From Ustilago trichophora (lineage: Eukaryota > Basidiomycota > Ustilaginomycetes > Ustilaginales > Ustilaginaceae): 64,000 bases of DNA. The stretch lies in contig OOIN01000014.1 in NCBI GenBank assembly GCA_900323505.1, positions 186,001 through 250,000 on the forward strand, read 5' to 3'. Made by a program: the position numbers and the translations under genes. The notes under the pieces are model-generated. The model was not told the origin of the DNA. It made no database searches and worked only from the letters and a program-made list of their open reading frames with translations. Positions 1 to 64,000 of the stretch are shown here, piece by piece; the stretch's first letter is position 1; every line of letters begins with the position of its first letter.

Positions 1-1633
1 TCGGCAAACTCGACACGGATCAGAAAGATGCTTGGGGAAATGGCGGTGAATCACGGACAACTTCGAATGCAGCACAGGTGCCTTTGGCGCAAACGGGACC
101 TATCAACGAGGCTTTGAAGCGTAAATTGGCATATCAGAAGGGTCAACAGTCGTCTGCCAACAAGAGACGACGGCAGCGTGGTGGATCTTCAACGCAACAT
201 GCTGGTGGAAGATTCAACAGCGCAACGGATGCGATCGGGCAGGCGAGCTTTCAAGCTGAGGCTGCACAGGTGTCGGATTTGTAAGTGGAACCACACGCAG
301 ACAAGCACCTGCAGTGATGAATGCTGTTCATACGAATAAAGACGCCGCTGACAATTTTTTTACTCGTTTTTGTGGCCGTAGTATTGCCTCGACGGCGAAT
401 GGCAATGAAAGCGGATCATCTACGGTCGACGCACCAATCGATGGTGAGCAAATTTCGGACGATATCGATGAAGTTGAATTCGATGCATTCTTTGGCATGT
501 TGAGCATGGAAAATCTGGTAGTGGTTCGATCGTATCGCGGGGATCAAGACGATAAGGTTCTTCAAGAACTTCGACCTCGGTTTGTCATCATGTACGATCC
601 CGATCCTGCGTTTGTACGTAGGGTCGAAGTGTACCGTAGCACCAACCCGGGTGTTGGTGTACGAGTTTACTTTCTTATCTATGCTGATTCGGTTGAAGAG
701 CAAAGATATCTAAGTGCTCTTCGAAGGGAAAAGGAATCTTTCGAGAGGCTTATTCGGGAGAAATCCATGATGGCTTTACCTCTCTCTGCAGATGGACGAC
801 CTATTGCCGAAGATGCTGATCAACGATTTCTTCGAACCATTAGTAGTCGCGTTGCAGGTGGACAACGTTCAGCTACCGATGAACCACCTAGGATTATTGT
901 CGACATGCGAGAGTTTCGATCAAGTTTACCATCAATGTTGCATGCAGCCGACATTCAGGTGATTCCTTGCACTTTGCAGGTTGGAGATTATGTTTTGACA
1001 CCGACAATGTGTGTTGAACGTAAAAGTTTGGCGGATTTGATTCAGAGTTTTAACTCGGGTAGATTGTATACTCAGTGCGAGCTGATGTGCGTTCATTATC
1101 AACATCCTATTTTGTTGATCGAGTTTGATCAGGATAAATCTTTCTCGTTAAAATCCACCAATGATGGCAAACAAATGGGTCGGTCAGCAGCAGCGTCAAC
1201 GGATGTTGATATTCAGGCCAAATTGGTCTTGCTTACATCGGCATTTCCAAGACTTCGGATGATTTGGTCAAGTTCTCCTTATGCTACTTCGGATATTTTT
1301 GCTGATCTTAAGCTAAATTTCGATCAGCCAGATGCGAACAAAGTAGCTTTAGTAGGTCTTGATGACTTCTTCCCACCACAAGACAACAACAACAACAGTA
1401 GCCAAATCATTCAAGGTTCAGATTGGCAATCTTTCGATCAACATTCTTTCAATCTTGCTCCCCAAGATTTACTAAGAGCTTTACCTGGTGTTACCACGAA
1501 AAACTTTCGTTACATCATGAGTAAAGTTAAGGACTTTTATGATCTTTGCAACTTATCCCAAGATGATCTTGCTGATTTAATAGGCCTCGATCCTGCAAGA
1601 CAGCTAATCAGGTTCATCGAAAGAGGTTTGTAA
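1..1633 (+). CDS. XPF/Rad1 structure-specific DNA repair endonuclease, 3' part
   Basis: Catalytic subunit of the XPF-ERCC1 (Rad1-Rad10) nuclease, which cuts 5' of lesions in nucleotide excision repair and acts on recombination and crosslink intermediates in the nucleus. The gene begins before the window; the frame is open from base 3. I infer one intron at 281-381: donor GTAAGT, acceptor after a long T-rich tract ending GTAG, which joins the two frames exactly. Downstream of the splice, the ERCC4 nuclease signature is visible around 980-1045 (GDYVL, then VERKSLADLI with the catalytic Glu-Arg-Lys and Asp). A C-terminal helix-hairpin-helix region follows at about 1460-1630 (LLRALPGVTTKNFRYIM, LIGLDPARQLIRFI), which in this family binds the ERCC1 partner. 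A lysine/arginine-rich stretch (KRRRQR) in exon 1 may be a nuclear localisation signal. The family call is firm; the N-terminal helicase-like part is not visible. Confidence 0.95.
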
Positions 1634-2108
1634 TAACTACACATCATATCCAATTCCAGTTTGTCTTTGTTCAACTTTGTTGTCCCCTTCATCCTACACA
1701 AACTCACGATTTTTCCCAGAATCGACTCGACATACAATCCACTTTTCCTTTTTGGTCCAACAAACAGTACCAGAATTGCTACAGTACTCTACTGTACACC
1801 TTTGTCATGCTCAACCAAAAGTCTGGCCAGATAGAGAAAAACAACATCAAATACGCAGAATCATCAAACTTTCCGAACACGACAAGACAACCACAGATCA
1901 GCGAGCGCAAAAGTAGAGGGATCCGTTGATTTGTTTGGGGAACTTCAAGCATTGATTTATATTTATGAAGAAGGGAGGATTTTATATGACACCGGAAACA
2001 TCAAAAAGGTTGTAAGAGCCGGGGTCAAGGCTCGCGGCACGGCTGGGGAGAAACAAGGAAAGAAAAGGCGAAGGGAAGAAGGGGGGGCATCCGATCGACT
2101 TTCTATGC
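1634..2108. other. Convergent intergenic region, XPF and ATP2 3' ends
   Basis: Non-coding 475 bases between the converging 3' ends of the XPF gene and the ATP synthase beta gene. It should hold both polyadenylation regions. Two copies of the recurrent ACAGTAC/ACTGTAC motif lie at 1779-1797. I see no credible gene here. Confidence 0.6.
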
Positions 2109-4131
<2,023 letters not shown>

Positions 4132-6057
4132 GATGGCGACAAAGGAGTTGGGGTAGGGATGAAGGACGACGACGGAGAAGTGTGTGAAGGAAGAGAGAGA
4201 GAGAGAAGGAAAGGAGCGGGCACGGCACACACACCTCGACACCACACAACAGAGACGAAGAATTGCAAAAGAGGTTGCGATCGCACTCTCTCTCTGTCTG
4301 TCTCTCTCTCTCTCTGTTTCTAGGTCCAGGTTTCTACAGTAACAAAGTGATAGCCAGCCAGCCAGCCAGCCAGCTCCCGCCCGAAGAAGGAACACACAGA
4401 CACTCGATAACTGCTACTGTACAGTACTCAAAGGGCGTCGCCGGGTCGAGAGACAAGACGAGGCCTTTTGACTTGAAAACGCTGTGAAGAAAGCTAGACT
4501 TTGAATTGGTTCGAGACTGATGAGGTGCGCTAGTCAAAACTGATCGCACTTTCTCCTTTCCAGCTGACCACCGATCAGTTTGAACGAATGAGAAGCACTC
4601 AATCTGCGCGCCAACAAAAAACAACAAAATTCAAGCTTTTTTACCCAATTCAAAGACAAGTGAAGTGAAGAAAACCGAAATACAAATGCATTGCTAAGGT
4701 GGTCCATTTCTTCCAAATCAATACAAATCTCTGAAACAAAAAAAGCATCCGATTTTGTATTCAAGGTAATATTTCAAAGTGACCCAAAGATGCGACTTTC
4801 GAGTTGGAATCTCTCGCACGTTCCTTTTGACCTTAGAAGAAGCTCTTCTGGCCATTGACCCTGATCGCTCCGCAGAGAGAGAGTGAGTGAGTGTGTGTGT
4901 GTGTGTGTGTATGTGCAAGGCAGTCGCATGGTTCAGTCAGAGCCCGGATCCGGGATCAGATCTTCTTGGCCTTTTCTTCTAACTGCCTCACATCCAACCT
5001 TTCGTCTTACGATACCGTACTACGAAACGGTTCTCACTCAATCATAGCGATGGCTGTCCATATTCCATCATCCTCATCATCATCATCATCATTATGCCGT
5101 GTTGTTGAGTGCTGAGTACGGCTTGGATTTCGTTCAGGGCCCATGGTCCATGTAGCTACCATCCAGAGTCCCGAGTCCTCAGCGTTGGCCTTTGAGAAGG
5201 GCCGGCAGAAGCTCTCGTGTGGACTTGCGCCCGTTCCGTCCCGGCCTATCCAACGTTCCGATACGTACGAGAAAGCAAGGAGAGAAAATCGTTTCTTCAC
5301 CACCTAAACTCTAACAAAGTGGCATAAAAACGACTTGAGGGAAAAGAACTGAGATCGATGCGAATGAATGAATCTCTGTGCCTCTATTTCGCTCTCTCTT
5401 TGTGTGACTCTGATGATCTTCGGTGCAACATTACGCCATGGCGGGAGGCTGGATCCACAAATTTGGCTGGTTCGGAATGCGGATTTCTCACTCAACGGAC
5501 GCCTCTCCTCTCTCTCTCTCTCTCTCTTTCTGTTTTTCTCTCTTGCTCTCTCTGTCTTTCAACAGCAACGTCAAGAGTGATTTTGTCCCCACTCTACACA
5601 CAAAGCTCAGTCCTCCTTGAGAAGAAGATTGTCAGGACCATTGTGAAGATTGTGACCGAGAAAGGGCCATGTGCGCGTGCGGGTTGAGCGGGTGATGCAA
5701 ACGAATGACAAGGTGGAGGCCGATTTTGGGTCAAATCAGACAAATTAGGAAGAATCGAGCCAACCGGGGCATGGCATCGTGGGATCGTGGATCGAAATTG
5801 CGATGGCGACCACAGAGCACTTGTCAGTTGTCGCTGCCCCCCCCCATCTACAGGTCCGATTGCTCTTTGATTCCAGTTTTGGAAACCTGCGTCACAGAAA
5901 GCTGCTCCAAGTCTCGGCGATCCCTTCGATCCATTTTGACAGCTACTATAGCCCCTCTTCATCACCACCACAACCAACAACAACAACAACGTACATCGTT
6001 CCCTTTCATACAACATTCCTTTCCATCCTCCAGAAAATTCCACAAATATCATCAATC
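4132..6057. promoter_or_regulatory. Divergent intergenic region, ATP2 and the 6058 gene
   Basis: About 1.9 kb between the divergent starts of atp2 (-) and the gene at 6058 (+). It holds GA/TC tracts at about 4192-4208, 4282-4315 and 5508-5555, CCAGCCAG tandem repeats near 4352-4375, a TG/GA tract near 4876-4912 and a CAT-rich run near 5065-5092. A perfect 12-base palindrome TACTGTACAGTA lies at 4415-4426. Open frames here are short and low-complexity, so I treat the stretch as promoters and 5' UTRs. Confidence 0.55.
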
Positions 6058-6678
6058 ATGATCGCTAGGTCCATCGCTCGTACTGCCAGGCCATTGGCTC
6101 GCTCCGCCGCAGGTCCTTCCTTGGCTCGTCTCTCGGTTCGCAAGTATGCCACCAACCCACCAGGCCCCGTCGCAACAAAGTCGGATGCTCCTTGGGCCAT
6201 CGCTTCCGTCATCACTTTCGGTGGCCTTTTTGTCTACTTCACCGCTCCCGGTGCCAAGAAGGATGACCACGCTCACCACGCTCCCAAACACGATGACGCC
6301 CAGGCCGAGGCCGATGACGAGGACCAGGAGCCTCAAGCTCCCAAGGAGCCAGTAGAGTTGCCCGACGGCAGCATCGAGCATCCCGAGGGCTTTGTCGAGG
6401 TCAAGCGTCCCGAGATCCGCCACGATGCTCCCGAAGGTGACAAGCACCTCGAATCCAAGAAGCTCCCCGACGAGCACGCCTACGACAAGCAGAAGGGCGT
6501 CAAGCGTGAACGTGGTCTCCCCGCTGACGACACCACCTTCAAGCACGGCGTGGCTGCTGCCAAGGACGGCAACCCCGTCTCGGACCCCAAGGCCGTCGTT
6601 GCCGCTGCCCACACCGCCAAGCAGGAGAAGGCCCAGGCCAAGGCCGCCGCTTCTTCCCAAGACTCCTCCGACGAGTAG
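6058..6678 (+). CDS. Small mitochondrial-type single-pass membrane protein, unknown function
   Basis: Predicted 206-residue protein in one exon. I do not recognise a family with confidence. The first ~30 residues (MIARSIARTARPLARSAAG) are rich in Arg, Ser and Ala with no acids, like a mitochondrial presequence; a likely processing area is near SVRKYATN. One hydrophobic segment follows (WAIASVITFGGLFVYFTAP, residues ~44-62). The rest is hydrophilic: His/Asp-rich (KKDDHAHHAPKHDD), then acidic, then Lys/Ala-rich, with no cysteines. This fits a protein anchored in the inner membrane with a charged tail, but that is inference. The start was chosen because the frame stays open upstream without similar targeting character, and the first ATG that yields a presequence is at 6058. 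It ends 199 bases from the convergent cyclin gene. Confidence 0.75.
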   Translation: MIARSIARTARPLARSAAGPSLARLSVRKYATNPPGPVATKSDAPWAIASVITFGGLFVYFTAPGAKKDDHAHHAPKHDDAQAEADDEDQEPQAPKEPVELPDGSIEHPEGFVEVKRPEIRHDAPEGDKHLESKKLPDEHAYDKQKGVKRERGLPADDTTFKHGVAAAKDGNPVSDPKAVVAAAHTAKQEKAQAKAAASSQDSSDE

Positions 6679-6877
6679 ATTTGCACCTCGACCAACAGGC
6701 ATCACGCTTATAACAGGCTCACTAGGTAGTACGCCATCCTTGCCTTTCCACCTTGTTCACATCTCGATGCCCAATGTAAATTGCAACAAATCCTCACAAA
6801 CTCAACACTATCCCATTCGCAGCATTCAATCAATGACAACAACAAATCCAGAATACATACATTGCACAGCAGCAGCA

Positions 6878-7212
6878 TCACCAACTTTTGTGGATCACCA
6901 TGTCCTCCGCATGCGACTTGGGGCTTGCGGGATGTGCTGCCACATGTCGGCGCAGCTCGTGGCGATCCAGCAGCGCTGCTACATTCCTGACGGACGATTG
7001 GTGATGGTAGCGCCAGAGAAGATGCGAGGCGGCAATCTTGATCTCGGGTTCCGAAGCATCAAACAGCAGCCACCATGGTGCCGGTTCAAGAGGCAGATTC
7101 ACCTGCGGCACGCACATCTCTGCAGCGAGCGCGATCGCAGCGCAGGCCACAATATGTGGTCCAAAAATGCAAAGCACCGGTGTTTGCAGACTGCCGAAGA
7201 GTCGTAGGGGCC

Positions 7213-7243
<31 letters not shown>

Positions 7244-8052
7244 ACGTGAGAAAAGAGGATAAGTGTCAGCGTCTTGCGAGCTGATTTTCAGTGGGCTGCT
7301 GCTTGATGGCGAGGTGTGAAAGAAAAAGAAAGCACTTACGCATCGTTGAGGAACGACCAGGCACACTGTGCTAGCGTCACAGGCTGCGACGAAGCTTTAT
7401 CGATGGGCGGCGGCGTCGCGTTTTCAGGAGACCAACAGAAATGTGGCTTAACGGTGACTTTGAGATTGCTATCCGTGAGTCCGAGAGCTTGCAAGTAGTT
7501 GACCAAGAGTGCATATGGCAGCGTCACCTGTACGTGAAAACCGAGTCGCTTGAGAATCTGCATCTCGGACACAACCACAGCATCACGGAGACGACTCAAC
7601 TCTGCCGAGTCGTACGCTGGAGCACAGTAAGGTGGAGCTAGAGAATCTGCTGAGGACGCCAGAGACACGTTGGATCTGTCCTCCCTGCTGGAAGGGGTCC
7701 AATCGGGTGAAAGATGGCGATTCTTTGAGATATGATAGTCGACGTAGTGAAAGGCGTTGATCAAGTGTCGAAGGCGGATCTGGGTCTCTTCGAGCTTGGT
7801 GGCTAAGAGCAGAGCGCCCATTGCAATTTCGCTGGCAGAGAAATCGCACATGGATGAGGTGAACCAGAAACGCTGGAAGAATACTTGAGCCACCGCCATG
7901 GTCCTCTGCGGCAATCTTAAAAGGATGCCGACCTGTTGAATGATCTGACAGCCGAGGGCCCTGAGCTCCATCTCGAGATCGTAACTGAGTCCATCGGTCA
8001 TGGACGGAGTGACGGCCAACTGCTGGCGCGTAGCAAGCGGATTGAGAAGCAT
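6878..8052 (-). CDS. Cyclin L-like transcription/splicing cyclin
   Basis: Cyclin of the L family, which pairs with CDK11-type kinases and links transcription to pre-mRNA splicing. Two exons: 8052-7340 and 7190-6878. The intron at 7339-7191 has a GTAAGT donor and a CGGCAG acceptor, and the join restores the conserved WSFLNDALQTPV stretch (compare WNYMNDSLRT in animal cyclin L). Product about 341 residues. The N-terminal cyclin box starts at TPSMTDGL, followed by LGCQIIQQVGILLRLPQ, MAVAQVFFQRF and ATKLEET. The second box contains PETIACA-like GPHIVACAAIALAA. There is no RS-rich tail. The start is uncertain: the frame is open for over 100 bases upstream of 8052 without an ATG, so an extra 5' exon is possible. 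A 28-base A run at 7213-7240 (poly-T in the transcript) forms the polypyrimidine tract. Confidence 0.85.
7213..7240. repeat. 28-base homopolymer A run inside the cyclin L intron
   Basis: An uninterrupted A run on the + strand, poly-T on the sense strand of the cyclin gene. It ends 22 bases before the intron's AG acceptor at 7191, so it serves as or overlaps the polypyrimidine tract. Its length is likely to vary between strains and sequencing runs. Confidence 0.9.
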
Positions 8053-9336
8053 CTTGAGGACGTATAGATCAGCCGATTCGCTCCGAGGGGCCCAAGAGGG
8101 ATTATTGACCCAGCATGGCTGTATTGAGCTGCTTGAGAGACGTCTCGTTGGACTATCTTGAGTTTGAAGAGTGATGGCTAGGGTTGCGATGAAAGCAAAG
8201 CAAAGTGCAACAACACAGAGCCAAAAGTGGAGGAAGACCGGCGGACCTTTCTTTGAGAATTTGTCAGATTTATTGGAACGTACAAATTCGAGCCAAAATT
8301 CTTAGCTAGACTTAGGCACGCGTCCTCTTTTTCTTTTCTTTTTTTTTCTTCTTCTTTTTTTATTTTTTTTCTTTTTTCTTTTTTCCTTCTTTTGGACGCT
8401 CGTGTGAAAGGTGGCCGAGCTGCACCTTTCAACTTTTGAAATTTGTGTGTTTCGTTCGAAATTGGCGCCTAAAGCAACAGCGAGTGTGAGAGAGAGTAAC
8501 ACAGAGTCTGAGTGTTGGGGTGTGAAATTCAAGACGAGGTAGTTAGAATGCATGCAGCTGAACAAGGCAAAGGGTCTTGTTGATTGATCTGCTCAGCTCA
8601 CAATCTCTGTACTGTACTCTTCTGCTAGTTTAGCCTCGCTCGGCAACTCCGCGCTGTGAATCAACGACACTCTGCCCTTCCCGAAGCGCTGATTGATGTG
8701 ACCGACCATCTCTTTACTGTACTTGATCCTCTGTCTTGTGTCAACAACACTCGTACTCACCACCATCACGTTGCCAATAGCTGCGCTGTCATTTGTATCA
8801 TATCAACGAGATCCCTTGCCACATTCAAGATCCTCGTCAACCCAGCCCTCCTCACCACACGAATCCATAAGCAGCCTCTGATCGGGTTCACTGGCTTGAC
8901 AAACACAGTCGACTCGTATCTCCAAGCGTCTCTCCTCCAGAGTCAATACGAGACAGGATCAGACAAGCGTTCGCATCGTCATCTTTTTCAAAATAAAGTG
9001 TGTCTTTTCGTTGAACAGCATACATACAACATCTTGTGGTCAAGGCTCCTCCGATCGATGCTCTCGACCATGTTTCTGCAACGCTAGATTAGGCTACCTA
9101 CAACGACACTTGGCGGCTGCGCATCGTGGCATCGACAACTAGACTTCTATCGGTTCCGAGCCAGGTACAAGCAATCCAAGCCAACCTGTTTCGGTTTCTA
9201 GAGCTTGCAACAGATCTCTGCTTGATACGCCACCCTTTCTCCCGCGAACAGTAGCAGCAGCTTTTACAATCCATCGGCCCAACGTTGCACTCTATACGAA
9301 AAGACAAGTTCAAATCTCGCAGAGAGTCTTGGCAAC
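8053..9336. promoter_or_regulatory. Divergent intergenic region, cyclin L and J-protein
   Basis: Nearly 1.3 kb between divergent genes. It contains a long T/C-rich run at about 8327-8395 and TACTGTAC-type motifs at 8608-8617 and 8717-8724. A 143-codon open stretch at 8656-9087 lacks recognisable domains and an ATG at its beginning; I read it as 5' UTR or promoter of the J-protein gene. Confidence 0.5.
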
Positions 9337-10608
9337 ATGTCTTTCATTTCGTCGATATTCTACCGAGCTGCTGTCAGCGAGGAGTCTCGGCGAGCTCCTA
9401 TCGGCAAAGTCAATCGCGCAAAGCGACCCGGTTCGAGAGGTGGCCATCTCGATTCCGACGGTCTCAAAGAGCCAGGCGACGCGGATCAAGACACAGACGA
9501 CCTTCCAGATGCAGCTGGTCCTTCCGAAGCCGACAGCTTCCAAACCAAAGTCCAAGTCATCGAAGACATTATCGCAGAAGAGAACCTCTATAAAGTCCTC
9601 AACATCAAGAGAAATGCCAAGAACGAAGAGATTCGTCGTGCCTTTTTGACCAGAAGTCGATCCTGCCATCCAGACAAGTTTCCAGACTATCCCAATTCAA
9701 CCATTGCATTCCAGAAGCTCGCCTTTGCCTACGAAACGCTGTCCAAACCAGCCTCACGCCAGGCCTACGACTTTTCTCCGCATACACATTCCATGTTCAA
9801 CGGCAAATCGCCCCATGACGCTTTCGATGACGAGTTCGGAGAAGCGTTTGCAGATGCCACGCTTCAAGACGTCCTCTTCACCGTCTATGTCGAGTTCTTT
9901 GAGGGCGACTTCACCTCTGTCAAGGCGCTACTCAAGGTCCTCGCCGACAGTGGTCTGGGCACCTACAGCGATGCCAACATCAGCAGCATCGAGGCCAAAT
10001 TCAGAGCACTCTCGCGCCTCATGCGAGCGACACGCAGATATTCGCGCGTGCTGCTCAACGAGATGTCGCGCCTCTACGAGATCCAGCAGGACCTAAGAGG
10101 TCTTTCGTATTTCGACATCCCAGGCCGTTTGCGTCTCACCCTTCAACTCGCAAGAGTGACGCTCAGCATTCCACTGGCCATCGACCAGGCTATGCAGAAC
10201 CCCGAAGACTATGATCGCAAGGAGTTTGGTCAATGGTTTGAGGATATGCGTGCCCAATCATCGGATTACAGCTCCAGCGACGACGATGAGGAAAGCCGGA
10301 CAGAACAGGGCTTTGGCCTGCAGGGCGAGGCGGATGGTAACGCGCTCGGATCGGACGAACATGCGCGCATGCGATACGTGCGAGCTCGAGATGCCCGCAT
10401 CGCCCGCAGAGCAGCCGAGCGTCGCGATCCCGGATCGGACAACGGCCCCAGCGGAGATCAGGAGGCGGCTGCTTTGCCCAACGAAGAGGTCAAGGAGCTG
10501 CGTGCTGGCTTCTTGGGACCTACCACCACCGCTCTCTTTACCGGTATGGTCAATCTGCTCGAGGCCGGCGAAGGATGGATGGGCGGTAAACCAGCCGACC
10601 CTTTGTAG
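9337..10608 (+). CDS. J-domain (Hsp40) co-chaperone
   Basis: Single-exon 423-residue protein. The J domain spans residues ~84-146: NLYKVLNIKRNAKNEEIRRA, the invariant HPD tripeptide in RSCHPDKF at about residue 111, then FQKLAFAYETLSKPASRQAYD. HPD stimulates the ATPase of an Hsp70 partner. The domain is internal rather than N-terminal. There is no Gly/Phe linker, no CxxCxGxG zinc region and no clear membrane span, so it belongs to the J-only class; this resembles fungal Caj1-like proteins but I cannot assign an orthologue. After the J domain comes a helical region rich in Arg and Leu, then an acidic segment (SSDDDEES) and a C-terminal GFLGPTTTALFTGMVNLLEAG. It lies between two cyclin genes, with no evidence of functional linkage. 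Confidence 0.9.
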   Translation: MSFISSIFYRAAVSEESRRAPIGKVNRAKRPGSRGGHLDSDGLKEPGDADQDTDDLPDAAGPSEADSFQTKVQVIEDIIAEENLYKVLNIKRNAKNEEIRRAFLTRSRSCHPDKFPDYPNSTIAFQKLAFAYETLSKPASRQAYDFSPHTHSMFNGKSPHDAFDDEFGEAFADATLQDVLFTVYVEFFEGDFTSVKALLKVLADSGLGTYSDANISSIEAKFRALSRLMRATRRYSRVLLNEMSRLYEIQQDLRGLSYFDIPGRLRLTLQLARVTLSIPLAIDQAMQNPEDYDRKEFGQWFEDMRAQSSDYSSSDDDEESRTEQGFGLQGEADGNALGSDEHARMRYVRARDARIARRAAERRDPGSDNGPSGDQEAAALPNEEVKELRAGFLGPTTTALFTGMVNLLEAGEGWMGGKPADPL

Positions 10609-11163
10609 CGCATTCTTCTGCCACTACTTTCTCGCCATCTCTCTCGCAACATACCCCAGGTCTTCGGCTTTGACCTTGCGAGGTTGGCACTCCTGTTCCC
10701 CAATTTTGTTTTTCGCAACATGTGCCCATCTGCTTTTAGAGACCTGACCTGCATCTTCACAAATATACCCTATGGTTCTCTTTTGCGATACAGCAATAAT
10801 CACTTTGTCTTTTCCTTGTTCTTTCCGTCTCTTTCTTGGCTGCAAGGATGGTTGCATCTTCCTCGCTGTGAAGCTCCATCCTTTCGTGCATCACAGTGTA
10901 CTTTTTGGTGGATGGGAGTGTTGGTTGAATTTGTTCAACATGTTTTTCGCTCCCATTTTTCTAGCACTTTTTTTTTAAATTTACGCGAAAATCAAATTGA
11001 GCATCTCACAGTCTGACACAAAAAGAAAGAGAGAGAGTTGTGGAGGAAAAAGGAAGCCGAATCCCGAAGAGCAGACCCTGTGGGTTGAATTGAAAGCAAA
11101 GGTGATATCTGCTCTTTCTGCAACTCTTCCTGCTCAGCTCCGACACATATCACGGTCTCAAGA
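10609..11163. other. Intergenic region between J-protein and cyclin K/T genes
   Basis: About 550 bases, T-rich, holding the J-protein 3' UTR and the promoter and leader of the downstream cyclin gene. It includes a T-run followed by an AT-rich patch at about 10969-10995. No gene is seen. Confidence 0.5.
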
Positions 11164-11178
11164 ATGAGCGCAACATGA
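11164..11178 (+). promoter_or_regulatory. Mini upstream ORF overlapping the cyclin start codon
   Basis: An ATG at 11164 opens a four-codon reading frame (Met-Ser-Ala-Thr) whose TGA at 11176-11178 overlaps the main start ATG at 11175 as ATGA. This arrangement can allow termination-reinitiation or can dampen main-frame translation. It applies only if the transcript starts upstream of 11164. Confidence 0.5.
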
Positions 11179-12221
11179 CGGCATCTACCGGCACACGTCC
11201 ATCGACGGGTCAAGCACCGGATGATCAATGGCTCTTTACCAAATCAGATCTGAAACTCACACCATCGGTGCTTCAAGGCGGGCTGGAACCACATGAAGAA
11301 AAGCAACGACGTTTTAAAGGTGTTGGCGCGATCTATCGGATGGGCGAGTATATGCGATTGGCGCAACATGTTATGAATACAGCTGCGATCTATCTGCATC
11401 GCTTCTACATGCGCAAACCGCTCGAATACGGTCCTACCAACAAGATTGGACATTCGCATTACGACATGGCGGCCACCTGTGTCTTTCTGGCATGCAAGGT
11501 GGAAGAATCGCATAGAAAGTTGCCGAGCGTCATCGATGCTGCAATGGCCTCTTTCGACAGGAGCCCTGCTGGTAACCAGAGATGGATGGAACGCAGCTTT
11601 AGGGCCGATCCATCGAGCAAGGTAAGACATTTCCTTAGCAGAGCGAGCGGGTGGCTATACACGAAAGCTCAAAACTGACATATAGTATCTGAATGTCTAA
11701 CAGGAATTCGCAAGATGGCGCGACATCATTCTTCTGTCGGAAGAAACTTTGCTGGAAACTCTCTGTTTCGATCTGATTGTCGAGCATCCGCACGAGATTC
11801 TTGTCAAGGCATGTAGCCGCTTGAGCGTCGACACTCCCTTGGTTCGGCTGGCCTGGACAATCCTCAATGACTGGTGAGTGTGGTTCCCTTAACCGTCAAC
11901 TACAGATGCAAAATCGCAACGTATAATTGACATTCTCATCTCGATTTTCTGATCGGTTGATCGAATTTTCAAAGCTTAAGAGATGCAATATGCGTCATGT
12001 ACGAAGCACCGGTGCTTGCGGCTGGAGCATTCTATCGATCGTGTCAGACGTTGCAGGTGGATCGATCCAAGTTTGTTGCCAAGTGGAATGGAAAGGAGGG
12101 GGACGAAGAGCGTCAGTTGACGTGGATTGATGTGTTTGATGTGGACGAGTCGGAAGCTGCGGAGGCGGCCGAGGCGATCGAGAATGACGTGTATCTTGCA
12201 CACGAACAGCATGCGCAGTAA
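11175..12221 (+). CDS. Cyclin K/T-like (Pch1-type) transcription cyclin
   Basis: Cyclin of the family that activates CDK9/CDK12-type kinases, which phosphorylate the RNA polymerase II tail during elongation. Three exons: 11175-11621, 11704-11873 and 11975-12221, with introns 11622-11703 (GTAAGA...ACAG) and 11874-11974 (GTGAGT...AAAG). The joined frame gives 287 residues. The first cyclin box shows WLFTKSDLKLTPSV, IYRMGEYMRLAQHVMNTAAIYLHRF and the hallmark CVFLACKVEESHRKLP. The second box begins near LLETLCFDLIVEHPH; exon 3 restores ILNDCLRDAICVMYEAPVLA, matching the conserved cyclin K/T pattern. The C-terminus is acidic (DVDESEAAEAAEAIEND). It is shorter than animal cyclins K and T, lacking their long tails. 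Assignment between the K and T subfamilies is not possible by eye. Confidence 0.9.
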
Positions 12222-13164
12222 GCAATAGCAATCGCAGAGTGGCATTTCTTTCAAGAGCTTTCATAAAGATCGAGCATTCAAGGCAGCTTGGCAATTTGGG
12301 ATTGACAAAAGACGGTTCAAGGATCGCCATTTGGATTTCCACTGTAGGCTGTCGAGCAGGGTTTAGCACATGTCGAGGCAGAATCGAAGTAAGTCAAAAT
12401 ACCGATATAGGCTGACATGGGCAATTCTTCAAGTGTTCGCAAGGTCAAAGCAGCGTCGATTATAAGCGATGCACAGGCCTTGCGTATCTTATCCTCAGAT
12501 AAGGGGTAAGGCGTGAGGAGGCAGCTCGCCAAGCAGAGCGGATGTCTGCAACAGCAGTGTCCTTCGATGGGGCTTCTAGAAGCCAGTCTTTTTCCTTGAA
12601 ACCCCACAAACCAGGTTCACTTCTTGGCAGTGGCAACTGTGGGCATGTATCAGGACCGGAAATTACAAAGCAAACTCTTTACTTACAGCACACCTCCATA
12701 GTGACCGTGCCGAATGTCGTTCTGTGCTCAGCTTGCATACCGCGGGACCCATGGCTCGGGAATAACATAAGAGAAGAGTCGAACGGAATCATCAATTGGC
12801 GGGCAAGACCAACCGACTGGAATCAGATTTGTGGGAACAAGAGCACAGAGAGGGAGAGGAAAAGAGAGAGAGAGAAAGGCAGGGATGGCCCAAACCGTGA
12901 CACACAGAAATGGACATTTGAAAGGACTATTCAAAGTTGACTTCTCAGCTTGATAATTCTTTGTGTGCTACACCTCGGCGATGTGGGTTTGGTGCTGTGG
13001 AAAGTGCGAGACTCCGCCGGGAAGGTTAACTATGGATGTATTGATCAAGAACAAGACAAGTGTCGATATTTTTTGAGCGTCGGACAAGCAGCTGCAGGAC
13101 GACGATCCCGCGCCACGTCCACGCCGGCCTGCAGAAAGCGTAGCGTGGGGAGCGGCGGCTTGGA

Positions 13165-13194
13165 TACAGTACAGTACTGTACAGTACAGTACAG
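13165..13194. repeat. TACAGTAC/GTACTGTA near-palindromic tract
   Basis: Thirty bases built of overlapping GTACAGTAC and GTACTGTAC units. It is the longest example of a motif that recurs in many intergenic regions of this window, including 1779-1797, 4415-4426, 14706-14732, 19895-19913 and 43590-43612. Confidence 0.85.
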
Positions 13195-13247
13195 CATAAG
13201 ATCGATTTTCACAGCATCTCCGCCGAGCGAGGCGCAGATTTTGCCAC

Positions 13248-13248
<1 letters not shown>

Positions 13249-13279
<31 letters not shown>
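13249..13279. repeat. TC dinucleotide microsatellite
   Basis: An uninterrupted run of about 15 TC units. TC/GA runs are common in this window and usually lie in presumed leaders or promoters, for example 20107-20170, 55359-55382 and 59946-59997. Confidence 0.9.
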
Positions 13280-13283
<4 letters not shown>

Positions 13284-14903
13284 TCGGCTGTCAAATGAAT
13301 ACATTTTTTTTTTGTAAAAGCGTATGATTCGGGGAGGTTGCAGCTCATGCTTGGTCCAGATGAACCTCTTGACAGGTAAATGTTAGGAGACGATCTTTGC
13401 GCATTTACAGCTAGCTGCACGCCATCGCTATTTGCTTCTACCGAGAAAGACTATACAGTATACGGAACCATGCATACTGTACCCAAGTATTAATATAGCG
13501 TCGTTGAAATGGATCATGTATGATCAATTCCTTGGCTTGGTTTGACACTAAAAAAAAGGCTCGATTTGGCCAAGCACGTTTTTGACACTTTGGGAAGCAC
13601 AACCGAACCGAAGCAAGCACGAGCACGAGCCCGAACTCGAGCTGGTCAAACACTGGTCGATCTCCTACACCAAACAAACTCGACTTTAGATCGTGATTCC
13701 AGGAGAAGAAGAGCAGCTGCAGCATCCCCGGACACCCGCCGCAAAGGCGCAGATCCAGTCACGGTATCGTTACAACTCAGATCGACATTTTGAGGGGAAT
13801 CGTTCCAACAGTTGCCTGTCGAGCGGGGGAGACGTAGAGAGAGAGAGAGAGGGAGGATAGACGTGGGCGGCCGAAATTCCAGTTGAATATCGAATTTGGG
13901 AGGCGAAACCACCGAAATCTTGAAAATCCAACACAGCCTTGCTTTGGAAAGAGAGATGATTTCAAAGCAAGAGTAGAGAGATCTCTCTCGAATCGATCTT
14001 CAAGCTGCTAGAAGCCGAGACAGTGGCAGAGGCAGAGACACAGAGACACACACACACGCGTGTGCTGCAAAAATCAATTTCACACCTTCTCGTTCGCGTT
14101 TGGCACATGCACATGCGCACACACACACAGACACTACTGGACACACGCACGCAGCACACGCACGCCTCTCTTTCTTTTTTAACGGCGGAAAATGGCACGC
14201 TACGCCATCACCTTTTCTTTTTCCCCCCTCGGCCACGACCTGCGTGTTCTGCTTTCATGCCTCCTCAAATCTCCAAAAAAAAAAAAAAAAAAGTTGAAAT
14301 TTTGAAATTTCAGTCTCTCCTTTTCTCAGCAGCGGGTTTGCCAACTCTAGCTCTCTCTGTGTCCTGACGCCCGTGCCACAAAAAAGTGACAGCATCGGAG
14401 CCAGCCGTCTGGCCAAAAAAAAAGAAAAAAAAAAAGAAAAAAAAAGACTCGAACCAGTGTCAAGCCATCCGTTTCCGAAGAAATCACGGAAGCTGCACGC
14501 ACTCTTGAGCTCTTTTTTTTGTTTTTGTTTTCGTTTTCGTTCTTGCTCGTGGCGCAGAGGTTCACTGCAGGACAGTGCTCGGCGCAAATCCACTTCGGTC
14601 CGCTCTCACAACCTTCGCTGCTCTTGTGGTGTCCGCTCGGTGATGCGCCGTCAGCCTTTTTTCTCTTTTCGACGCACTCTGGTCAAACCGCACATGATAC
14701 GCAAAAGTACAGTACAGAGAGTGTACAGTACTGCAGTGTTATTCCTGTCACATTCGATTGACGAGACCTCCTCTTCTCGTCACCACCACCACCACCATCA
14801 TCTCCTTTCGTCTCATCTCGAGCAACACTTTGCCGGTCACCCTCATCAAGCATCCTCTTGCGATTCATTGCAGCGCCCGCACGCTCTAAACTCTCACTTC
14901 AAC

Positions 14904-16136
14904 ATGTCCAAGGATCACACCGCACTCCCCATGCAGAGCCTCTCGATCGATGAGAAGGCCGGCCACGACCCCATCACTGGTCACCGTACCCCTTCCGTAG
15001 GCACTCCCGGTCACAGCGGTATGGGCGCACAGCCCACCAACGGTATCCTCCCCGGCGGCGGCTCCAAGCAGGACAAGAAGAAGATGCACCCCGCCGTCAT
15101 CATCGTTCTCTGGATCGCCCTCTCGAGTAGCGTCATCGTCTACAACAAGTAAGTGATCCATCGTCGCATCTTGCAAACTTGATGTACTGCCACAACCATC
15201 GCATTGCTGAGACAGAGCCACTCCTGCCTGGCTTGGTCATTTGTGCCACGTTTGCTGACCACGCTTTGCCACATTTTGCCCTCTTTTTCTTTCAACTTTT
15301 TTTCTGCTACCAGGTTTGTTCTCGACCCCAACCAGCTCAACTTCCCCTTCCCTGTCTTCCTTACCACCTTCCACATGGCTTTCGCCACGGTCGGTACCCG
15401 TCTCTTGGCCAGGTACACTCACCTCCTCGACGGTCTTGCCAACGTAGAGATGACCAATGAGCGATGGATCAAGAACATCCTCCCCATCGGTGCTCTTTTC
15501 TCGTGCTCCCTCATTTTCAGCAACATGGCCTACCTCACCCTCGGCGTCAGCTTTATCCAGATGCTCAAGGCTTTCACCCCTGTTGCCGTTCTCCTCATCT
15601 CGTTCGCTTTCGGCCTCAAGCAGCTCTCGGGTACCCTTACCATGATTGTCGGTTGCATCTCCTTTGGTGTGGCGCTCGCGTCTTACGGTCAGGGCGACTT
15701 TGCCATGTCGGGCTTCATCTGCCAGGTCCTTGCCATCGCCTTTGAGTCGTCGCGTCTCGTCATGATCCAGGTTCTCCTTCAGGGCCTCAAGATGGACCCT
15801 CTGGTCTCTCTCTACTACTTTGCCCCCGTCTGCGCTGCCATCAACGCCTTGGTCCTCCCCTTCACCGAGGGCCTCGTCCCCTTCTTCCAGATCTCCAACC
15901 TCGGCCCCTTTGTCCTTTTCTCCAACGCCGGTGTTGCTTTCGGTCTCAACATTGCGGCCGTTTTCCTTATCGGCGCCGCTAGCTCTTTGACCCTCACCCT
16001 TGCTGGTGTCATCAAGGACATCCTCCTCATCCTTGGCTCCATGCTTCTCCTCGGTGACACCGTTACCGGCCTCCAGTTCTTTGGTTACGGTATCGCTCTT
16101 GCCGGTCTCGTTGCCTTCAAGACCCACAAGGGCTAA
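14904..16136 (+). CDS. TPT/DMT-family transporter (nucleotide-sugar or triose-phosphate type)
   Basis: Membrane transporter of the TPT (DUF250) branch of the drug/metabolite transporter superfamily. Exons 14904-15148 and 15314-16136 flank an intron 15149-15313 (GTAAGT...CCAG); the join gives 355 residues. About 80 hydrophilic N-terminal residues precede roughly ten hydrophobic segments: VIIVLWIALSSSVIVYNK, FPVFLTTFHMAFATVGTRLL, ILPIGALFSCSLIFSNMAYL, SFIQMLKAFTPVAVLLISFA and so on, ending GYGIALAGLVAFKTHKG. The pairs FSNMAYL...SFIQMLKAFTPV and SLTLTLAGVIKDILLI are characteristic of this family. Fungal relatives are mostly Golgi or ER membrane proteins exchanging phosphorylated or nucleotide sugars, but the substrate cannot be read from sequence. 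There is no C-terminal KDEL-type signal. Strong codon bias suggests good expression. Confidence 0.9.
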
Positions 16137-16901
16137 ACGCAGTGACGGCCACAACGCAGTCGCAAATACCCCTTTCCGCGCGCGCTACTTTGCAGCTCGC
16201 TTTTCTCTATCAAATCGGACGCTTTTCATCTTTTTTCCCTCTAGATGCCATTTCCATCATGCCCTCCTCACGCTCTTTAACTCTTCCACGAATCCTTTCC
16301 CAGGGTGTGTTGCAATTTCTACTCGATCGATCTTCCAGGTTCTCCCCCTCCTCTTGCCCGCTTTTGCCGACTCAACACAGCCTGATTCAGGTTGCGTGTC
16401 GGTCGCTTAAGACCGGTCATTTCATGTATTCCCCCCGTCTCCGGATAGACTGTCTTTCTCTCTCTCGCGCTCTGCTGTACTTGTTTAAATTCAACGCTTC
16501 TATGGTCTACTTCTAATGCTGCATTTCCTGTGACATCCTTTGTGGTTGCAGCTCGTGCTTGCCTTGAGCTTTGAAGCCGAAATAGAGAGCTTAGTAAGAC
16601 CAGTCGGTGCTCAAGTGACGCTGTCGAGAAGACATGGTAGAATTCATTCAAATGTGGCGGCACGTGCCGTAGGGAGCGGCTGCAATTTACGCGTCGAACA
16701 AAAAAACAAAAAAAAGAAAAGAGAGTGGCAATGCAGAGAGAAGCGAGAAGGGTAGTGAACCCTGAATTCCGACTTTTGCTCTCTGCGCCAACCAACCAAC
16801 ACCTCCTTGGAAAAGAGCGCAAAGGTCTTTCTTTGGCAACGATCATCAAGCTGCACTAGCTTGAAATCCTCAAAAAAGAAAACATTTGGCATGTTGCTAT
16901 C
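16137..16901. other. Intergenic region, transporter to CHL1
   Basis: About 765 bases in tandem orientation: the transporter 3' UTR (pyrimidine-rich to about 16500), then the putative CHL1 promoter with an A-rich run at about 16699-16720. No gene is seen. Confidence 0.5.
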
Positions 16902-19819
16902 ATGACTAATCGACATGAGGCGCTTAAGCTTCCCACCCCCGGAACTGGCATCACCGACGCAGAACTCGCTTCTCGCGAGTACGAGTTTCCTTATCCACAG
17001 GCCTATTCGATCCAGCTCGATCTGATGCGACAGGTGTTTTCTACAATTGAAGAGGGGAAAGTGGGACTGTTTGAGAGTCCGACGGGTACGGGCAAGTCTC
17101 TTTCGCTCATCTGTGCTGCTTTCACTTGGCTCCGGCAGAATGCGCAACGGCATGCCCAAGGCAGCAGTGATGACCCATTCGGCACATCGAAGCAAGCAGA
17201 ACCTGACTGGGTCGTTCAGCACGAACAGGAGCGCAAGCGCAAACAGCAAGAATCGTACGAGCTTGAGCTGAAAGATCGAATTGCTGCTGCACGAGCCAAG
17301 CAAGCTGCCCTAAAAAGAAACCATAGAGACGGACTCTTGGACGCCGAGCAACGAGCATCCAAGAGACATCGGAGTTCAGCGCGCGAAGACAACGATTCAG
17401 ACTCGGACGATGACCTTCTTATCGACGAAAGCGAAGGTTCAAAACACGCACAAGCTCTACGTATGGCAACCTACACCAAACTCGCCCTTTCCGAGCATTC
17501 CACCAAGCCAAACTCGACAAACCTCTCGCCAGCAGTACTCGCCCTCATGCACCAATACGAACAAACGCACAACCCTCTCACAAGTCAAGACGACCAAGAT
17601 GAACCAGAAACACTGCCCCGTATCATCTATGCCAGTCGAACTCATTCGCAGCTCTCGCAATTTGTCGCCGAGCTCAAGAAAACGTCGTTTGGACAGGTTG
17701 ACGTGTTGGATGTCGACAAGCTTCCCGTCCGGACGATAGGGTTGGGAAGTCGTAGACAGATGTGTATCAACGAAGACGTACAACGTCTTGGCAAGACCCG
17801 AGGTGCAGAAGCGATGAATGAGCGATGTTTGGAGTTGATCAAGGGGAAAGGGAAGAAGGAGGGAAAGAGCAAGTGCCCTTCACTGCCTACGTTTGATCAG
17901 GCGGGGAGAGCACAGATTCTTGAATTTCGCGATGCAGCCATGGCCCAAGTTGGCGACATTGAAGATCTCGTTCAGCTAGGAAAATCTACAAAGACATGTC
18001 CCTACTTTGCCGCCCGTAGTAGCGCGAAACAAGCTGAACTCGTCACTCTCCCCTACAACCTCTTGCTCCAAAAAGATGCCCGCAATGCACTCGGTATCAG
18101 CCTGGAAGGATGCGTCATCCTGATCGACGAAGCGCACAACTTGATTGATACGATTTTGTCCACTCACTCGGTAACAGTCGATTCGCGACAGATCGCCCAG
18201 GCGTCGAAACAGATTGATACGTATCTCGACAGGTTTGCACTGAGGTTGAAAGGTTCCAACGAACAGAATTTGCGGAAGGTGCGGAAGGTGCTTTCGAGTT
18301 TGTCGGCTTTCTTTGCCAAACATGCCGAGGCAAGGGGGAAGGAGAAGGGAGAGAGCGAGGTGATCATGTCGGCGGCGGATCTGGTGAGAGGGATGAGTGG
18401 GAATTTGGATCAGGTCAATTTGGTGACGCTCGAGACGTGGTTGAAGGAGACGCAGATTGCGAGAAAGATTAGTGGATATGCGGATAAGCAGAGCAAGAAG
18501 GAAGCAGAGAAGATGGACGCAGCAGTGACGGTGAAGCGCAACGCTAGCCAAAATAACGGCAAAGGTCGATCTTCGATAAAGACCGCCACCAGCAAAACTA
18601 GCAGCGTCGAACCCATCCCATCTACGAACCAAGGCGCCATCTCGAGCATGCATGCCATCGAATCGTTCATCCTCTCCCTCGCAAATCGTTCCGAAGACGG
18701 CCGCGTCGTCCTTACCACCACCTCTGACCCCACCAACACCAACTCACCCATCATCCGCGCCAAATACCAACTCCTCAACCCTTCCCACGTCTTTAAATCG
18801 CTCGTTGACGAAGCGCGTTCCGTCATCCTAGCCGGAGGCACCATGGAACCTATCTCAGATTTTCGCCAGCAACTGCTGCCCTTTCTACCACCAGATCGCT
18901 TGACCACCTTTTCTTGTGGTCACGTTATCCCTCCAACCAACCTTCTCGTCTCTGTTCTGTCCGCCAGCCCAAAAGGTTTGCCGTTCGAGTTCAAGTTCGA
19001 CTCGCGTGACAATGTTGAGCTGCTCGACGAGCTCGGACGGACTCTGGTGAATCTGGGCAATATCGTCCCCAAGGGTCTGGTGGTTTTCGTGCCTTCATAT
19101 GCGTTCTTGGACAGAGTCATGGCAAGGTGGAAGGATAAGGCCTCGGGAGAGGTGCTGCAGAGGTTAGGTGTAAAAAAGAAGATCTTTATGGAGCCGAAAA
19201 CGACTATGGAGGTGGAAAGGGTTCTGGCAGAGTACACTGCCGCGATTCGGGGTAATGAAGGAAAATCGGGTGGTGCGATTATGTTCGCCGTAGTAGGAGC
19301 AAAGCTTTCGGAAGGTATCAATTTCTCAGATGACCTAGCGAGAGGGGTCGTAATGGTAGGTATGCCATTTGCAAACATGCATAGCCCCGAGCTGGCAGAG
19401 CGGATGAAGTATGTCCGTGAACTTGCAAAGCAAGACCCATCCACCGCAGCGTCTACACAGAAAGCTACTGATCCAGTAAGTCCCCTTTGCTCTCCACCGA
19501 TCTTGATCATCCTTGAAACATCGCTGAAAAAATCACCTCTCTCTCTCTCTCTTCCTCCCCCTTTTTTTGGTTGTTTGTGCTGCAAAAGGGCCACGAACTA
19601 TACACCAATCTATGCATGAAAGCTGTCAACCAATCCATTGGACGCGCAGTACGCCATCAGAATGACTATGCGGCTCTAATCCTCCTCGACCGTCGCTATG
19701 CACGCCCCGAGATTCGTCAACGTTTACCCGGATGGATCCGCAATCAAGTCACCGTAGCCGATCGCTTTGGGAGCATGATCCAGCAGACAGCGGCTTTCTT
19801 CAAGCATCGCAAGGATTGA
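16902..19819 (+). CDS. chl1: Chl1/DDX11-type iron-sulfur DNA helicase
   Basis: Superfamily 2 XPD-like 5'-3' DNA helicase of the Chl1/DDX11 group, which supports sister-chromatid cohesion and replication-fork stability. Exon 1 is 16902-19475, the intron 19476-19588 (GTAAGT...AAAAG), exon 2 19589-19819; total 934 residues. Motifs in order: Q-motif-like [14 protein letters not shown]; Walker A SPTGTGKS at ~59-66; a long Lys/Arg-rich insertion with KR-rich acidic tracts; [15 protein letters not shown] (motif Ia); four cysteines of the Fe-S domain (MCINED ~288, RCLEL ~308, KCPSLP ~324, TCPYFA ~366); DEAH box [10 protein letters not shown] at ~408; [30 protein letters not shown]; and, in exon 2, the arginine-finger motif [14 protein letters not shown]. 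The short second exon is essential because it carries motif VI. Chl1 is preferred over FANCJ/Rtel1 on overall length and the [20 protein letters not shown] pattern. Confidence 0.92.
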
Positions 19820-20110
19820 AGAACTTCTCCCCACAATTCCTACACTAGATCACCACATCGATGTACATTATACAATGCCAAAAGCTTAAGCAGATACTGT
19901 ACAGTACTGTACATGGCGAACTACTCGTTCCGCCTCGTGCTTTTCGGCGAGCGCGAATCATAAGAATGTCAGATCGACAAAATATAACAAAGAGGAGGAC
20001 TTCGCACGCGAAAAATTGTATCAATTTTGCCGTGAAATTCGCCAGAGAAAAGCCGTTGTCACCGACGTTCGACTTTGACCCCAAAGCCGATAAATTTTCG
20101 GCTGCCGCGC

Positions 20111-20159
<49 letters not shown>

Positions 20160-20444
20160 GAGAGAAAGAAAAGTGTGCGTCATGCGTGTGTATGTGTTCT
20201 TGTTTCGGACGACGATTGGATTCCTCGTCATGAGGACGCGGTTGACCGTCAAATCCGACATTACTGACCGTGACAGGTGGGGACCCCGCACACGCCTCAA
20301 CACACACACACACTCTCTCTCTCTGCGCTCTGTCTGGGGAAGGGTTCATAATAGCTTCTTTCTTTTCTTTTCCTTCCACACAACATCATTCAAACCACAA
20401 CTTCTTGCCAAGGTCGTCAGAAACAAACAAATACACAAGGCAAG
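19820..20444. promoter_or_regulatory. Intergenic region upstream of BCKDH-E2
   Basis: About 625 bases between tandem genes. It contains TACTGTACAGTACTGTACA at 19895-19913 and a GA-rich microsatellite at 20107-20170. A CA run at about 20302-20314 is followed by a TC run. No gene is supported. Confidence 0.5.
20107..20170. repeat. GA-rich microsatellite
   Basis: An imperfect GA/GAAA repeat of about 64 bases, some 270 bases upstream of the BCKDH-E2 start. Confidence 0.8.
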
Positions 20445-22019
20445 ATGATCGCGAGAACAGCTTTGCGTCGGAGCCTCAAGCTTGCCAGCACCGGCACGAG
20501 TCGTATTCCCACCAAGCATCTCGTGCTGAAAAGGACCTATGTCCAATCGTCGTCTTGGTCATGTTCGATTCCTATTGTTATGGGAGGAAGCAATTCGACC
20601 ATGTTGCGAAGTTTTGCAACCACCCCACGTCGATTGGCGACCGAGATCAAACCGTACCTGCTGGCCGATGTCGGAGAGGGAATTACCGAATGCGAGATCA
20701 TCAAGTGGTTCGTTCAACCGGGTGCGGTGGTGCAAGAATTTGATCCGATCTGCGAGGTACAGAGCGACAAGGCTAGTGTCGAGATTACTTCGAGATACGC
20801 TGGAAAGATCAAGAGGCTGATGCATAAGGAAGGAGATGTGGCCAAAGTGGGGCATGCGTTGTGTGAGATTGAGATGGAAAGCGATGGATCGGGTGGGGCC
20901 GCAGAGCAAGCAAAGGCGGAGACTGAGGAGGAGAAAGTGGAGATCACGGGAGTGTCAAAGAAGTCCGAGTTCAAGGCGATCGATATGGAGGGCTTTGTTT
21001 CCGCAGAGAACAAGCATTCGAATGGTGGAGGTAGTAGTCATACTGCAGGTACTGGTAGGGATGTTTTGGCTACACCGGCAGTAAGGAGAGTGTCGAGGGA
21101 ACACAGTGTCGATCTCTCCCAAGTTCGTGGTACAGGTCGTGACGGTAGGATCACCAAAGAAGACGTCCTTAACCACATTCAAAACGGCAACACCCAATCT
21201 TCCTCTTCCTCTTCAACCACCACCTCCTCGTCTCCTACCCCCGCCCCCGCAGCTGGGAGCACTGAAACCATCGACCTGACCCCGGTCCAACGCGCCATGT
21301 TCAAAGCCATGACTGCCACCCTCACCACCCCTCATTTCGCGTATTCCGACGAGATTGACGTGACTGATCTCGACAACGTTCGCAAGCTTCTCTCATCCTC
21401 GATTCCTCCTCGCTACACTTCAGCCGGAGATGCTTCCTTCACCAAACTCACGCTTCTACCACTTTTGATCAAAGCCATGTCGCTTGCACTACACGATCAT
21501 CCCATGTTTAGATCAACACTCAACAGCGAGCAGAAGCTAATTCGTCGTTCATCGCACGATATCTCGATCGCTCTTAGTTCCAAAGTTGGCCTCTTGACAC
21601 CGTGTATCTCGGATGTACAGTCGAAATCGATCTACGATCTATCCGGTGCCATTACTAGGCTGCAAACCGTAGCAGCATCTTCAAAAGGTCTTTCAATCGC
21701 AGATTTAACACAAACGGGAACAATCACTCTCAGCAACATAGGCGCTGTAGGTGGTGGAACTTACACCCATCCTCTTTTACCCCCTACAGGCCAATTGGCA
21801 ATAGGCGCTCTAGGAAGATCGAGAATCTTACCCAGATTCGCTTCCGAAATTCCAAGCCTGAACATCGATAACAAACACACTATCGTAAGAAGACAAATCA
21901 TGCCCGTCTCCTTCACTGCAGATCATAGAGTCGTAGAAGGCGCACATCTTGCAAAACTCGTAAACTCTTGGAAGGCCCTAGTCGAAAATCCTACCCAATG
22001 GTTAGGCCTTTTGACTTGA
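20445..22019 (+). CDS. Branched-chain alpha-ketoacid dehydrogenase E2 (dihydrolipoyl transacylase)
   Basis: Mitochondrial core enzyme that moves the branched-chain acyl group from E1 to coenzyme A during Leu/Ile/Val breakdown. Single exon, 524 residues. An Arg/Ser-rich presequence (MIARTALRRSLKLASTGTSR) is followed by a lipoyl domain at ~67-145: LADVGEGITECEIIKWFVQPG with the lipoylated lysine in VQSDKASVEI at ~108. The peripheral-subunit-binding domain is at ~200-245 (LATPAVRRVSREHSVDLSQVRGTGRDGRITKEDV). A Ser/Thr/Pro linker leads to the catalytic domain at ~275-524, with FSYSDEID-like HFAYSDEIDVTDLD and the active-site region SFTADHRVVEGAHLAKLVNSW. The family motif HxxxDG reads HRVVEG here, Asp replaced by Glu. 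The BCKDH type is favoured over the pyruvate and oxoglutarate E2s by the LADVGEGI and ECEIIKWFV wording. The start is the first ATG giving a presequence. Confidence 0.93.
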   Translation: MIARTALRRSLKLASTGTSRIPTKHLVLKRTYVQSSSWSCSIPIVMGGSNSTMLRSFATTPRRLATEIKPYLLADVGEGITECEIIKWFVQPGAVVQEFDPICEVQSDKASVEITSRYAGKIKRLMHKEGDVAKVGHALCEIEMESDGSGGAAEQAKAETEEEKVEITGVSKKSEFKAIDMEGFVSAENKHSNGGGSSHTAGTGRDVLATPAVRRVSREHSVDLSQVRGTGRDGRITKEDVLNHIQNGNTQSSSSSSTTTSSSPTPAPAAGSTETIDLTPVQRAMFKAMTATLTTPHFAYSDEIDVTDLDNVRKLLSSSIPPRYTSAGDASFTKLTLLPLLIKAMSLALHDHPMFRSTLNSEQKLIRRSSHDISIALSSKVGLLTPCISDVQSKSIYDLSGAITRLQTVAASSKGLSIADLTQTGTITLSNIGAVGGGTYTHPLLPPTGQLAIGALGRSRILPRFASEIPSLNIDNKHTIVRRQIMPVSFTADHRVVEGAHLAKLVNSWKALVENPTQWLGLLT

Positions 22020-22364
22020 ACTCACGCATCTACTCTTCCTTTTCTTTCAACAAACATCTCTTGAACAATGTTGTTGAATTTTATCACTTCATATTGTTAT
22101 CCTGTCCAAATTAACTCTTGTCAAAGTCCTAAGAAAAAAAGGCTTCAATCTTGCCCAACTTTTCCGACTTCTTTCAATCATGCACAATTAGCAAGAGTCT
22201 GAACCACTTTCTCGATACAAACGTTATGTTTGTGCGTTTGGTTTGGTTAAGGGGTCTGGGTTTGACTTGCTTGAATTAAGCGGCAGAGCGTTCATGATTT
22301 ACAAAAAAAAAAAAGGGAAGGGCAATGTCTTCGAGACACATTCAGATGCGCGGGCGAACAAACA
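22020..22364. other. Convergent intergenic region, BCKDH-E2 and GFA1
   Basis: 345 AT-richer bases between convergent genes holding both 3' UTRs, with an A run near 22302-22314. No gene is seen. Confidence 0.55.
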
Positions 22365-24579
<2,215 letters not shown>

Positions 24580-26663
24580 GTTTGCGACTTGTATCTATGA
24601 ATAGGACCGATGCTCAGCAACGGTGTGAAAGAGAGGATCAACGGAAACGAAATGAAGGAAATCGAGGAATGTAGCTGCGTCTCTAGATTGTATAAAGCAA
24701 TAGGACAGCGAGCCAAAAGAAGGTTGAGCAACGAACGCGGTTGGTAGGAGGGAAAAGAAGGCGGACGATGATGGAGGCAAGAGGAGTAAAAGAGAGAGAC
24801 GACGATGTCGAGGAGACCAAAGTCAACAATACGGAGAGTTTAAACGAGAAAGCGATTGGCAAGGCAACGCTGCGCATTCAAGCCAAATAGCAAAGATCAA
24901 AGCAGAAAGCAGAGAGGCAGTCGGCGGCGGCGGCGGCAGCTGTGCTGTGTTGGTCTGCTGCGAATGAGCGCCGAATGTGACACTCTCTGCGACAAAGGGG
25001 GCGCGCGTGTGTGTGTGTGTTGGCAACTCGCCAAAAAAGGGGCTCGAGCCAATTCAAGATTTGCCACGGACGAGCGAATTCGTGCAGTCAAGCCGCCGAC
25101 CAAGTTGAACAAACCAACGCAACACATCACTTTTTCTCGTCGTCTTGGCCTTGAGAATTTCCAAAATAACTATCCCAAGTCCGAACACGCAAAACAGGGG
25201 CTCACCAGCCCACACTGACGGTGTTGACGATTCCAACATCGACCAAACACGGCTCATTTGCCCTTTTTTCCATCTCTTCAACAGAAAACAGACCGCGTCT
25301 CGGTCGAGACCGCAGATCATACCGTACACATACAGTCCACACACACTTTCTCTTTTGCAAGATCAACACGGCACATTGAGCGTGGCCAGTGTTGCTGTGC
25401 CATTACAGCATCGATCGATATCCTCTGAAAAATCAAAAGAAAAAACAGAATGCAAGAATCGTACCTCCCTCTTTTTCTCCGGAGTTGCTCGCTCAAACAT
25501 TACCTACCCACTACAGCATGCTTCTGCACCATCGCGTACAACTTGGCTAACTCTCCGTGGTCGACTCGGCTTGAATGATAGGATACTTAGCATTCACACT
25601 CGCTTGTTCCTAGTTGGAAGCATCGTCACATACAAATTTGTTCATTGTCTTTTTACAATAGTCTTCATGTTGCAGTGTGATTTCAAGACGTCGACTTGGT
25701 AAAAAGGTTTGTTTTGTCTTGCTTGGCGGCTGCGAGTTGTTGGGTTTGAATTTTCATTACCAGGCTGCCTTGCCCTGCGCCGATCGACTCCTGACCCTTG
25801 GAATTCCGATTCCAGGCTGTGCCTGCAATGCGTGTCGCCGCACAAATCTAATCTCTTTCTCCCTCTCTCTTCCTATTGTATCTTTGAGGCACCGGACTTG
25901 GATGGTCAATACAGCAAGGTCTTGTTAAGCGCCACTTTCGACAATCGACTCACTCTAAGTTCGGCAGCTCCGACAAAGAATAGTACAACATGCCGAGCGG
26001 CTAACAATCTCATCTTCTCTTCGAACACGGGTCAGGGCAACGCAGAAGGTATCGCGTAACCACTGTATGTGTGGCTGGGAAGAGAAGAAGAGACAAAGAC
26101 AGCTTTCAAGCGAATTCATTCAACAGCGTCGATCATCATCTGGCGATCCTCTTCTGCCACGTTCTTGGTTGAGTTGTATCAAACGAGCAGAGCAGTTGCT
26201 ACCGTACCAAGTCAAATGATGGCGCATTGCAAGTCGAGGCGAATGCTCATGCATCTGGCGATTCACCTCATGTCAAACCAAACCAAATCGAAATCCGTCA
26301 ACATATGCCCGTGTTCGCTCGCTTCCCTGAGAATCGTCGAATCCGCTGACCTTGAATCCTTATTTTTTTATTTCATTTTTTCTTTTCAAGCGAAAAATGC
26401 TCAGTCCAAATGCCAAGAGAGACGGTGAGTTAGTAGATTCGACAGCAGTCATCTTGATTTCACAGATGGTAAGCACGAAGCGGAACTGCTTCATTCATGT
26501 CTCTCAACATGACAGCTTTGCTGCAGCAAACCTTGACCGGCGATTGAGATTCGGACAATCGAATGAAAAAGAGTAAGGCAAGCTATGCTCAGCCCGATGT
26601 TCAGTATCGGGGCTTGACCTTGAATCGGCAGATCGAGTTTGTGACGCAGGGTTTGGTGTGGAG

Positions 26664-26705
26664 GCTTTTTACGCTTTCTACGCTTTTTACGCTTTTTGCT
26701 ACGCC
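26664..26705. repeat. Tandem ACGCTTTnT repeat in the brh2 upstream region
   Basis: A cluster of about four imperfect 10-base units of the type ACGCTTTTT/CTA, about 480 bases upstream of the brh2 start. It may be a short tandem repeat or a regulatory array; nothing in the sequence decides. Confidence 0.6.
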
Positions 26706-27056
26706 AAAGCCCAAAGACGTGTCGTGAGCGTGAGTGTGTGTGTGACTTTCCTTCAAAGCTTCGCGAAGGCCAGGCGAGAGGTGTCGAGAGGCGTCGAAAG
26801 TGTTGGACTCTCTCGACTGTAGCCTAAAGCTGGATTTTGGACGTGATGAGCCAATTGACACACACACACACACACACTTCTTTCCAACTGTAACCAACTT
26901 TATCTGTCCCCATCTTTCCCACAGCATCATAGGTTCCTTCCGATGGCCTCATTCAACACACACAGGCTCTGAAGCCTCTCTGACGTGGCATCTCATCTCA
27001 AATGCACAGCATCAGCTGATGGAACCGTTCGCAACATCCGACGACAGCTCGACAGA

Positions 27057-27095
27057 ATGACCGACTCAGCAGCAGCTACTTGGTCGCTATCTTAA
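27057..27095 (+). promoter_or_regulatory. Possible upstream ORF before brh2
   Basis: An ATG at 27057 opens 12 codons (beginning Met-Thr-Asp-Ser) and stops at 27095, 83 bases before the main start at 27179. It could lower translation of the repair protein if included in the mRNA. Confidence 0.35.
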
Positions 27096-27178
27096 TCTTT
27101 CGCCACCCTTTCTGAAAGACCATATTTATCGCATCCTATCGGTCTATCAGCGCAATCTAGGATACATCTCACCCAACG

Positions 27179-30100
27179 ATGCAGGACATTGCGCAATCAC
27201 ACGAGGCCCTTGCGTTTCCAACCAGCGGGCCCGACCACATTCCAGACGATGAGGTTGCCGCCACCCAGCAGTCCATTTTAGAAGAACTGCATACAATCAG
27301 CGAGGAGGCTCTCCCTCATCACCTCAGCCATCATTATCCCGCCACAGACGATTGCAATCAGCAAGAGCCGATCCTGGCCGACGTAGCTATGCACTCCGAA
27401 CCGTCGGGCGCTTCCCTCGACCATGCTGAGGAGCCACATGTCTCCGATAGCGAGCCTGCAAGTCCAGAGGACCAGAAAATCCCAGCATACCCCCTCCCTG
27501 AAGGCGAAGAAATCCCAACGTTACCTACATTGGATGCGAAAGAGGCCTTCCTGCCGACTCAAGTTGCAAATATCGCAGCAGCCAATGCTGAGGCAGTCCC
27601 GATAGACTCGATAGCGGCAGTGGAAGCCGTCGACGTTCTGGCAGAGCCAAGTGCGCCAGACGCAGATAACACAGCCGCGACCGCCGAGAAAGAGGCAGTA
27701 GCGACGCCTGTTGTTGCGACAGAAGTATGTGCAGACGCGGCGTTGATCGCATATCCTCATGTCGGTACGGTGGCGAACAGTTTCGAGTCGTTGTCACCCG
27801 GGCTTGCCGGCGCCGCGCAACAATCAGATGGCATGTCCTTGGCGCAATCCTGCGCAATAGCATCGGACCTCCTTGATCCTGGCGATATGAAGATGGAGGT
27901 CGAGGCGGAAGCTGATCTTGACCATACCGACCTGTTCGACGGCATAGACGCAGATGCCTTTGATGATATCGAGCTCAGCCCACCCATCTGCAGACAAGCT
28001 TTCTTGCCTCCATTGGACGATGCTGCTAACATCAACCAAAGCCAGGCACCAGCATCGCCGACCCGGATTAAAAGCCCCAAAACTTCGCAGAATGCGACCG
28101 GTCTAGAGCTCTCCTTGAATGAAGACGACGTTATGGGACCAGAGCCGCCAGAAGCACCCCAAGGTAGCCAGATGTCGTCGTTTCTCGCGCCTTCCTTTGT
28201 CGGCTTCAGAACCGGACGCGGAAAGCAAGTCAAGCCCAGCGAGAAGGCTCTTGAAGCCGCACGCAAACGCATGCTCGAGCTCGAGGCATCTCAAGACCTG
28301 CTACCGCCTCTACTAGCTTCTCAATTTGCATTCCAGCCAGCATCTCAACCTGCATCACAGCTTCACCCCCCCGCATTTGACTCGCCTTCACGGGTGCCTC
28401 AGCCGACCTCGAATGGAAGTGCAGCCAAGCCGACGCTTGACAGAGCGCCCATGCATGAGATTGCCCCACCACAGAGCAGCGTCTCGATTGCAGATCAGGT
28501 GTATTCACCTCTGTCAAACAGCAAGCCTGCTCCGGCGCAGCCAGCGACAGCAGTACAAGTGACGCCAGCCAGACAAGTGCAGCGTCAGCCATTTGCGACG
28601 CCAAAACCAGTACATAGCGCACTCTTCTACAGCAGTCAGAGTCTGGCGAGTCCGATGCGCACTCTCGCTGCTGCTTCTGGCTCACGCTTCACCACTCCGC
28701 AACCTGGCAAGCGCATTTCGCTCGGAATGATGCCAAGAGTCGAGATCGGTGGCAGCACAGGCAGAAAGAGGTCAATGCCCAAGTTTGTCACGCCATTCAA
28801 GAGCGGCAAGCGGCCCCGAGCCGAAGAGCAGGAGGATCCCACATCGCCATTACGTAGGCTGAACAACGGCGGTCCGGAATTGTCCGAACCAAGCCCCGTT
28901 TTGTATCGTCACTATCCACCTACTTCTTCTAGCAAGGCGCAAGCAAGCACCAGCTCAGAAGGCCCCGCTGTTTTCATCATGCAGTCCGCTGGGCCACGTC
29001 AGAAGTTGTCAGACGTTGGCAGACCAGAGTACTATTCGACACTACAAATGATTGCCAAAGGCGTCCCTGACGAAATCGCAGTCATCCTCAAGGACGCCTC
29101 TCGAGCAGCACAATATGCTTTCGAAGCTCCCAACAACGGACTGTTGATGCAGGAGCAAGCTCTAGACGAGCTACTTGTCCGAGGTTGCTCGAATGCAAAG
29201 CTGTCATGGGTGCAGAACCATTGGACGCTCATTCTATGGAAACTTGCTGCGGTGGTGCGCTTCGAGCCGAGCAGTGCACGCGAGCGTTGGAGCTGGGATG
29301 AGGTTATCCATCAGCTGCTATACCGCTACGAGCGTGAGGTGCATCTTGCGCAGCGGTCATGCATCAAGCGGATTCAGGAACACGACTCTTCATCAGCGAG
29401 ACCAATGGTCTTGTTTGTGTCCAAGATTTCTGAGGAAGAAAACGAGGTTCAAGACAGAGCCGGTACCGTCTTCACGCGTCGAAGCACGATTCTGGAGCTG
29501 TCAGATGGATGGTACCGCATTCAAGCCCAGATCGATCCTGTTCTGACAAGAGCTTGTCAGCGGGGCCGTCTCCGCATCGGTCAAAAGCTCGCCATTATGG
29601 GCGCAAGACTAGATACACAAGGCGACGGCCGCGAAGTGCTGACCGCGTACCACATGTCTAGCCTTGTCCTGGCCTCCAACTCCGTGTCGCTCGCTCCTTG
29701 GGATGCCAAGCTCGGCTTTGCATCCTCTCCCTTCTTTGCCAGCTTGCGCAGCCTTACGTCCGAAGGTGGCGTGGTCTCGCTCATGGATGTGATCATCACC
29801 CGGGTCTACCCAATTGCGTATATGGACGTTGAACACGCCTCCAGGGCCGGCGGCCAGCATCGTGGGGAAGACGAAGAAGCCGAACAGCTCGAAGCCTGGA
29901 CCAAGAAACGAGAAGATGCCATGGCACGTCTCGAGCTAGAAATGGAGACTGAAAATCGAAAGATGTACGATCTCGTTGAAGCGCTAGGCGATCTGATGGG
30001 CGATTCATTCTTGCCTTCCATACCAGACGATCCCAGTGGCAGACTCGAAGCTATGGCGAATACCTTGTTCGAACAGCTCCGTGCGCAGGCCAACCCGGCA

Positions 30101-30562
30101 TCAGCGGTACACGAGATGGTCGTCGCAGCCGGACACACGAGTCTGGTACCCTGGCTGCAAAACATCGCCAAAAGAGCATTGCTCGCAGAGGACGGACTCG
30201 GCAGCAGCTCCGGGTTGATCGCTGCATTGGACAGGCTCTGTCCACCTCGTAAAGTGCGCGAGTTCCGAGTGGTCAGTTTCAGAGATGCCCGACTTCCACC
30301 TCCGCCTTCCACGCCGACCGCAGCAGCAGCAATTGCAAACGCGAGCGCGGGTGCAGGAGGCAAGAAAAAGAATCCGCACGCCCGCACAGTTCATCTCACC
30401 GTCTATGATGCAGCCCAGCTAGGCGATGAGTTGCAAGAAGGTCGCCGATTCTGGGTGACCAATTTGATGCCAACATCCAAGTCGTCGTGGAGAGGACCGG
30501 ATGATGATGCAGTGGTGTCTTTGTCGACGAGACGGGATACAAAGTGGCGAGTCGTGTCCTGA
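27179..30562 (+). CDS. brh2: BRCA2-family recombination mediator (Brh2)
   Basis: Mediator that loads Rad51 on RPA-coated single-stranded DNA in homologous recombination. Single exon, 1127 residues. The N-terminal ~330 residues are acidic, Pro/Ala-rich and probably disordered. One BRC motif sits at about residues 340-366: FVGFRTGRGKQVKPSEKALE, matching the FxTxxGKxVxxSExAL pattern; the usual FxTA is FRTG here. I see only one BRC, as known for Ustilago Brh2. A basic segment (TGRKRSMPKFVTPFKSGKRPR) precedes the C-terminal DNA-binding region: the helical domain (residues ~640-720, ALDELLVRGCSNAKLSWVQNHWTLILWKLAA, WSWDEVIHQLLYRYEREV) and OB folds (LELSDGWYRIQAQIDPVLTRA, LRIGQKLAIMGARL), where Dss1 binds in this family. 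A second DNA-binding site beyond the OB folds cannot be read by eye. No frameshifts are seen. Confidence 0.93.
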   Translation: MQDIAQSHEALAFPTSGPDHIPDDEVAATQQSILEELHTISEEALPHHLSHHYPATDDCNQQEPILADVAMHSEPSGASLDHAEEPHVSDSEPASPEDQKIPAYPLPEGEEIPTLPTLDAKEAFLPTQVANIAAANAEAVPIDSIAAVEAVDVLAEPSAPDADNTAATAEKEAVATPVVATEVCADAALIAYPHVGTVANSFESLSPGLAGAAQQSDGMSLAQSCAIASDLLDPGDMKMEVEAEADLDHTDLFDGIDADAFDDIELSPPICRQAFLPPLDDAANINQSQAPASPTRIKSPKTSQNATGLELSLNEDDVMGPEPPEAPQGSQMSSFLAPSFVGFRTGRGKQVKPSEKALEAARKRMLELEASQDLLPPLLASQFAFQPASQPASQLHPPAFDSPSRVPQPTSNGSAAKPTLDRAPMHEIAPPQSSVSIADQVYSPLSNSKPAPAQPATAVQVTPARQVQRQPFATPKPVHSALFYSSQSLASPMRTLAAASGSRFTTPQPGKRISLGMMPRVEIGGSTGRKRSMPKFVTPFKSGKRPRAEEQEDPTSPLRRLNNGGPELSEPSPVLYRHYPPTSSSKAQASTSSEGPAVFIMQSAGPRQKLSDVGRPEYYSTLQMIAKGVPDEIAVILKDASRAAQYAFEAPNNGLLMQEQALDELLVRGCSNAKLSWVQNHWTLILWKLAAVVRFEPSSARERWSWDEVIHQLLYRYEREVHLAQRSCIKRIQEHDSSSARPMVLFVSKISEEENEVQDRAGTVFTRRSTILELSDGWYRIQAQIDPVLTRACQRGRLRIGQKLAIMGARLDTQGDGREVLTAYHMSSLVLASNSVSLAPWDAKLGFASSPFFASLRSLTSEGGVVSLMDVIITRVYPIAYMDVEHASRAGGQHRGEDEEAEQLEAWTKKREDAMARLELEMETENRKMYDLVEALGDLMGDSFLPSIPDDPSGRLEAMANTLFEQLRAQANPASAVHEMVVAAGHTSLVPWLQNIAKRALLAEDGLGSSSGLIAALDRLCPPRKVREFRVVSFRDARLPPPPSTPTAAAAIANASAGAGGKKKNPHARTVHLTVYDAAQLGDELQEGRRFWVTNLMPTSKSSWRGPDDDAVVSLSTRRDTKWRVVS

Positions 30563-30849
30563 GATCGCGCTGGTGGGTGTTGGTTTGCGGCTCGAGACTC
30601 TCTTTGCGGTTGATCTCTGACCGTTAATGTATTCTATCTTACAGCCTGTCGTTTTATCCGCACGTGCAATCGTCTAAGCATTCAGTCGCACTCACACAGA
30701 TACGGTACAGTGTTATTTTCTGCAAGAGACTGCAATCATAACTGAGGGGAGCCACAGCACCATCTATACATGTATGAGTCTACAAAATGGAGAGAAAATT
30801 ACTTCTCTTATGATCATCATCCAAGCCTTAATGGTGACGAGTAGGAGCG

Positions 30850-32032
30850 TTATGCATCGGCAAGGGGAATAGTGACGTCGTCGAAATAATCATGATTCAT
30901 CTTGGAGGGAGGTTCTTGTCCTGCGGGGGCACCGACGAGGAGCCAGGATGCATGGCTTCCAGAACCGGAGCCTGCGAGAGGTGTGTGGAGTTGGCCTTGG
31001 GGGGTTTGAGGGGTTTGAGGAGTCTGAGGAGTCTCGGCCTTTTGGACTGGGGTTTGCGGTGCTCCATTGACTCCAATTCCGGGTCCTTTTCCTCCTGGAC
31101 CAGGACCGTCACCCACTCCAGATCCAACGCCACCGCCAACACCAGTCCCAGCGCCGCTTCCGGCACCGGCTCCCGAACCACCGCCAGCGCCACCGCCAGT
31201 ACCAGAATCAGAGCCCGTCCCGGAGGCAGTCCCGGAGTCAGAACCCGCACCAGCCCCTGAGCCATTTCCAGCACCAGTTTCAGCACCACCCTTCATACCA
31301 TCTCCACCATTACCATCAGCGCCACCAGCGCCCTTACCATCCGTTCTACCCTTGCCTTCCGCCTTTGGAGCTTTTTTCTTCCCCGATCTAGCCCCAATAA
31401 CGGCATAAGGCAAAGGCTGACCTTCCTTCTCGGGGCAAGCATGCAAAACCTTGGGCATGTAATCTTTTGGGCCGATGATTTGCTCTACGCTATCGGCGAA
31501 TCTTGCCAGCAAATGTCCCTTATCTTTGCTTACCCGATTGACATAGCTCATAAAGACGCAACCCGGCTTTTTGTCAAAATCGAGCTCGACACAGCAGCCT
31601 CCGTAGCAGGTGCGGAAGGGGTGCCCATAATATGCTTGGCGCTCGAATAGGAAACCTCCCTCTGAACGACGACAACGTAGTGAAAAGAGAGAAATGTGGG
31701 TTGTGTTGAATTTCAATAGTTGGAAACTTTGGGAGAAGAGGGAGAGAGGACTTACGATTGTCAGTGGCGTTCACAACGGAAGCCATCACGGTACCTGGCT
31801 CAACCTGATCGACGTAGATGCAGTAATTCTGGGGATTGGTACAGAGTTGGGAGAAGACTGTGGGCGGATATGATTTGACCGCCGGTGGCGGCTGTTGTTG
31901 GCCTTCAGCAGGCGGAGTTTCTGGAGTAGTCCCCGGGTCAGGGGCTAGATTCGCTGCTCCTGCCGGCTGGACATCTTCGCAAGAAACTCGTAGCGATACG
32001 GCCAGTAAGACGAAAAACAGAATGAGAAACAT
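30850..32032 (-). CDS. Predicted secreted protein with Cys-containing core and Gly/Ser/Ala-rich tail
   Basis: Unrecognised protein, about 362 residues. Exons 32032-31756 and 31661-30850 flank a 94-base intron (GTAAGT at 31755, TTCAG at 31662); the join runs NATDN-QGGFLFERQAYYG. The first ~20 residues (MFLILFFVLLAVSLRVSC) form a clear signal peptide. A Pro-rich linker follows. The conserved-looking core has about seven cysteines (QLCTNPQNYCIYVD, FRTCYGGCCVELDFDKKPGC, HACPEKEG). Then come a Lys-rich patch, about 100 residues of Gly/Ser/Ala/Thr repeats and a PQTPQTPQTPQ run, ending NHDYFDDVTIPLADA. There is no GPI or membrane signal at the end. It may be a cell-wall or host-facing secreted protein; that is inference. 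The repeats make copy number prone to variation. It ends 287 bases from the convergent brh2 gene. Confidence 0.75.
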
Positions 32033-32656
32033 GGTGTTGGCCCGCGGAAAAGACCGTTCTAGCCTCCTTGAGAACGAGGCTCAGGCAAGGCAAGTTTTCT
32101 GCCACAAGAGGGGGGAGGGAAGGGGGGAGAGGATGTTATATGGTCTGCGAGGGAGGGAGGTTGGAAGAGATGGATGATGCTAAGGGGAAGAAAAGGAAGC
32201 AGTGCGATGCAATGCGAAGAAATAGGGCCAAAGGCGTGCGGCTTGGCGACTTCATGAGGCTTTCACATCAAGGGGCCACAGCACAGGGGGTGGTACAGCA
32301 CGACGCATGGCTTCGAACGTCCCACAATAGTGTCCCTCAAAGCAGAGACAATGCCAGGATGATCTTTGCTTGCGGTTAGCACAAAGAATGGTGGGAACGT
32401 CGTATCGGGTGGGGGTTTTCAGGGCAAAGAGTAAGGAAGAGCATCCTTACAACTCGGGATTACCGATGATCGAAAGACAAAGTGCAGCTCAGTGTGGTAT
32501 TGTGATTGATGCAAGATGAGTTTTGCGACATGTGACTTCTCGAAGGAAGATGGAAAAGATGAAGCGGCTACTGTTAGTGTCACCAACCGCCGAATCGGGG
32601 TTGGGACGCTGGTATCATGGTAAGCGAGCCCACCCTGGCCTGAAAATCAAGGGACT
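32033..32656. other. Region between the secreted protein and the retrotransposon
   Basis: About 620 bases: promoter and leader of the secreted-protein gene (-), then the left flank of the retrotransposon. Purine-rich; no gene is supported. Confidence 0.5.
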
Positions 32657-32768
32657 TCCCAGCTCATGCTTACGCGGCCGAGAGAGACACAGGGAAGGGG
32701 AGGCATACACGGTCATAGTATTGCGGGTCAGCAACGAAGTCTGCTGGCTCAGAGGCTCCCAGCCCGCC
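32657..32768 (-). repeat. Split direct repeat B2 (element 3' end)
   Basis: 112-base copy of B1 at the outer 3' end of the element. It is separated from A2 by 68 bases (32769-32836) that are not part of either repeat. Confidence 0.9.
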
Positions 32769-32836
32769 GTAGGGGCCGGTCGAGCGCAGAGAAGAGCGGA
32801 ACATACAGGCGGAACGCAAGGGAGGGATCGGGCGGG

Positions 32837-32979
32837 TGACAAAGAAGAGGCGAGTGCGTGCTCACCACAGCGCTCGCCAAAGGAAAGATGATGGAGGAAA
32901 GAGAGAAGAGAGAGAGAGACGAGAGACCTGGCTGTGGGCGCATAAGCGAGCTCAGATGAACACGCCGTCACGTGATGCA
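32837..32979 (-). repeat. Split direct repeat A2
   Basis: 143-base copy of A1, directly abutting B1. It also carries the TCACGTGA palindrome, at 32968-32975. The A2/B1 junction reproduces the joint of the two element ends. Confidence 0.92.
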
Positions 32980-33091
32980 TCCCAGCTCATGCTTACGCGG
33001 CCAAGAGAGACACAGGGAAGGGGAGGCATACACGGTCATAGTATTGCGGGTCAGCAACGAAGTCTGCTGGCTCAGAGGCTCCCAGCCCGCC
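32980..33091 (-). repeat. Split direct repeat B1
   Basis: 112 bases matching B2 (32657-32768) with a single difference that I can see (A at 33003 against G at 32680). It overlaps the 3' end of the long RT reading frame. Confidence 0.92.
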
Positions 33092-36000
33092 AATCGAGCG
33101 TCGAGGCGCCTGCGCAGCAGGAAGCGGTGTCGACGGGGCTGGGGCCAAGGGCGAGACTCTAAACGGCACCAACATCGCGCCAGGAGGTGCTGTCTGGCAC
33201 AAGGGGACCGTCGCGGACGGCAAAGAGGGCGGAAACAGAGAGGTCGCGGCGTTCTGTGGCTGAACGGTCAACGTAGCGCCTGAAACAGTCAGAGTTCCAA
33301 CGGCCAAGACACTGGATCGTGTCTGGGCTGGCGCCGAGGCGCGCAGCCCACGTGGCCGCGCTGCGCCTGAACGAGTGGCCGGCGTAAGCGGCAGGTTCCA
33401 AGCCGGCCCAGGCGATAGCCCGTCGGAGAGTGGCCACGAAGGCCGAGCGGGTGAGGGGCTCGGTGCCTGAGCGTCCGAGGCCGAACAGTGGTGCCGAGGC
33501 TGCGCGCTTGGCGGTGAGAACACGTAGTCTTTCGACAGGGCACTCCGGCCCGCCGACGAGGGGTGCAACAACTTTGACACCGAGGCGGAACGGGTCGGTC
33601 TTCGACGCAGGCAGGGTGACGATGGCGTGATCCGCCGCCAGCTCCACGCTGGCGACGCGCAAGATGGTGCCGGGGTCGGACAAGCGGTCCCAGACGACTT
33701 CCCCAGATCGCAGGAAGCAGGCAAAGGAGAGGGTGAAGGCGGCGCCAAAGACCGCACGATCCCAGGTTGAGAGGTCGGCGAAGGTGTCGAGGGCGAGGAC
33801 AAGGCGTCGAAGTAAAGGGAGGGTGATGGGGAGCTTGGCCCCTGTGCGCCGGGCTCCGTGGATTCGCTTGTAGCCGCGGAGGGCCCGTTCAAGGCGACCA
33901 CATTCGAAACCGTGGAGGGAAAGGCCGAGGTCGATGTGGTGGGAGCGGAGGTGACCAAGCTCGTGCTTGGCGGAGTGGTAGGAGCGTCCAGCGGTGGACA
34001 TGCTGCCAAGCCATTCGAGCAGGTGGAGGCCAGAGGCTGGAAAACAGGCGACGCTGGGTCCAAACCGGAAGGCACAGAAGGTGCGGTATGCAGTGATGGT
34101 GCTGCCAGCACGGTCTCGAGTACTGGCCGCCAAGCCGTTCCAGAGGAGTGTGGCCGCCGACGCAGAGATGCCCAAGCTGGGTGCGAAGGAGAGAGGGGGG
34201 TGGGCGGCTGGTCTGCGGGTGCCTGCTGGGAGAACAACAGCCGGTGAGCTGGTGGGAAGGACTGGCGGATGCGGGCAAACTGGCGGCGAGAAAGGAGATC
34301 AGCCAAGACATTGTCAGTAGACGTAACTCGGACTGGGTGGAGAGTGAGGTTGTGCACGAAACAAAGCCCAAAGATCTCGCGAATGAGGCGCTGTGTCAGT
34401 GGATCGCGCGAGCTGCCAGAGCGAAGACCATGCTCCACATTCTCGTTGTCCACGTGGATCACCACAGTGGTAGGAGAGGTCCAGTAAGGAAGGAAGCGGC
34501 GAAGTGCCTCCAGCACCGCTAGAGCCTCCAGGAAGCAAATGTTCTTCCCGCGGTGTCTGCGAGGCACTTCCTTTGAGAACGCGGCTGTGGGGTTGTGGGC
34601 GAGGCCAAGGTGAGCGCCGTACCCTCGAGGACAGGCGTCGGTCCACACGTGGGCCACGCGGAGAGGAGAGGGAGCAAGGATGCAGGTGCCGTGCCAAGTG
34701 TCGAGCACGGCGACCCACCAAGCGAGCTCGGCTAGAGCAGGGCGAGGGATGCGGCGGCGGCCAGACGTTCTGGCGCGACGAGTGCAGTCGTACAGGCGAC
34801 GAAGGAAGGCCTTTCCACAGGGGAAAACCTGAGCCACAAACTGGAGAAGTCCTGCGATGCGCTGCATGTCAAGCAAATCAGCTGTCCCGCGGCTGAGCAG
34901 TGTGCGGCATTGAGCGAGAATGTGGGCGCGGCGTTCCGGTGTGATGCCGACCGTCTGGGCGGCCGAATCAATGTCAATGCCGAGGATTTCGAGCCGCGTG
35001 AGGTCGGCAAAGGTCTTTTTGGGAGAGAGGCGAAGGCCCAGTGCAGCAGCAGCGAGGGCGAGGACTCGAACGGGCAGCAGCGCCAGCGCTGGTGCCTCGG
35101 CGGGAACGGCTCCAAACGTGTCGTCCAGGTAGTGGTTGACTGGCCACGATTGGGGTAGACAGGATGCCACCACCCAATGGAGGAACTCCGCTACCAAGTT
35201 GAACAAGAATGGGGAGCTGCTACCACCAAAGGTGAGGGCGTTCTCGCGGTACCGCGTGCCGTTGTACTGGAAGCCGAGCAGACGAGCATCAGACTCCGCT
35301 GTGACCACATGGCGAAAGGCGTCTTCGAGATCGCCTTTCCAGAGGCGACAGTGAGGGTTCGCGCGCACGAAATCGACTAAGTTTCCAATGGTCTCGTATT
35401 GAATGCGTACCACTGCAGGGTCGATGCCACTGTTGACAGAAGGGAGGGTGGTGCTAGCCGGACGACGAGGGTGAGACAAGTGGTGGATGGTACGGAGCTT
35501 GGACGAGCGAGGCTTGGGTACAACTCCAATGGGGGACTCAACGAGAGGCTGGTCGTGCCCTACGATGGTGAGGCGGCCTTCTTCCAGGCGTGCTGCAATC
35601 TCACGGCGTAAGTGGGCATGTCCAGCGTCGTCAATCGGCAGGTTGGAAGCAGGGCGGTTACTGCCTCGCAATGGCCCATTGTAGCCGAGCAGGCAACCGT
35701 GCTCGATCATGCCTGCCACCTGCGAGCGAAAGCGCTCGTCCGGGTAGTCTTGGAGGAGACGGCGCCACGCGTGCAATTGCGTCTGCATGGAGCCAATGCG
35801 AGCTGGGGAAGAGTCTGGGTCGAAGACGTCGCGAGCCAGAGTGGTGTTGGGGCGAGGGGGTGGGGAGTGCTGGCGTAGCGCCAAGAGGAGCGAAAGGCAC
35901 CGGTCAGCTGAAGGAACGTCGAGAGCTGCCGGGACCAAAGTGAGGAGCCGAGCCTGAGTCTGCTGCGGAGACGGAGAAGGTGAAGGGCCAACGTGGCCAA

Positions 36001-36169
36001 GCTGAGCCTGAGTCCGCTGCAGGGACGAGTGTTGAAGAGGGGCGACGAAGCCTTGCTGAGCCTGAGTCTGCTGCAGAGACGAGAACATTGGGGACCGGGC
36101 TTGAGTCTGCCGCGGAGACGAGCCCACGTGGTCGAGTGGGCGGGAAGGCCGAAGAATGGGACTCACCAT
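32993..36169 (-). CDS. Reverse transcriptase-RNase H polyprotein of the Ngaro-like element
   Basis: Long frame from ATG 36169 (context GCCGCCATGG, five bases after the Gag-frame TAG), about 1058 residues to the stop at 32993. The RT domain lies at roughly residues 215-420: LWKGDLEDAFRHV, LTFGGSSSPFLFN, the catalytic YLDD in NHYLDDTFGAVP (~346), and LGLRLSPKKTF. The RNase H domain follows at ~520-640: HVWTDACPRGYGAHLG, FLEALAVLEAL, VIHVDNENVEHG, with acidic D-E-D residues in place, then STDNVLADLLSR. After about residue 665 the sequence is Ser/Pro/Ala-rich without domain character, and from 34175 it runs over the recombinase gene in another frame; the true C-terminus may be shorter. The frame is also open upstream to an ATG at 36211. 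Confidence 0.88.
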   Translation of the reverse strand: MVSPILRPSRPLDHVGSSPRQTQARSPMFSSLQQTQAQQGFVAPLQHSSLQRTQAQLGHVGPSPSPSPQQTQARLLTLVPAALDVPSADRCLSLLLALRQHSPPPRPNTTLARDVFDPDSSPARIGSMQTQLHAWRRLLQDYPDERFRSQVAGMIEHGCLLGYNGPLRGSNRPASNLPIDDAGHAHLRREIAARLEEGRLTIVGHDQPLVESPIGVVPKPRSSKLRTIHHLSHPRRPASTTLPSVNSGIDPAVVRIQYETIGNLVDFVRANPHCRLWKGDLEDAFRHVVTAESDARLLGFQYNGTRYRENALTFGGSSSPFLFNLVAEFLHWVVASCLPQSWPVNHYLDDTFGAVPAEAPALALLPVRVLALAAAALGLRLSPKKTFADLTRLEILGIDIDSAAQTVGITPERRAHILAQCRTLLSRGTADLLDMQRIAGLLQFVAQVFPCGKAFLRRLYDCTRRARTSGRRRIPRPALAELAWWVAVLDTWHGTCILAPSPLRVAHVWTDACPRGYGAHLGLAHNPTAAFSKEVPRRHRGKNICFLEALAVLEALRRFLPYWTSPTTVVIHVDNENVEHGLRSGSSRDPLTQRLIREIFGLCFVHNLTLHPVRVTSTDNVLADLLSRRQFARIRQSFPPAHRLLFSQQAPADQPPTPLSPSHPAWASLRRRPHSSGTAWRPVLETVLAAPSLHTAPSVPSGLDPASPVFQPLASTCSNGLAACPPLDAPTTPPSTSLVTSAPTTSTSAFPSTVSNVVALNGPSAATSESTEPGAQGPSSPSPSLYFDALSSPSTPSPTSQPGIVRSLAPPSPSPLPASCDLGKSSGTACPTPAPSCASPAWSWRRITPSSPCLRRRPTRSASVSKLLHPSSAGRSALSKDYVFSPPSAQPRHHCSASDAQAPSPSPARPSWPLSDGLSPGPAWNLPLTPATRSGAARPRGLRASAPAQTRSSVLAVGTLTVSGATLTVQPQNAATSLFPPSLPSATVPLCQTAPPGAMLVPFRVSPLAPAPSTPLPAAQAPRRSIGGLGASEPADFVADPQYYDRVCLPFPVSLLAA
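33159..34175 (-). CDS. Tyrosine recombinase of the Ngaro-like element
   Basis: 338-residue phage-integrase-type recombinase that would insert the circular DNA intermediate. An N-terminal SAM-like DNA-binding region (STITAYRTFCAFRFG, SYHSAKHELGHLRSHH) precedes the catalytic domain. Catalytic residues visible: Arg in FACFLRSGEVVWD (~154), the H-x-x-R pair in YAGHSFRRSAATWAARLG (~265), the Trp in CLGRWNSD taking the place of the second His, and the Tyr nucleophile in FRRYVDRSA (~300). The gene lies wholly within the 3' part of the RT frame, in a different frame on the same strand. Its own ATG at 34175 is the simplest start, but a frameshift from RT is possible. The R-HxxR-W-Y set is intact. Confidence 0.9.
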   Translation of the reverse strand: MGISASAATLLWNGLAASTRDRAGSTITAYRTFCAFRFGPSVACFPASGLHLLEWLGSMSTAGRSYHSAKHELGHLRSHHIDLGLSLHGFECGRLERALRGYKRIHGARRTGAKLPITLPLLRRLVLALDTFADLSTWDRAVFGAAFTLSFACFLRSGEVVWDRLSDPGTILRVASVELAADHAIVTLPASKTDPFRLGVKVVAPLVGGPECPVERLRVLTAKRAASAPLFGLGRSGTEPLTRSAFVATLRRAIAWAGLEPAAYAGHSFRRSAATWAARLGASPDTIQCLGRWNSDCFRRYVDRSATERRDLSVSALFAVRDGPLVPDSTSWRDVGAV

Positions 36170-36174
36170 GGCGG

Positions 36175-36330
36175 CTAGGCCAATTTCTTGATGGCTGGAG
36201 GTTCTGGGCACGAGTGGACGACGTGATTGGCCTTACAACGGATGCAGATGTGTGCGCGGGTGCACTTGGGGTCCGAGCAGCCGCCAGAGTTAAACCGGAA
36301 GCAGACTTGGCCAGCGGTCTCGGCGCGCGG
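36175..36330 (-). other. In-frame Gag zinc-finger extension after a TGA stop
   Basis: Directly after the Gag TGA the same frame stays open to TAG 36177-36175. It encodes a CCCH-type pattern (C-x7-C-x4-C-x3-H) followed by a knuckle-like C-x2-C-x3-H-x4-C. Nucleic-acid-binding fingers at this place are typical of Gag proteins in related elements, so the stretch looks like the true Gag C-terminus cut off by the stop. I give the positions only and do not infer a repaired product. Confidence 0.65.
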
Positions 36331-37371
36331 TCATTTCTGGCCCGCAGCAGGCGTAGCGGCAGGCTGGTTGGGTTGGCTGCCGGACTTAACGGCCGAGGGC
36401 TTGCTGGAGGGGGCTGGGCGTCGAGGAACGCCACCTATGTCTTTTTGCCACGCGGCAATGTCTTGCTCGACCCAATCGCTGGCGGATGCGTGCCCAAAAC
36501 GACGCTGGCAGACGGTGAGGACGTACTCTGCCACCGTGGACCAGTAGTACTGAGTGTCGAGGTCGATGATGTGCACGAGAAAGGCGTTGAGGCTAGCAGC
36601 AAGGTGAGGGTTGTTCTCGCTGGTGCAACGGAGGGCGGCATAGACTGCCCAGGCCTGGGCGAAGCTGCGTGCGTCTGGGATCAGGCGCAGGAAGGAACGC
36701 GAAGAGGCGTCGGCTGAGGAGGGGGCTGGGACGCTAACGCGGACGCCGTTGACAACGACACGAAGCTCACGCTCTGGCTCGCTGTTGGCGGTGTTGTGGG
36801 CGGGATTGCGGAGCTTGCCAAGCTCGTGAGGCGGAAGGCGGTCGTCGTAGACTTGCTGGGCGAGCTCGCGCGAGATCCAAGGGAAGAGGCGGCGGAGTTG
36901 CAACTCACCGGAGGAGGGGGAGATCGCTGAAGCTGCTGGGAGCGAGGGAACAGCTGCTGGCTGGGCTAGGTCTCGACGCAACGAGAGGACGAGCTGACGG
37001 ATTTCTGCCACTGATTCAGCGAGCTGGGTGATGGTGTCGGCTTGCTCGTCAAGGCGCGAGTGGGCTGAGGTGTCGAGTGCGCTGGGAGGAGGTAGCGCAG
37101 AAGCGTCCCCGATCGAGGGCACCGCCAAAGTGGGTTGGACAGGTGCCTGTGCTGAAGCTGGAGGCGTTGTCGGAGGGGCAGGAGCCGGTGCTTCCGAGGG
37201 TAACGAAGGCGCTGAGAGTGTCGCGGGAGCTGGGGTGGCGACGGAGGGGAGGGGTGCTGGGGCTGTTCGGCGACAGGCTGCGCAGCGAGTGCAGCGTCTA
37301 CCGCCTACGCCGACGTAGTGGTTGTGTGGGAAAGAGCGGAGGCAGGCGGAACAGGTCCGATCGCCAGGCAT
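36331..37371 (-). CDS. Retrotransposon Gag-like protein
   Basis: Predicted 346 residues from the ATG at 37371 (MPGDRTCSACL...); the frame is open further into the A1 repeat, to 37497, but that part is low-complexity. An N-terminal four-cysteine zinc-ribbon-like module (CSACLRSF...CTRCAAC) is followed by a Pro/Ala-rich linker, a short coiled-coil-like region (LDEQADTITQLAESVAEIRQLV) and a capsid-like region (residues ~205-300: FPWISRELAQQVYDDRLPPHE, SFAQAWAVYAALRCTSENNPHLA, TVAEYVLTVCQRRFGH). The frame stops at TGA 36333-36331. The same frame continues beyond it to TAG at 36175 and encodes CCCH and CCHC-like zinc fingers, so this Gag is either shortened by a nonsense change or read through. 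No domain name beyond Gag-like is claimed. Confidence 0.75.
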   Translation of the reverse strand: MPGDRTCSACLRSFPHNHYVGVGGRRCTRCAACRRTAPAPLPSVATPAPATLSAPSLPSEAPAPAPPTTPPASAQAPVQPTLAVPSIGDASALPPPSALDTSAHSRLDEQADTITQLAESVAEIRQLVLSLRRDLAQPAAVPSLPAASAISPSSGELQLRRLFPWISRELAQQVYDDRLPPHELGKLRNPAHNTANSEPERELRVVVNGVRVSVPAPSSADASSRSFLRLIPDARSFAQAWAVYAALRCTSENNPHLAASLNAFLVHIIDLDTQYYWSTVAEYVLTVCQRRFGHASASDWVEQDIAAWQKDIGGVPRRPAPSSKPSAVKSGSQPNQPAATPAAGQK

Positions 37372-37390
37372 GTCGGGGAGGAAAGCTCGT

Positions 37391-37533
37391 TGACAAAGAA
37401 GAGGCGAGTGCGTGCTCACCACAGCGCTCGCCAAAGGAAAGATGATGGAGGAAAGAGAGAAGAGAGAGAGAGACGAGAGACCTGGCTGTGGGCGCATAAG
37501 CGAGCTCAGATGAACACGCCGTCACGTGATGCA
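37391..37533 (-). repeat. Split direct repeat A1 (element 5' end)
   Basis: 143 bases that by eye match A2 (32837-32979) at every position. It carries a GA/TC tract and, next to its outer end, the palindrome TCACGTGA (37522-37529). It probably contains the element's promoter. Confidence 0.92.
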
Positions 37534-38298
37534 ACCTTTGGAGGTAACGTACATCCACAAAAGTGGGATCAAGAGGCTGCTCAATCACCAGCAAGCTGGA
37601 AGAACAACCTGGAGTCAGCGCTCGTCAAGTGCCGCTCTGCTGGCGACCACACGTGACGATCTCTTTGGTGCGATATCCCGAAATCAATTCACTTTTGCAA
37701 GTGAGTACAGTATCTACAATGTATCGGGTGGCGGCACGAGGTCCACCTAGGGAGCATGTTCAACATGTGCAGATGGATCTTGGCAACCGGAACCTCTAAG
37801 TTTCGCATCCCAAACTCTTTCATCATGTCTGGGCTTGTTTTGTTCCTGTTGCCATCAAACTATCAACTCTGTCATGGACATTCGCATACTTGCTGTGTAC
37901 TGAGAACATGTGGGAGCGGACAATGCCACTTCGAGGGTGATCTTGAAGTAGAGGTTTGGATCCAACTCCGTTCTTCCAAAAGGGGGTCGAGACGCTTTGT
38001 TTTGCGTAAGTAAGACTCACTTCGGACAGTTTACGGAAGCTGACGGCTCTTGGGCCCTCTTTCCTCATTAAAGTGTGTCCCGCTTGATGTGGGTGGTGGG
38101 TCTGTGGTGAGACAGCACCGCCTTTTACTCTTGCAGTCCCACATTATTTGCCTCAAGAATCGCACTTCGCGCTCAAAGCAGCCGTGACTGAGTTGGCTGA
38201 AATCGTCTAGGCTACTTAGGGTCAACACTCGAGCAGCAAACAGACGAACAATCCTCCACCGTCAAAAACACACAAGAAAGCAACAAACAGCCAAAGAG
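37534..38298. other. Region between retrotransposon and secreted-protein gene
   Basis: About 765 bases of right flank of the element and promoter/leader of the gene at 38299. No repeats of the element reappear and no gene is supported. Confidence 0.5.
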
Positions 38299-38706
38299 AT
38301 GAAGCTCGCTGCCCTCCTCGTCCTCCTTGCCCCTGTCGTAGCTGGCATCGAGGTTCCACCCTCTGCCTTTGCTTGCGCCGAAAAGCCGGTCTCTTGGGAA
38401 TCCTTCCAAGGCAAGGACGCCTACTCTTGGAAAATCTACTCTGTTCCCAAGGGTACTGATTTGCGAACCACCAAGCCCAAGTATCACGTTTGCCGTGCCG
38501 CATTCCCCGATCAAAAGGACGAGATGTTCCAGAGAACCTTTGTCGGAAACGACCAGTTCGAATTCCAGCAGTTCGACACTGAGAGTATCGGTGTCAACTG
38601 CATCGACTGCACCGAGCCGATGCTCGGCAACTACTATGAGACCAAGATCACCGACTACATTTCGTGCGAAATGTACGAGGACACTCGTATCGAACATGAC
38701 TCGTAG
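38299..38706 (+). CDS. Small predicted secreted protein (effector-like)
   Basis: 135-residue protein, no recognised family. An N-terminal signal peptide (MKLAALLVLLAPVVAG) with likely cleavage near residue 16-18 is followed by a ~117-residue mature part containing five cysteines: FACAEK, YHVCRAA, VNCIDCTEP and YISCEMY. It is acidic and rich in aromatic residues, with FEFQQFDTESIGVNCIDC as the most distinctive stretch. There is no membrane span, GPI signal or known motif. A decayed paralogue lies about 830 bases downstream (39536-39941) and a fresh retrotransposon about 765 bases upstream. Small secreted proteins in tandem next to transposons are typical of smut effector regions, so a host-interaction role is plausible but only inferred. 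Start: the only ATG giving a signal peptide. Confidence 0.8.
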   Translation: MKLAALLVLLAPVVAGIEVPPSAFACAEKPVSWESFQGKDAYSWKIYSVPKGTDLRTTKPKYHVCRAAFPDQKDEMFQRTFVGNDQFEFQQFDTESIGVNCIDCTEPMLGNYYETKITDYISCEMYEDTRIEHDS

Positions 38707-39535
38707 GTAGTGTCCGCATCTCGCAAAGACAGATACATCGTGTATCTCTTCCTCGAGCAAAAAATCGATGTCACCACAAGACGTTCTCTCGACTTTTTAG
38801 CGCTCCCTCAATATCTTGTTCAAACGAGTCCTCCTCCACTTGAAACTTGCCCATCTTCGCCTTCCCCTTTGGCAAATGCTGCGTTGATGAATTGCAATGC
38901 CTCTTCCTCATTCATGTGTGAACGTGAAGGCTGGAAACAAAAAACATGCTTTTCTTGATTTCGTAGGTGTGAGAGGACATGTCCGGTCATATTTTGTGAG
39001 CAATTTTGAAAGGAGACATTTCCAAGAACCCTCTCTTGAAGAGGACCCTCGCGAAGTGGGATCTCTTGTTTGCAATTCAACAAGGCTGAGTGCAAGTCGG
39101 AAACATCCACTGGCACGCGTCGACACAAGTCGATCCTACAGCATTCACGGCCTTGCTTCACCACCAACGGCCAGTGTGTGTCAACAATGTCAACCTTACC
39201 TCCATTGACAAATGCAGCAAGTGCGGGTTCAGAAGCCCTTATTTCCACCAGTGGCGACTCTCCGATGGCGGCCCTGCCTCATTTCCGTAAATACGGAATG
39301 GAGTCCAGGCGACGGCTATAAATGTGGTGTGCGCCTGCAGATGTTGTTCTCAGCTCTCTCGTGATGCAATTTGGCAGGAGCTCGAGGACCCGGTCTAGTC
39401 TTTCAGAAGGTCAGATCTGAGCGACGGGAGAGGAAAGTAGAAATTCCATCGAATCGTACCCCTCGTAACTTGGCCCTGTCAAGTACGTTTCTCACCTCCC
39501 ATTTCAAGGGAATTTCTTTCTCATCACATCTCAAG
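38707..39535. other. Spacer between the secreted-protein gene and its pseudogene
   Basis: About 830 bases. Both strands show Cys-containing open stretches interrupted by stops (38908-39250), which may be further decayed coding sequence, but I cannot match them to the neighbours. No intact gene is seen. Confidence 0.4.
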
Positions 39536-39941
39536 ATGAAGCTCACCACCCCTTTCGTCGCTCTCACCACTGTCTCAGCCGGTGCTGCCCCACCGAAGAC
39601 GCAATGGCTGTGATGCTTGAGCCTGGCGCTTGGTTTCAAGTCGACTACAAGCACGCCAAGCATCGGAAGATCTACGCCGAAAACGCTGGTACAGACCTTG
39701 CCACTGTCGAATCTATGTACCGCCACTGCGTGAACAATGTTGCTGACAAACGGAAGCAAGCGTTTTTCAAGTAACTCAAGCAGGTAACAGGGTTCGAGTT
39801 CCAGCAGGTCAACAAGCACACGATCCGATCGTTATCAATTGCATCGACTGCAGCTCACAGACTTTGGACTGGATCATGATGGACAAGCACCAGTTGAACA
39901 GCAAAGTCAAGGACTCGAAGCGTGCTGACTGGAAGCCCTAG
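39536..39941 (+). pseudogene. Decayed paralogue of the small secreted protein
   Basis: Begins with a signal-peptide-like MKLTTPFVALTTVSAGA in one frame, which stops at 39613. The homologous body continues in another frame from about 39595: KIYAENAGTDLATVESMYRHC aligns with KIYSVPKGTDLRTTKPKYHVC of the intact neighbour, and TGFEFQQVNKHTIR with NDQFEFQQFDTESI. An in-frame TAA stands at 39772-39774. After about 39830 a second frame shift is needed to read INCIDCSSQTLDW, which matches VNCIDCTEPMLGNYY. The frame ends at TAG 39939-39941. So there are at least two frame shifts and one internal stop. Order and spacing of the matched blocks are kept, which supports descent from a tandem duplication. 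Confidence 0.8.
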
Positions 39942-40413
39942 AACGGCCACAAGGTCGTCTGAGAGCTCCAAAGCGATCCCAGTCTCTCGTATTTTTCACC
40001 CTTTGATCCGTTGACCTCGTGACTAAATGAGCCGTCAAGGCGCAGTCCTTTTGTCCAACTCATCATAGATATGTATCAACAATGTCATGATCTCTTTAAC
40101 AACATGGTGAGACCACAGTGTGACTTGATTTTCCGATAGCACCCGACAGGAGATACTCGACTGCGAGCGCAATGTGACAGCCAGCAAATAATGCCAAGAG
40201 AGGGGTCTTTCAATAGATGGGCACAGACTTCGTTCGAAGAGGGCACCTGAGCAGAACTCCCACAGGGGAGTGCCGTCCATTGCAGTGCGGTGGCGTCTTG
40301 GCTGGGGAAAAGAAGGAAAAATGCACGCCGAGCCACATGCAGCTCCGAGTCCAACACAACTCTCTCGCGTCGAGGACGCGTGAATTTACAGTACTTTCCA
40401 GTACACTGCACCA

Positions 40414-40464
<51 letters not shown>

Positions 40465-40971
40465 ACGCAGTCAAAAATTGGGGTTGTCAGCCTACGGCTC
40501 CAGAGCTGCATGCAGCCTTGCAGCAGCATGTGTTGGTGTTGCTGTCGTGCTGTTTTGGACCCTTGATTTTTCGAGACAACAGAGCTTGGCCCTTCCAGCA
40601 CTTGTGTTGGGCTAGGTTCTCTCGAGTCAACAAGTGCACCTTGTGTGCCAGACAGAGCGTGGCGTGACTGGAGTATTCGGCTAAGTGGTCCCAGGGTTGA
40701 GGCTTTTGTGTGACTCTCTTGTGCGCAACAGCAAAAGCGGTTCATTTCGAGAGGGACAAGCTCGGATGAGCTCCGACTCGAAAGAGCATCCCAAATGAGG
40801 TCTCTTTGCCTCTCTCAAACAGGCGCAGCGGCGAGCCCACAGAATCCCGTTTTTTTTTTTTTTTTTGGTTGTGTGAGTGTTCGCCATCCATCCAACCATC
40901 CATCCAACCATCCATCCACCTCACCCCTAGACCATCATCCGCTTTTGTTTCCTAGCGCTGTGCTATCGAGT
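39942..40971. promoter_or_regulatory. Intergenic region with GAGCCT repeat, upstream of the 40972 gene
   Basis: About 1 kb. It contains a TACAGTAC motif at 40387-40394, a GAGCCT hexamer array at 40414-40464, a T-run at about 40849-40866 and CCATCCAA tandem repeats at about 40884-40918. An in-frame extension of the next gene upstream of 40972 would run through the homopolymer and tandem repeats, so I do not accept it. Confidence 0.5.
40414..40464. repeat. GAGCCT hexanucleotide tandem array
   Basis: About 8.5 perfect copies of a six-base unit in 51 bases, about 510 bases upstream of the gene at 40972. It looks like a variable-length minisatellite. Confidence 0.9.
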
Positions 40972-42693
40972 ATGTCGTCCTCATCCAGGCCCGATCGATT
41001 GGTGGTGGCACTGCTGAACCGAGCATCCACCAATCATCGACTCACCATCCTCAACAAGCTCGTGTCGAATACATCAACGCCGTTCGAGCTTGTGGCAGAA
41101 CGCTCGCTCCGACTATCACTACCAGAGGATGATGGACTGCTGCGATCTTTCTTGGCCCACGAGATCGAGACTCAAGGAGAAGCCGAAACGCTGGTTCGTT
41201 GGGCACTCAAGTTCATCGCAACAAAAAACTTTTTCTTTGTCCTTCAGCCCAAGACCGGCTCGGATGCGCCGACAGAAAGCATCCATGAGCTCTTCGTCAG
41301 CGAATATGCACCTGAATTATGGGAAACTTATGGCGAAGACGAAATTTACGTATCACCTGATCAAGCTACTGCCGAGACGCAGATCGAGCTGCTCTTCCCA
41401 GAATGCAGTACCGACACGATCGAAGCAGATGCGGATGTCCTAGCACATCAGCTTGAGCCATTTTCAATTAGCGATGTGCCGCAGATCGTCCACGCCGCGT
41501 CTTCGAGCGAAGGCGGAAGTGGATTCAGCCAGGCTTCAATTTTGTCGTCCGGCTCTACTGCTGCCACATCCGTGCCATCGATCCGATCGCCAAGCCGTGC
41601 ATCGGCTCAACCTACAAATATAACTGGTGGCAATGCTTTCAAGGCACGCGCCATTCCTACCACCGTCAAGAGCAAACCATCGATCGAACCACGGCTCAGC
41701 AAGGCAGCAGCGTTGCGCATGGGTGTCTCGCTTGACTCGCCCGCCCGACGCACTGCAAGCCCATCCAAGCCTGTCAATTCCGCCAATGTGGGGATTTCTG
41801 GTGTTGCAAAACGTCCAGTGCAGCAGCTTGCCTCGCTCAAGGCCCCTAGCATCGCTCCACGTCTCAACAAAGCTGCTGTGGCACGCCAAGGCGGCCCTGT
41901 AGGCGGAGAAGCGAGTGCACTGCGTCGTCCAGCTTCGGTCGCTGGAAACAACAGACCCTCTTCAGTGGCATCGTCCTCTAAGACTTTTCCTTCGTGCTCA
42001 GCTCCAAGCAGCGGGGTGACGCCCAGAGCACGCAAAGAAGTCGACTTTTCCAACACCCCAGGCCATAAGCGCCTGTCTCTTGTCGGAAGCATCGCCTCCA
42101 CTGCCCCTCCATCTATAGCGCCGCGCCAGAACAGGGCCAGCATGAGCCGCATTCAAGGCACCACCACCGTCGCTTCCTCTCCCAGAGCTGGCCCTGCCGG
42201 TACAGCTAGACCTCCTCCCTCGGCATTTACAAGCACAGCTGGACGCATGCGATCCTCTAGCCTCGCTGGAGCCTCTCAACCTGCCGAAGACGCGAAACCA
42301 CGAAAGCCAATCGACTTTGCTCAAACACCCGGCCACAAGCGCGCCAGCCTCTCGCTTAGCATCCCTTCTCTGGCCGCACCATCTCTCGCCCCTCGCCAGA
42401 ATCGCGCATCCCTCGCCCGCACCCGCCCATCTCTTTCCACCGCCTCATCCTCTCCAGCCCCATCACCTTCACCTCGCACCCTCACCAAGCCTTTGCCAAA
42501 CGTAGACGATGCGACTGGAAAGGAAAACAGAGTACAGCCCCGCCCACCAACAGACTTTGCCACCGTACCGGGCCACAAACGCCACTCGCTCAGCTTTACA
42601 CTCGCCAGTCTGAAGCAGCCGTCCATCCAGCCAAGGTTGAACAAGGCTGCCGGGGCGAGAATTGGAGCTGGTGGAGTAAAACCCTCGTCGTAG
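40972..42693 (+). CDS. Protein with repeated TPGHKR and PxIxPRxNKA motifs, unknown function
   Basis: 573-residue single-exon protein; no family recognised. The N-terminal ~150 residues look globular and partly helical (RLVVALLNRASTNHRLTILN, LVRWALKFIATKNFFFVLQP). The rest is Ser/Pro/Ala-rich and basic and carries an internal repeat. Five copies of P-S/x-I/L-x-P-R-x-N/S-K/R-A-A/S-x-x-R occur at about residues 236, 293, 380, 465 and 550. Three of these are preceded by D-F-x-x-T/V-P-G-H-K-R-x-S-L (about residues 361, 452, 532), giving a composite unit of ~35 residues repeated three times. The repeats are basic and Ser-rich, which could suit binding to an acidic polymer surface or phosphoregulation; that is speculation. 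The start at 40972 avoids a homopolymer-encoded upstream extension. Confidence 0.75.
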   Translation: MSSSSRPDRLVVALLNRASTNHRLTILNKLVSNTSTPFELVAERSLRLSLPEDDGLLRSFLAHEIETQGEAETLVRWALKFIATKNFFFVLQPKTGSDAPTESIHELFVSEYAPELWETYGEDEIYVSPDQATAETQIELLFPECSTDTIEADADVLAHQLEPFSISDVPQIVHAASSSEGGSGFSQASILSSGSTAATSVPSIRSPSRASAQPTNITGGNAFKARAIPTTVKSKPSIEPRLSKAAALRMGVSLDSPARRTASPSKPVNSANVGISGVAKRPVQQLASLKAPSIAPRLNKAAVARQGGPVGGEASALRRPASVAGNNRPSSVASSSKTFPSCSAPSSGVTPRARKEVDFSNTPGHKRLSLVGSIASTAPPSIAPRQNRASMSRIQGTTTVASSPRAGPAGTARPPPSAFTSTAGRMRSSSLAGASQPAEDAKPRKPIDFAQTPGHKRASLSLSIPSLAAPSLAPRQNRASLARTRPSLSTASSSPAPSPSPRTLTKPLPNVDDATGKENRVQPRPPTDFATVPGHKRHSLSFTLASLKQPSIQPRLNKAAGARIGAGGVKPSS

Positions 42694-45027
42694 GTTTCGT
42701 CGTTGCTTTGACCTTATCTTCTGATTGAATCTGCGATCTTTTGTATTTTTTTTTGTATTTTTTTTTTTTTTTAACCATCTTTGATACGGTGTAACGGTTC
42801 GATGCGACGCAACTGATAGCTTTGACGCCAGCTTTACATGGTTGACTGAGAGACAGTATGATCTAGAATTGGGTCTATCGAGCTAATATGCGGATCGATG
42901 GCAAGTTGGATTTTCCAGTGCCCGTTTGTGAGTCGTAAATGATGTAACATTCAGCTTCAAAAATTTCGGAGCTTCATCTGGTGTGCAAGATGACAGCGTG
43001 ACTGCATGCGCTTTTGCTTCTCCGCCGTGTAGAAATTTGGAGACGATGGAAATCCATGGTTCTCGCCAAGCTCACCGTTACATTCTAGCCAGGCTTTCTT
43101 TGGTGATTCGGCTTTGCGGCAACTTTGACGATCTCGCTGCTGTCGCGCTCAATGACCAAAAATGAGAAGAAGCCAAGATTGGCGGATCGTGAATGTGTCA
43201 ATCGAGCTAGCCCATATAGCAGAACAAGAAGAGGACAGGGGAGCTTCCGATCGGAAGGAGCATTTTGGACAGATGGGCGGCGCATTTTGATCGATTTCCA
43301 CTCGAAAGTTTGGCAGCGCGCGCGTTTTGGATCTTGCAAAACTGCGAAATGCACGCCCATCTCGCCCCTCCATCAGCCATCCCCGGAATTCACTGTCCGA
43401 CAACCACAACCAGTGACTATACACTGTTGCATTCATCTTGGTTTGTATAGTAGCTATGGATCATCGACATCTCAAACGTGAATAGACAATGGACCACCGG
43501 CTCAACCTGTTATTCTGAGGGTCAAAGAAAGCAACAGCTCGATGCGCCAACACAGGGCCTAAGAGGAGAGAGAACCGCCTCAACTTAACTACTGTACAGT
43601 ACAGTACAGTACTTGCCGCTGCACGAGGAACTCCGGCGATTTCAGAGGGGTTTACGTTTCTTTTGACGCGCTGGCAGCTCGCCTGTGTGTGTGTCTCTGA
43701 AGACCCTTGCTGATTGAAACCTTTCCTCACCTCTCTCCATTTCAGAAATTCGCATTCCACGAGTTTCGACTTCTAGCATAGATTACAACCTGAGTCCAAC
43801 ACTTGTGTGCGCTCAGACCCTGTAGAATGCTGGCAAGATCAAACTTGAAATCATTGACCTTTTTTTTTCTTTAACTTTTCACACATTGTACGACCATTTC
43901 GTCTTTCTCGTGCTCCAACTTCACCCATATACAGTTGCAAGAAAGCATATATGTACTTAGTAAAGATGCTTTCAGTAGTCAGAGCGTCGAACTTGAAAGC
44001 CGATGAGAGCATTCAAGTAGGGAAGAAAAAGGGGCTGAGGTGCTTAGGAGGAAGCGAGCTTATGAAATGTGTGTGAGTGTGCCACTTGCTGGCCGTGTGT
44101 GTGCGATTGAATTGCAACGTCTACGCCCGCTGAAAGATGCGTATGTGTAGAATTTTGACGCCAAGCGACAGAAAAGGTTGCCGACATCGAGGTGGTCTTG
44201 ACTCTGAAATTTCACCAAAAAATGCACGCAACTCACGCATTATTGAAATTTCACATTAAAGGGTTTGTGCTCCTCCCCTCTCCCCCTAAAAATGACCAAA
44301 GCCCGTTCTGTGCTATGCTATTCTGTGCTGTGCTGACAAGAAAAGAAAAAGAAAACAAAAAAAGGGCAATTTCTCATTCCTGCTCGCCTGGCTTGTCCTC
44401 CTCGCCTCGCCTCGCCTCGCCTTTCCTTTGGTCTCGCTTGACTGCTCCGTTCGATCTGATCCTCTCCTACTCTTTGTCTTTCCTGCTTGTGCTCCTCGCA
44501 GATTCCATTGGATTGGCTAGCACCATCCCTCTTGCTCTCGCTCAGATCGCATCTTCATCTCGTGTTGCTTTCCATCCTTACCCTTCCGCCCACATTCCAC
44601 CTGCCCGCCTTCCAGCAGCGATCACCGCCCCTCTCCTCTTTCCTCCCTCTGTCTTCCGCCTGCTCACTGCAGTCGATCTCTTCGACACCACAACCCAACC
44701 ACACCCTTCCTAACCTCCTGGTGTCGACCCTACCATTTCACTGGACGAGGGAACAGACATTCCACTCGCGCCTCAGTTCAACGTTCATCGCACCTCACTC
44801 TACACCTTGGAGTTCGACCTCTGACCCAACGCTGTTGCTGTTTGAGCATACCTTCCTCGGTCGCTGTCACATCTCAGCTGGACTCCTCCGATCTCGTCTC
44901 CGACAGGACTTCTTTCTGCTACCACCTCTATTCCGTCCGGAAGCTCAACCCTTAGCAGTCTTCTGATCAACGGCCGCAGCGAGTCTGCACTTGGCCGTGG
45001 TCAGCCCCTCTACACCTTCGCACAATC
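42694..45027. promoter_or_regulatory. Long intergenic region upstream of the myosin-chitin synthase gene
   Basis: About 2.3 kb. It contains T-runs at about 42746-42772, a TACTGTAC/GTACAGTAC tract at 43590-43612, a GT run at about 43683-43692 and a pyrimidine-rich leader from about 44380 to 45020. The 3' part is open in one frame because of its CT-rich composition, but has no domain features; I take it as a long 5' UTR or promoter of the chitin synthase. Confidence 0.5.
43590..43612. repeat. TACTGTACAGTAC repeat tract
   Basis: A 23-base tract of overlapping TACTGTAC and GTACAGTAC units, about 1.4 kb upstream of the chitin synthase gene. It is one of the longer copies of the motif that recurs in this window. 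Confidence 0.85.
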
Positions 45028-48000
45028 ATGTCGGCAGCCAATCTAGCACCCGAGGATGGGGCCAAGCTCTCCCAGCTCGCCAACATCACCCCCGACACCA
45101 TCTTCTCAGTTCTCCGCGATAGATTCTACTCTGGTCTCCCCTACACCGCCCTCTCCGACTCAATCCTCGTTTCGGTCAACCCATATGCCTCGTCTGGAAA
45201 CCGCAACAGCGATGACACCCTCCGCGAATACACAAGAGAGTACCGCGAGACCAACAAGCAGCTTCGTGGCGCTGCTCTGCCACCACACATCTTTGGTCAG
45301 GCTTGCAATGCTTACTTTTACATGCGTCGTACTGGTCAAGATCAGAGCTTGCTCATGGCGTAAGTTACTTTGGCACCATCTTCAAATATGCATTCTCAAA
45401 CATTCACTGACTCCCCTTTTATCCCTTCTTCCTTGCTCTGATCAACGTGCCTACAACAGCGGTGATACCTCGAGCGGAAAGAGCGAAGTCCGTCGTCTCG
45501 CCATTCGAGCTCTCATCGACCTCAGCGTAGCAGCTCCGGGCAAGAAGGGCTCCAAGCTCGGTGTCCAGGTCCCATCGGCAGAGTACATTCTCGAAGCTCT
45601 TGGAAACTCTCGCACTCTCGAAAACAGCAATGCTTCTCGCTTTGGCAAGTACACCGAACTTCAGTTCTCCGACTCGGGCAAGCTCGTCGGTGCCAAGACG
45701 CTCGACTACTACCTCGAAAAGAACCGCGTCGTCAGTGCCGCGTCCAGCGAACGCAACTTCCACATCTTCCATTACATGGTTGCTGGTGCCTCAGAAGAGG
45801 AGAAGGAGTACCTTGGCATTCACGATGCTGCTCACTTCCGATACCTCGGCCAGGGCGCTCGCAACAGGGACAGCGAAGATGCCGCAAAGTTCAACAGGCT
45901 CAAGCAAGCTTTCAAGAATGTCGGCTTCTCCAAGCGTCATGTTGCTTCCATCTGCCAGGTTCTTGCTGCTATCCTCCACCTTGGCAACATTGAATTCCAC
46001 TATGACCGACAACGCACTCAGGATTCCGCCACGGTCCGCAATCCAGAGGTCCTCGACAAGGTCGCTGAATACCTTGGCATCCCCGCCAAGTCGCTCGAAG
46101 AGGCACTCACCTACAAGACAAAGATGATCCGCAACGAGGTCTGCACCATCCTTCTCGATGCCGATGGCGCATCCGACCACCGTGATGATCTCGCCAAGTC
46201 GCTCTACTCGATTCTCTTTGCTTGGGTCAACGAAAGCTTGAACGAGAAGCTCTGCCGCGACGACTTTGACACCTTCATCGGCCTTCTCGACCTGCCAGGT
46301 TTCCAGAACCTGTCCAGAGGCAACTCGCTCGATCAGTTTTGCATCAACTTTGCTTGCGAGAACTTGCACCGCTTCATGCTCCGAAGCGTCTTCGAGAAGC
46401 GACGCGACGAATTCGCCGATGAGGGCATCAATCACCTGTCGCCCGAGATCCCTTACTTTGACAATGCAGAGACGCTCCGTCTTATGACCAACCAGCCCGG
46501 TGGTCTGATTCACATCATGGACGACCAGGCTCGAAGGATGCCCAAGAAGAGCGACCAGACCATGATCGAAGCCTTTGGCAAGCGATGGGGCAACCACCCA
46601 TCCTTCAAGGTCGGTCCCGCCGACCGCAGCGGATTCTCGAGCTTCACCATCAGCCACTTCAATAGCGCCGTTACCTACACCAGCGAGAACCTCCTCGAAA
46701 AGAACAGCGAGGTCGTCAGTCCAGACTTTGTCTCGCTGCTTCGAGGCAGCCAGCAAGAGTCCGGCAAGCTCGGTGGAGACCCCAACCCCACTCCCGGCTC
46801 CACCATTCCCTTCATCCGTGGCATCTTCAACACCAAAGTGCTCAAAACGCAGTCGCATCCCAAGAACGAACAGACCATCGTTGCGGCCCAGCAGTCTGTC
46901 CGGCCCATGCGTGCGCCATCCACACGCCGACCCAACCGTGCTGGTACCGTCAAGCGAAGCAACACGGTCAAGAAGGGCAACAACGACGATGATGACTCGG
47001 ATGACGATGCTGCAGACGCTGACGCTTCGACTTCCAAGAAGAATGGTGTTCGATGCGTTGCAGGCGATTTCCGTGGCGCCTTGGACCTCTTGTTGGAGAC
47101 GCTCGAGGAGACCAAGACCTGGTTCACCCTTTGCATCCGACCTAACGATAACCAGCTACCCAACCAGTTTGAAGCTCGAGTTGTCAAGCAGCAGATCACC
47201 ACTCTTGGCCTTTCCGAGATGTCGCGCAAGCTTCTCAACGAGTACAGTGTCAGCATGACCTACGAGGAGTTCTGCCAGCGATACGCCGACATTCCTTCTC
47301 TCGAGGCCATACAGATGCGTGGTGCTGTCTCTGGCGAGGCAAAGCAAAAGTTCTCGGCCGCACGAGAGGTCATGTCGTGGTCCGACGAAGAAGTTGCCTC
47401 GGGTCGTGTCAAGGTCTTCCTGTCTCACGGTGCATTCCGTGAGCTCGAAGATGAGCTGCGCGCTGCTGATCCAGAGGAAGTCAAGAACAACGAGAGGCGA
47501 GCTCTGCTTGATGCCGACGCAGCCGCACGTGGTGAGTCGGATCCTTTCTCGCCCGTCGCTGTGCTGGCTGACGACTACACTCGCAGCCGCAGCAACGACT
47601 TTGTTGGTGCTTACGGCGATCCTTTCAAGGAGCGTTCTTCGGTTGCCCTTCCTCTGGTTGGTGGAGGTGCTGCCGAAAACGATGATGGACTCGAGGAAGT
47701 CAAGAGTGAATACTCGGGCGTCTCTGGTACACTTCCCAGGCGCAGCTACGGTGGAGGACTCAGCGGTGCTGCCTCGGTCATCGGATCCGAGGCGTATGCT
47801 CCTTCTCGCAACATGTTCGCCGACATGGGCAAGAACGGTCTCAACGAAAAGGCAGGTACCGCTGCATTTACCGAAGAGCCGCTGGGCGAAGTGGCCGAAG
47901 AGGTCGGTGTGACCGCGACCCGTCGAAAGTGGGTCGCCTTCACTTGGGCCGTCACCTTCTGGATTCCTTCCTTCATCCTCAAGCGCTTCCGTTCGTTCAA

Positions 48001-51000
48001 GAGACCCGATATTCGAATGGCATGGCGTGAGAAGCTCGCCATCAACCTCATCATCTGGTTCATCTGCGGTTGCGCCGTCTTTGTCATTGTCGTCCTCGGA
48101 AACCTCATCTGCCCGAAACAGCACGTCTACAGCCCGACCGAATTCGCCACACACAAAGGTGATTCATCCTTTACGTCCATCCGCGGTGAAGTCTTCGACC
48201 TCAGCAACCTCGTTCGCAGCCATCGGGGTGTCGTTCCTGTCGTACCAGCCAACTCGATTCTTGCCTACGCCGGAGAAGATGCCACTCCGATCTTCCCTGT
48301 CCAGGTCAATGCGCTCTGCAACGGTGTCGATGGCAATGTCAGCCCTTGGGTCCAGCTTTCCAACGAAAATTCGACCGACAAGAATGCTCAGTACCACGAC
48401 TTTCGATCCTATCATGTGGACGATCCGCGACCCGACTGGTACTACGAGACCATGTGGCTTTTGCGTTCCAACTACCGTGTCGGTTTCATGGGCTACACTG
48501 GCGATGGTATCCGCGACATTCTTGGTGAAGGACGAAGCGTGGCTATCTATCGCGGTGACATCTATGACGTGACGGATTACATCAAGCAGGGCAACCAGGG
48601 TGTGCTCAAGGCGCCTGACGGCTTCCAGGCCCCTGCCAATACCAACCGCAAGTTTATGAGCGACGCCATCATTAGCCTCATCGCCCAGAACCCGGGTAAG
48701 GACATCACTAAGCAGCTCGACAGCCTGCCTCTGGACCAGGACGTTCTCGACCGCCAACGAGTATGCCTGCGAAACCTGTACTTCATCGGCAAGGTTGATC
48801 ACCGTAATTCGCCGCAGTGCCGTTTCTCGCAGTACATTCTCTTGGCGTTGTCGCTCTTCATGGTTGCCATTCTCGGTTTCAAATTCCTCGCTGCTCTTCA
48901 GTTCGGTCGTGCCCGAAAGCCAGAGGATCACGACAAGTTTGTCATCTGCCAGGTCCCTTGTTACACGGAAGGCGAAGAATCGATGCGCAAGACGATCAAC
49001 TCGCTGGCTGCTCTCAAGTACGACGACAAGCGCAAGTTGCTCTTCATCATTTGTGACGGTATGATCGTCGGTTCCGGCAACGATCGTCCAACTCCTCGTA
49101 TCGTGCTCGACATTCTTGGCGCCGACCCCAACTTGGAGCCAGAGGCGCTCAGCTTCCTTTCGCTCGGCGAAGGCAGCAAGCAGCACAACATGGCCAAGAT
49201 CTACAGCGGTCTTTACGAGCACCACGGTCACGTTGTTCCCTACATTGTCGTTGTCAAATGTGGTAAGCCCTCGGAGCGCTCTCGACCCGGTAACCGTGGT
49301 AAGCGTGACTCCCAGCTGGTTCTCATGCGCTTCCTCAACAAGGTGCACTTTGGTTTGCCCATGAACCCGATGGAGCTCGAGATCTACCACCAGATCAAGA
49401 ACGTCATTGGAGTCAACCCAAGCTTCTACGAGTACATCCTACAGGTCGATGCCGATACCGAGGTCGAGGCCATGTCGCTCAACCGCTTCATCTCGGCATT
49501 TATTCGCGACAAGAAGGTCATCGGTCTTTGTGGTGAGACAGCGCTGTCGAACGCCAAAGCGAGCATCATCACCATGCTTCAGGTCTACGAGTACTACATT
49601 TCGCATTACCTGGCCAAGGCGTTCGAGTCTCTGTTCGGATCCGTCACCTGTCTGCCCGGTTGTTTCTCCATGTTCCGAATCCGCACTCCCGACACCCACC
49701 GACCTCTGTTCATTGCTTCGGCCATTGTCGAGGACTACGCCGAGAACCGCGTCGACACGCTGCACACCAAGAATCTGCTCCACCTCGGTGAGGATCGATA
49801 TCTGACGACGTTGGTGCTCAAGCACTTTGGCAAGTACAAGACCATCTTTGTCCGTGACTGCAAGGCTTGGACCGTTGCTCCCGACGACTGGAAGGTGCTG
49901 CTCTCACAACGTCGACGATGGATCAACTCGACCGTACACAATCTGGTCGAGCTCATCTTTACCCCTGGTCTTTGCGGTTTCTGTCTCTTCTCGATGCGTT
50001 TCGTCGTCTTTATCGATTTGCTGTCGACCGTCATTGCTCCCGTTACGGTGGCGTACATAGTCTACTTGATCGTGCTGGTAGCTACACAGAACGGTACCAT
50101 CCCGCTGACGGCTATCATTATGCTGGCTGCTATCTACGGTTGCCAGGCCATCATCTTCTTGCTCAACCGCAAGTTTGAGATGATTGGCTGGATGGTTGTC
50201 TACATCATTGGTATTCCGATCTGGTCGCTCTTCCTGCCGTTGTACTCTTTCTGGCACATGGATGACTTCTCGTGGGGTAACACGCGTGTCGTCATGGGCG
50301 AAAAGGGTCAGAAGGTGGTTGTCCACGAAGAAGGCACCTTTGACCCGAGCGAGATCCCTCTGCAGACATGGACCGACTACGAGAACGAGCTGTGGGAGCG
50401 CAACTCGGCGCGATCTATCGGATCGATCATCGAGGCTGCTCGAGCGGAGAACAAGTCGCTTGGATCGCGAGCCGGATCGCAGTACGCGCCAAGTCTCTAC
50501 GGACAGCCCATGTTGCCCAACAATGGAAGCTTTGGACACAGCCCCTCGCCTTCGTTTGGTGGAACACCTTCGCAATTTGGTGGATACGCCACTGGCCCTG
50601 GTTCTCAGATTGGTGGTTATTTCCCGCAAGATCCTGCTCGTCAGTCGACGTACAGCTTGGGTGGTATGCAGGGCGCATACGGTGGACAGGCCATGTCGAT
50701 GTACGGCTTGCCTCCCAGTTCGACCTACGGCATGCCCACCGGTGGTAGCGGTTTCATGCCTCAGCCTTTCAACACCACGGCCAGCATGTACGGCTATCCT
50801 CAACAAGCTACTCAGTCGGTATACGGCGGTTCGCAACTTGGCTTTGGTGGCTTTGTCGATCCACAACAGCAACAGCAACAAATGCAACAACCACGCATGT
50901 CGGGCAGTGGTGGCAGTCAGAGCCCTCCTCGTGACATTGGAGCTGGTACCGCTGCGACAACAGGCGGTCTGCCATCCGACAGCCAGATCAAACTCGACAT

Positions 51001-51145
51001 TCGCAGCCTCATCGCCGAATCAGACCTTACCACAATCACCAAGAAACAGTTGCGTGCCAAACTCGAACAGAAGTACGCTACCTCGATCGAGTCCAAGAAA
51101 GCTTTCATCAATGCAGAGATCGAACAGGTTCTGTCAGAGTCTTGA
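45028..51145 (+). CDS. mcs1: Myosin-motor chitin synthase (Mcs1-like, class V type)
   Basis: Plasma-membrane chitin synthase with an N-terminal myosin-like domain, needed for cell-wall chitin at sites of polarized growth. Exon 1 45028-45359, intron 45360-45459 (GTAAGT...ACAG), exon 2 45460-51145; 2005 residues. The myosin-like region spans ~1-780: P-loop AGDTSSGKSE (~111), switch I SNASRFGKY, switch II LLDLPGFQNL, then TRPSF-like FTLCIRPND. The P-loop departs from GESGSGKT, and switch II has Gln where motors have Glu. Membrane segments start near residue 980 (FICGCAVFVIVVLGNLIC); a cytochrome b5-like segment (~1010, FTSIRGEVFDLSNLV) follows. The glycosyltransferase core has VDADTEVE, EDRYL and the QRRRW signature (~1593). 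The tail is Gly/Ser/Tyr-rich with a Gln run, ending in a DEK-C domain (~1953-2005, LDIRSLIAESDLTTITKKQL). Gfa1 in this window supplies the precursor pathway. Confidence 0.96.
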
Positions 51146-52627
51146 TTCAATGCACATGCAACCAGCAAACTTCGCTGTGAAGTTACGTGCAGGACATTCC
51201 CCAAGTCCTTCGGTCTTTCATTTTTTTTAACACTTAGTTCTCAGTTCTCACTCCTTTTTGTTTGCAATTCTCTTAATGGACACTACTTTTTGTTTCGTTC
51301 TCAAAAGTCTTCTTCTGGCGGCTGTGCAAGTTCTGTGTGATCAAGTGGTAGGTCGTGACGGTCCTTACGGCATACGGCCCTCACCATCATTGACGAGCGT
51401 AAGCGTATTCAAGCGTATTTAACGTGGTCCAGACAAACCATCTTTAACCAAAATCTCTGCTCCTCCAGCCTCGACTCCCAATGCGACAATACGCCAATTG
51501 GGCATTCCCGCGCGCAGCTCCACCTCCACCACTAGCCCAGCGATCTGCCAGCACACAACCAACTCTTAGGTCATTGTCATTAACATCGTCATCGTCGTTG
51601 CACCTTGATGATGCCTCTGCGCATGTTGAAGTTACGTAGAGACAACGTAAAAGGAAAAAGATCGTCCCTTTTTTAGCCCCGCAAAAACAATGGACTTTAC
51701 ACTTCTCTGGACTTTAAGAAGAGCAAGTGAAACGTGAAAAGATTGTCGCCTCATGAGCAATGTATAGCCCTGATACGGAGTTACAGTATGACAGCAATCC
51801 ACTTATAGTTCTCTTTCTCTTTTACACTGCGTAGATGGGTCCAATTTGTTCTTGATTGCCTCGCTCAAGGTTTAAGTACTGTATGAAAGGCTTAAATTCA
51901 TTGTAAAACCTCCTGCCAATCGCCTTGCGTGTACATTTGACTCGACCATCCTCCCCATCCCAATCAATCAACCGTACCATCTTCGTCAAAACAACAAATA
52001 TTACCTCATATACAAAGTTTTCAAGACCAAATTACTGTATCTCGAGCATTGGGTCAGATCTCAAACACTTATACACTATGGCAGGTGCAAATTTCACTCA
52101 ACCCGGCCCCTTCCCCCCTCGTCGTCCTTTATCGTCAAAAGACACCACAACAGAAAAACCACCTCTTATCCTCACCCAAAACACTATCATCATATATATA
52201 AAAAAAGTTTTGACACCAAATCTCCCTATACACCCGCTAAATAGTCAGCTTGAAAACACACCCATCACCCAATCTGCTCACATTCATATCCATCTCAAAA
52301 ACTACCCCTTATCAGCTCTACTTTACACATTTCGTATCACGCATCAAATTTTTAAACCCCCTCGCTTACGCCCTAGCAAATCAACGCTACTAACTCAACA
52401 AAACCCCCTCCCTCAATCGTCTGCTCACTTTACTCATATCACCACACAAAATTTTGCTCCTCAAAAGTCAAAAACCATCACTCTGAACCTGCATCAAAAG
52501 AAACAATAGCAAGATTTGAAAACCTAATATAACACTTGCAACACAGTGAAAAGCCAAACTTCATCCCTAATCAACAAATCCAACCTGCTTCGCTCTCCCT
52601 TTTTCTTGGCTCTACAAGCTGCAGCTC
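51146..52627. other. Convergent intergenic region with an A/C-rich, G-poor tract
   Basis: About 1.5 kb between the convergent mcs1 and TFIIF alpha genes. The part from about 51930 to 52560 is strikingly poor in G on the + strand and rich in A, C and T. A 144-codon open stretch from ATG 52078 to 52509 exists only because such DNA lacks TGA and TAG; its product is a low-complexity mix without domain features. I leave it as non-coding. Confidence 0.5.
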
Positions 52628-55060
52628 TTAGAATCCATCTTTGAGCTTTAACCGATTGGTAGACTTGTCCATCACCGCGACCTTTCTCACCGCGGCACTG
52701 AGTTGATCCTTAATGTGAGGTTCGCTCTTCAATCTCTTCCTAAAGTGTTGAACGAGTTCGCTGGTATTTGCGATTTTGCCTTCTCGAATCAATTGGATGA
52801 TTTCGGCCTCGACTGCGTTTGCGGGAGTACGAGGAGCAGCAGTTGGACTTCCTGCACGTGAGCCTCGTTTGGAAGCCGGAGGTGACGAGGTGCCTGGGGA
52901 GGCGGCACGGGAGGAAGTTGCACCTGTCTTGGCTCGTTTTGCTTCCGGACGGTTGACACTGGTGGCAGCAGTGGAAGATGAGGAAGAAGGTGTGACCAGC
53001 GTGGCGGGCGAATCTGCTCGTCGTTTTAAACCGGACGAACCTCCAATACCAGCAGAGTTGGAAGTCTCAGAAGGGAGAGGAGGAGATTCGGCTCGACCAG
53101 GACTAACACTTCTCGCCAAACTAGGACTCGAAGATCGACTGACCTGCTTGCTTCCGATCTTGGAAGCTCCCCTTGTAGGACTTGTAGCACGCTGGGCGAG
53201 ACTGGCATGTCCTGCTCCCGGGCGCGATTGTTGCTGCGTTTGACTACCACCAAGAACGACAGGCTTCTTCTCGACGCGATCGGTGGGGGTGTTGGATCCC
53301 GACCCGGTGCCAGGGGTGCCGGTAGACTTGCCTTTGGTCTTGGCTGCTTCCTTCTCCTTCTTCTCCCTCTCTTCGCGTGCAAGCTGAATGGCCTTTTCAG
53401 GATTGGCTACGTACGACTCTTCCTCGTCCTCATCCGAATCATCCGTCGCATACGGGTTACGGCCATCATCGTCCTTTTCATACGCTTCGTTACCTTCGCG
53501 CTTAGCCAAAGCTCGCATGATCTTCATCATCTGTTTACCGCTTCCTGTCAAAATCTGATCCTCGTCTTCTGGTGCGCTCGCTTCATCAGCTGCTTCGTCG
53601 TCATCACCCATATTGTTGGCACGGGCCATCTCGCGCTTGAGTCGCTCTTCGAGTTCCTTGGCCTCCTCGTCGTCTACAACGTCAGCTTCGGGGTCGTGTA
53701 TCTCCTCGTCATCGGCGAATTCTTCCTCGTAGTCGAGCTCGTCATATCCTGCACCTGGACTGTCTTCCCTCTTCCTCCTACGGCCAGCATTGCCATCGTC
53801 GTCATCTTCGCCTCTCAACAGCTCCCCGCCATGCACTGCCATAAGGTTTCGTCTTCGACCGGCGCCAAACGACATACCAGTCGGCAGCGAAAGCTGATTC
53901 ACCTGCGGCCAGTTGCGCCAAGCCGCACTGTCTTCCTGTTTAGTCACCGAAGACGAGCCGGCAGCGATGGGCTTGTTGCGCAAAGCCCAACGATCCATCT
54001 CCTTGGTCTTTTGGTACTTTTGATATTCTTGCTCGACTTGCTCGTTGGTCATTGTCGAGTGTTTGGGTTTTTGCAGGAATTTGTACATGCGCGAGACGGG
54101 GACCACTTTGAATCCTCCTGCGTCGCGCTCGTCGAATACGAAGAGGACGTGGAGCGAAGATGCCTCGGAGCTGGAATCACCTTCGAGCTTGCCAATCCAC
54201 GGTGCGTGTGATGTGGATGAGGATGAAGAGGCGGAGGTGCCTGTCTCTTGCTTGATACCATCTTCACCCTTGATGGCGGGTTTGGAGTCTTGCATCTTGA
54301 CATCGCCGTTGGCATCGGTGTTGTTGTTGCTGCTGCTGCTGCCAACACCGTTCTTCTTGGCTTTGAGCTCATCAATGTGGTCCTGCAAAGCGCGGGCACC
54401 GGTGGGGATGGGAGTGCGGATGCTCTCCCATTCTTCCGAGGTTTCAAAATCTTCAAGCACCCATGGGAAGTGTTCTTCCTTCATCGTCTTTCTGGCACTA
54501 TCAGCAGCCTTGTGGATCTCTCTGACCTTCTTCTTGAAGAGCTTGCTCTTGGGCGGACGAGCACTTCCACCAGGAGCGATGAGATTCTGATCGGCACCGG
54601 GACCTTTGGCGGCGACCTCCTTCCTGATCACCTCTTCGATGCGCTGCAAATCGTCATCGGGACCAGGCCAGGTGAGCGGTTGACCGTCTTTGCCCATCAT
54701 GGGTCTGTTGTATTTGTCGGTGATGGGATCTCCCGGGTTGGGGCGGGGAAGCTTGAGCCGAGGTGGATTCTTTCTGTTGAGCTTGAGAGGGGGGATAAAT
54801 TGAGTCGTGTCGTTGGGGTCGACTCGAGTGTGATGCGCAAACTTCATGAGATGGGTAAGCCATTGTCCACAGTTGGTGGATAAGAGGGGGATGTCTCGAT
54901 ATGTGGTAGGTGGAGGAGGTGGGAGATCCTTCTTGTCCTCTTCGGCTTTGAGACTGGATCGAGGATTGCCAATGGCGGGACGGGCTCTTTGTGATGCTGC
55001 TGCTGCGTTGGCTCGCCCATTCTCACTCTTGACGTTGGGCTCTGATTTTACAGGAGGCAT
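52628..55060 (-). CDS. tfg1: Transcription factor IIF alpha subunit (RAP74/Tfg1-like)
   Basis: Large subunit of TFIIF, which accompanies RNA polymerase II into the preinitiation complex. Single exon of 810 residues from the ATG at 55060 (MPPVKSEPN). The N-terminal dimerization region includes FIPPLKLNRKNPPRLKLP, the family hallmark KEEHFPWVLEDFETSEEWE and, after a Ser/Asn-rich insert, APWIGKLEGDSSSEASSLHVLFVFDERDAGGFKVVPV. The middle is acidic and charged (ELDYEEEFADDEEIHDPEADVVDDEEAKELEERLKRE). A long Ser/Pro-rich linker precedes the C-terminal winged helix (residues ~752-810, EAEIIQLIREGKIANTSELVQHF...NRLKLKDGF), which in this family binds the CTD phosphatase Fcp1. The same frame is open to an upstream ATG at 55276, but that extension resembles no TFIIF and contains repeat-derived residues, so the downstream start is preferred. 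Confidence 0.94.
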   Translation of the reverse strand: MPPVKSEPNVKSENGRANAAAASQRARPAIGNPRSSLKAEEDKKDLPPPPPTTYRDIPLLSTNCGQWLTHLMKFAHHTRVDPNDTTQFIPPLKLNRKNPPRLKLPRPNPGDPITDKYNRPMMGKDGQPLTWPGPDDDLQRIEEVIRKEVAAKGPGADQNLIAPGGSARPPKSKLFKKKVREIHKAADSARKTMKEEHFPWVLEDFETSEEWESIRTPIPTGARALQDHIDELKAKKNGVGSSSSNNNTDANGDVKMQDSKPAIKGEDGIKQETGTSASSSSSTSHAPWIGKLEGDSSSEASSLHVLFVFDERDAGGFKVVPVSRMYKFLQKPKHSTMTNEQVEQEYQKYQKTKEMDRWALRNKPIAAGSSSVTKQEDSAAWRNWPQVNQLSLPTGMSFGAGRRRNLMAVHGGELLRGEDDDDGNAGRRRKREDSPGAGYDELDYEEEFADDEEIHDPEADVVDDEEAKELEERLKREMARANNMGDDDEAADEASAPEDEDQILTGSGKQMMKIMRALAKREGNEAYEKDDDGRNPYATDDSDEDEEESYVANPEKAIQLAREEREKKEKEAAKTKGKSTGTPGTGSGSNTPTDRVEKKPVVLGGSQTQQQSRPGAGHASLAQRATSPTRGASKIGSKQVSRSSSPSLARSVSPGRAESPPLPSETSNSAGIGGSSGLKRRADSPATLVTPSSSSSTAATSVNRPEAKRAKTGATSSRAASPGTSSPPASKRGSRAGSPTAAPRTPANAVEAEIIQLIREGKIANTSELVQHFRKRLKSEPHIKDQLSAAVRKVAVMDKSTNRLKLKDGF

Positions 55061-55352
55061 GGTGTACACGCTTGCTTCCTTGTTTTCTCGTGCTCGACAA
55101 GAACAAAGCCGATGGTGAGCAGGAAGAAAGCAGTGCTCAGAGTATGAGCGTTGTATGAGACCATCCATGTACGACTCCACTTTTTTGGAAGCAACCAAAT
55201 GCAGTTTTTGTTTCTCGCACGGATCGCCTTTCTCCACAAAAGACTTTCTTGGCGGTGCACCACACGGGACAGGCACACGAGCACAAGCACAAGCACAAGC
55301 ACAAGCTCAAGCTCAAGCACACAAACGCGTCTCGGCAGTTGCAGCACAACAG

Positions 55353-55383
<31 letters not shown>

Positions 55384-55736
55384 AGCACACGCGCTCGCTG
55401 CGAGCGGAGAGAGAAGAGACCCTGAAAATGTGATGGATTAAACGAAATACCATTTCATTTGCCCCAAAGTCTCTCACACACACACACCCTCTCTCTCGAC
55501 TCTCGGCAAACGATCCGAACCGACCGCCAGCGTCATTCATGGCTCAGCATTTCTAGTCTCACCACCATCCTATCCTATCCACCCTCCACAACTCCCTTCT
55601 CCGAAGTCTCGCTCTTACAGCAAAATGGCTTTCGAATACTGAAAGGGCTACATCGCCTCTCCTCATTCCACGCGCAGGACACCGGCACACGCTTGCACCT
55701 TCCACGGCCGGCTGTCTCGGTCATCTGTAACAAATC
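55061..55736. promoter_or_regulatory. Divergent intergenic region, TFIIF alpha and the thymidylate kinase protein
   Basis: About 675 bases between divergent starts. It holds a GCACAA/GCTCAA hexamer array at 55281-55320, a GA run at 55359-55382 and a CA run at about 55473-55486. These suit leader or promoter DNA; no gene is seen. Confidence 0.55.
55281..55320. repeat. GCACAA/GCTCAA hexamer array
   Basis: Six to seven copies of a six-base unit in 40 bases within the shared promoter region. A second hexamer array in the window is the GAGCCT run at 40414-40464. Confidence 0.85.
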
Positions 55737-58700
55737 ATGTCGAGCTCAAGAAAGCCTTCCGGTCAGGCTCCCATCGACGCCGACGCTGATCGCAGCCCAC
55801 GAAGAAAACTCTCCACTGACCTCATCAGGATCAAAAACTTCCCTTCCACATTATCACTCCGCAAACAGGACCCAGACACTCCTCCACGATCCGAAGCCAT
55901 TCCTTCCACCGGTACCTTTTCTCGCTTGAAAGCGTTTGGTCAGTCCAGCAGACAATCACGATCCTCTACCGGTGCTGACCAAGCCGATGCTTCTACAGAC
56001 AGCAAGCCCTCTAAGAGAACATCCAGGCTCTTGGACGCATTCAAACCCTCCAAAAAGCCACCGCCTTCTTTCGAGGTCGTTCGCAAACCCCCCAATCGCA
56101 GCACAACCTCCTTCCACTCTGCCACCCATCAGCCTTCTCCTCAGCTCGAGGTGCACAGACCTACCAGCCGTCTTTCAGTACACAATGCTTCCGAGGTCCC
56201 GGAACCAGCTCCTAGAATATCCTTGTCTGCCCCGCATCCAGAGTCAACCTCTCAGCTTGCACCCTTGAACATTCCAAAAGAGCCTTCCATACAGACCCAA
56301 GAAAGCCTCACTTCCCGCTCGCAATATCCGCCATCCACCACAAAGACCCGAAGATACAGCAGCAATCTCTCCGCAGCTACTGGCCGCAGAACGTCCGACC
56401 CTTACCTCAACCTTGGCTCTGTATCCAACTCCAACTCGCGCGCCCATTCTCCCTCAACTAGCCCCAACATGGACGCTGCCAACATCAACAGCAGCTTCAG
56501 CCTTCACTCGTTCCGCAACGTGCGCTCCACCAGCGATGTCTCGACAGCCGCCGACGAACCGGGTGCACACACTCATTCCAGAGTACAGAGCATCATTTCC
56601 GTTGACGAATACGTGACCCCTGGCGAAGAGCTACCCGAACCACGCTTTATTGACGACAACGCCAACACTACTGCTGTTACTTCAGAAAGACCCAAGTTCC
56701 CCGACATGGGTCGCGCACAATCTACCAGCCCCGCACCCAATGCAAAGCCTGCAAGTATCTCGGCTGCCAAGTTCCGCCAAGCTTCGAGGCAGAGGAGTGA
56801 AAGTGGTACTATTCCTACCATCGACGCAGTGCAGGGTGGTTCCGGCTTCGTTAGGCCGCCGAGGTCCAGAACTCCTTCACAAGATTTAGCTGCTATGGAA
56901 GCTGTGCTTGCTCAGACTCATCCACGCACCTACCGTGCCTCCGATGCCGACCGACGCAAGAGCGCAGACCCGGTCTCCCTTCTAGCCCCCGCTTCAGCTT
57001 TGAACCTCAATGACGACACACAGCGCAAGAAGCGCGGCTTCTTCATTGTCGTAGAGGGTCTTGATCGCGCTGGAAAGAGTACGCAGGTCGAGAGGCTCGC
57101 TGAGCATCTTCAGGCTAAGGCTATCAAATTCCCGGAGAGAACCACCGCCATCGGCCAGATGATCAACTCCTATCTTGCGCAGACCAGCGACCTCGACGAT
57201 CAAGCCATCCACCTACTCTTCTCTGCGAATCGCTGGGAATGCGTCGCTTCAATCAAAAAGACGCTCGAGGCTGGCGAGAGCATTGTCTGTGATCGCTACG
57301 CTTTTTCGGGTATTGCATATTCGGTGGCTAAAGGTCTGTCTTACGACTGGTGTCGCAACCCTGATGTTGGGCTGCCGCTGCCGGACTTGACAATGTTCCT
57401 CGATCTTGATGCCCAGACCGCCGCAGCTAGGGGTGGATACGGCGAGGAGAGGTACGAGAAGCTCGATTTCCAAGCCAAAGTGCGCGATGCTTTCAGCCGT
57501 GTCAGTCAAGATGTCAAGGCTCACGGTGGAAGATGGGTCACCATCGATGCGAGCAAGACGCTGGATCAGGTCACGGATGACATCCAAAAGGCAGTGCAGA
57601 GGGTCACATCCTCCATCGATCGTGTTGGAGCCAAGCTCGGCAAACTTTTCGTTTCAGAACCAAGACCTGCAAATTCACGAGCAGGTTCTAGTAGCGAGCT
57701 CTACCCGCCAATCGTACTGCCCAATGTCAAGCGATCCTCGGTGTCTTCCGAGGATTCAGGTCGCAGAGGCAAGTCGCTGGATCAACCTCGCATTCAGATC
57801 GACACGGCTACTACAAATGGAAGCTTCCCTGCTTCCAGGCCATCAGGCTCACCGCTGACGTATACCGAGCAGCTGGCTGCGGTGAGGGCTGCTGCCGCTG
57901 GAACGTTGTCTGGTCTCTTTGGTGGGTCGAATGCTACTTTGGATCAGCAGAGTCCAGCTGCGAACACCGAAAAGCCACTCCCTGAAGCTGATGGTCCTTC
58001 GCCTGTCAACGCGAATCGAGGTCATGGATTTGATTCAGCTCGTGTGCTGGCCAAGTATCCTGAAGGTCCGGGCAGGAGGCGGACGCTCATCGATGTGATT
58101 GGAGAGATCGAGAATCAGCCTCAGCAAGCACAGCAAGCGGCATGGAACGATCACCGACGCTCACTCTCTGCAGCTGCCGAGTCCACTTCGCCCACCTTGC
58201 AGTCTCCTGCTGATGGCTTTCCGAGCACTTTTGCACAGGCTGGCCGAGTTCGCCGCAGTACCGACCACGGAAGAGGCTCTCAGCTGCCTACGATTGCGAG
58301 CACCAACTCGCCGCCTAGTGGTGTTGCGCCTCGCAGTGCCTCTTTGACAGTGCAGCCTGGTGTAACCAGCGTGTCGTCGCCCTCAACTCCAGCCATTGGT
58401 GAAAAACCCTTACCGTCGCCGTCGAGCATGCGTGCTTCTTCGTTCTCCTCGGGGGTCGGCGCTGGAAGTGCGGACCCTTCTCTCTCTGTGCGATCCTCGA
58501 CCCTCTCCCCTGCCGCACGTACCGCCTCCCCCGCGATCACCACTTCCTCCCGCAGCTCCCTTGCCAGCCCCCCACCACAGCTCCAACCCGCAACTTCGTC
58601 ACCTCCTATTCCCCGTCCAGCATCCACCACCCCCGCCGCCGTCGCCAACGACTATCCCGCTTTTACCAACAACACTGATCTAAGCTCCCAACATCTATCA

Positions 58701-59510
58701 ATGCTCAATGTCGCCCAAGGTCAGGCAGAAATGCAAGAACAGTACATGCGCAACTACATGGCCATGATGACCAACCCCATGCTGGCTCAACAGGCGCACT
58801 ACCAGATGATGCTTCAGCGTCATCAGCAGCAGTACTACGGGCGGGCGGCTAGTGCCTTTGGTGGTGCTGCAGGTAGTAATCTGGGCGCGGGAGCGAACGG
58901 GAATGGTGTTATTCCGATTAGTGGCGGTCCTCCGCTGGCTGCTTTTATGCAGCCGCAGCCTTCCCCTTCTGCGGCGGTCCAGCAGGGTGGTGAGGCGGGC
59001 AAGTCGAGTCGGGAAAGGCAGAGATCCTCGCACAAGAGAACACAAAGCTCGGCGTCGTTGCTAGAGTCTTCGCCCACGGGAGGAGCAGCAGGTCAAGGTG
59101 CAGCGACAGGTGCGGGGAGCCAACCGATGTTGTCAATGATGATGGCTCCTCCACCCCCTGTCACCCCGACAACCGCCAGTAGCGGTAACAGTGCAGGTCA
59201 AACTTCACCCAGCTTCGGAGCGCAGTACTATCCGCATCCACAGCAACAAATGTATGGCCCGCAGCAGCAGCAGCAGCAGCAGCAGCAGCCGATGTTTTAT
59301 CCCAACGGAGCAGCATTCCCCCCAATGATGGGTGGCGCGGCATGGGCTGCGGCCCAACAGCAGCAACAGCAACAGATGATGGGAGCGTATGCAGCGAGAT
59401 CGGCAGGATTCCCTCCTACCACGACGCGCTCAGAGATCGCAGTTCCTAGCCACAGTCAGGGATTAAGATCCCAGAGAAGCACTGAGAAAGGCTTGCGTGT
59501 CCAGCATTAG
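55737..59510 (+). CDS. Thymidylate kinase core inside a 1257-residue disordered protein
   Basis: Continuous single-exon frame of 1257 residues. Residues ~430-640 are a complete thymidylate kinase, the enzyme that phosphorylates dTMP to dTDP for DNA synthesis: P-loop VVEGLDRAGKST (~438-449), FPERTTAIGQMI, HLLFSANRWE, the DR motif VCDRYAFSGIAYSVAKGL, WCRNPDVGLPLPDLTMFLDL and the lid-like RGGYGEERYE. Ordinary enzymes of this family (yeast Cdc8, human DTYMK) have about 210 residues. Here ~430 residues of Ser/Pro/Thr-rich, basic sequence precede the kinase, and ~615 residues follow, rich in Ser, Pro, Gln and Ala, with a helical Met/Gln segment (EMQEQYMRNYMAMMTNPMLAQQ) and two Gln runs (59261-59287, 59356-59376). 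No stop or good intron separates the parts, so fusion or expansion is likely. An internal start could yield a kinase with a shorter N-terminus. Confidence 0.88.
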   Translation: MSSSRKPSGQAPIDADADRSPRRKLSTDLIRIKNFPSTLSLRKQDPDTPPRSEAIPSTGTFSRLKAFGQSSRQSRSSTGADQADASTDSKPSKRTSRLLDAFKPSKKPPPSFEVVRKPPNRSTTSFHSATHQPSPQLEVHRPTSRLSVHNASEVPEPAPRISLSAPHPESTSQLAPLNIPKEPSIQTQESLTSRSQYPPSTTKTRRYSSNLSAATGRRTSDPYLNLGSVSNSNSRAHSPSTSPNMDAANINSSFSLHSFRNVRSTSDVSTAADEPGAHTHSRVQSIISVDEYVTPGEELPEPRFIDDNANTTAVTSERPKFPDMGRAQSTSPAPNAKPASISAAKFRQASRQRSESGTIPTIDAVQGGSGFVRPPRSRTPSQDLAAMEAVLAQTHPRTYRASDADRRKSADPVSLLAPASALNLNDDTQRKKRGFFIVVEGLDRAGKSTQVERLAEHLQAKAIKFPERTTAIGQMINSYLAQTSDLDDQAIHLLFSANRWECVASIKKTLEAGESIVCDRYAFSGIAYSVAKGLSYDWCRNPDVGLPLPDLTMFLDLDAQTAAARGGYGEERYEKLDFQAKVRDAFSRVSQDVKAHGGRWVTIDASKTLDQVTDDIQKAVQRVTSSIDRVGAKLGKLFVSEPRPANSRAGSSSELYPPIVLPNVKRSSVSSEDSGRRGKSLDQPRIQIDTATTNGSFPASRPSGSPLTYTEQLAAVRAAAAGTLSGLFGGSNATLDQQSPAANTEKPLPEADGPSPVNANRGHGFDSARVLAKYPEGPGRRRTLIDVIGEIENQPQQAQQAAWNDHRRSLSAAAESTSPTLQSPADGFPSTFAQAGRVRRSTDHGRGSQLPTIASTNSPPSGVAPRSASLTVQPGVTSVSSPSTPAIGEKPLPSPSSMRASSFSSGVGAGSADPSLSVRSSTLSPAARTASPAITTSSRSSLASPPPQLQPATSSPPIPRPASTTPAAVANDYPAFTNNTDLSSQHLSMLNVAQGQAEMQEQYMRNYMAMMTNPMLAQQAHYQMMLQRHQQQYYGRAASAFGGAAGSNLGAGANGNGVIPISGGPPLAAFMQPQPSPSAAVQQGGEAGKSSRERQRSSHKRTQSSASLLESSPTGGAAGQGAATGAGSQPMLSMMMAPPPPVTPTTASSGNSAGQTSPSFGAQYYPHPQQQMYGPQQQQQQQQQPMFYPNGAAFPPMMGGAAWAAAQQQQQQQMMGAYAARSAGFPPTTTRSEIAVPSHSQGLRSQRSTEKGLRVQH

Positions 59511-59946
59511 CAATAGTGGTGCTCTAGACGCTGTTCAGACCATCTTTGGGATACAATATTTGCTTGTCTACAATGGAAGTTTAAACGAGTACGAAGTTTC
59601 AAAGTGCGGATGTGTACTCTTATCTATTGTTCATGCGATGTGGTGATGATGATGAAGGGGGAAAAGAGGGAGGAGGAGGAAGAGGAGGATGAAGGGTGTG
59701 TCTGTGTCTGTGGGTCTAGGTGAGGCGCCCGGTGATTTTACTCGCCGTAAAGACGATGATGTCGGTGAATTTTGTGTGTTTCCGGGGCAGAAGCGCATTT
59801 TTGTCTCTTTTTGTTTTTCTAGAGAGTTGGGCTTGAGGCGTGACGTGATGCCTGTGCGTCATTCTTGACCTGCCACGACGATTGAGTTTTGTTCTTCTTA
59901 TCTGTCACTTTGTTGCACTTTCATCTTTCACCTTTTCTTCGTATAG

Positions 59947-59999
<53 letters not shown>

Positions 60000-60088
60000 C
60001 CATATTCATTCGTCTGGCTAGACTGTCGCGACGTCTCTCTTTCTCTCTGCAACTGGAGAAGTCTCATCTCTCCCTGCGAACTACCATC
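59511..60088. promoter_or_regulatory. Intergenic region upstream of the Sym1-like gene
   Basis: About 580 bases: the 3' UTR of the kinase gene, a purine-rich tract at about 59655-59695, and a TC microsatellite at 59946-59997 in the likely leader of the next gene. No gene is seen. Confidence 0.55.
59946..59997. repeat. TC microsatellite
   Basis: About 25 TC units with one TG interruption, about 92 bases before the Sym1-like start. The frame is open through it, but the translation would be an artificial Ser/Leu run. Confidence 0.9.
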
Positions 60089-60688
60089 ATGTCAGCCTTT
60101 AGCCGATTTCTCGCTGCTACATCGTCAACATTTCCACGTCAATGTTTAACTGGAGGAGTGCTCTTTGCTACTGGAGATACGATTGCGCAGCAATTTGTTG
60201 AAAAACGTGGATCATCCCACGACATTCCTCGTACCTTACGTCTTGCCCTTTATGGCGGATGTGTATTCTCTCCCCTTGCCTCCTTGTGGTTCTCCAAAGG
60301 TTTAGAGCGAGTTCAGTTTGCATCCAAACCTCTTAACATTGCAACCAAAGTTGCCCTCGATCAAGGCATTGCATCGCCCTGTTTCATCGCCCTCTTCTTC
60401 AGCGTTTCAACCTTAATGGCAGGTGGTACACCTAAAGAAGCCAAAAAGAAGGTCGAAGACAATTGGTGGCCCACTCTCAAAACAGCCTGGGGTCTTTGGA
60501 TTCCTGTACAGGCAATTAATATGGCTCTGGTACCGGTCAGTCAGAGATTGCTTTTCGTTAATGTAGTCAGCATCTTTTGGAATACTTTTTTGAGCATCAA
60601 GAGCGCTCAAAATGGTACTACAGCGGTTAAAGGAAAGGTGGAAGAGTTGGTGGAATTGGCAGAGACAAAGGTGGAAAAACTTGCCTAA
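60089..60688 (+). CDS. Mpv17/PMP22-family membrane protein (Sym1-like)
   Basis: 199-residue four-helix membrane protein of the Mpv17/PMP22/Sym1 family. Fungal Sym1 is in the mitochondrial inner membrane and is needed for ethanol growth at high temperature; relatives sit in peroxisomes. Characteristic stretches: CLTGGVLFATGDTIAQQFVEK at the N-terminus, RTLRLALYGGCVFSPLASLWF, VALDQGIASPCFIALFFSV, and the signature WWPTLKTAWGLWIPVQAINMALVPVSQRLLFVNVVSIFWNTFLS. The last part matches the conserved W-x-x-W-P...FxxVP...W-x-x-Y/F-L-S pattern. No long presequence is seen. The start at 60089 (MSAFSRFLAATSS) is the first ATG after the TC-repeat leader. The gene is AT-richer than atp2 or mcs1, suggesting lower expression. 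Confidence 0.93.
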   Translation: MSAFSRFLAATSSTFPRQCLTGGVLFATGDTIAQQFVEKRGSSHDIPRTLRLALYGGCVFSPLASLWFSKGLERVQFASKPLNIATKVALDQGIASPCFIALFFSVSTLMAGGTPKEAKKKVEDNWWPTLKTAWGLWIPVQAINMALVPVSQRLLFVNVVSIFWNTFLSIKSAQNGTTAVKGKVEELVELAETKVEKLA

Positions 60689-61579
60689 CATAGATGCATG
60701 ATACAGTATGAGCCCACCGATGGATGATAGATCTTCTTTTAAGACCCCGTTTCATAAGTATTGGTCATCCATGATGGTTAGGAAGTAGGGCGTTAAAACA
60801 ATATATACACTATCTTTCTCTCCTCCAATAGAAGAAAAGTGAACCGACTTGTGAAACCGCCTTCATCCAGACGCACTCACCCTTCCTAGCCCCGTGTCCT
60901 TGTCCTCTCTCAATCCCACACACAATTCCATTCACTCGCTCACTCACTCACTCACTCGGTCAAGATGAGTGTTCTGACACTGATGAATTTTGCCACAACA
61001 CTGTTTTTTTCTCACTCGGAATCCAACTCGTTACAAAGATGAAGAGCTTTCAACGTCTCTCTTTCAACGTCTCTCTTCCATCCTATCATTACATCGCATG
61101 TAATCTATTTAACCGCAGCACCACAAATACCACAATCAAAAGTAGCAGCTTCCAAACTTCTTCAAGGGGACGACGCACCTGTTTTGTTGAATGAATAGCA
61201 ATGGGTAGCTTTCTAAAGAAAGAAAGGCTAACAGTAGTGGGTTACTCACTGAAGACACAAATATGATAAACTGCAGAGACCTCTTTTTTGGTGGTGGATT
61301 GTGAGGACTCGTCGCTTGGGATGCGGAGAGGCAAAGAAAAGAATCATTGGCTGGGGTTGAGTGCACGACGCAAAAAAATAGCGACAAGTACTTTCTTACA
61401 CCAAAAAAAAAAGTGGAGGGGATATTGGGTTGACGGTATGGTATATAGAGCTGGAGAGTAGGTTGCGTTTGCAGATTGGATGGGAATGGGTGGGGTTAGG
61501 TCGGATCGTGATGTGGCAAACTCATCTTGTCTTTCGTTTGAATGGTTTCTTGAATTCGAGAGATTAGCTTGAGAAAGTG
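60689..61579. other. Convergent intergenic region, Sym1-like and RBM25-like genes
   Basis: About 890 bases. It holds both 3' UTRs and a CTCACTCA repeat near 60933-60957. Short open stretches have no domain features. Confidence 0.5.
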
Positions 61580-63644
61580 TTAGACGCGAATACCTTCAGC
61601 AGCCGCAAGAGAATCCACAATGACCAGCCTCCATAGCTTGTCCACGAAAGCCTCCGCTTCCTCTGCCAAAACCTATGTTTTTTTGCGCAAACCCCCACAG
61701 CACAGTATCAAAAAGTCAGTACCACCTCTCTACGTCTACAACCTAAATCAGCTTTAGAGAAAGAAAGAGGGGGAAAACACTTACCGGTTCAACCGACTCA
61801 ACAAGCATCTTTGCCCCAGCCCTAGACTGCAGACCTTCAATCACCACCGTCACCAACTCTTCCACTTTTTCACCCAGACTCTCTTCGATCTCTTCATCTG
61901 CCCAACGACGATATTTGGTCTGGATAAGCTGCTCATCTACCCATTCCCATTTGGGGGATAGAGCAAAGAGGGATGTTGTATCGCTAGGTAGGGTTGCAGT
62001 AAGCTGGGTGAGCTTTGCGGATTTTTCTTCTTCGGAGAGGGTGGTGCCGAGTTGGATGTGCTTGAGTCGTCCGGTACGCTTGATGTAGTCTTCTTCGTCG
62101 GCATCGCCTAGCACGGCGGGTTTGCTAGCTGCGGTGGAGTGGGAGATAGTACCATTGGCACCAGCGACAGCAGAGGTGGTAGAAGCCTCCGTGTTGTCCG
62201 ACTTGGAATTGCCACTGGCAAAGTTAAGTTTGATCGGCGCCAAAGAACCTCCTTCTTGCACGAGTACACCTGCTGCACGCTGCTGCTGGGTAAGTTTTGC
62301 CATTTCCGCCGCCTGCTGTGCCAAAAAGTTGTCCGTCTCCTCTTGAGCTCGAGCTTTTTCCTCTGCTTCCAGCGCACGATCACGATCGTCAGCTTCTTCC
62401 TCTCTACGTCGTGCCGATGCGCGGAATTGACGCCATCGTTGTCGATCGGTGTAGAAAAGCTCCTTGCGAGTAGCTGTATCGTCTCGCCAATCTTGCCATT
62501 TCCGGAGGAGTGCAACTCGCTCTCGTTGCCATTTTTCGCTTTCGGCTGCGTCTCGATCCTGTTGCTTCTCCCAATGTGCGAGACGTTGGCGTTCACGTAC
62601 GAGATAGGCGCGCTCGGAGTCAGCTGCAGCGGCGCGTGCGGCGGCTTTTTTGCGTTCTTGTCGTTCAGTCTCTTCGATCTCGTCGGCCTCTTCGGGTTCG
62701 CGTGCGGCGTCGGCTTTGGCATCGTATGAGCTGGCCGAATGGAAGTCGATGGGTCGGCGATAGCTTTGCGGATCGTCGGCTGAGCGACCGTTTCGTGACG
62801 AGGAAGCTGCTGCGGCTGCTGCTTGCAGGTTTTCCCTCCTGGCGCGCTCTACTGCTCTCTGTCGCTCGAATTCGGCTTCTCTTCTCCTCGTCTCGGCATC
62901 ACGGGCAGCTGCGGCTTGTCGAAACTGCTCAATCTCGGATAGCACTGTTGCACGCTGATCCTCTGGCAGCTCTTCAGGTGGTAAATCCTTCAAGTGATCG
63001 GGGACGACGTATCCTGGTTTGGAGGGATCGGTCTCGACTTCGGCATTGGGATCCGACATTTGCCTCACGATATCTTTGACTGCTGACAGAGCACGATTCT
63101 CTCGTCCTTTATCGTCGGATGAAGCGACACGGGTTTGTTGGTACTTTTCCAGAAATTTTTTTGTGCGCTCGTCCGCTTTGACGAGCAACTTTTTGGGTGG
63201 AGCCGAAGCATCTGCACCCATCGAGGGCAATTCTCTACCGTGCAGCACTTGAATCGCACGCAGCACCGAGTCTGGATCAGCATACTCGGCGAATCCGAAA
63301 GCTTTCGAGGCGCGTTTGAGCGTACGCAAATTTCCGCATGCTTCAAGGATCTTTGTCAGCCAAGAGTCGGAGATGCCGGGAGAGATGCTGCCCACAAAGA
63401 GCGTCGTTGCAACTTCTGGTGCATTCGATGTTGACGAGGAAGAAGAAGCATGTTCAGGCGCTGGACTGCGCATGTCGTTACTGTTGGAGGAAGTGCGCAT
63501 GTGTGGACTGCCATAGCCAGAGTGACCATAGCCGCCTGGAGTGTTGTTGGAGCTACCAATGCCTCCGCGTGGTCTTGGTGGTAGAGGGGCCATGTTGGGG
63601 TTATGCGAGCCTTGCCAGTTGGAGCCATGGCCTCGACGCGACAT
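61580..63644 (-). CDS. RBM25/Snu71-like splicing factor (RRM plus PWI domain)
   Basis: Nuclear RNA-binding protein related to human RBM25 and yeast Snu71 of the U1 snRNP. Exons 63644-61785 and 61672-61580 flank an intron 61784-61673 (GTAAGT...CATAG); total 650 residues. An N-terminal Gly/Ser/Asn-rich segment is followed by an RRM at ~85-160 (ATTLFVGSISPGISDSWLTK, FGFAEYADPDSVLRAIQVL) and then by a long charged helical region of Arg/Glu/Ala with ERQERKKAAARAAAADSE, typical of the RBM25 middle. The C-terminal PWI domain begins around residue 560 (WEWVDEQLIQTKYRRWADEEIEESLGEKVEELV). It is completed only by exon 2 (VLAEEAEAFVDKLWRLVIVD), which supports the intron. The start ATG at 63644 (MSRRGHGSN) is preferred over a further in-frame ATG at 63704. 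Confidence 0.93.
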
Positions 63645-64000
63645 GTCGGCTAGAGATAGAGGAACAGACCAGTTCCAGATGCGCGCTTGATGTAGAAGGA
63701 GCAAGAAGACGCAAGGGAAAGAGATTCAACGAGCATCATGTAAGTTAGTTCAAAGTGTGGAAGTCGGTTTTGGGCTTTTGGGCTTCTCTAGGCAAAGCGA
63801 GGCAAGGGTCCTGCCTTGTTAACGCATCGGCTCCGATCTGACGCGATTTGTGTGATCTGCTGAAAGAGAGTTACAGCGTGGAAGGATAAAAAGGCAAAGT
63901 GCGCTCGCTGCCTCCTTGCTGTGAAATTGACAAGAGCAAATTGAATTCGAGATCTCTGTTCAAGTGCCAAATTCAATCAACTCAACTTGGATCTTCTCGA
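63645..64000. promoter_or_regulatory. Upstream region of the RBM25-like gene at the window edge
   Basis: About 355 bases with no convincing gene; likely promoter and leader of the RBM25-like gene. The next gene is outside the window. Confidence 0.45.

Follow-up and report, generated by a model that had tools for sequence, protein, structure and literature searches.

A probable Ngaro-type tyrosine-recombinase retrotransposon in the smut fungus Ustilago trichophora, with a conserved pair of splice-donor-like hexamers

A split-repeat tyrosine-recombinase (YR) retrotransposon occupies positions 32657-37533, minus strand, of the window (the whole 64,000-nt stretch of Ustilago trichophora DNA analysed here). 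With a probability of about 0.88, the element is of the Ngaro type and is the sole full-length copy of its family found in the U. trichophora assembly. The host belongs to the Ustilaginaceae in Ustilaginomycotina, a subphylum reported as lacking Ngaro in the available passages of a fungal YR survey (PMC3783388). A recurrent pair of GTGAGT hexamers in the smut copies hints at a possible, undescribed way of making the recombinase.

Layout and coding content

From 37533 down to 32657 the order is A1-gag-RT/RNaseH-YR-B1-A2-B2, with the following features:

37391..37533, minus strand: repeat A1, outer 5' end of the element, identical to A2 at 143/143 positions
36331..37371, minus strand: Gag frame, opening at ATG 37371 and interrupted by an in-frame TGA at 36333-36331 (frame reading)
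36175..36330, minus strand: zinc-finger segment of Gag past the TGA, frame unchanged, ending at TAG 36177-36175 (continuous in 15 other copies)
34262..36169, minus strand: RT-RNase H from ATG 36169, with YLDD at 35131-35120 and the RNase H motif LADLLSRR at 34306-34283 (ORF, Pfam, motifs)
33159..34172, minus strand: tyrosine recombinase, counted from the conserved start; RT -1 frame, no ATG before that start (Pfam, alignments, structure comparison)
33273..33710, minus strand: YR residues R 33710-33708, K 33602-33600, H 33377-33375, R 33368-33366, W 33299-33297 and Y 33275-33273
32980..33091, minus strand: repeat B1, inner, 111/112 identical to B2
32837..32979, minus strand: repeat A2, inner, abutting B1 (repeat comparison, junction read)
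32657..32768, minus strand: repeat B2, outer 3' end of the element (repeat comparison)

Split direct repeats in the order A1-ORFs-B1-A2-B2 are an Ngaro trait and are present in the window element. The preliminary description had reported A1 and A2 as identical and B1 and B2 as differing once, and the same counts were obtained here (0 mismatches in 143 nt and 1 in 112 nt). Its reading of the inner junction also holds, since B1 and A2 meet at ...GGGA|TGCA..., the sequence that joining the two outer element ends would give. No inverted repeat joining the element ends, as in the terminal repeats of DIRS1-like elements, is among the inverted repeats listed for the window. The GC content of the element is 0.631 and that of the remainder of the window 0.522.

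All three enzymatic domains exceed their Pfam cut-offs (RVT_1, 35 vs 29.6 bits; RT_RNaseH, 25.6 vs 24.8; Phage_integrase, 28.7 vs 27.1), and YR retains the catalytic set R, K, HxxR, W and Y. The best structural match to the predicted YR model, among the matches listed, is Cre, with the model itself at middling confidence (pLDDT 64). Domains, motif coordinates and structural match together bear out the earlier assignment of an RT-RNase H with YLDD and a recombinase with Arg, HxxR, Trp and Tyr. The gap from the end of the RNase H motif (34283) to the conserved YR start (34172) is 110 nt and holds no methyltransferase (MT) domain, as in Ngaro elements. No match links the RT-frame tail to the C-terminal regions of proteins P0100 and P0101, which we take to be MT; Pfam detects no MT in these two proteins either, and its silence on MT is thus uninformative. 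In the N-terminal RT frame, window positions 35930-36120 contain direct repeats at 54-nt spacing, including a 26-nt unit present four times at spacings of 54, 54 and 39.

The in-frame TGA at 36333-36331 truncates Gag of the window copy upstream of the zinc finger, a segment that is part of an uninterrupted gag frame in all 15 other copies tabulated. Barring a bypass of the stop or a supply of Gag in trans, the window copy would therefore make Gag without a zinc finger, and on account of this truncation it is probably not autonomous. The full set of intact frames of an autonomous, active element is not found here, and the earlier view of a complete, possibly active element was overstated in this respect. 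Elsewhere in the genome, the gag stop and the RT start overlap as TAATG in three copies (L029, L031 and L040), which suggests that RT may be translated by stop-start reinitiation.

Kinship, distribution and insertion site

A profile built from the RTs of seven U. trichophora lineages scores 378-395 bits on proteins of the tremellomycetes Cryptococcus floricola and Cutaneotrichosporon and 296-310 bits on those of the Agaricomycotina Panaeolus and Trametes. Two proteins that we take to be DIRS-type score 66-76 bits, and two elements of the same genome score 13 and 3, these being labelled LTR-type from their top RT_RNaseH_2 scores and, for L042, also from an integrase-like stretch seen by eye. 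The RT is not closest to LTR elements and does not group with them, an outcome that would have counted against the Ngaro-like assignment of the preliminary description. In both RT trees, which were built without labelled Repbase Ngaro, PAT or VIPER sequences, the window element lies among basidiomycete RT-RH-YR proteins and the smut rows form one clade (15 rows at 100/99; 14 rows at 80/99). The sub-lineages of this clade mix species: with 76% identity, the nearest row to the window element belongs to Ustilago sp. UG-2017a, whereas L028 is paired with Sporisorium scitamineum, and L035 and L040 fall with Melanopsichium and U. esculenta. Phage_integrase matches below the Pfam curated cut-off occur in three Panaeolus proteins and the Cutaneotrichosporon protein. 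An Ngaro-like RT with a weak Phage_integrase match was also observed in the tremellomycete proteins P0137 (C. floricola) and P0152 (Cutaneotrichosporon sp.); the fungal survey, as far as its available text goes, gives Tremellomycetes as without Ngaro (PMC3783388).

The RT relatives listed number 101, of which 88 are smut-named, the window's own protein included. They represent 13 smut taxa: U. trichophora, U. hordei, U. nuda, U. tritici, U. bromivora, U. esculenta and two further Ustilago sp.; Sporisorium scitamineum, S. graminicola and S. reilianum; Melanopsichium pennsylvanicum; and Pseudozyma flocculosa. U. maydis does not appear among the RT matches listed (101, 120 and 120 rows). In the parts of it that were available, the 2013 survey records Ngaro as absent from Ustilaginomycetes and places the entry of Ngaro into basidiomycetes after the split of Ustilaginomycotina, or assumes a loss there (PMC3783388). 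No report of Ngaro in smuts is among the matches listed in the open-licence literature, as far as their available text goes, and among three further papers (PMC10684912, PMC12210899, PMC6679389) the one on Tilletia caries gives, in its accessible passages, only a lumped Gypsy/DIRS1 class. A diversified smut Ngaro clade with lineages common to several species favours an older origin.

Within the U. trichophora assembly, the next-best matches to the window family have 68-69% identity over 2.9 kb, next to a single full-length match. A YR search of the genome returned 46 matches, 40 of which cover at least 314 residues; as 35 of these 40 are without a stop, the relatives are mostly not degenerate, in keeping with the earlier claim of an intact type of element. 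Both repeat pairs were found in 15 of 20 further loci with 9.9 kb read per locus, the exceptions being L025, L033 and L035 (neither pair) and L034 and L037 (B pair only). At L027, about 1.4 kb (oriented positions 6798-8207) separates B1 from A2, which abut in the other copies with a junction read, and this interval is perhaps a nested insertion.

A diverged counterpart of the left flank of the window element lies on contig C14 (76% and 70% identity). At this locus, L041, alignment with the left flank reaches the insertion point and alignment with the right flank resumes 48 nt past it; when joined, the two flanks give a single 731-nt alignment at 72% identity, which identifies an empty site; by eye, GGGACT is followed immediately by right-flank-like sequence. 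The window locus thus provides a filled/empty pair for an Ngaro insertion inside one assembly. No flank bases are duplicated at the filled site, as in Ngaro insertions. Because the diverged C14 copy holds the empty site, the insertion would postdate the divergence of the two locus copies, unless the element was precisely excised on C14. The near-identity of the repeats suggests that the insertion is much younger than this divergence. The model of reverse transcription, as given in the available part of PMC6681497, implies near-identical repeats at insertion. The recent insertion proposed in the preliminary description is therefore retained relative to the divergence of the second locus.

The second flank copy pairs window positions 30000-32656 with C14:225700-226500, at 70-76% identity on a different contig, and the assembly measures 38.8 Mb against 20.7 Mb for other U. 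trichophora assemblies, a roughly twofold difference. In the one region compared, this suggests two diverged subgenomes, a hybrid or a mixed culture.

In the 18 copies for which one or both ends were read, the window copy among them, the flanks all differ. A T follows the B2 end in 10 of 18 (p 0.005), and target microhomology averages 1.125 over 16 copies (chance P 0.046). Insertion of DIRS1-like elements is described, in the accessible text of PMC3266345, as involving a 3-bp identity with the target; such a match is unnecessary here, with total microhomology being 0 in 6 of 16 copies and at least 3 in 2 of 16.

Splice-donor-like hexamers and the out-of-frame recombinase

Four further features of the window copy concern the production of YR:

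36903..36908, minus strand: D1, splice-donor-like hexamer GTGAGT inside gag, gag phase 1 (equivalent place in 21/21 copies)
36161..36166, minus strand: D2, GTGAGT at the gag stop/RT start, directly after the RT ATG (20/21 copies)
34280..34283, minus strand: hypothetical splice acceptor CCAG before YR, exon start 34279 (CTRAY/YAG scan, weak control)
32993..34261, minus strand: RT frame continued open through the YR gene into B1 (ORF list, stop-codon test)

Relative to RT, YR is read in the -1 frame in 20 of 21 copies, L024 being frameshifted, and the first ATG of the YR frame falls within the conserved YR region in all 21. With no ATG ahead of its conserved start in this -1 frame, YR must be expressed through splicing, frameshifting or reinitiation. 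Measured from the gag stop, D1 is at -713 to -758 nt in 21/21 copies, constantly in gag phase 1. Gly-Glu is conserved at this site, and so are the codons GGT and GAG and the T that opens the next codon (Leu, Ser or Tyr), with a joint chance of 2.7e-8 over seven lineages, given the codon usage of each element and if the lineages are independent. D2 lies +2 to +22 nt from the gag stop in 20/21 copies, the stop of the window copy being taken as the TAG at 36177, and is missing there from L040; the hexamer sits in differing frames between lineages, and protein coding is therefore no explanation for it. The sense strands of seven representatives (39,808 nt) contain 17 GTGAGT, 13 of which are D1 or D2 sites, and the antisense strands contain 11. 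An eighth lineage, L044 (3,101 nt, fresh test data), has exactly two, at -770 and +7 of the gag stop, although with an RT about 80% identical to that of L035 and L040 it is not a fully independent lineage.

The RT frame of the window copy is open to 32993 and spans the entire YR gene. Downstream of RNase H it is free of stops through YR in 17 of 20 copies (L025 left out), with one stop each in L029 and L036 and two in the frameshifted L024, and all seven lineages have at least one copy in which it is open throughout; in L044, an RT-frame stop falls some 118 nt into YR, and YR of the same copy also has a stop. Seven representatives, all chosen from copies without a stop, together have 0 RT-frame stops across YR vs 17.5 expected from a synonymous codon shuffle of YR. 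The significance in single lineages is P 0.001 or less for L040 and about 0.02 to 0.16 for the other six. At equal relative frame, the same shuffle expects 67 stops in RT genes (53 observed), 41 in gag (36 observed) and 225 in eleven host ORFs (200 observed), and its overestimate of host-gene stops is strong in the +2 frame and also affects 2 of the 11 host ORFs in the +1 frame; the null thus appears somewhat high, yet too little so to explain the lack of RT-frame stops across YR. A functional RT-frame tail was considered and set aside, as the identical-codon rate in YR (0.457, expected 0.416) has an excess no larger than that in RT (0.441, expected 0.390), and by this measure the tail shows no added constraint on its amino acids. 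Tail similarity is above shuffles in 19 of 21 pairs, with z up to 3.4 between distant lineages, and weak constraint may exist. The open frame might give relief from nonsense-mediated decay.

The conserved donor hexamers speak for splicing, and our best guess is a join of D1 in gag to an acceptor upstream of YR, as the simplest form; such spliced mRNAs may yield YR. With the first YAG downstream of the last pre-YR CTRAY as acceptor, D1 and YR would share one frame in 21/21 copies and in L044, where this YAG is the only one; the predicted D1-YR fusions are 513-631 aa long in 20 copies, and that of L025, a copy with a stop, is 400 aa. The in-frame fit is weak support for the acceptor, as in a control the first YAG after CTRAY within RT genes has a YR-compatible phase in 23 of 32 cases. 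A D2-to-YR join in one common phase fails between lineages. The gene model UTRI_03968 (exons 37371-36523, 36202-34262 and 34175-33162), under which public databases list the window's protein for U. trichophora, was also rejected, as its first intron deletes the TGA together with the zinc finger and its second uses a GT that is unconserved between lineages.

A retrovirus-like plan would accommodate these features: unspliced RNA would yield Gag and RT-RNase H, RNA spliced from D1 or D2 would yield YR, most simply as a fusion of the Gag N-terminus to YR, and the RT frame would be stop-free through YR, letting ribosomes on unspliced RNA terminate close to its 3' end. This plan is tentative and has appreciably less than an even chance of being correct. 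Production of YR by -1 frameshifting or reinitiation in the RT-YR overlap, with GTGAGT serving elsewhere, for example in U1 binding that blocks early polyadenylation, comes only somewhat short of even odds: it draws on the -1 position of YR in 20/21 copies and on the statement, in the available passages of PMC3783388, that YR can be frameshifted. Against it, the 21 copies contain a single X-XXY-YYZ slippery heptamer before YR (in L027) and none that is shared, and the hexamers are conserved at the nucleotide level beyond the protein. The conserved donor pair makes production of the out-of-frame recombinase a simple RNA question. To our knowledge, splicing-based expression control has not been described in a tyrosine-recombinase retrotransposon. 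The conserved GTGAGT pair is also absent from the Ngaro descriptions found in the literature search, as far as their accessible text goes.

Proposed cycle, alternatives and known systems

From the observed parts, repeat geometry, catalytic residues, empty site and kinship with basidiomycete RT-RH-YR proteins, we infer the circle, the strand exchange and the expression route of a cycle in which element RNA would yield Gag and RT-RNase H. RT would then copy the RNA and rebuild the split ends via the inner A2/B1 pair, giving a circular cDNA with a B|A joint, and the Cre-like recombinase would insert this circle without target duplication.

A dead relic, its structure conserved by chance or by recent duplication of the region, would fit the in-frame TGA in Gag and the one full-length family match in the assembly, but this is unlikely given the near-identical repeats, the open RT and YR frames and the empty site; the repeat structure is beyond chance, as both pairs recur in 15 of the 20 further loci and an empty site exists. 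That foreign DNA or an artefact of assembly, and not insertion into a smut chromosome, accounts for the element is highly improbable. The raised GC content of the element and the doubled size of the assembly point in that direction, whereas both flanks run on without a break in an 884-kb contig and can be aligned to the empty site, and the relatives carry the names of 12 other smut taxa. The type assignment itself has a competitor in a PAT-like or VIPER-like element without an MT domain, since split direct repeats are common to Ngaro, PAT-like and VIPER-like elements (PMC6681497, PMC4157794) and an MT-less PAT lineage is described from a nematode (PMC4157794), both according to the available parts of these sources. 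This competitor is quite improbable, as the RT has its place among RT-RH-YR proteins of Agaricomycotina and tremellomycetes and lies far from the pair labelled DIRS-type, and the survey, in its accessible text, found Ngaro alone in Agaricomycotina (PMC3783388). An Ngaro-type element is thus the preferred reading.

PAT-like and VIPER-like elements share the split direct repeats in the order A1, B1-A2-B2, as far as the available descriptions go, but PAT-like elements usually carry MT and VIPER elements are known from kinetoplastids, a separation drawn here from the descriptions. DIRS1-like elements likewise combine RT-RNase H and YR without target duplication, and about half of them have long ORF overlaps according to the available text of PMC3266345; they differ in having inverted terminal repeats and an MT domain, where the window element has direct split repeats, and in being described there as needing a 3-bp target match, which the smut copies with no microhomology lack. 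Solved structures of Cre recombinase share the fold and the HxxR...W...Y stretch with the YR model, at 14-16% identity in the best 19 matches, whereas the window YR belongs to a retrotransposon. The Ngaro elements of Agaricomycotina and Pucciniomycotina, as described in the available passages of PMC3783388, have the same A-ORFs-B-A-B repeats, RT-RNase H and YR and the same lack of a DDE integrase, and RT relatives of the window element occur in Panaeolus and Trametes. The window element differs from them in coming from a subphylum reported as Ngaro-free, in its conserved GTGAGT pair and in the long overlap of the RT frame through YR, where Ngaro elements usually have no ORF overlaps (PMC3266345, in its accessible part). 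If the retrovirus-like plan is correct, smut Ngaro elements would be YR retrotransposons with splicing-based, retrovirus-like control of expression.
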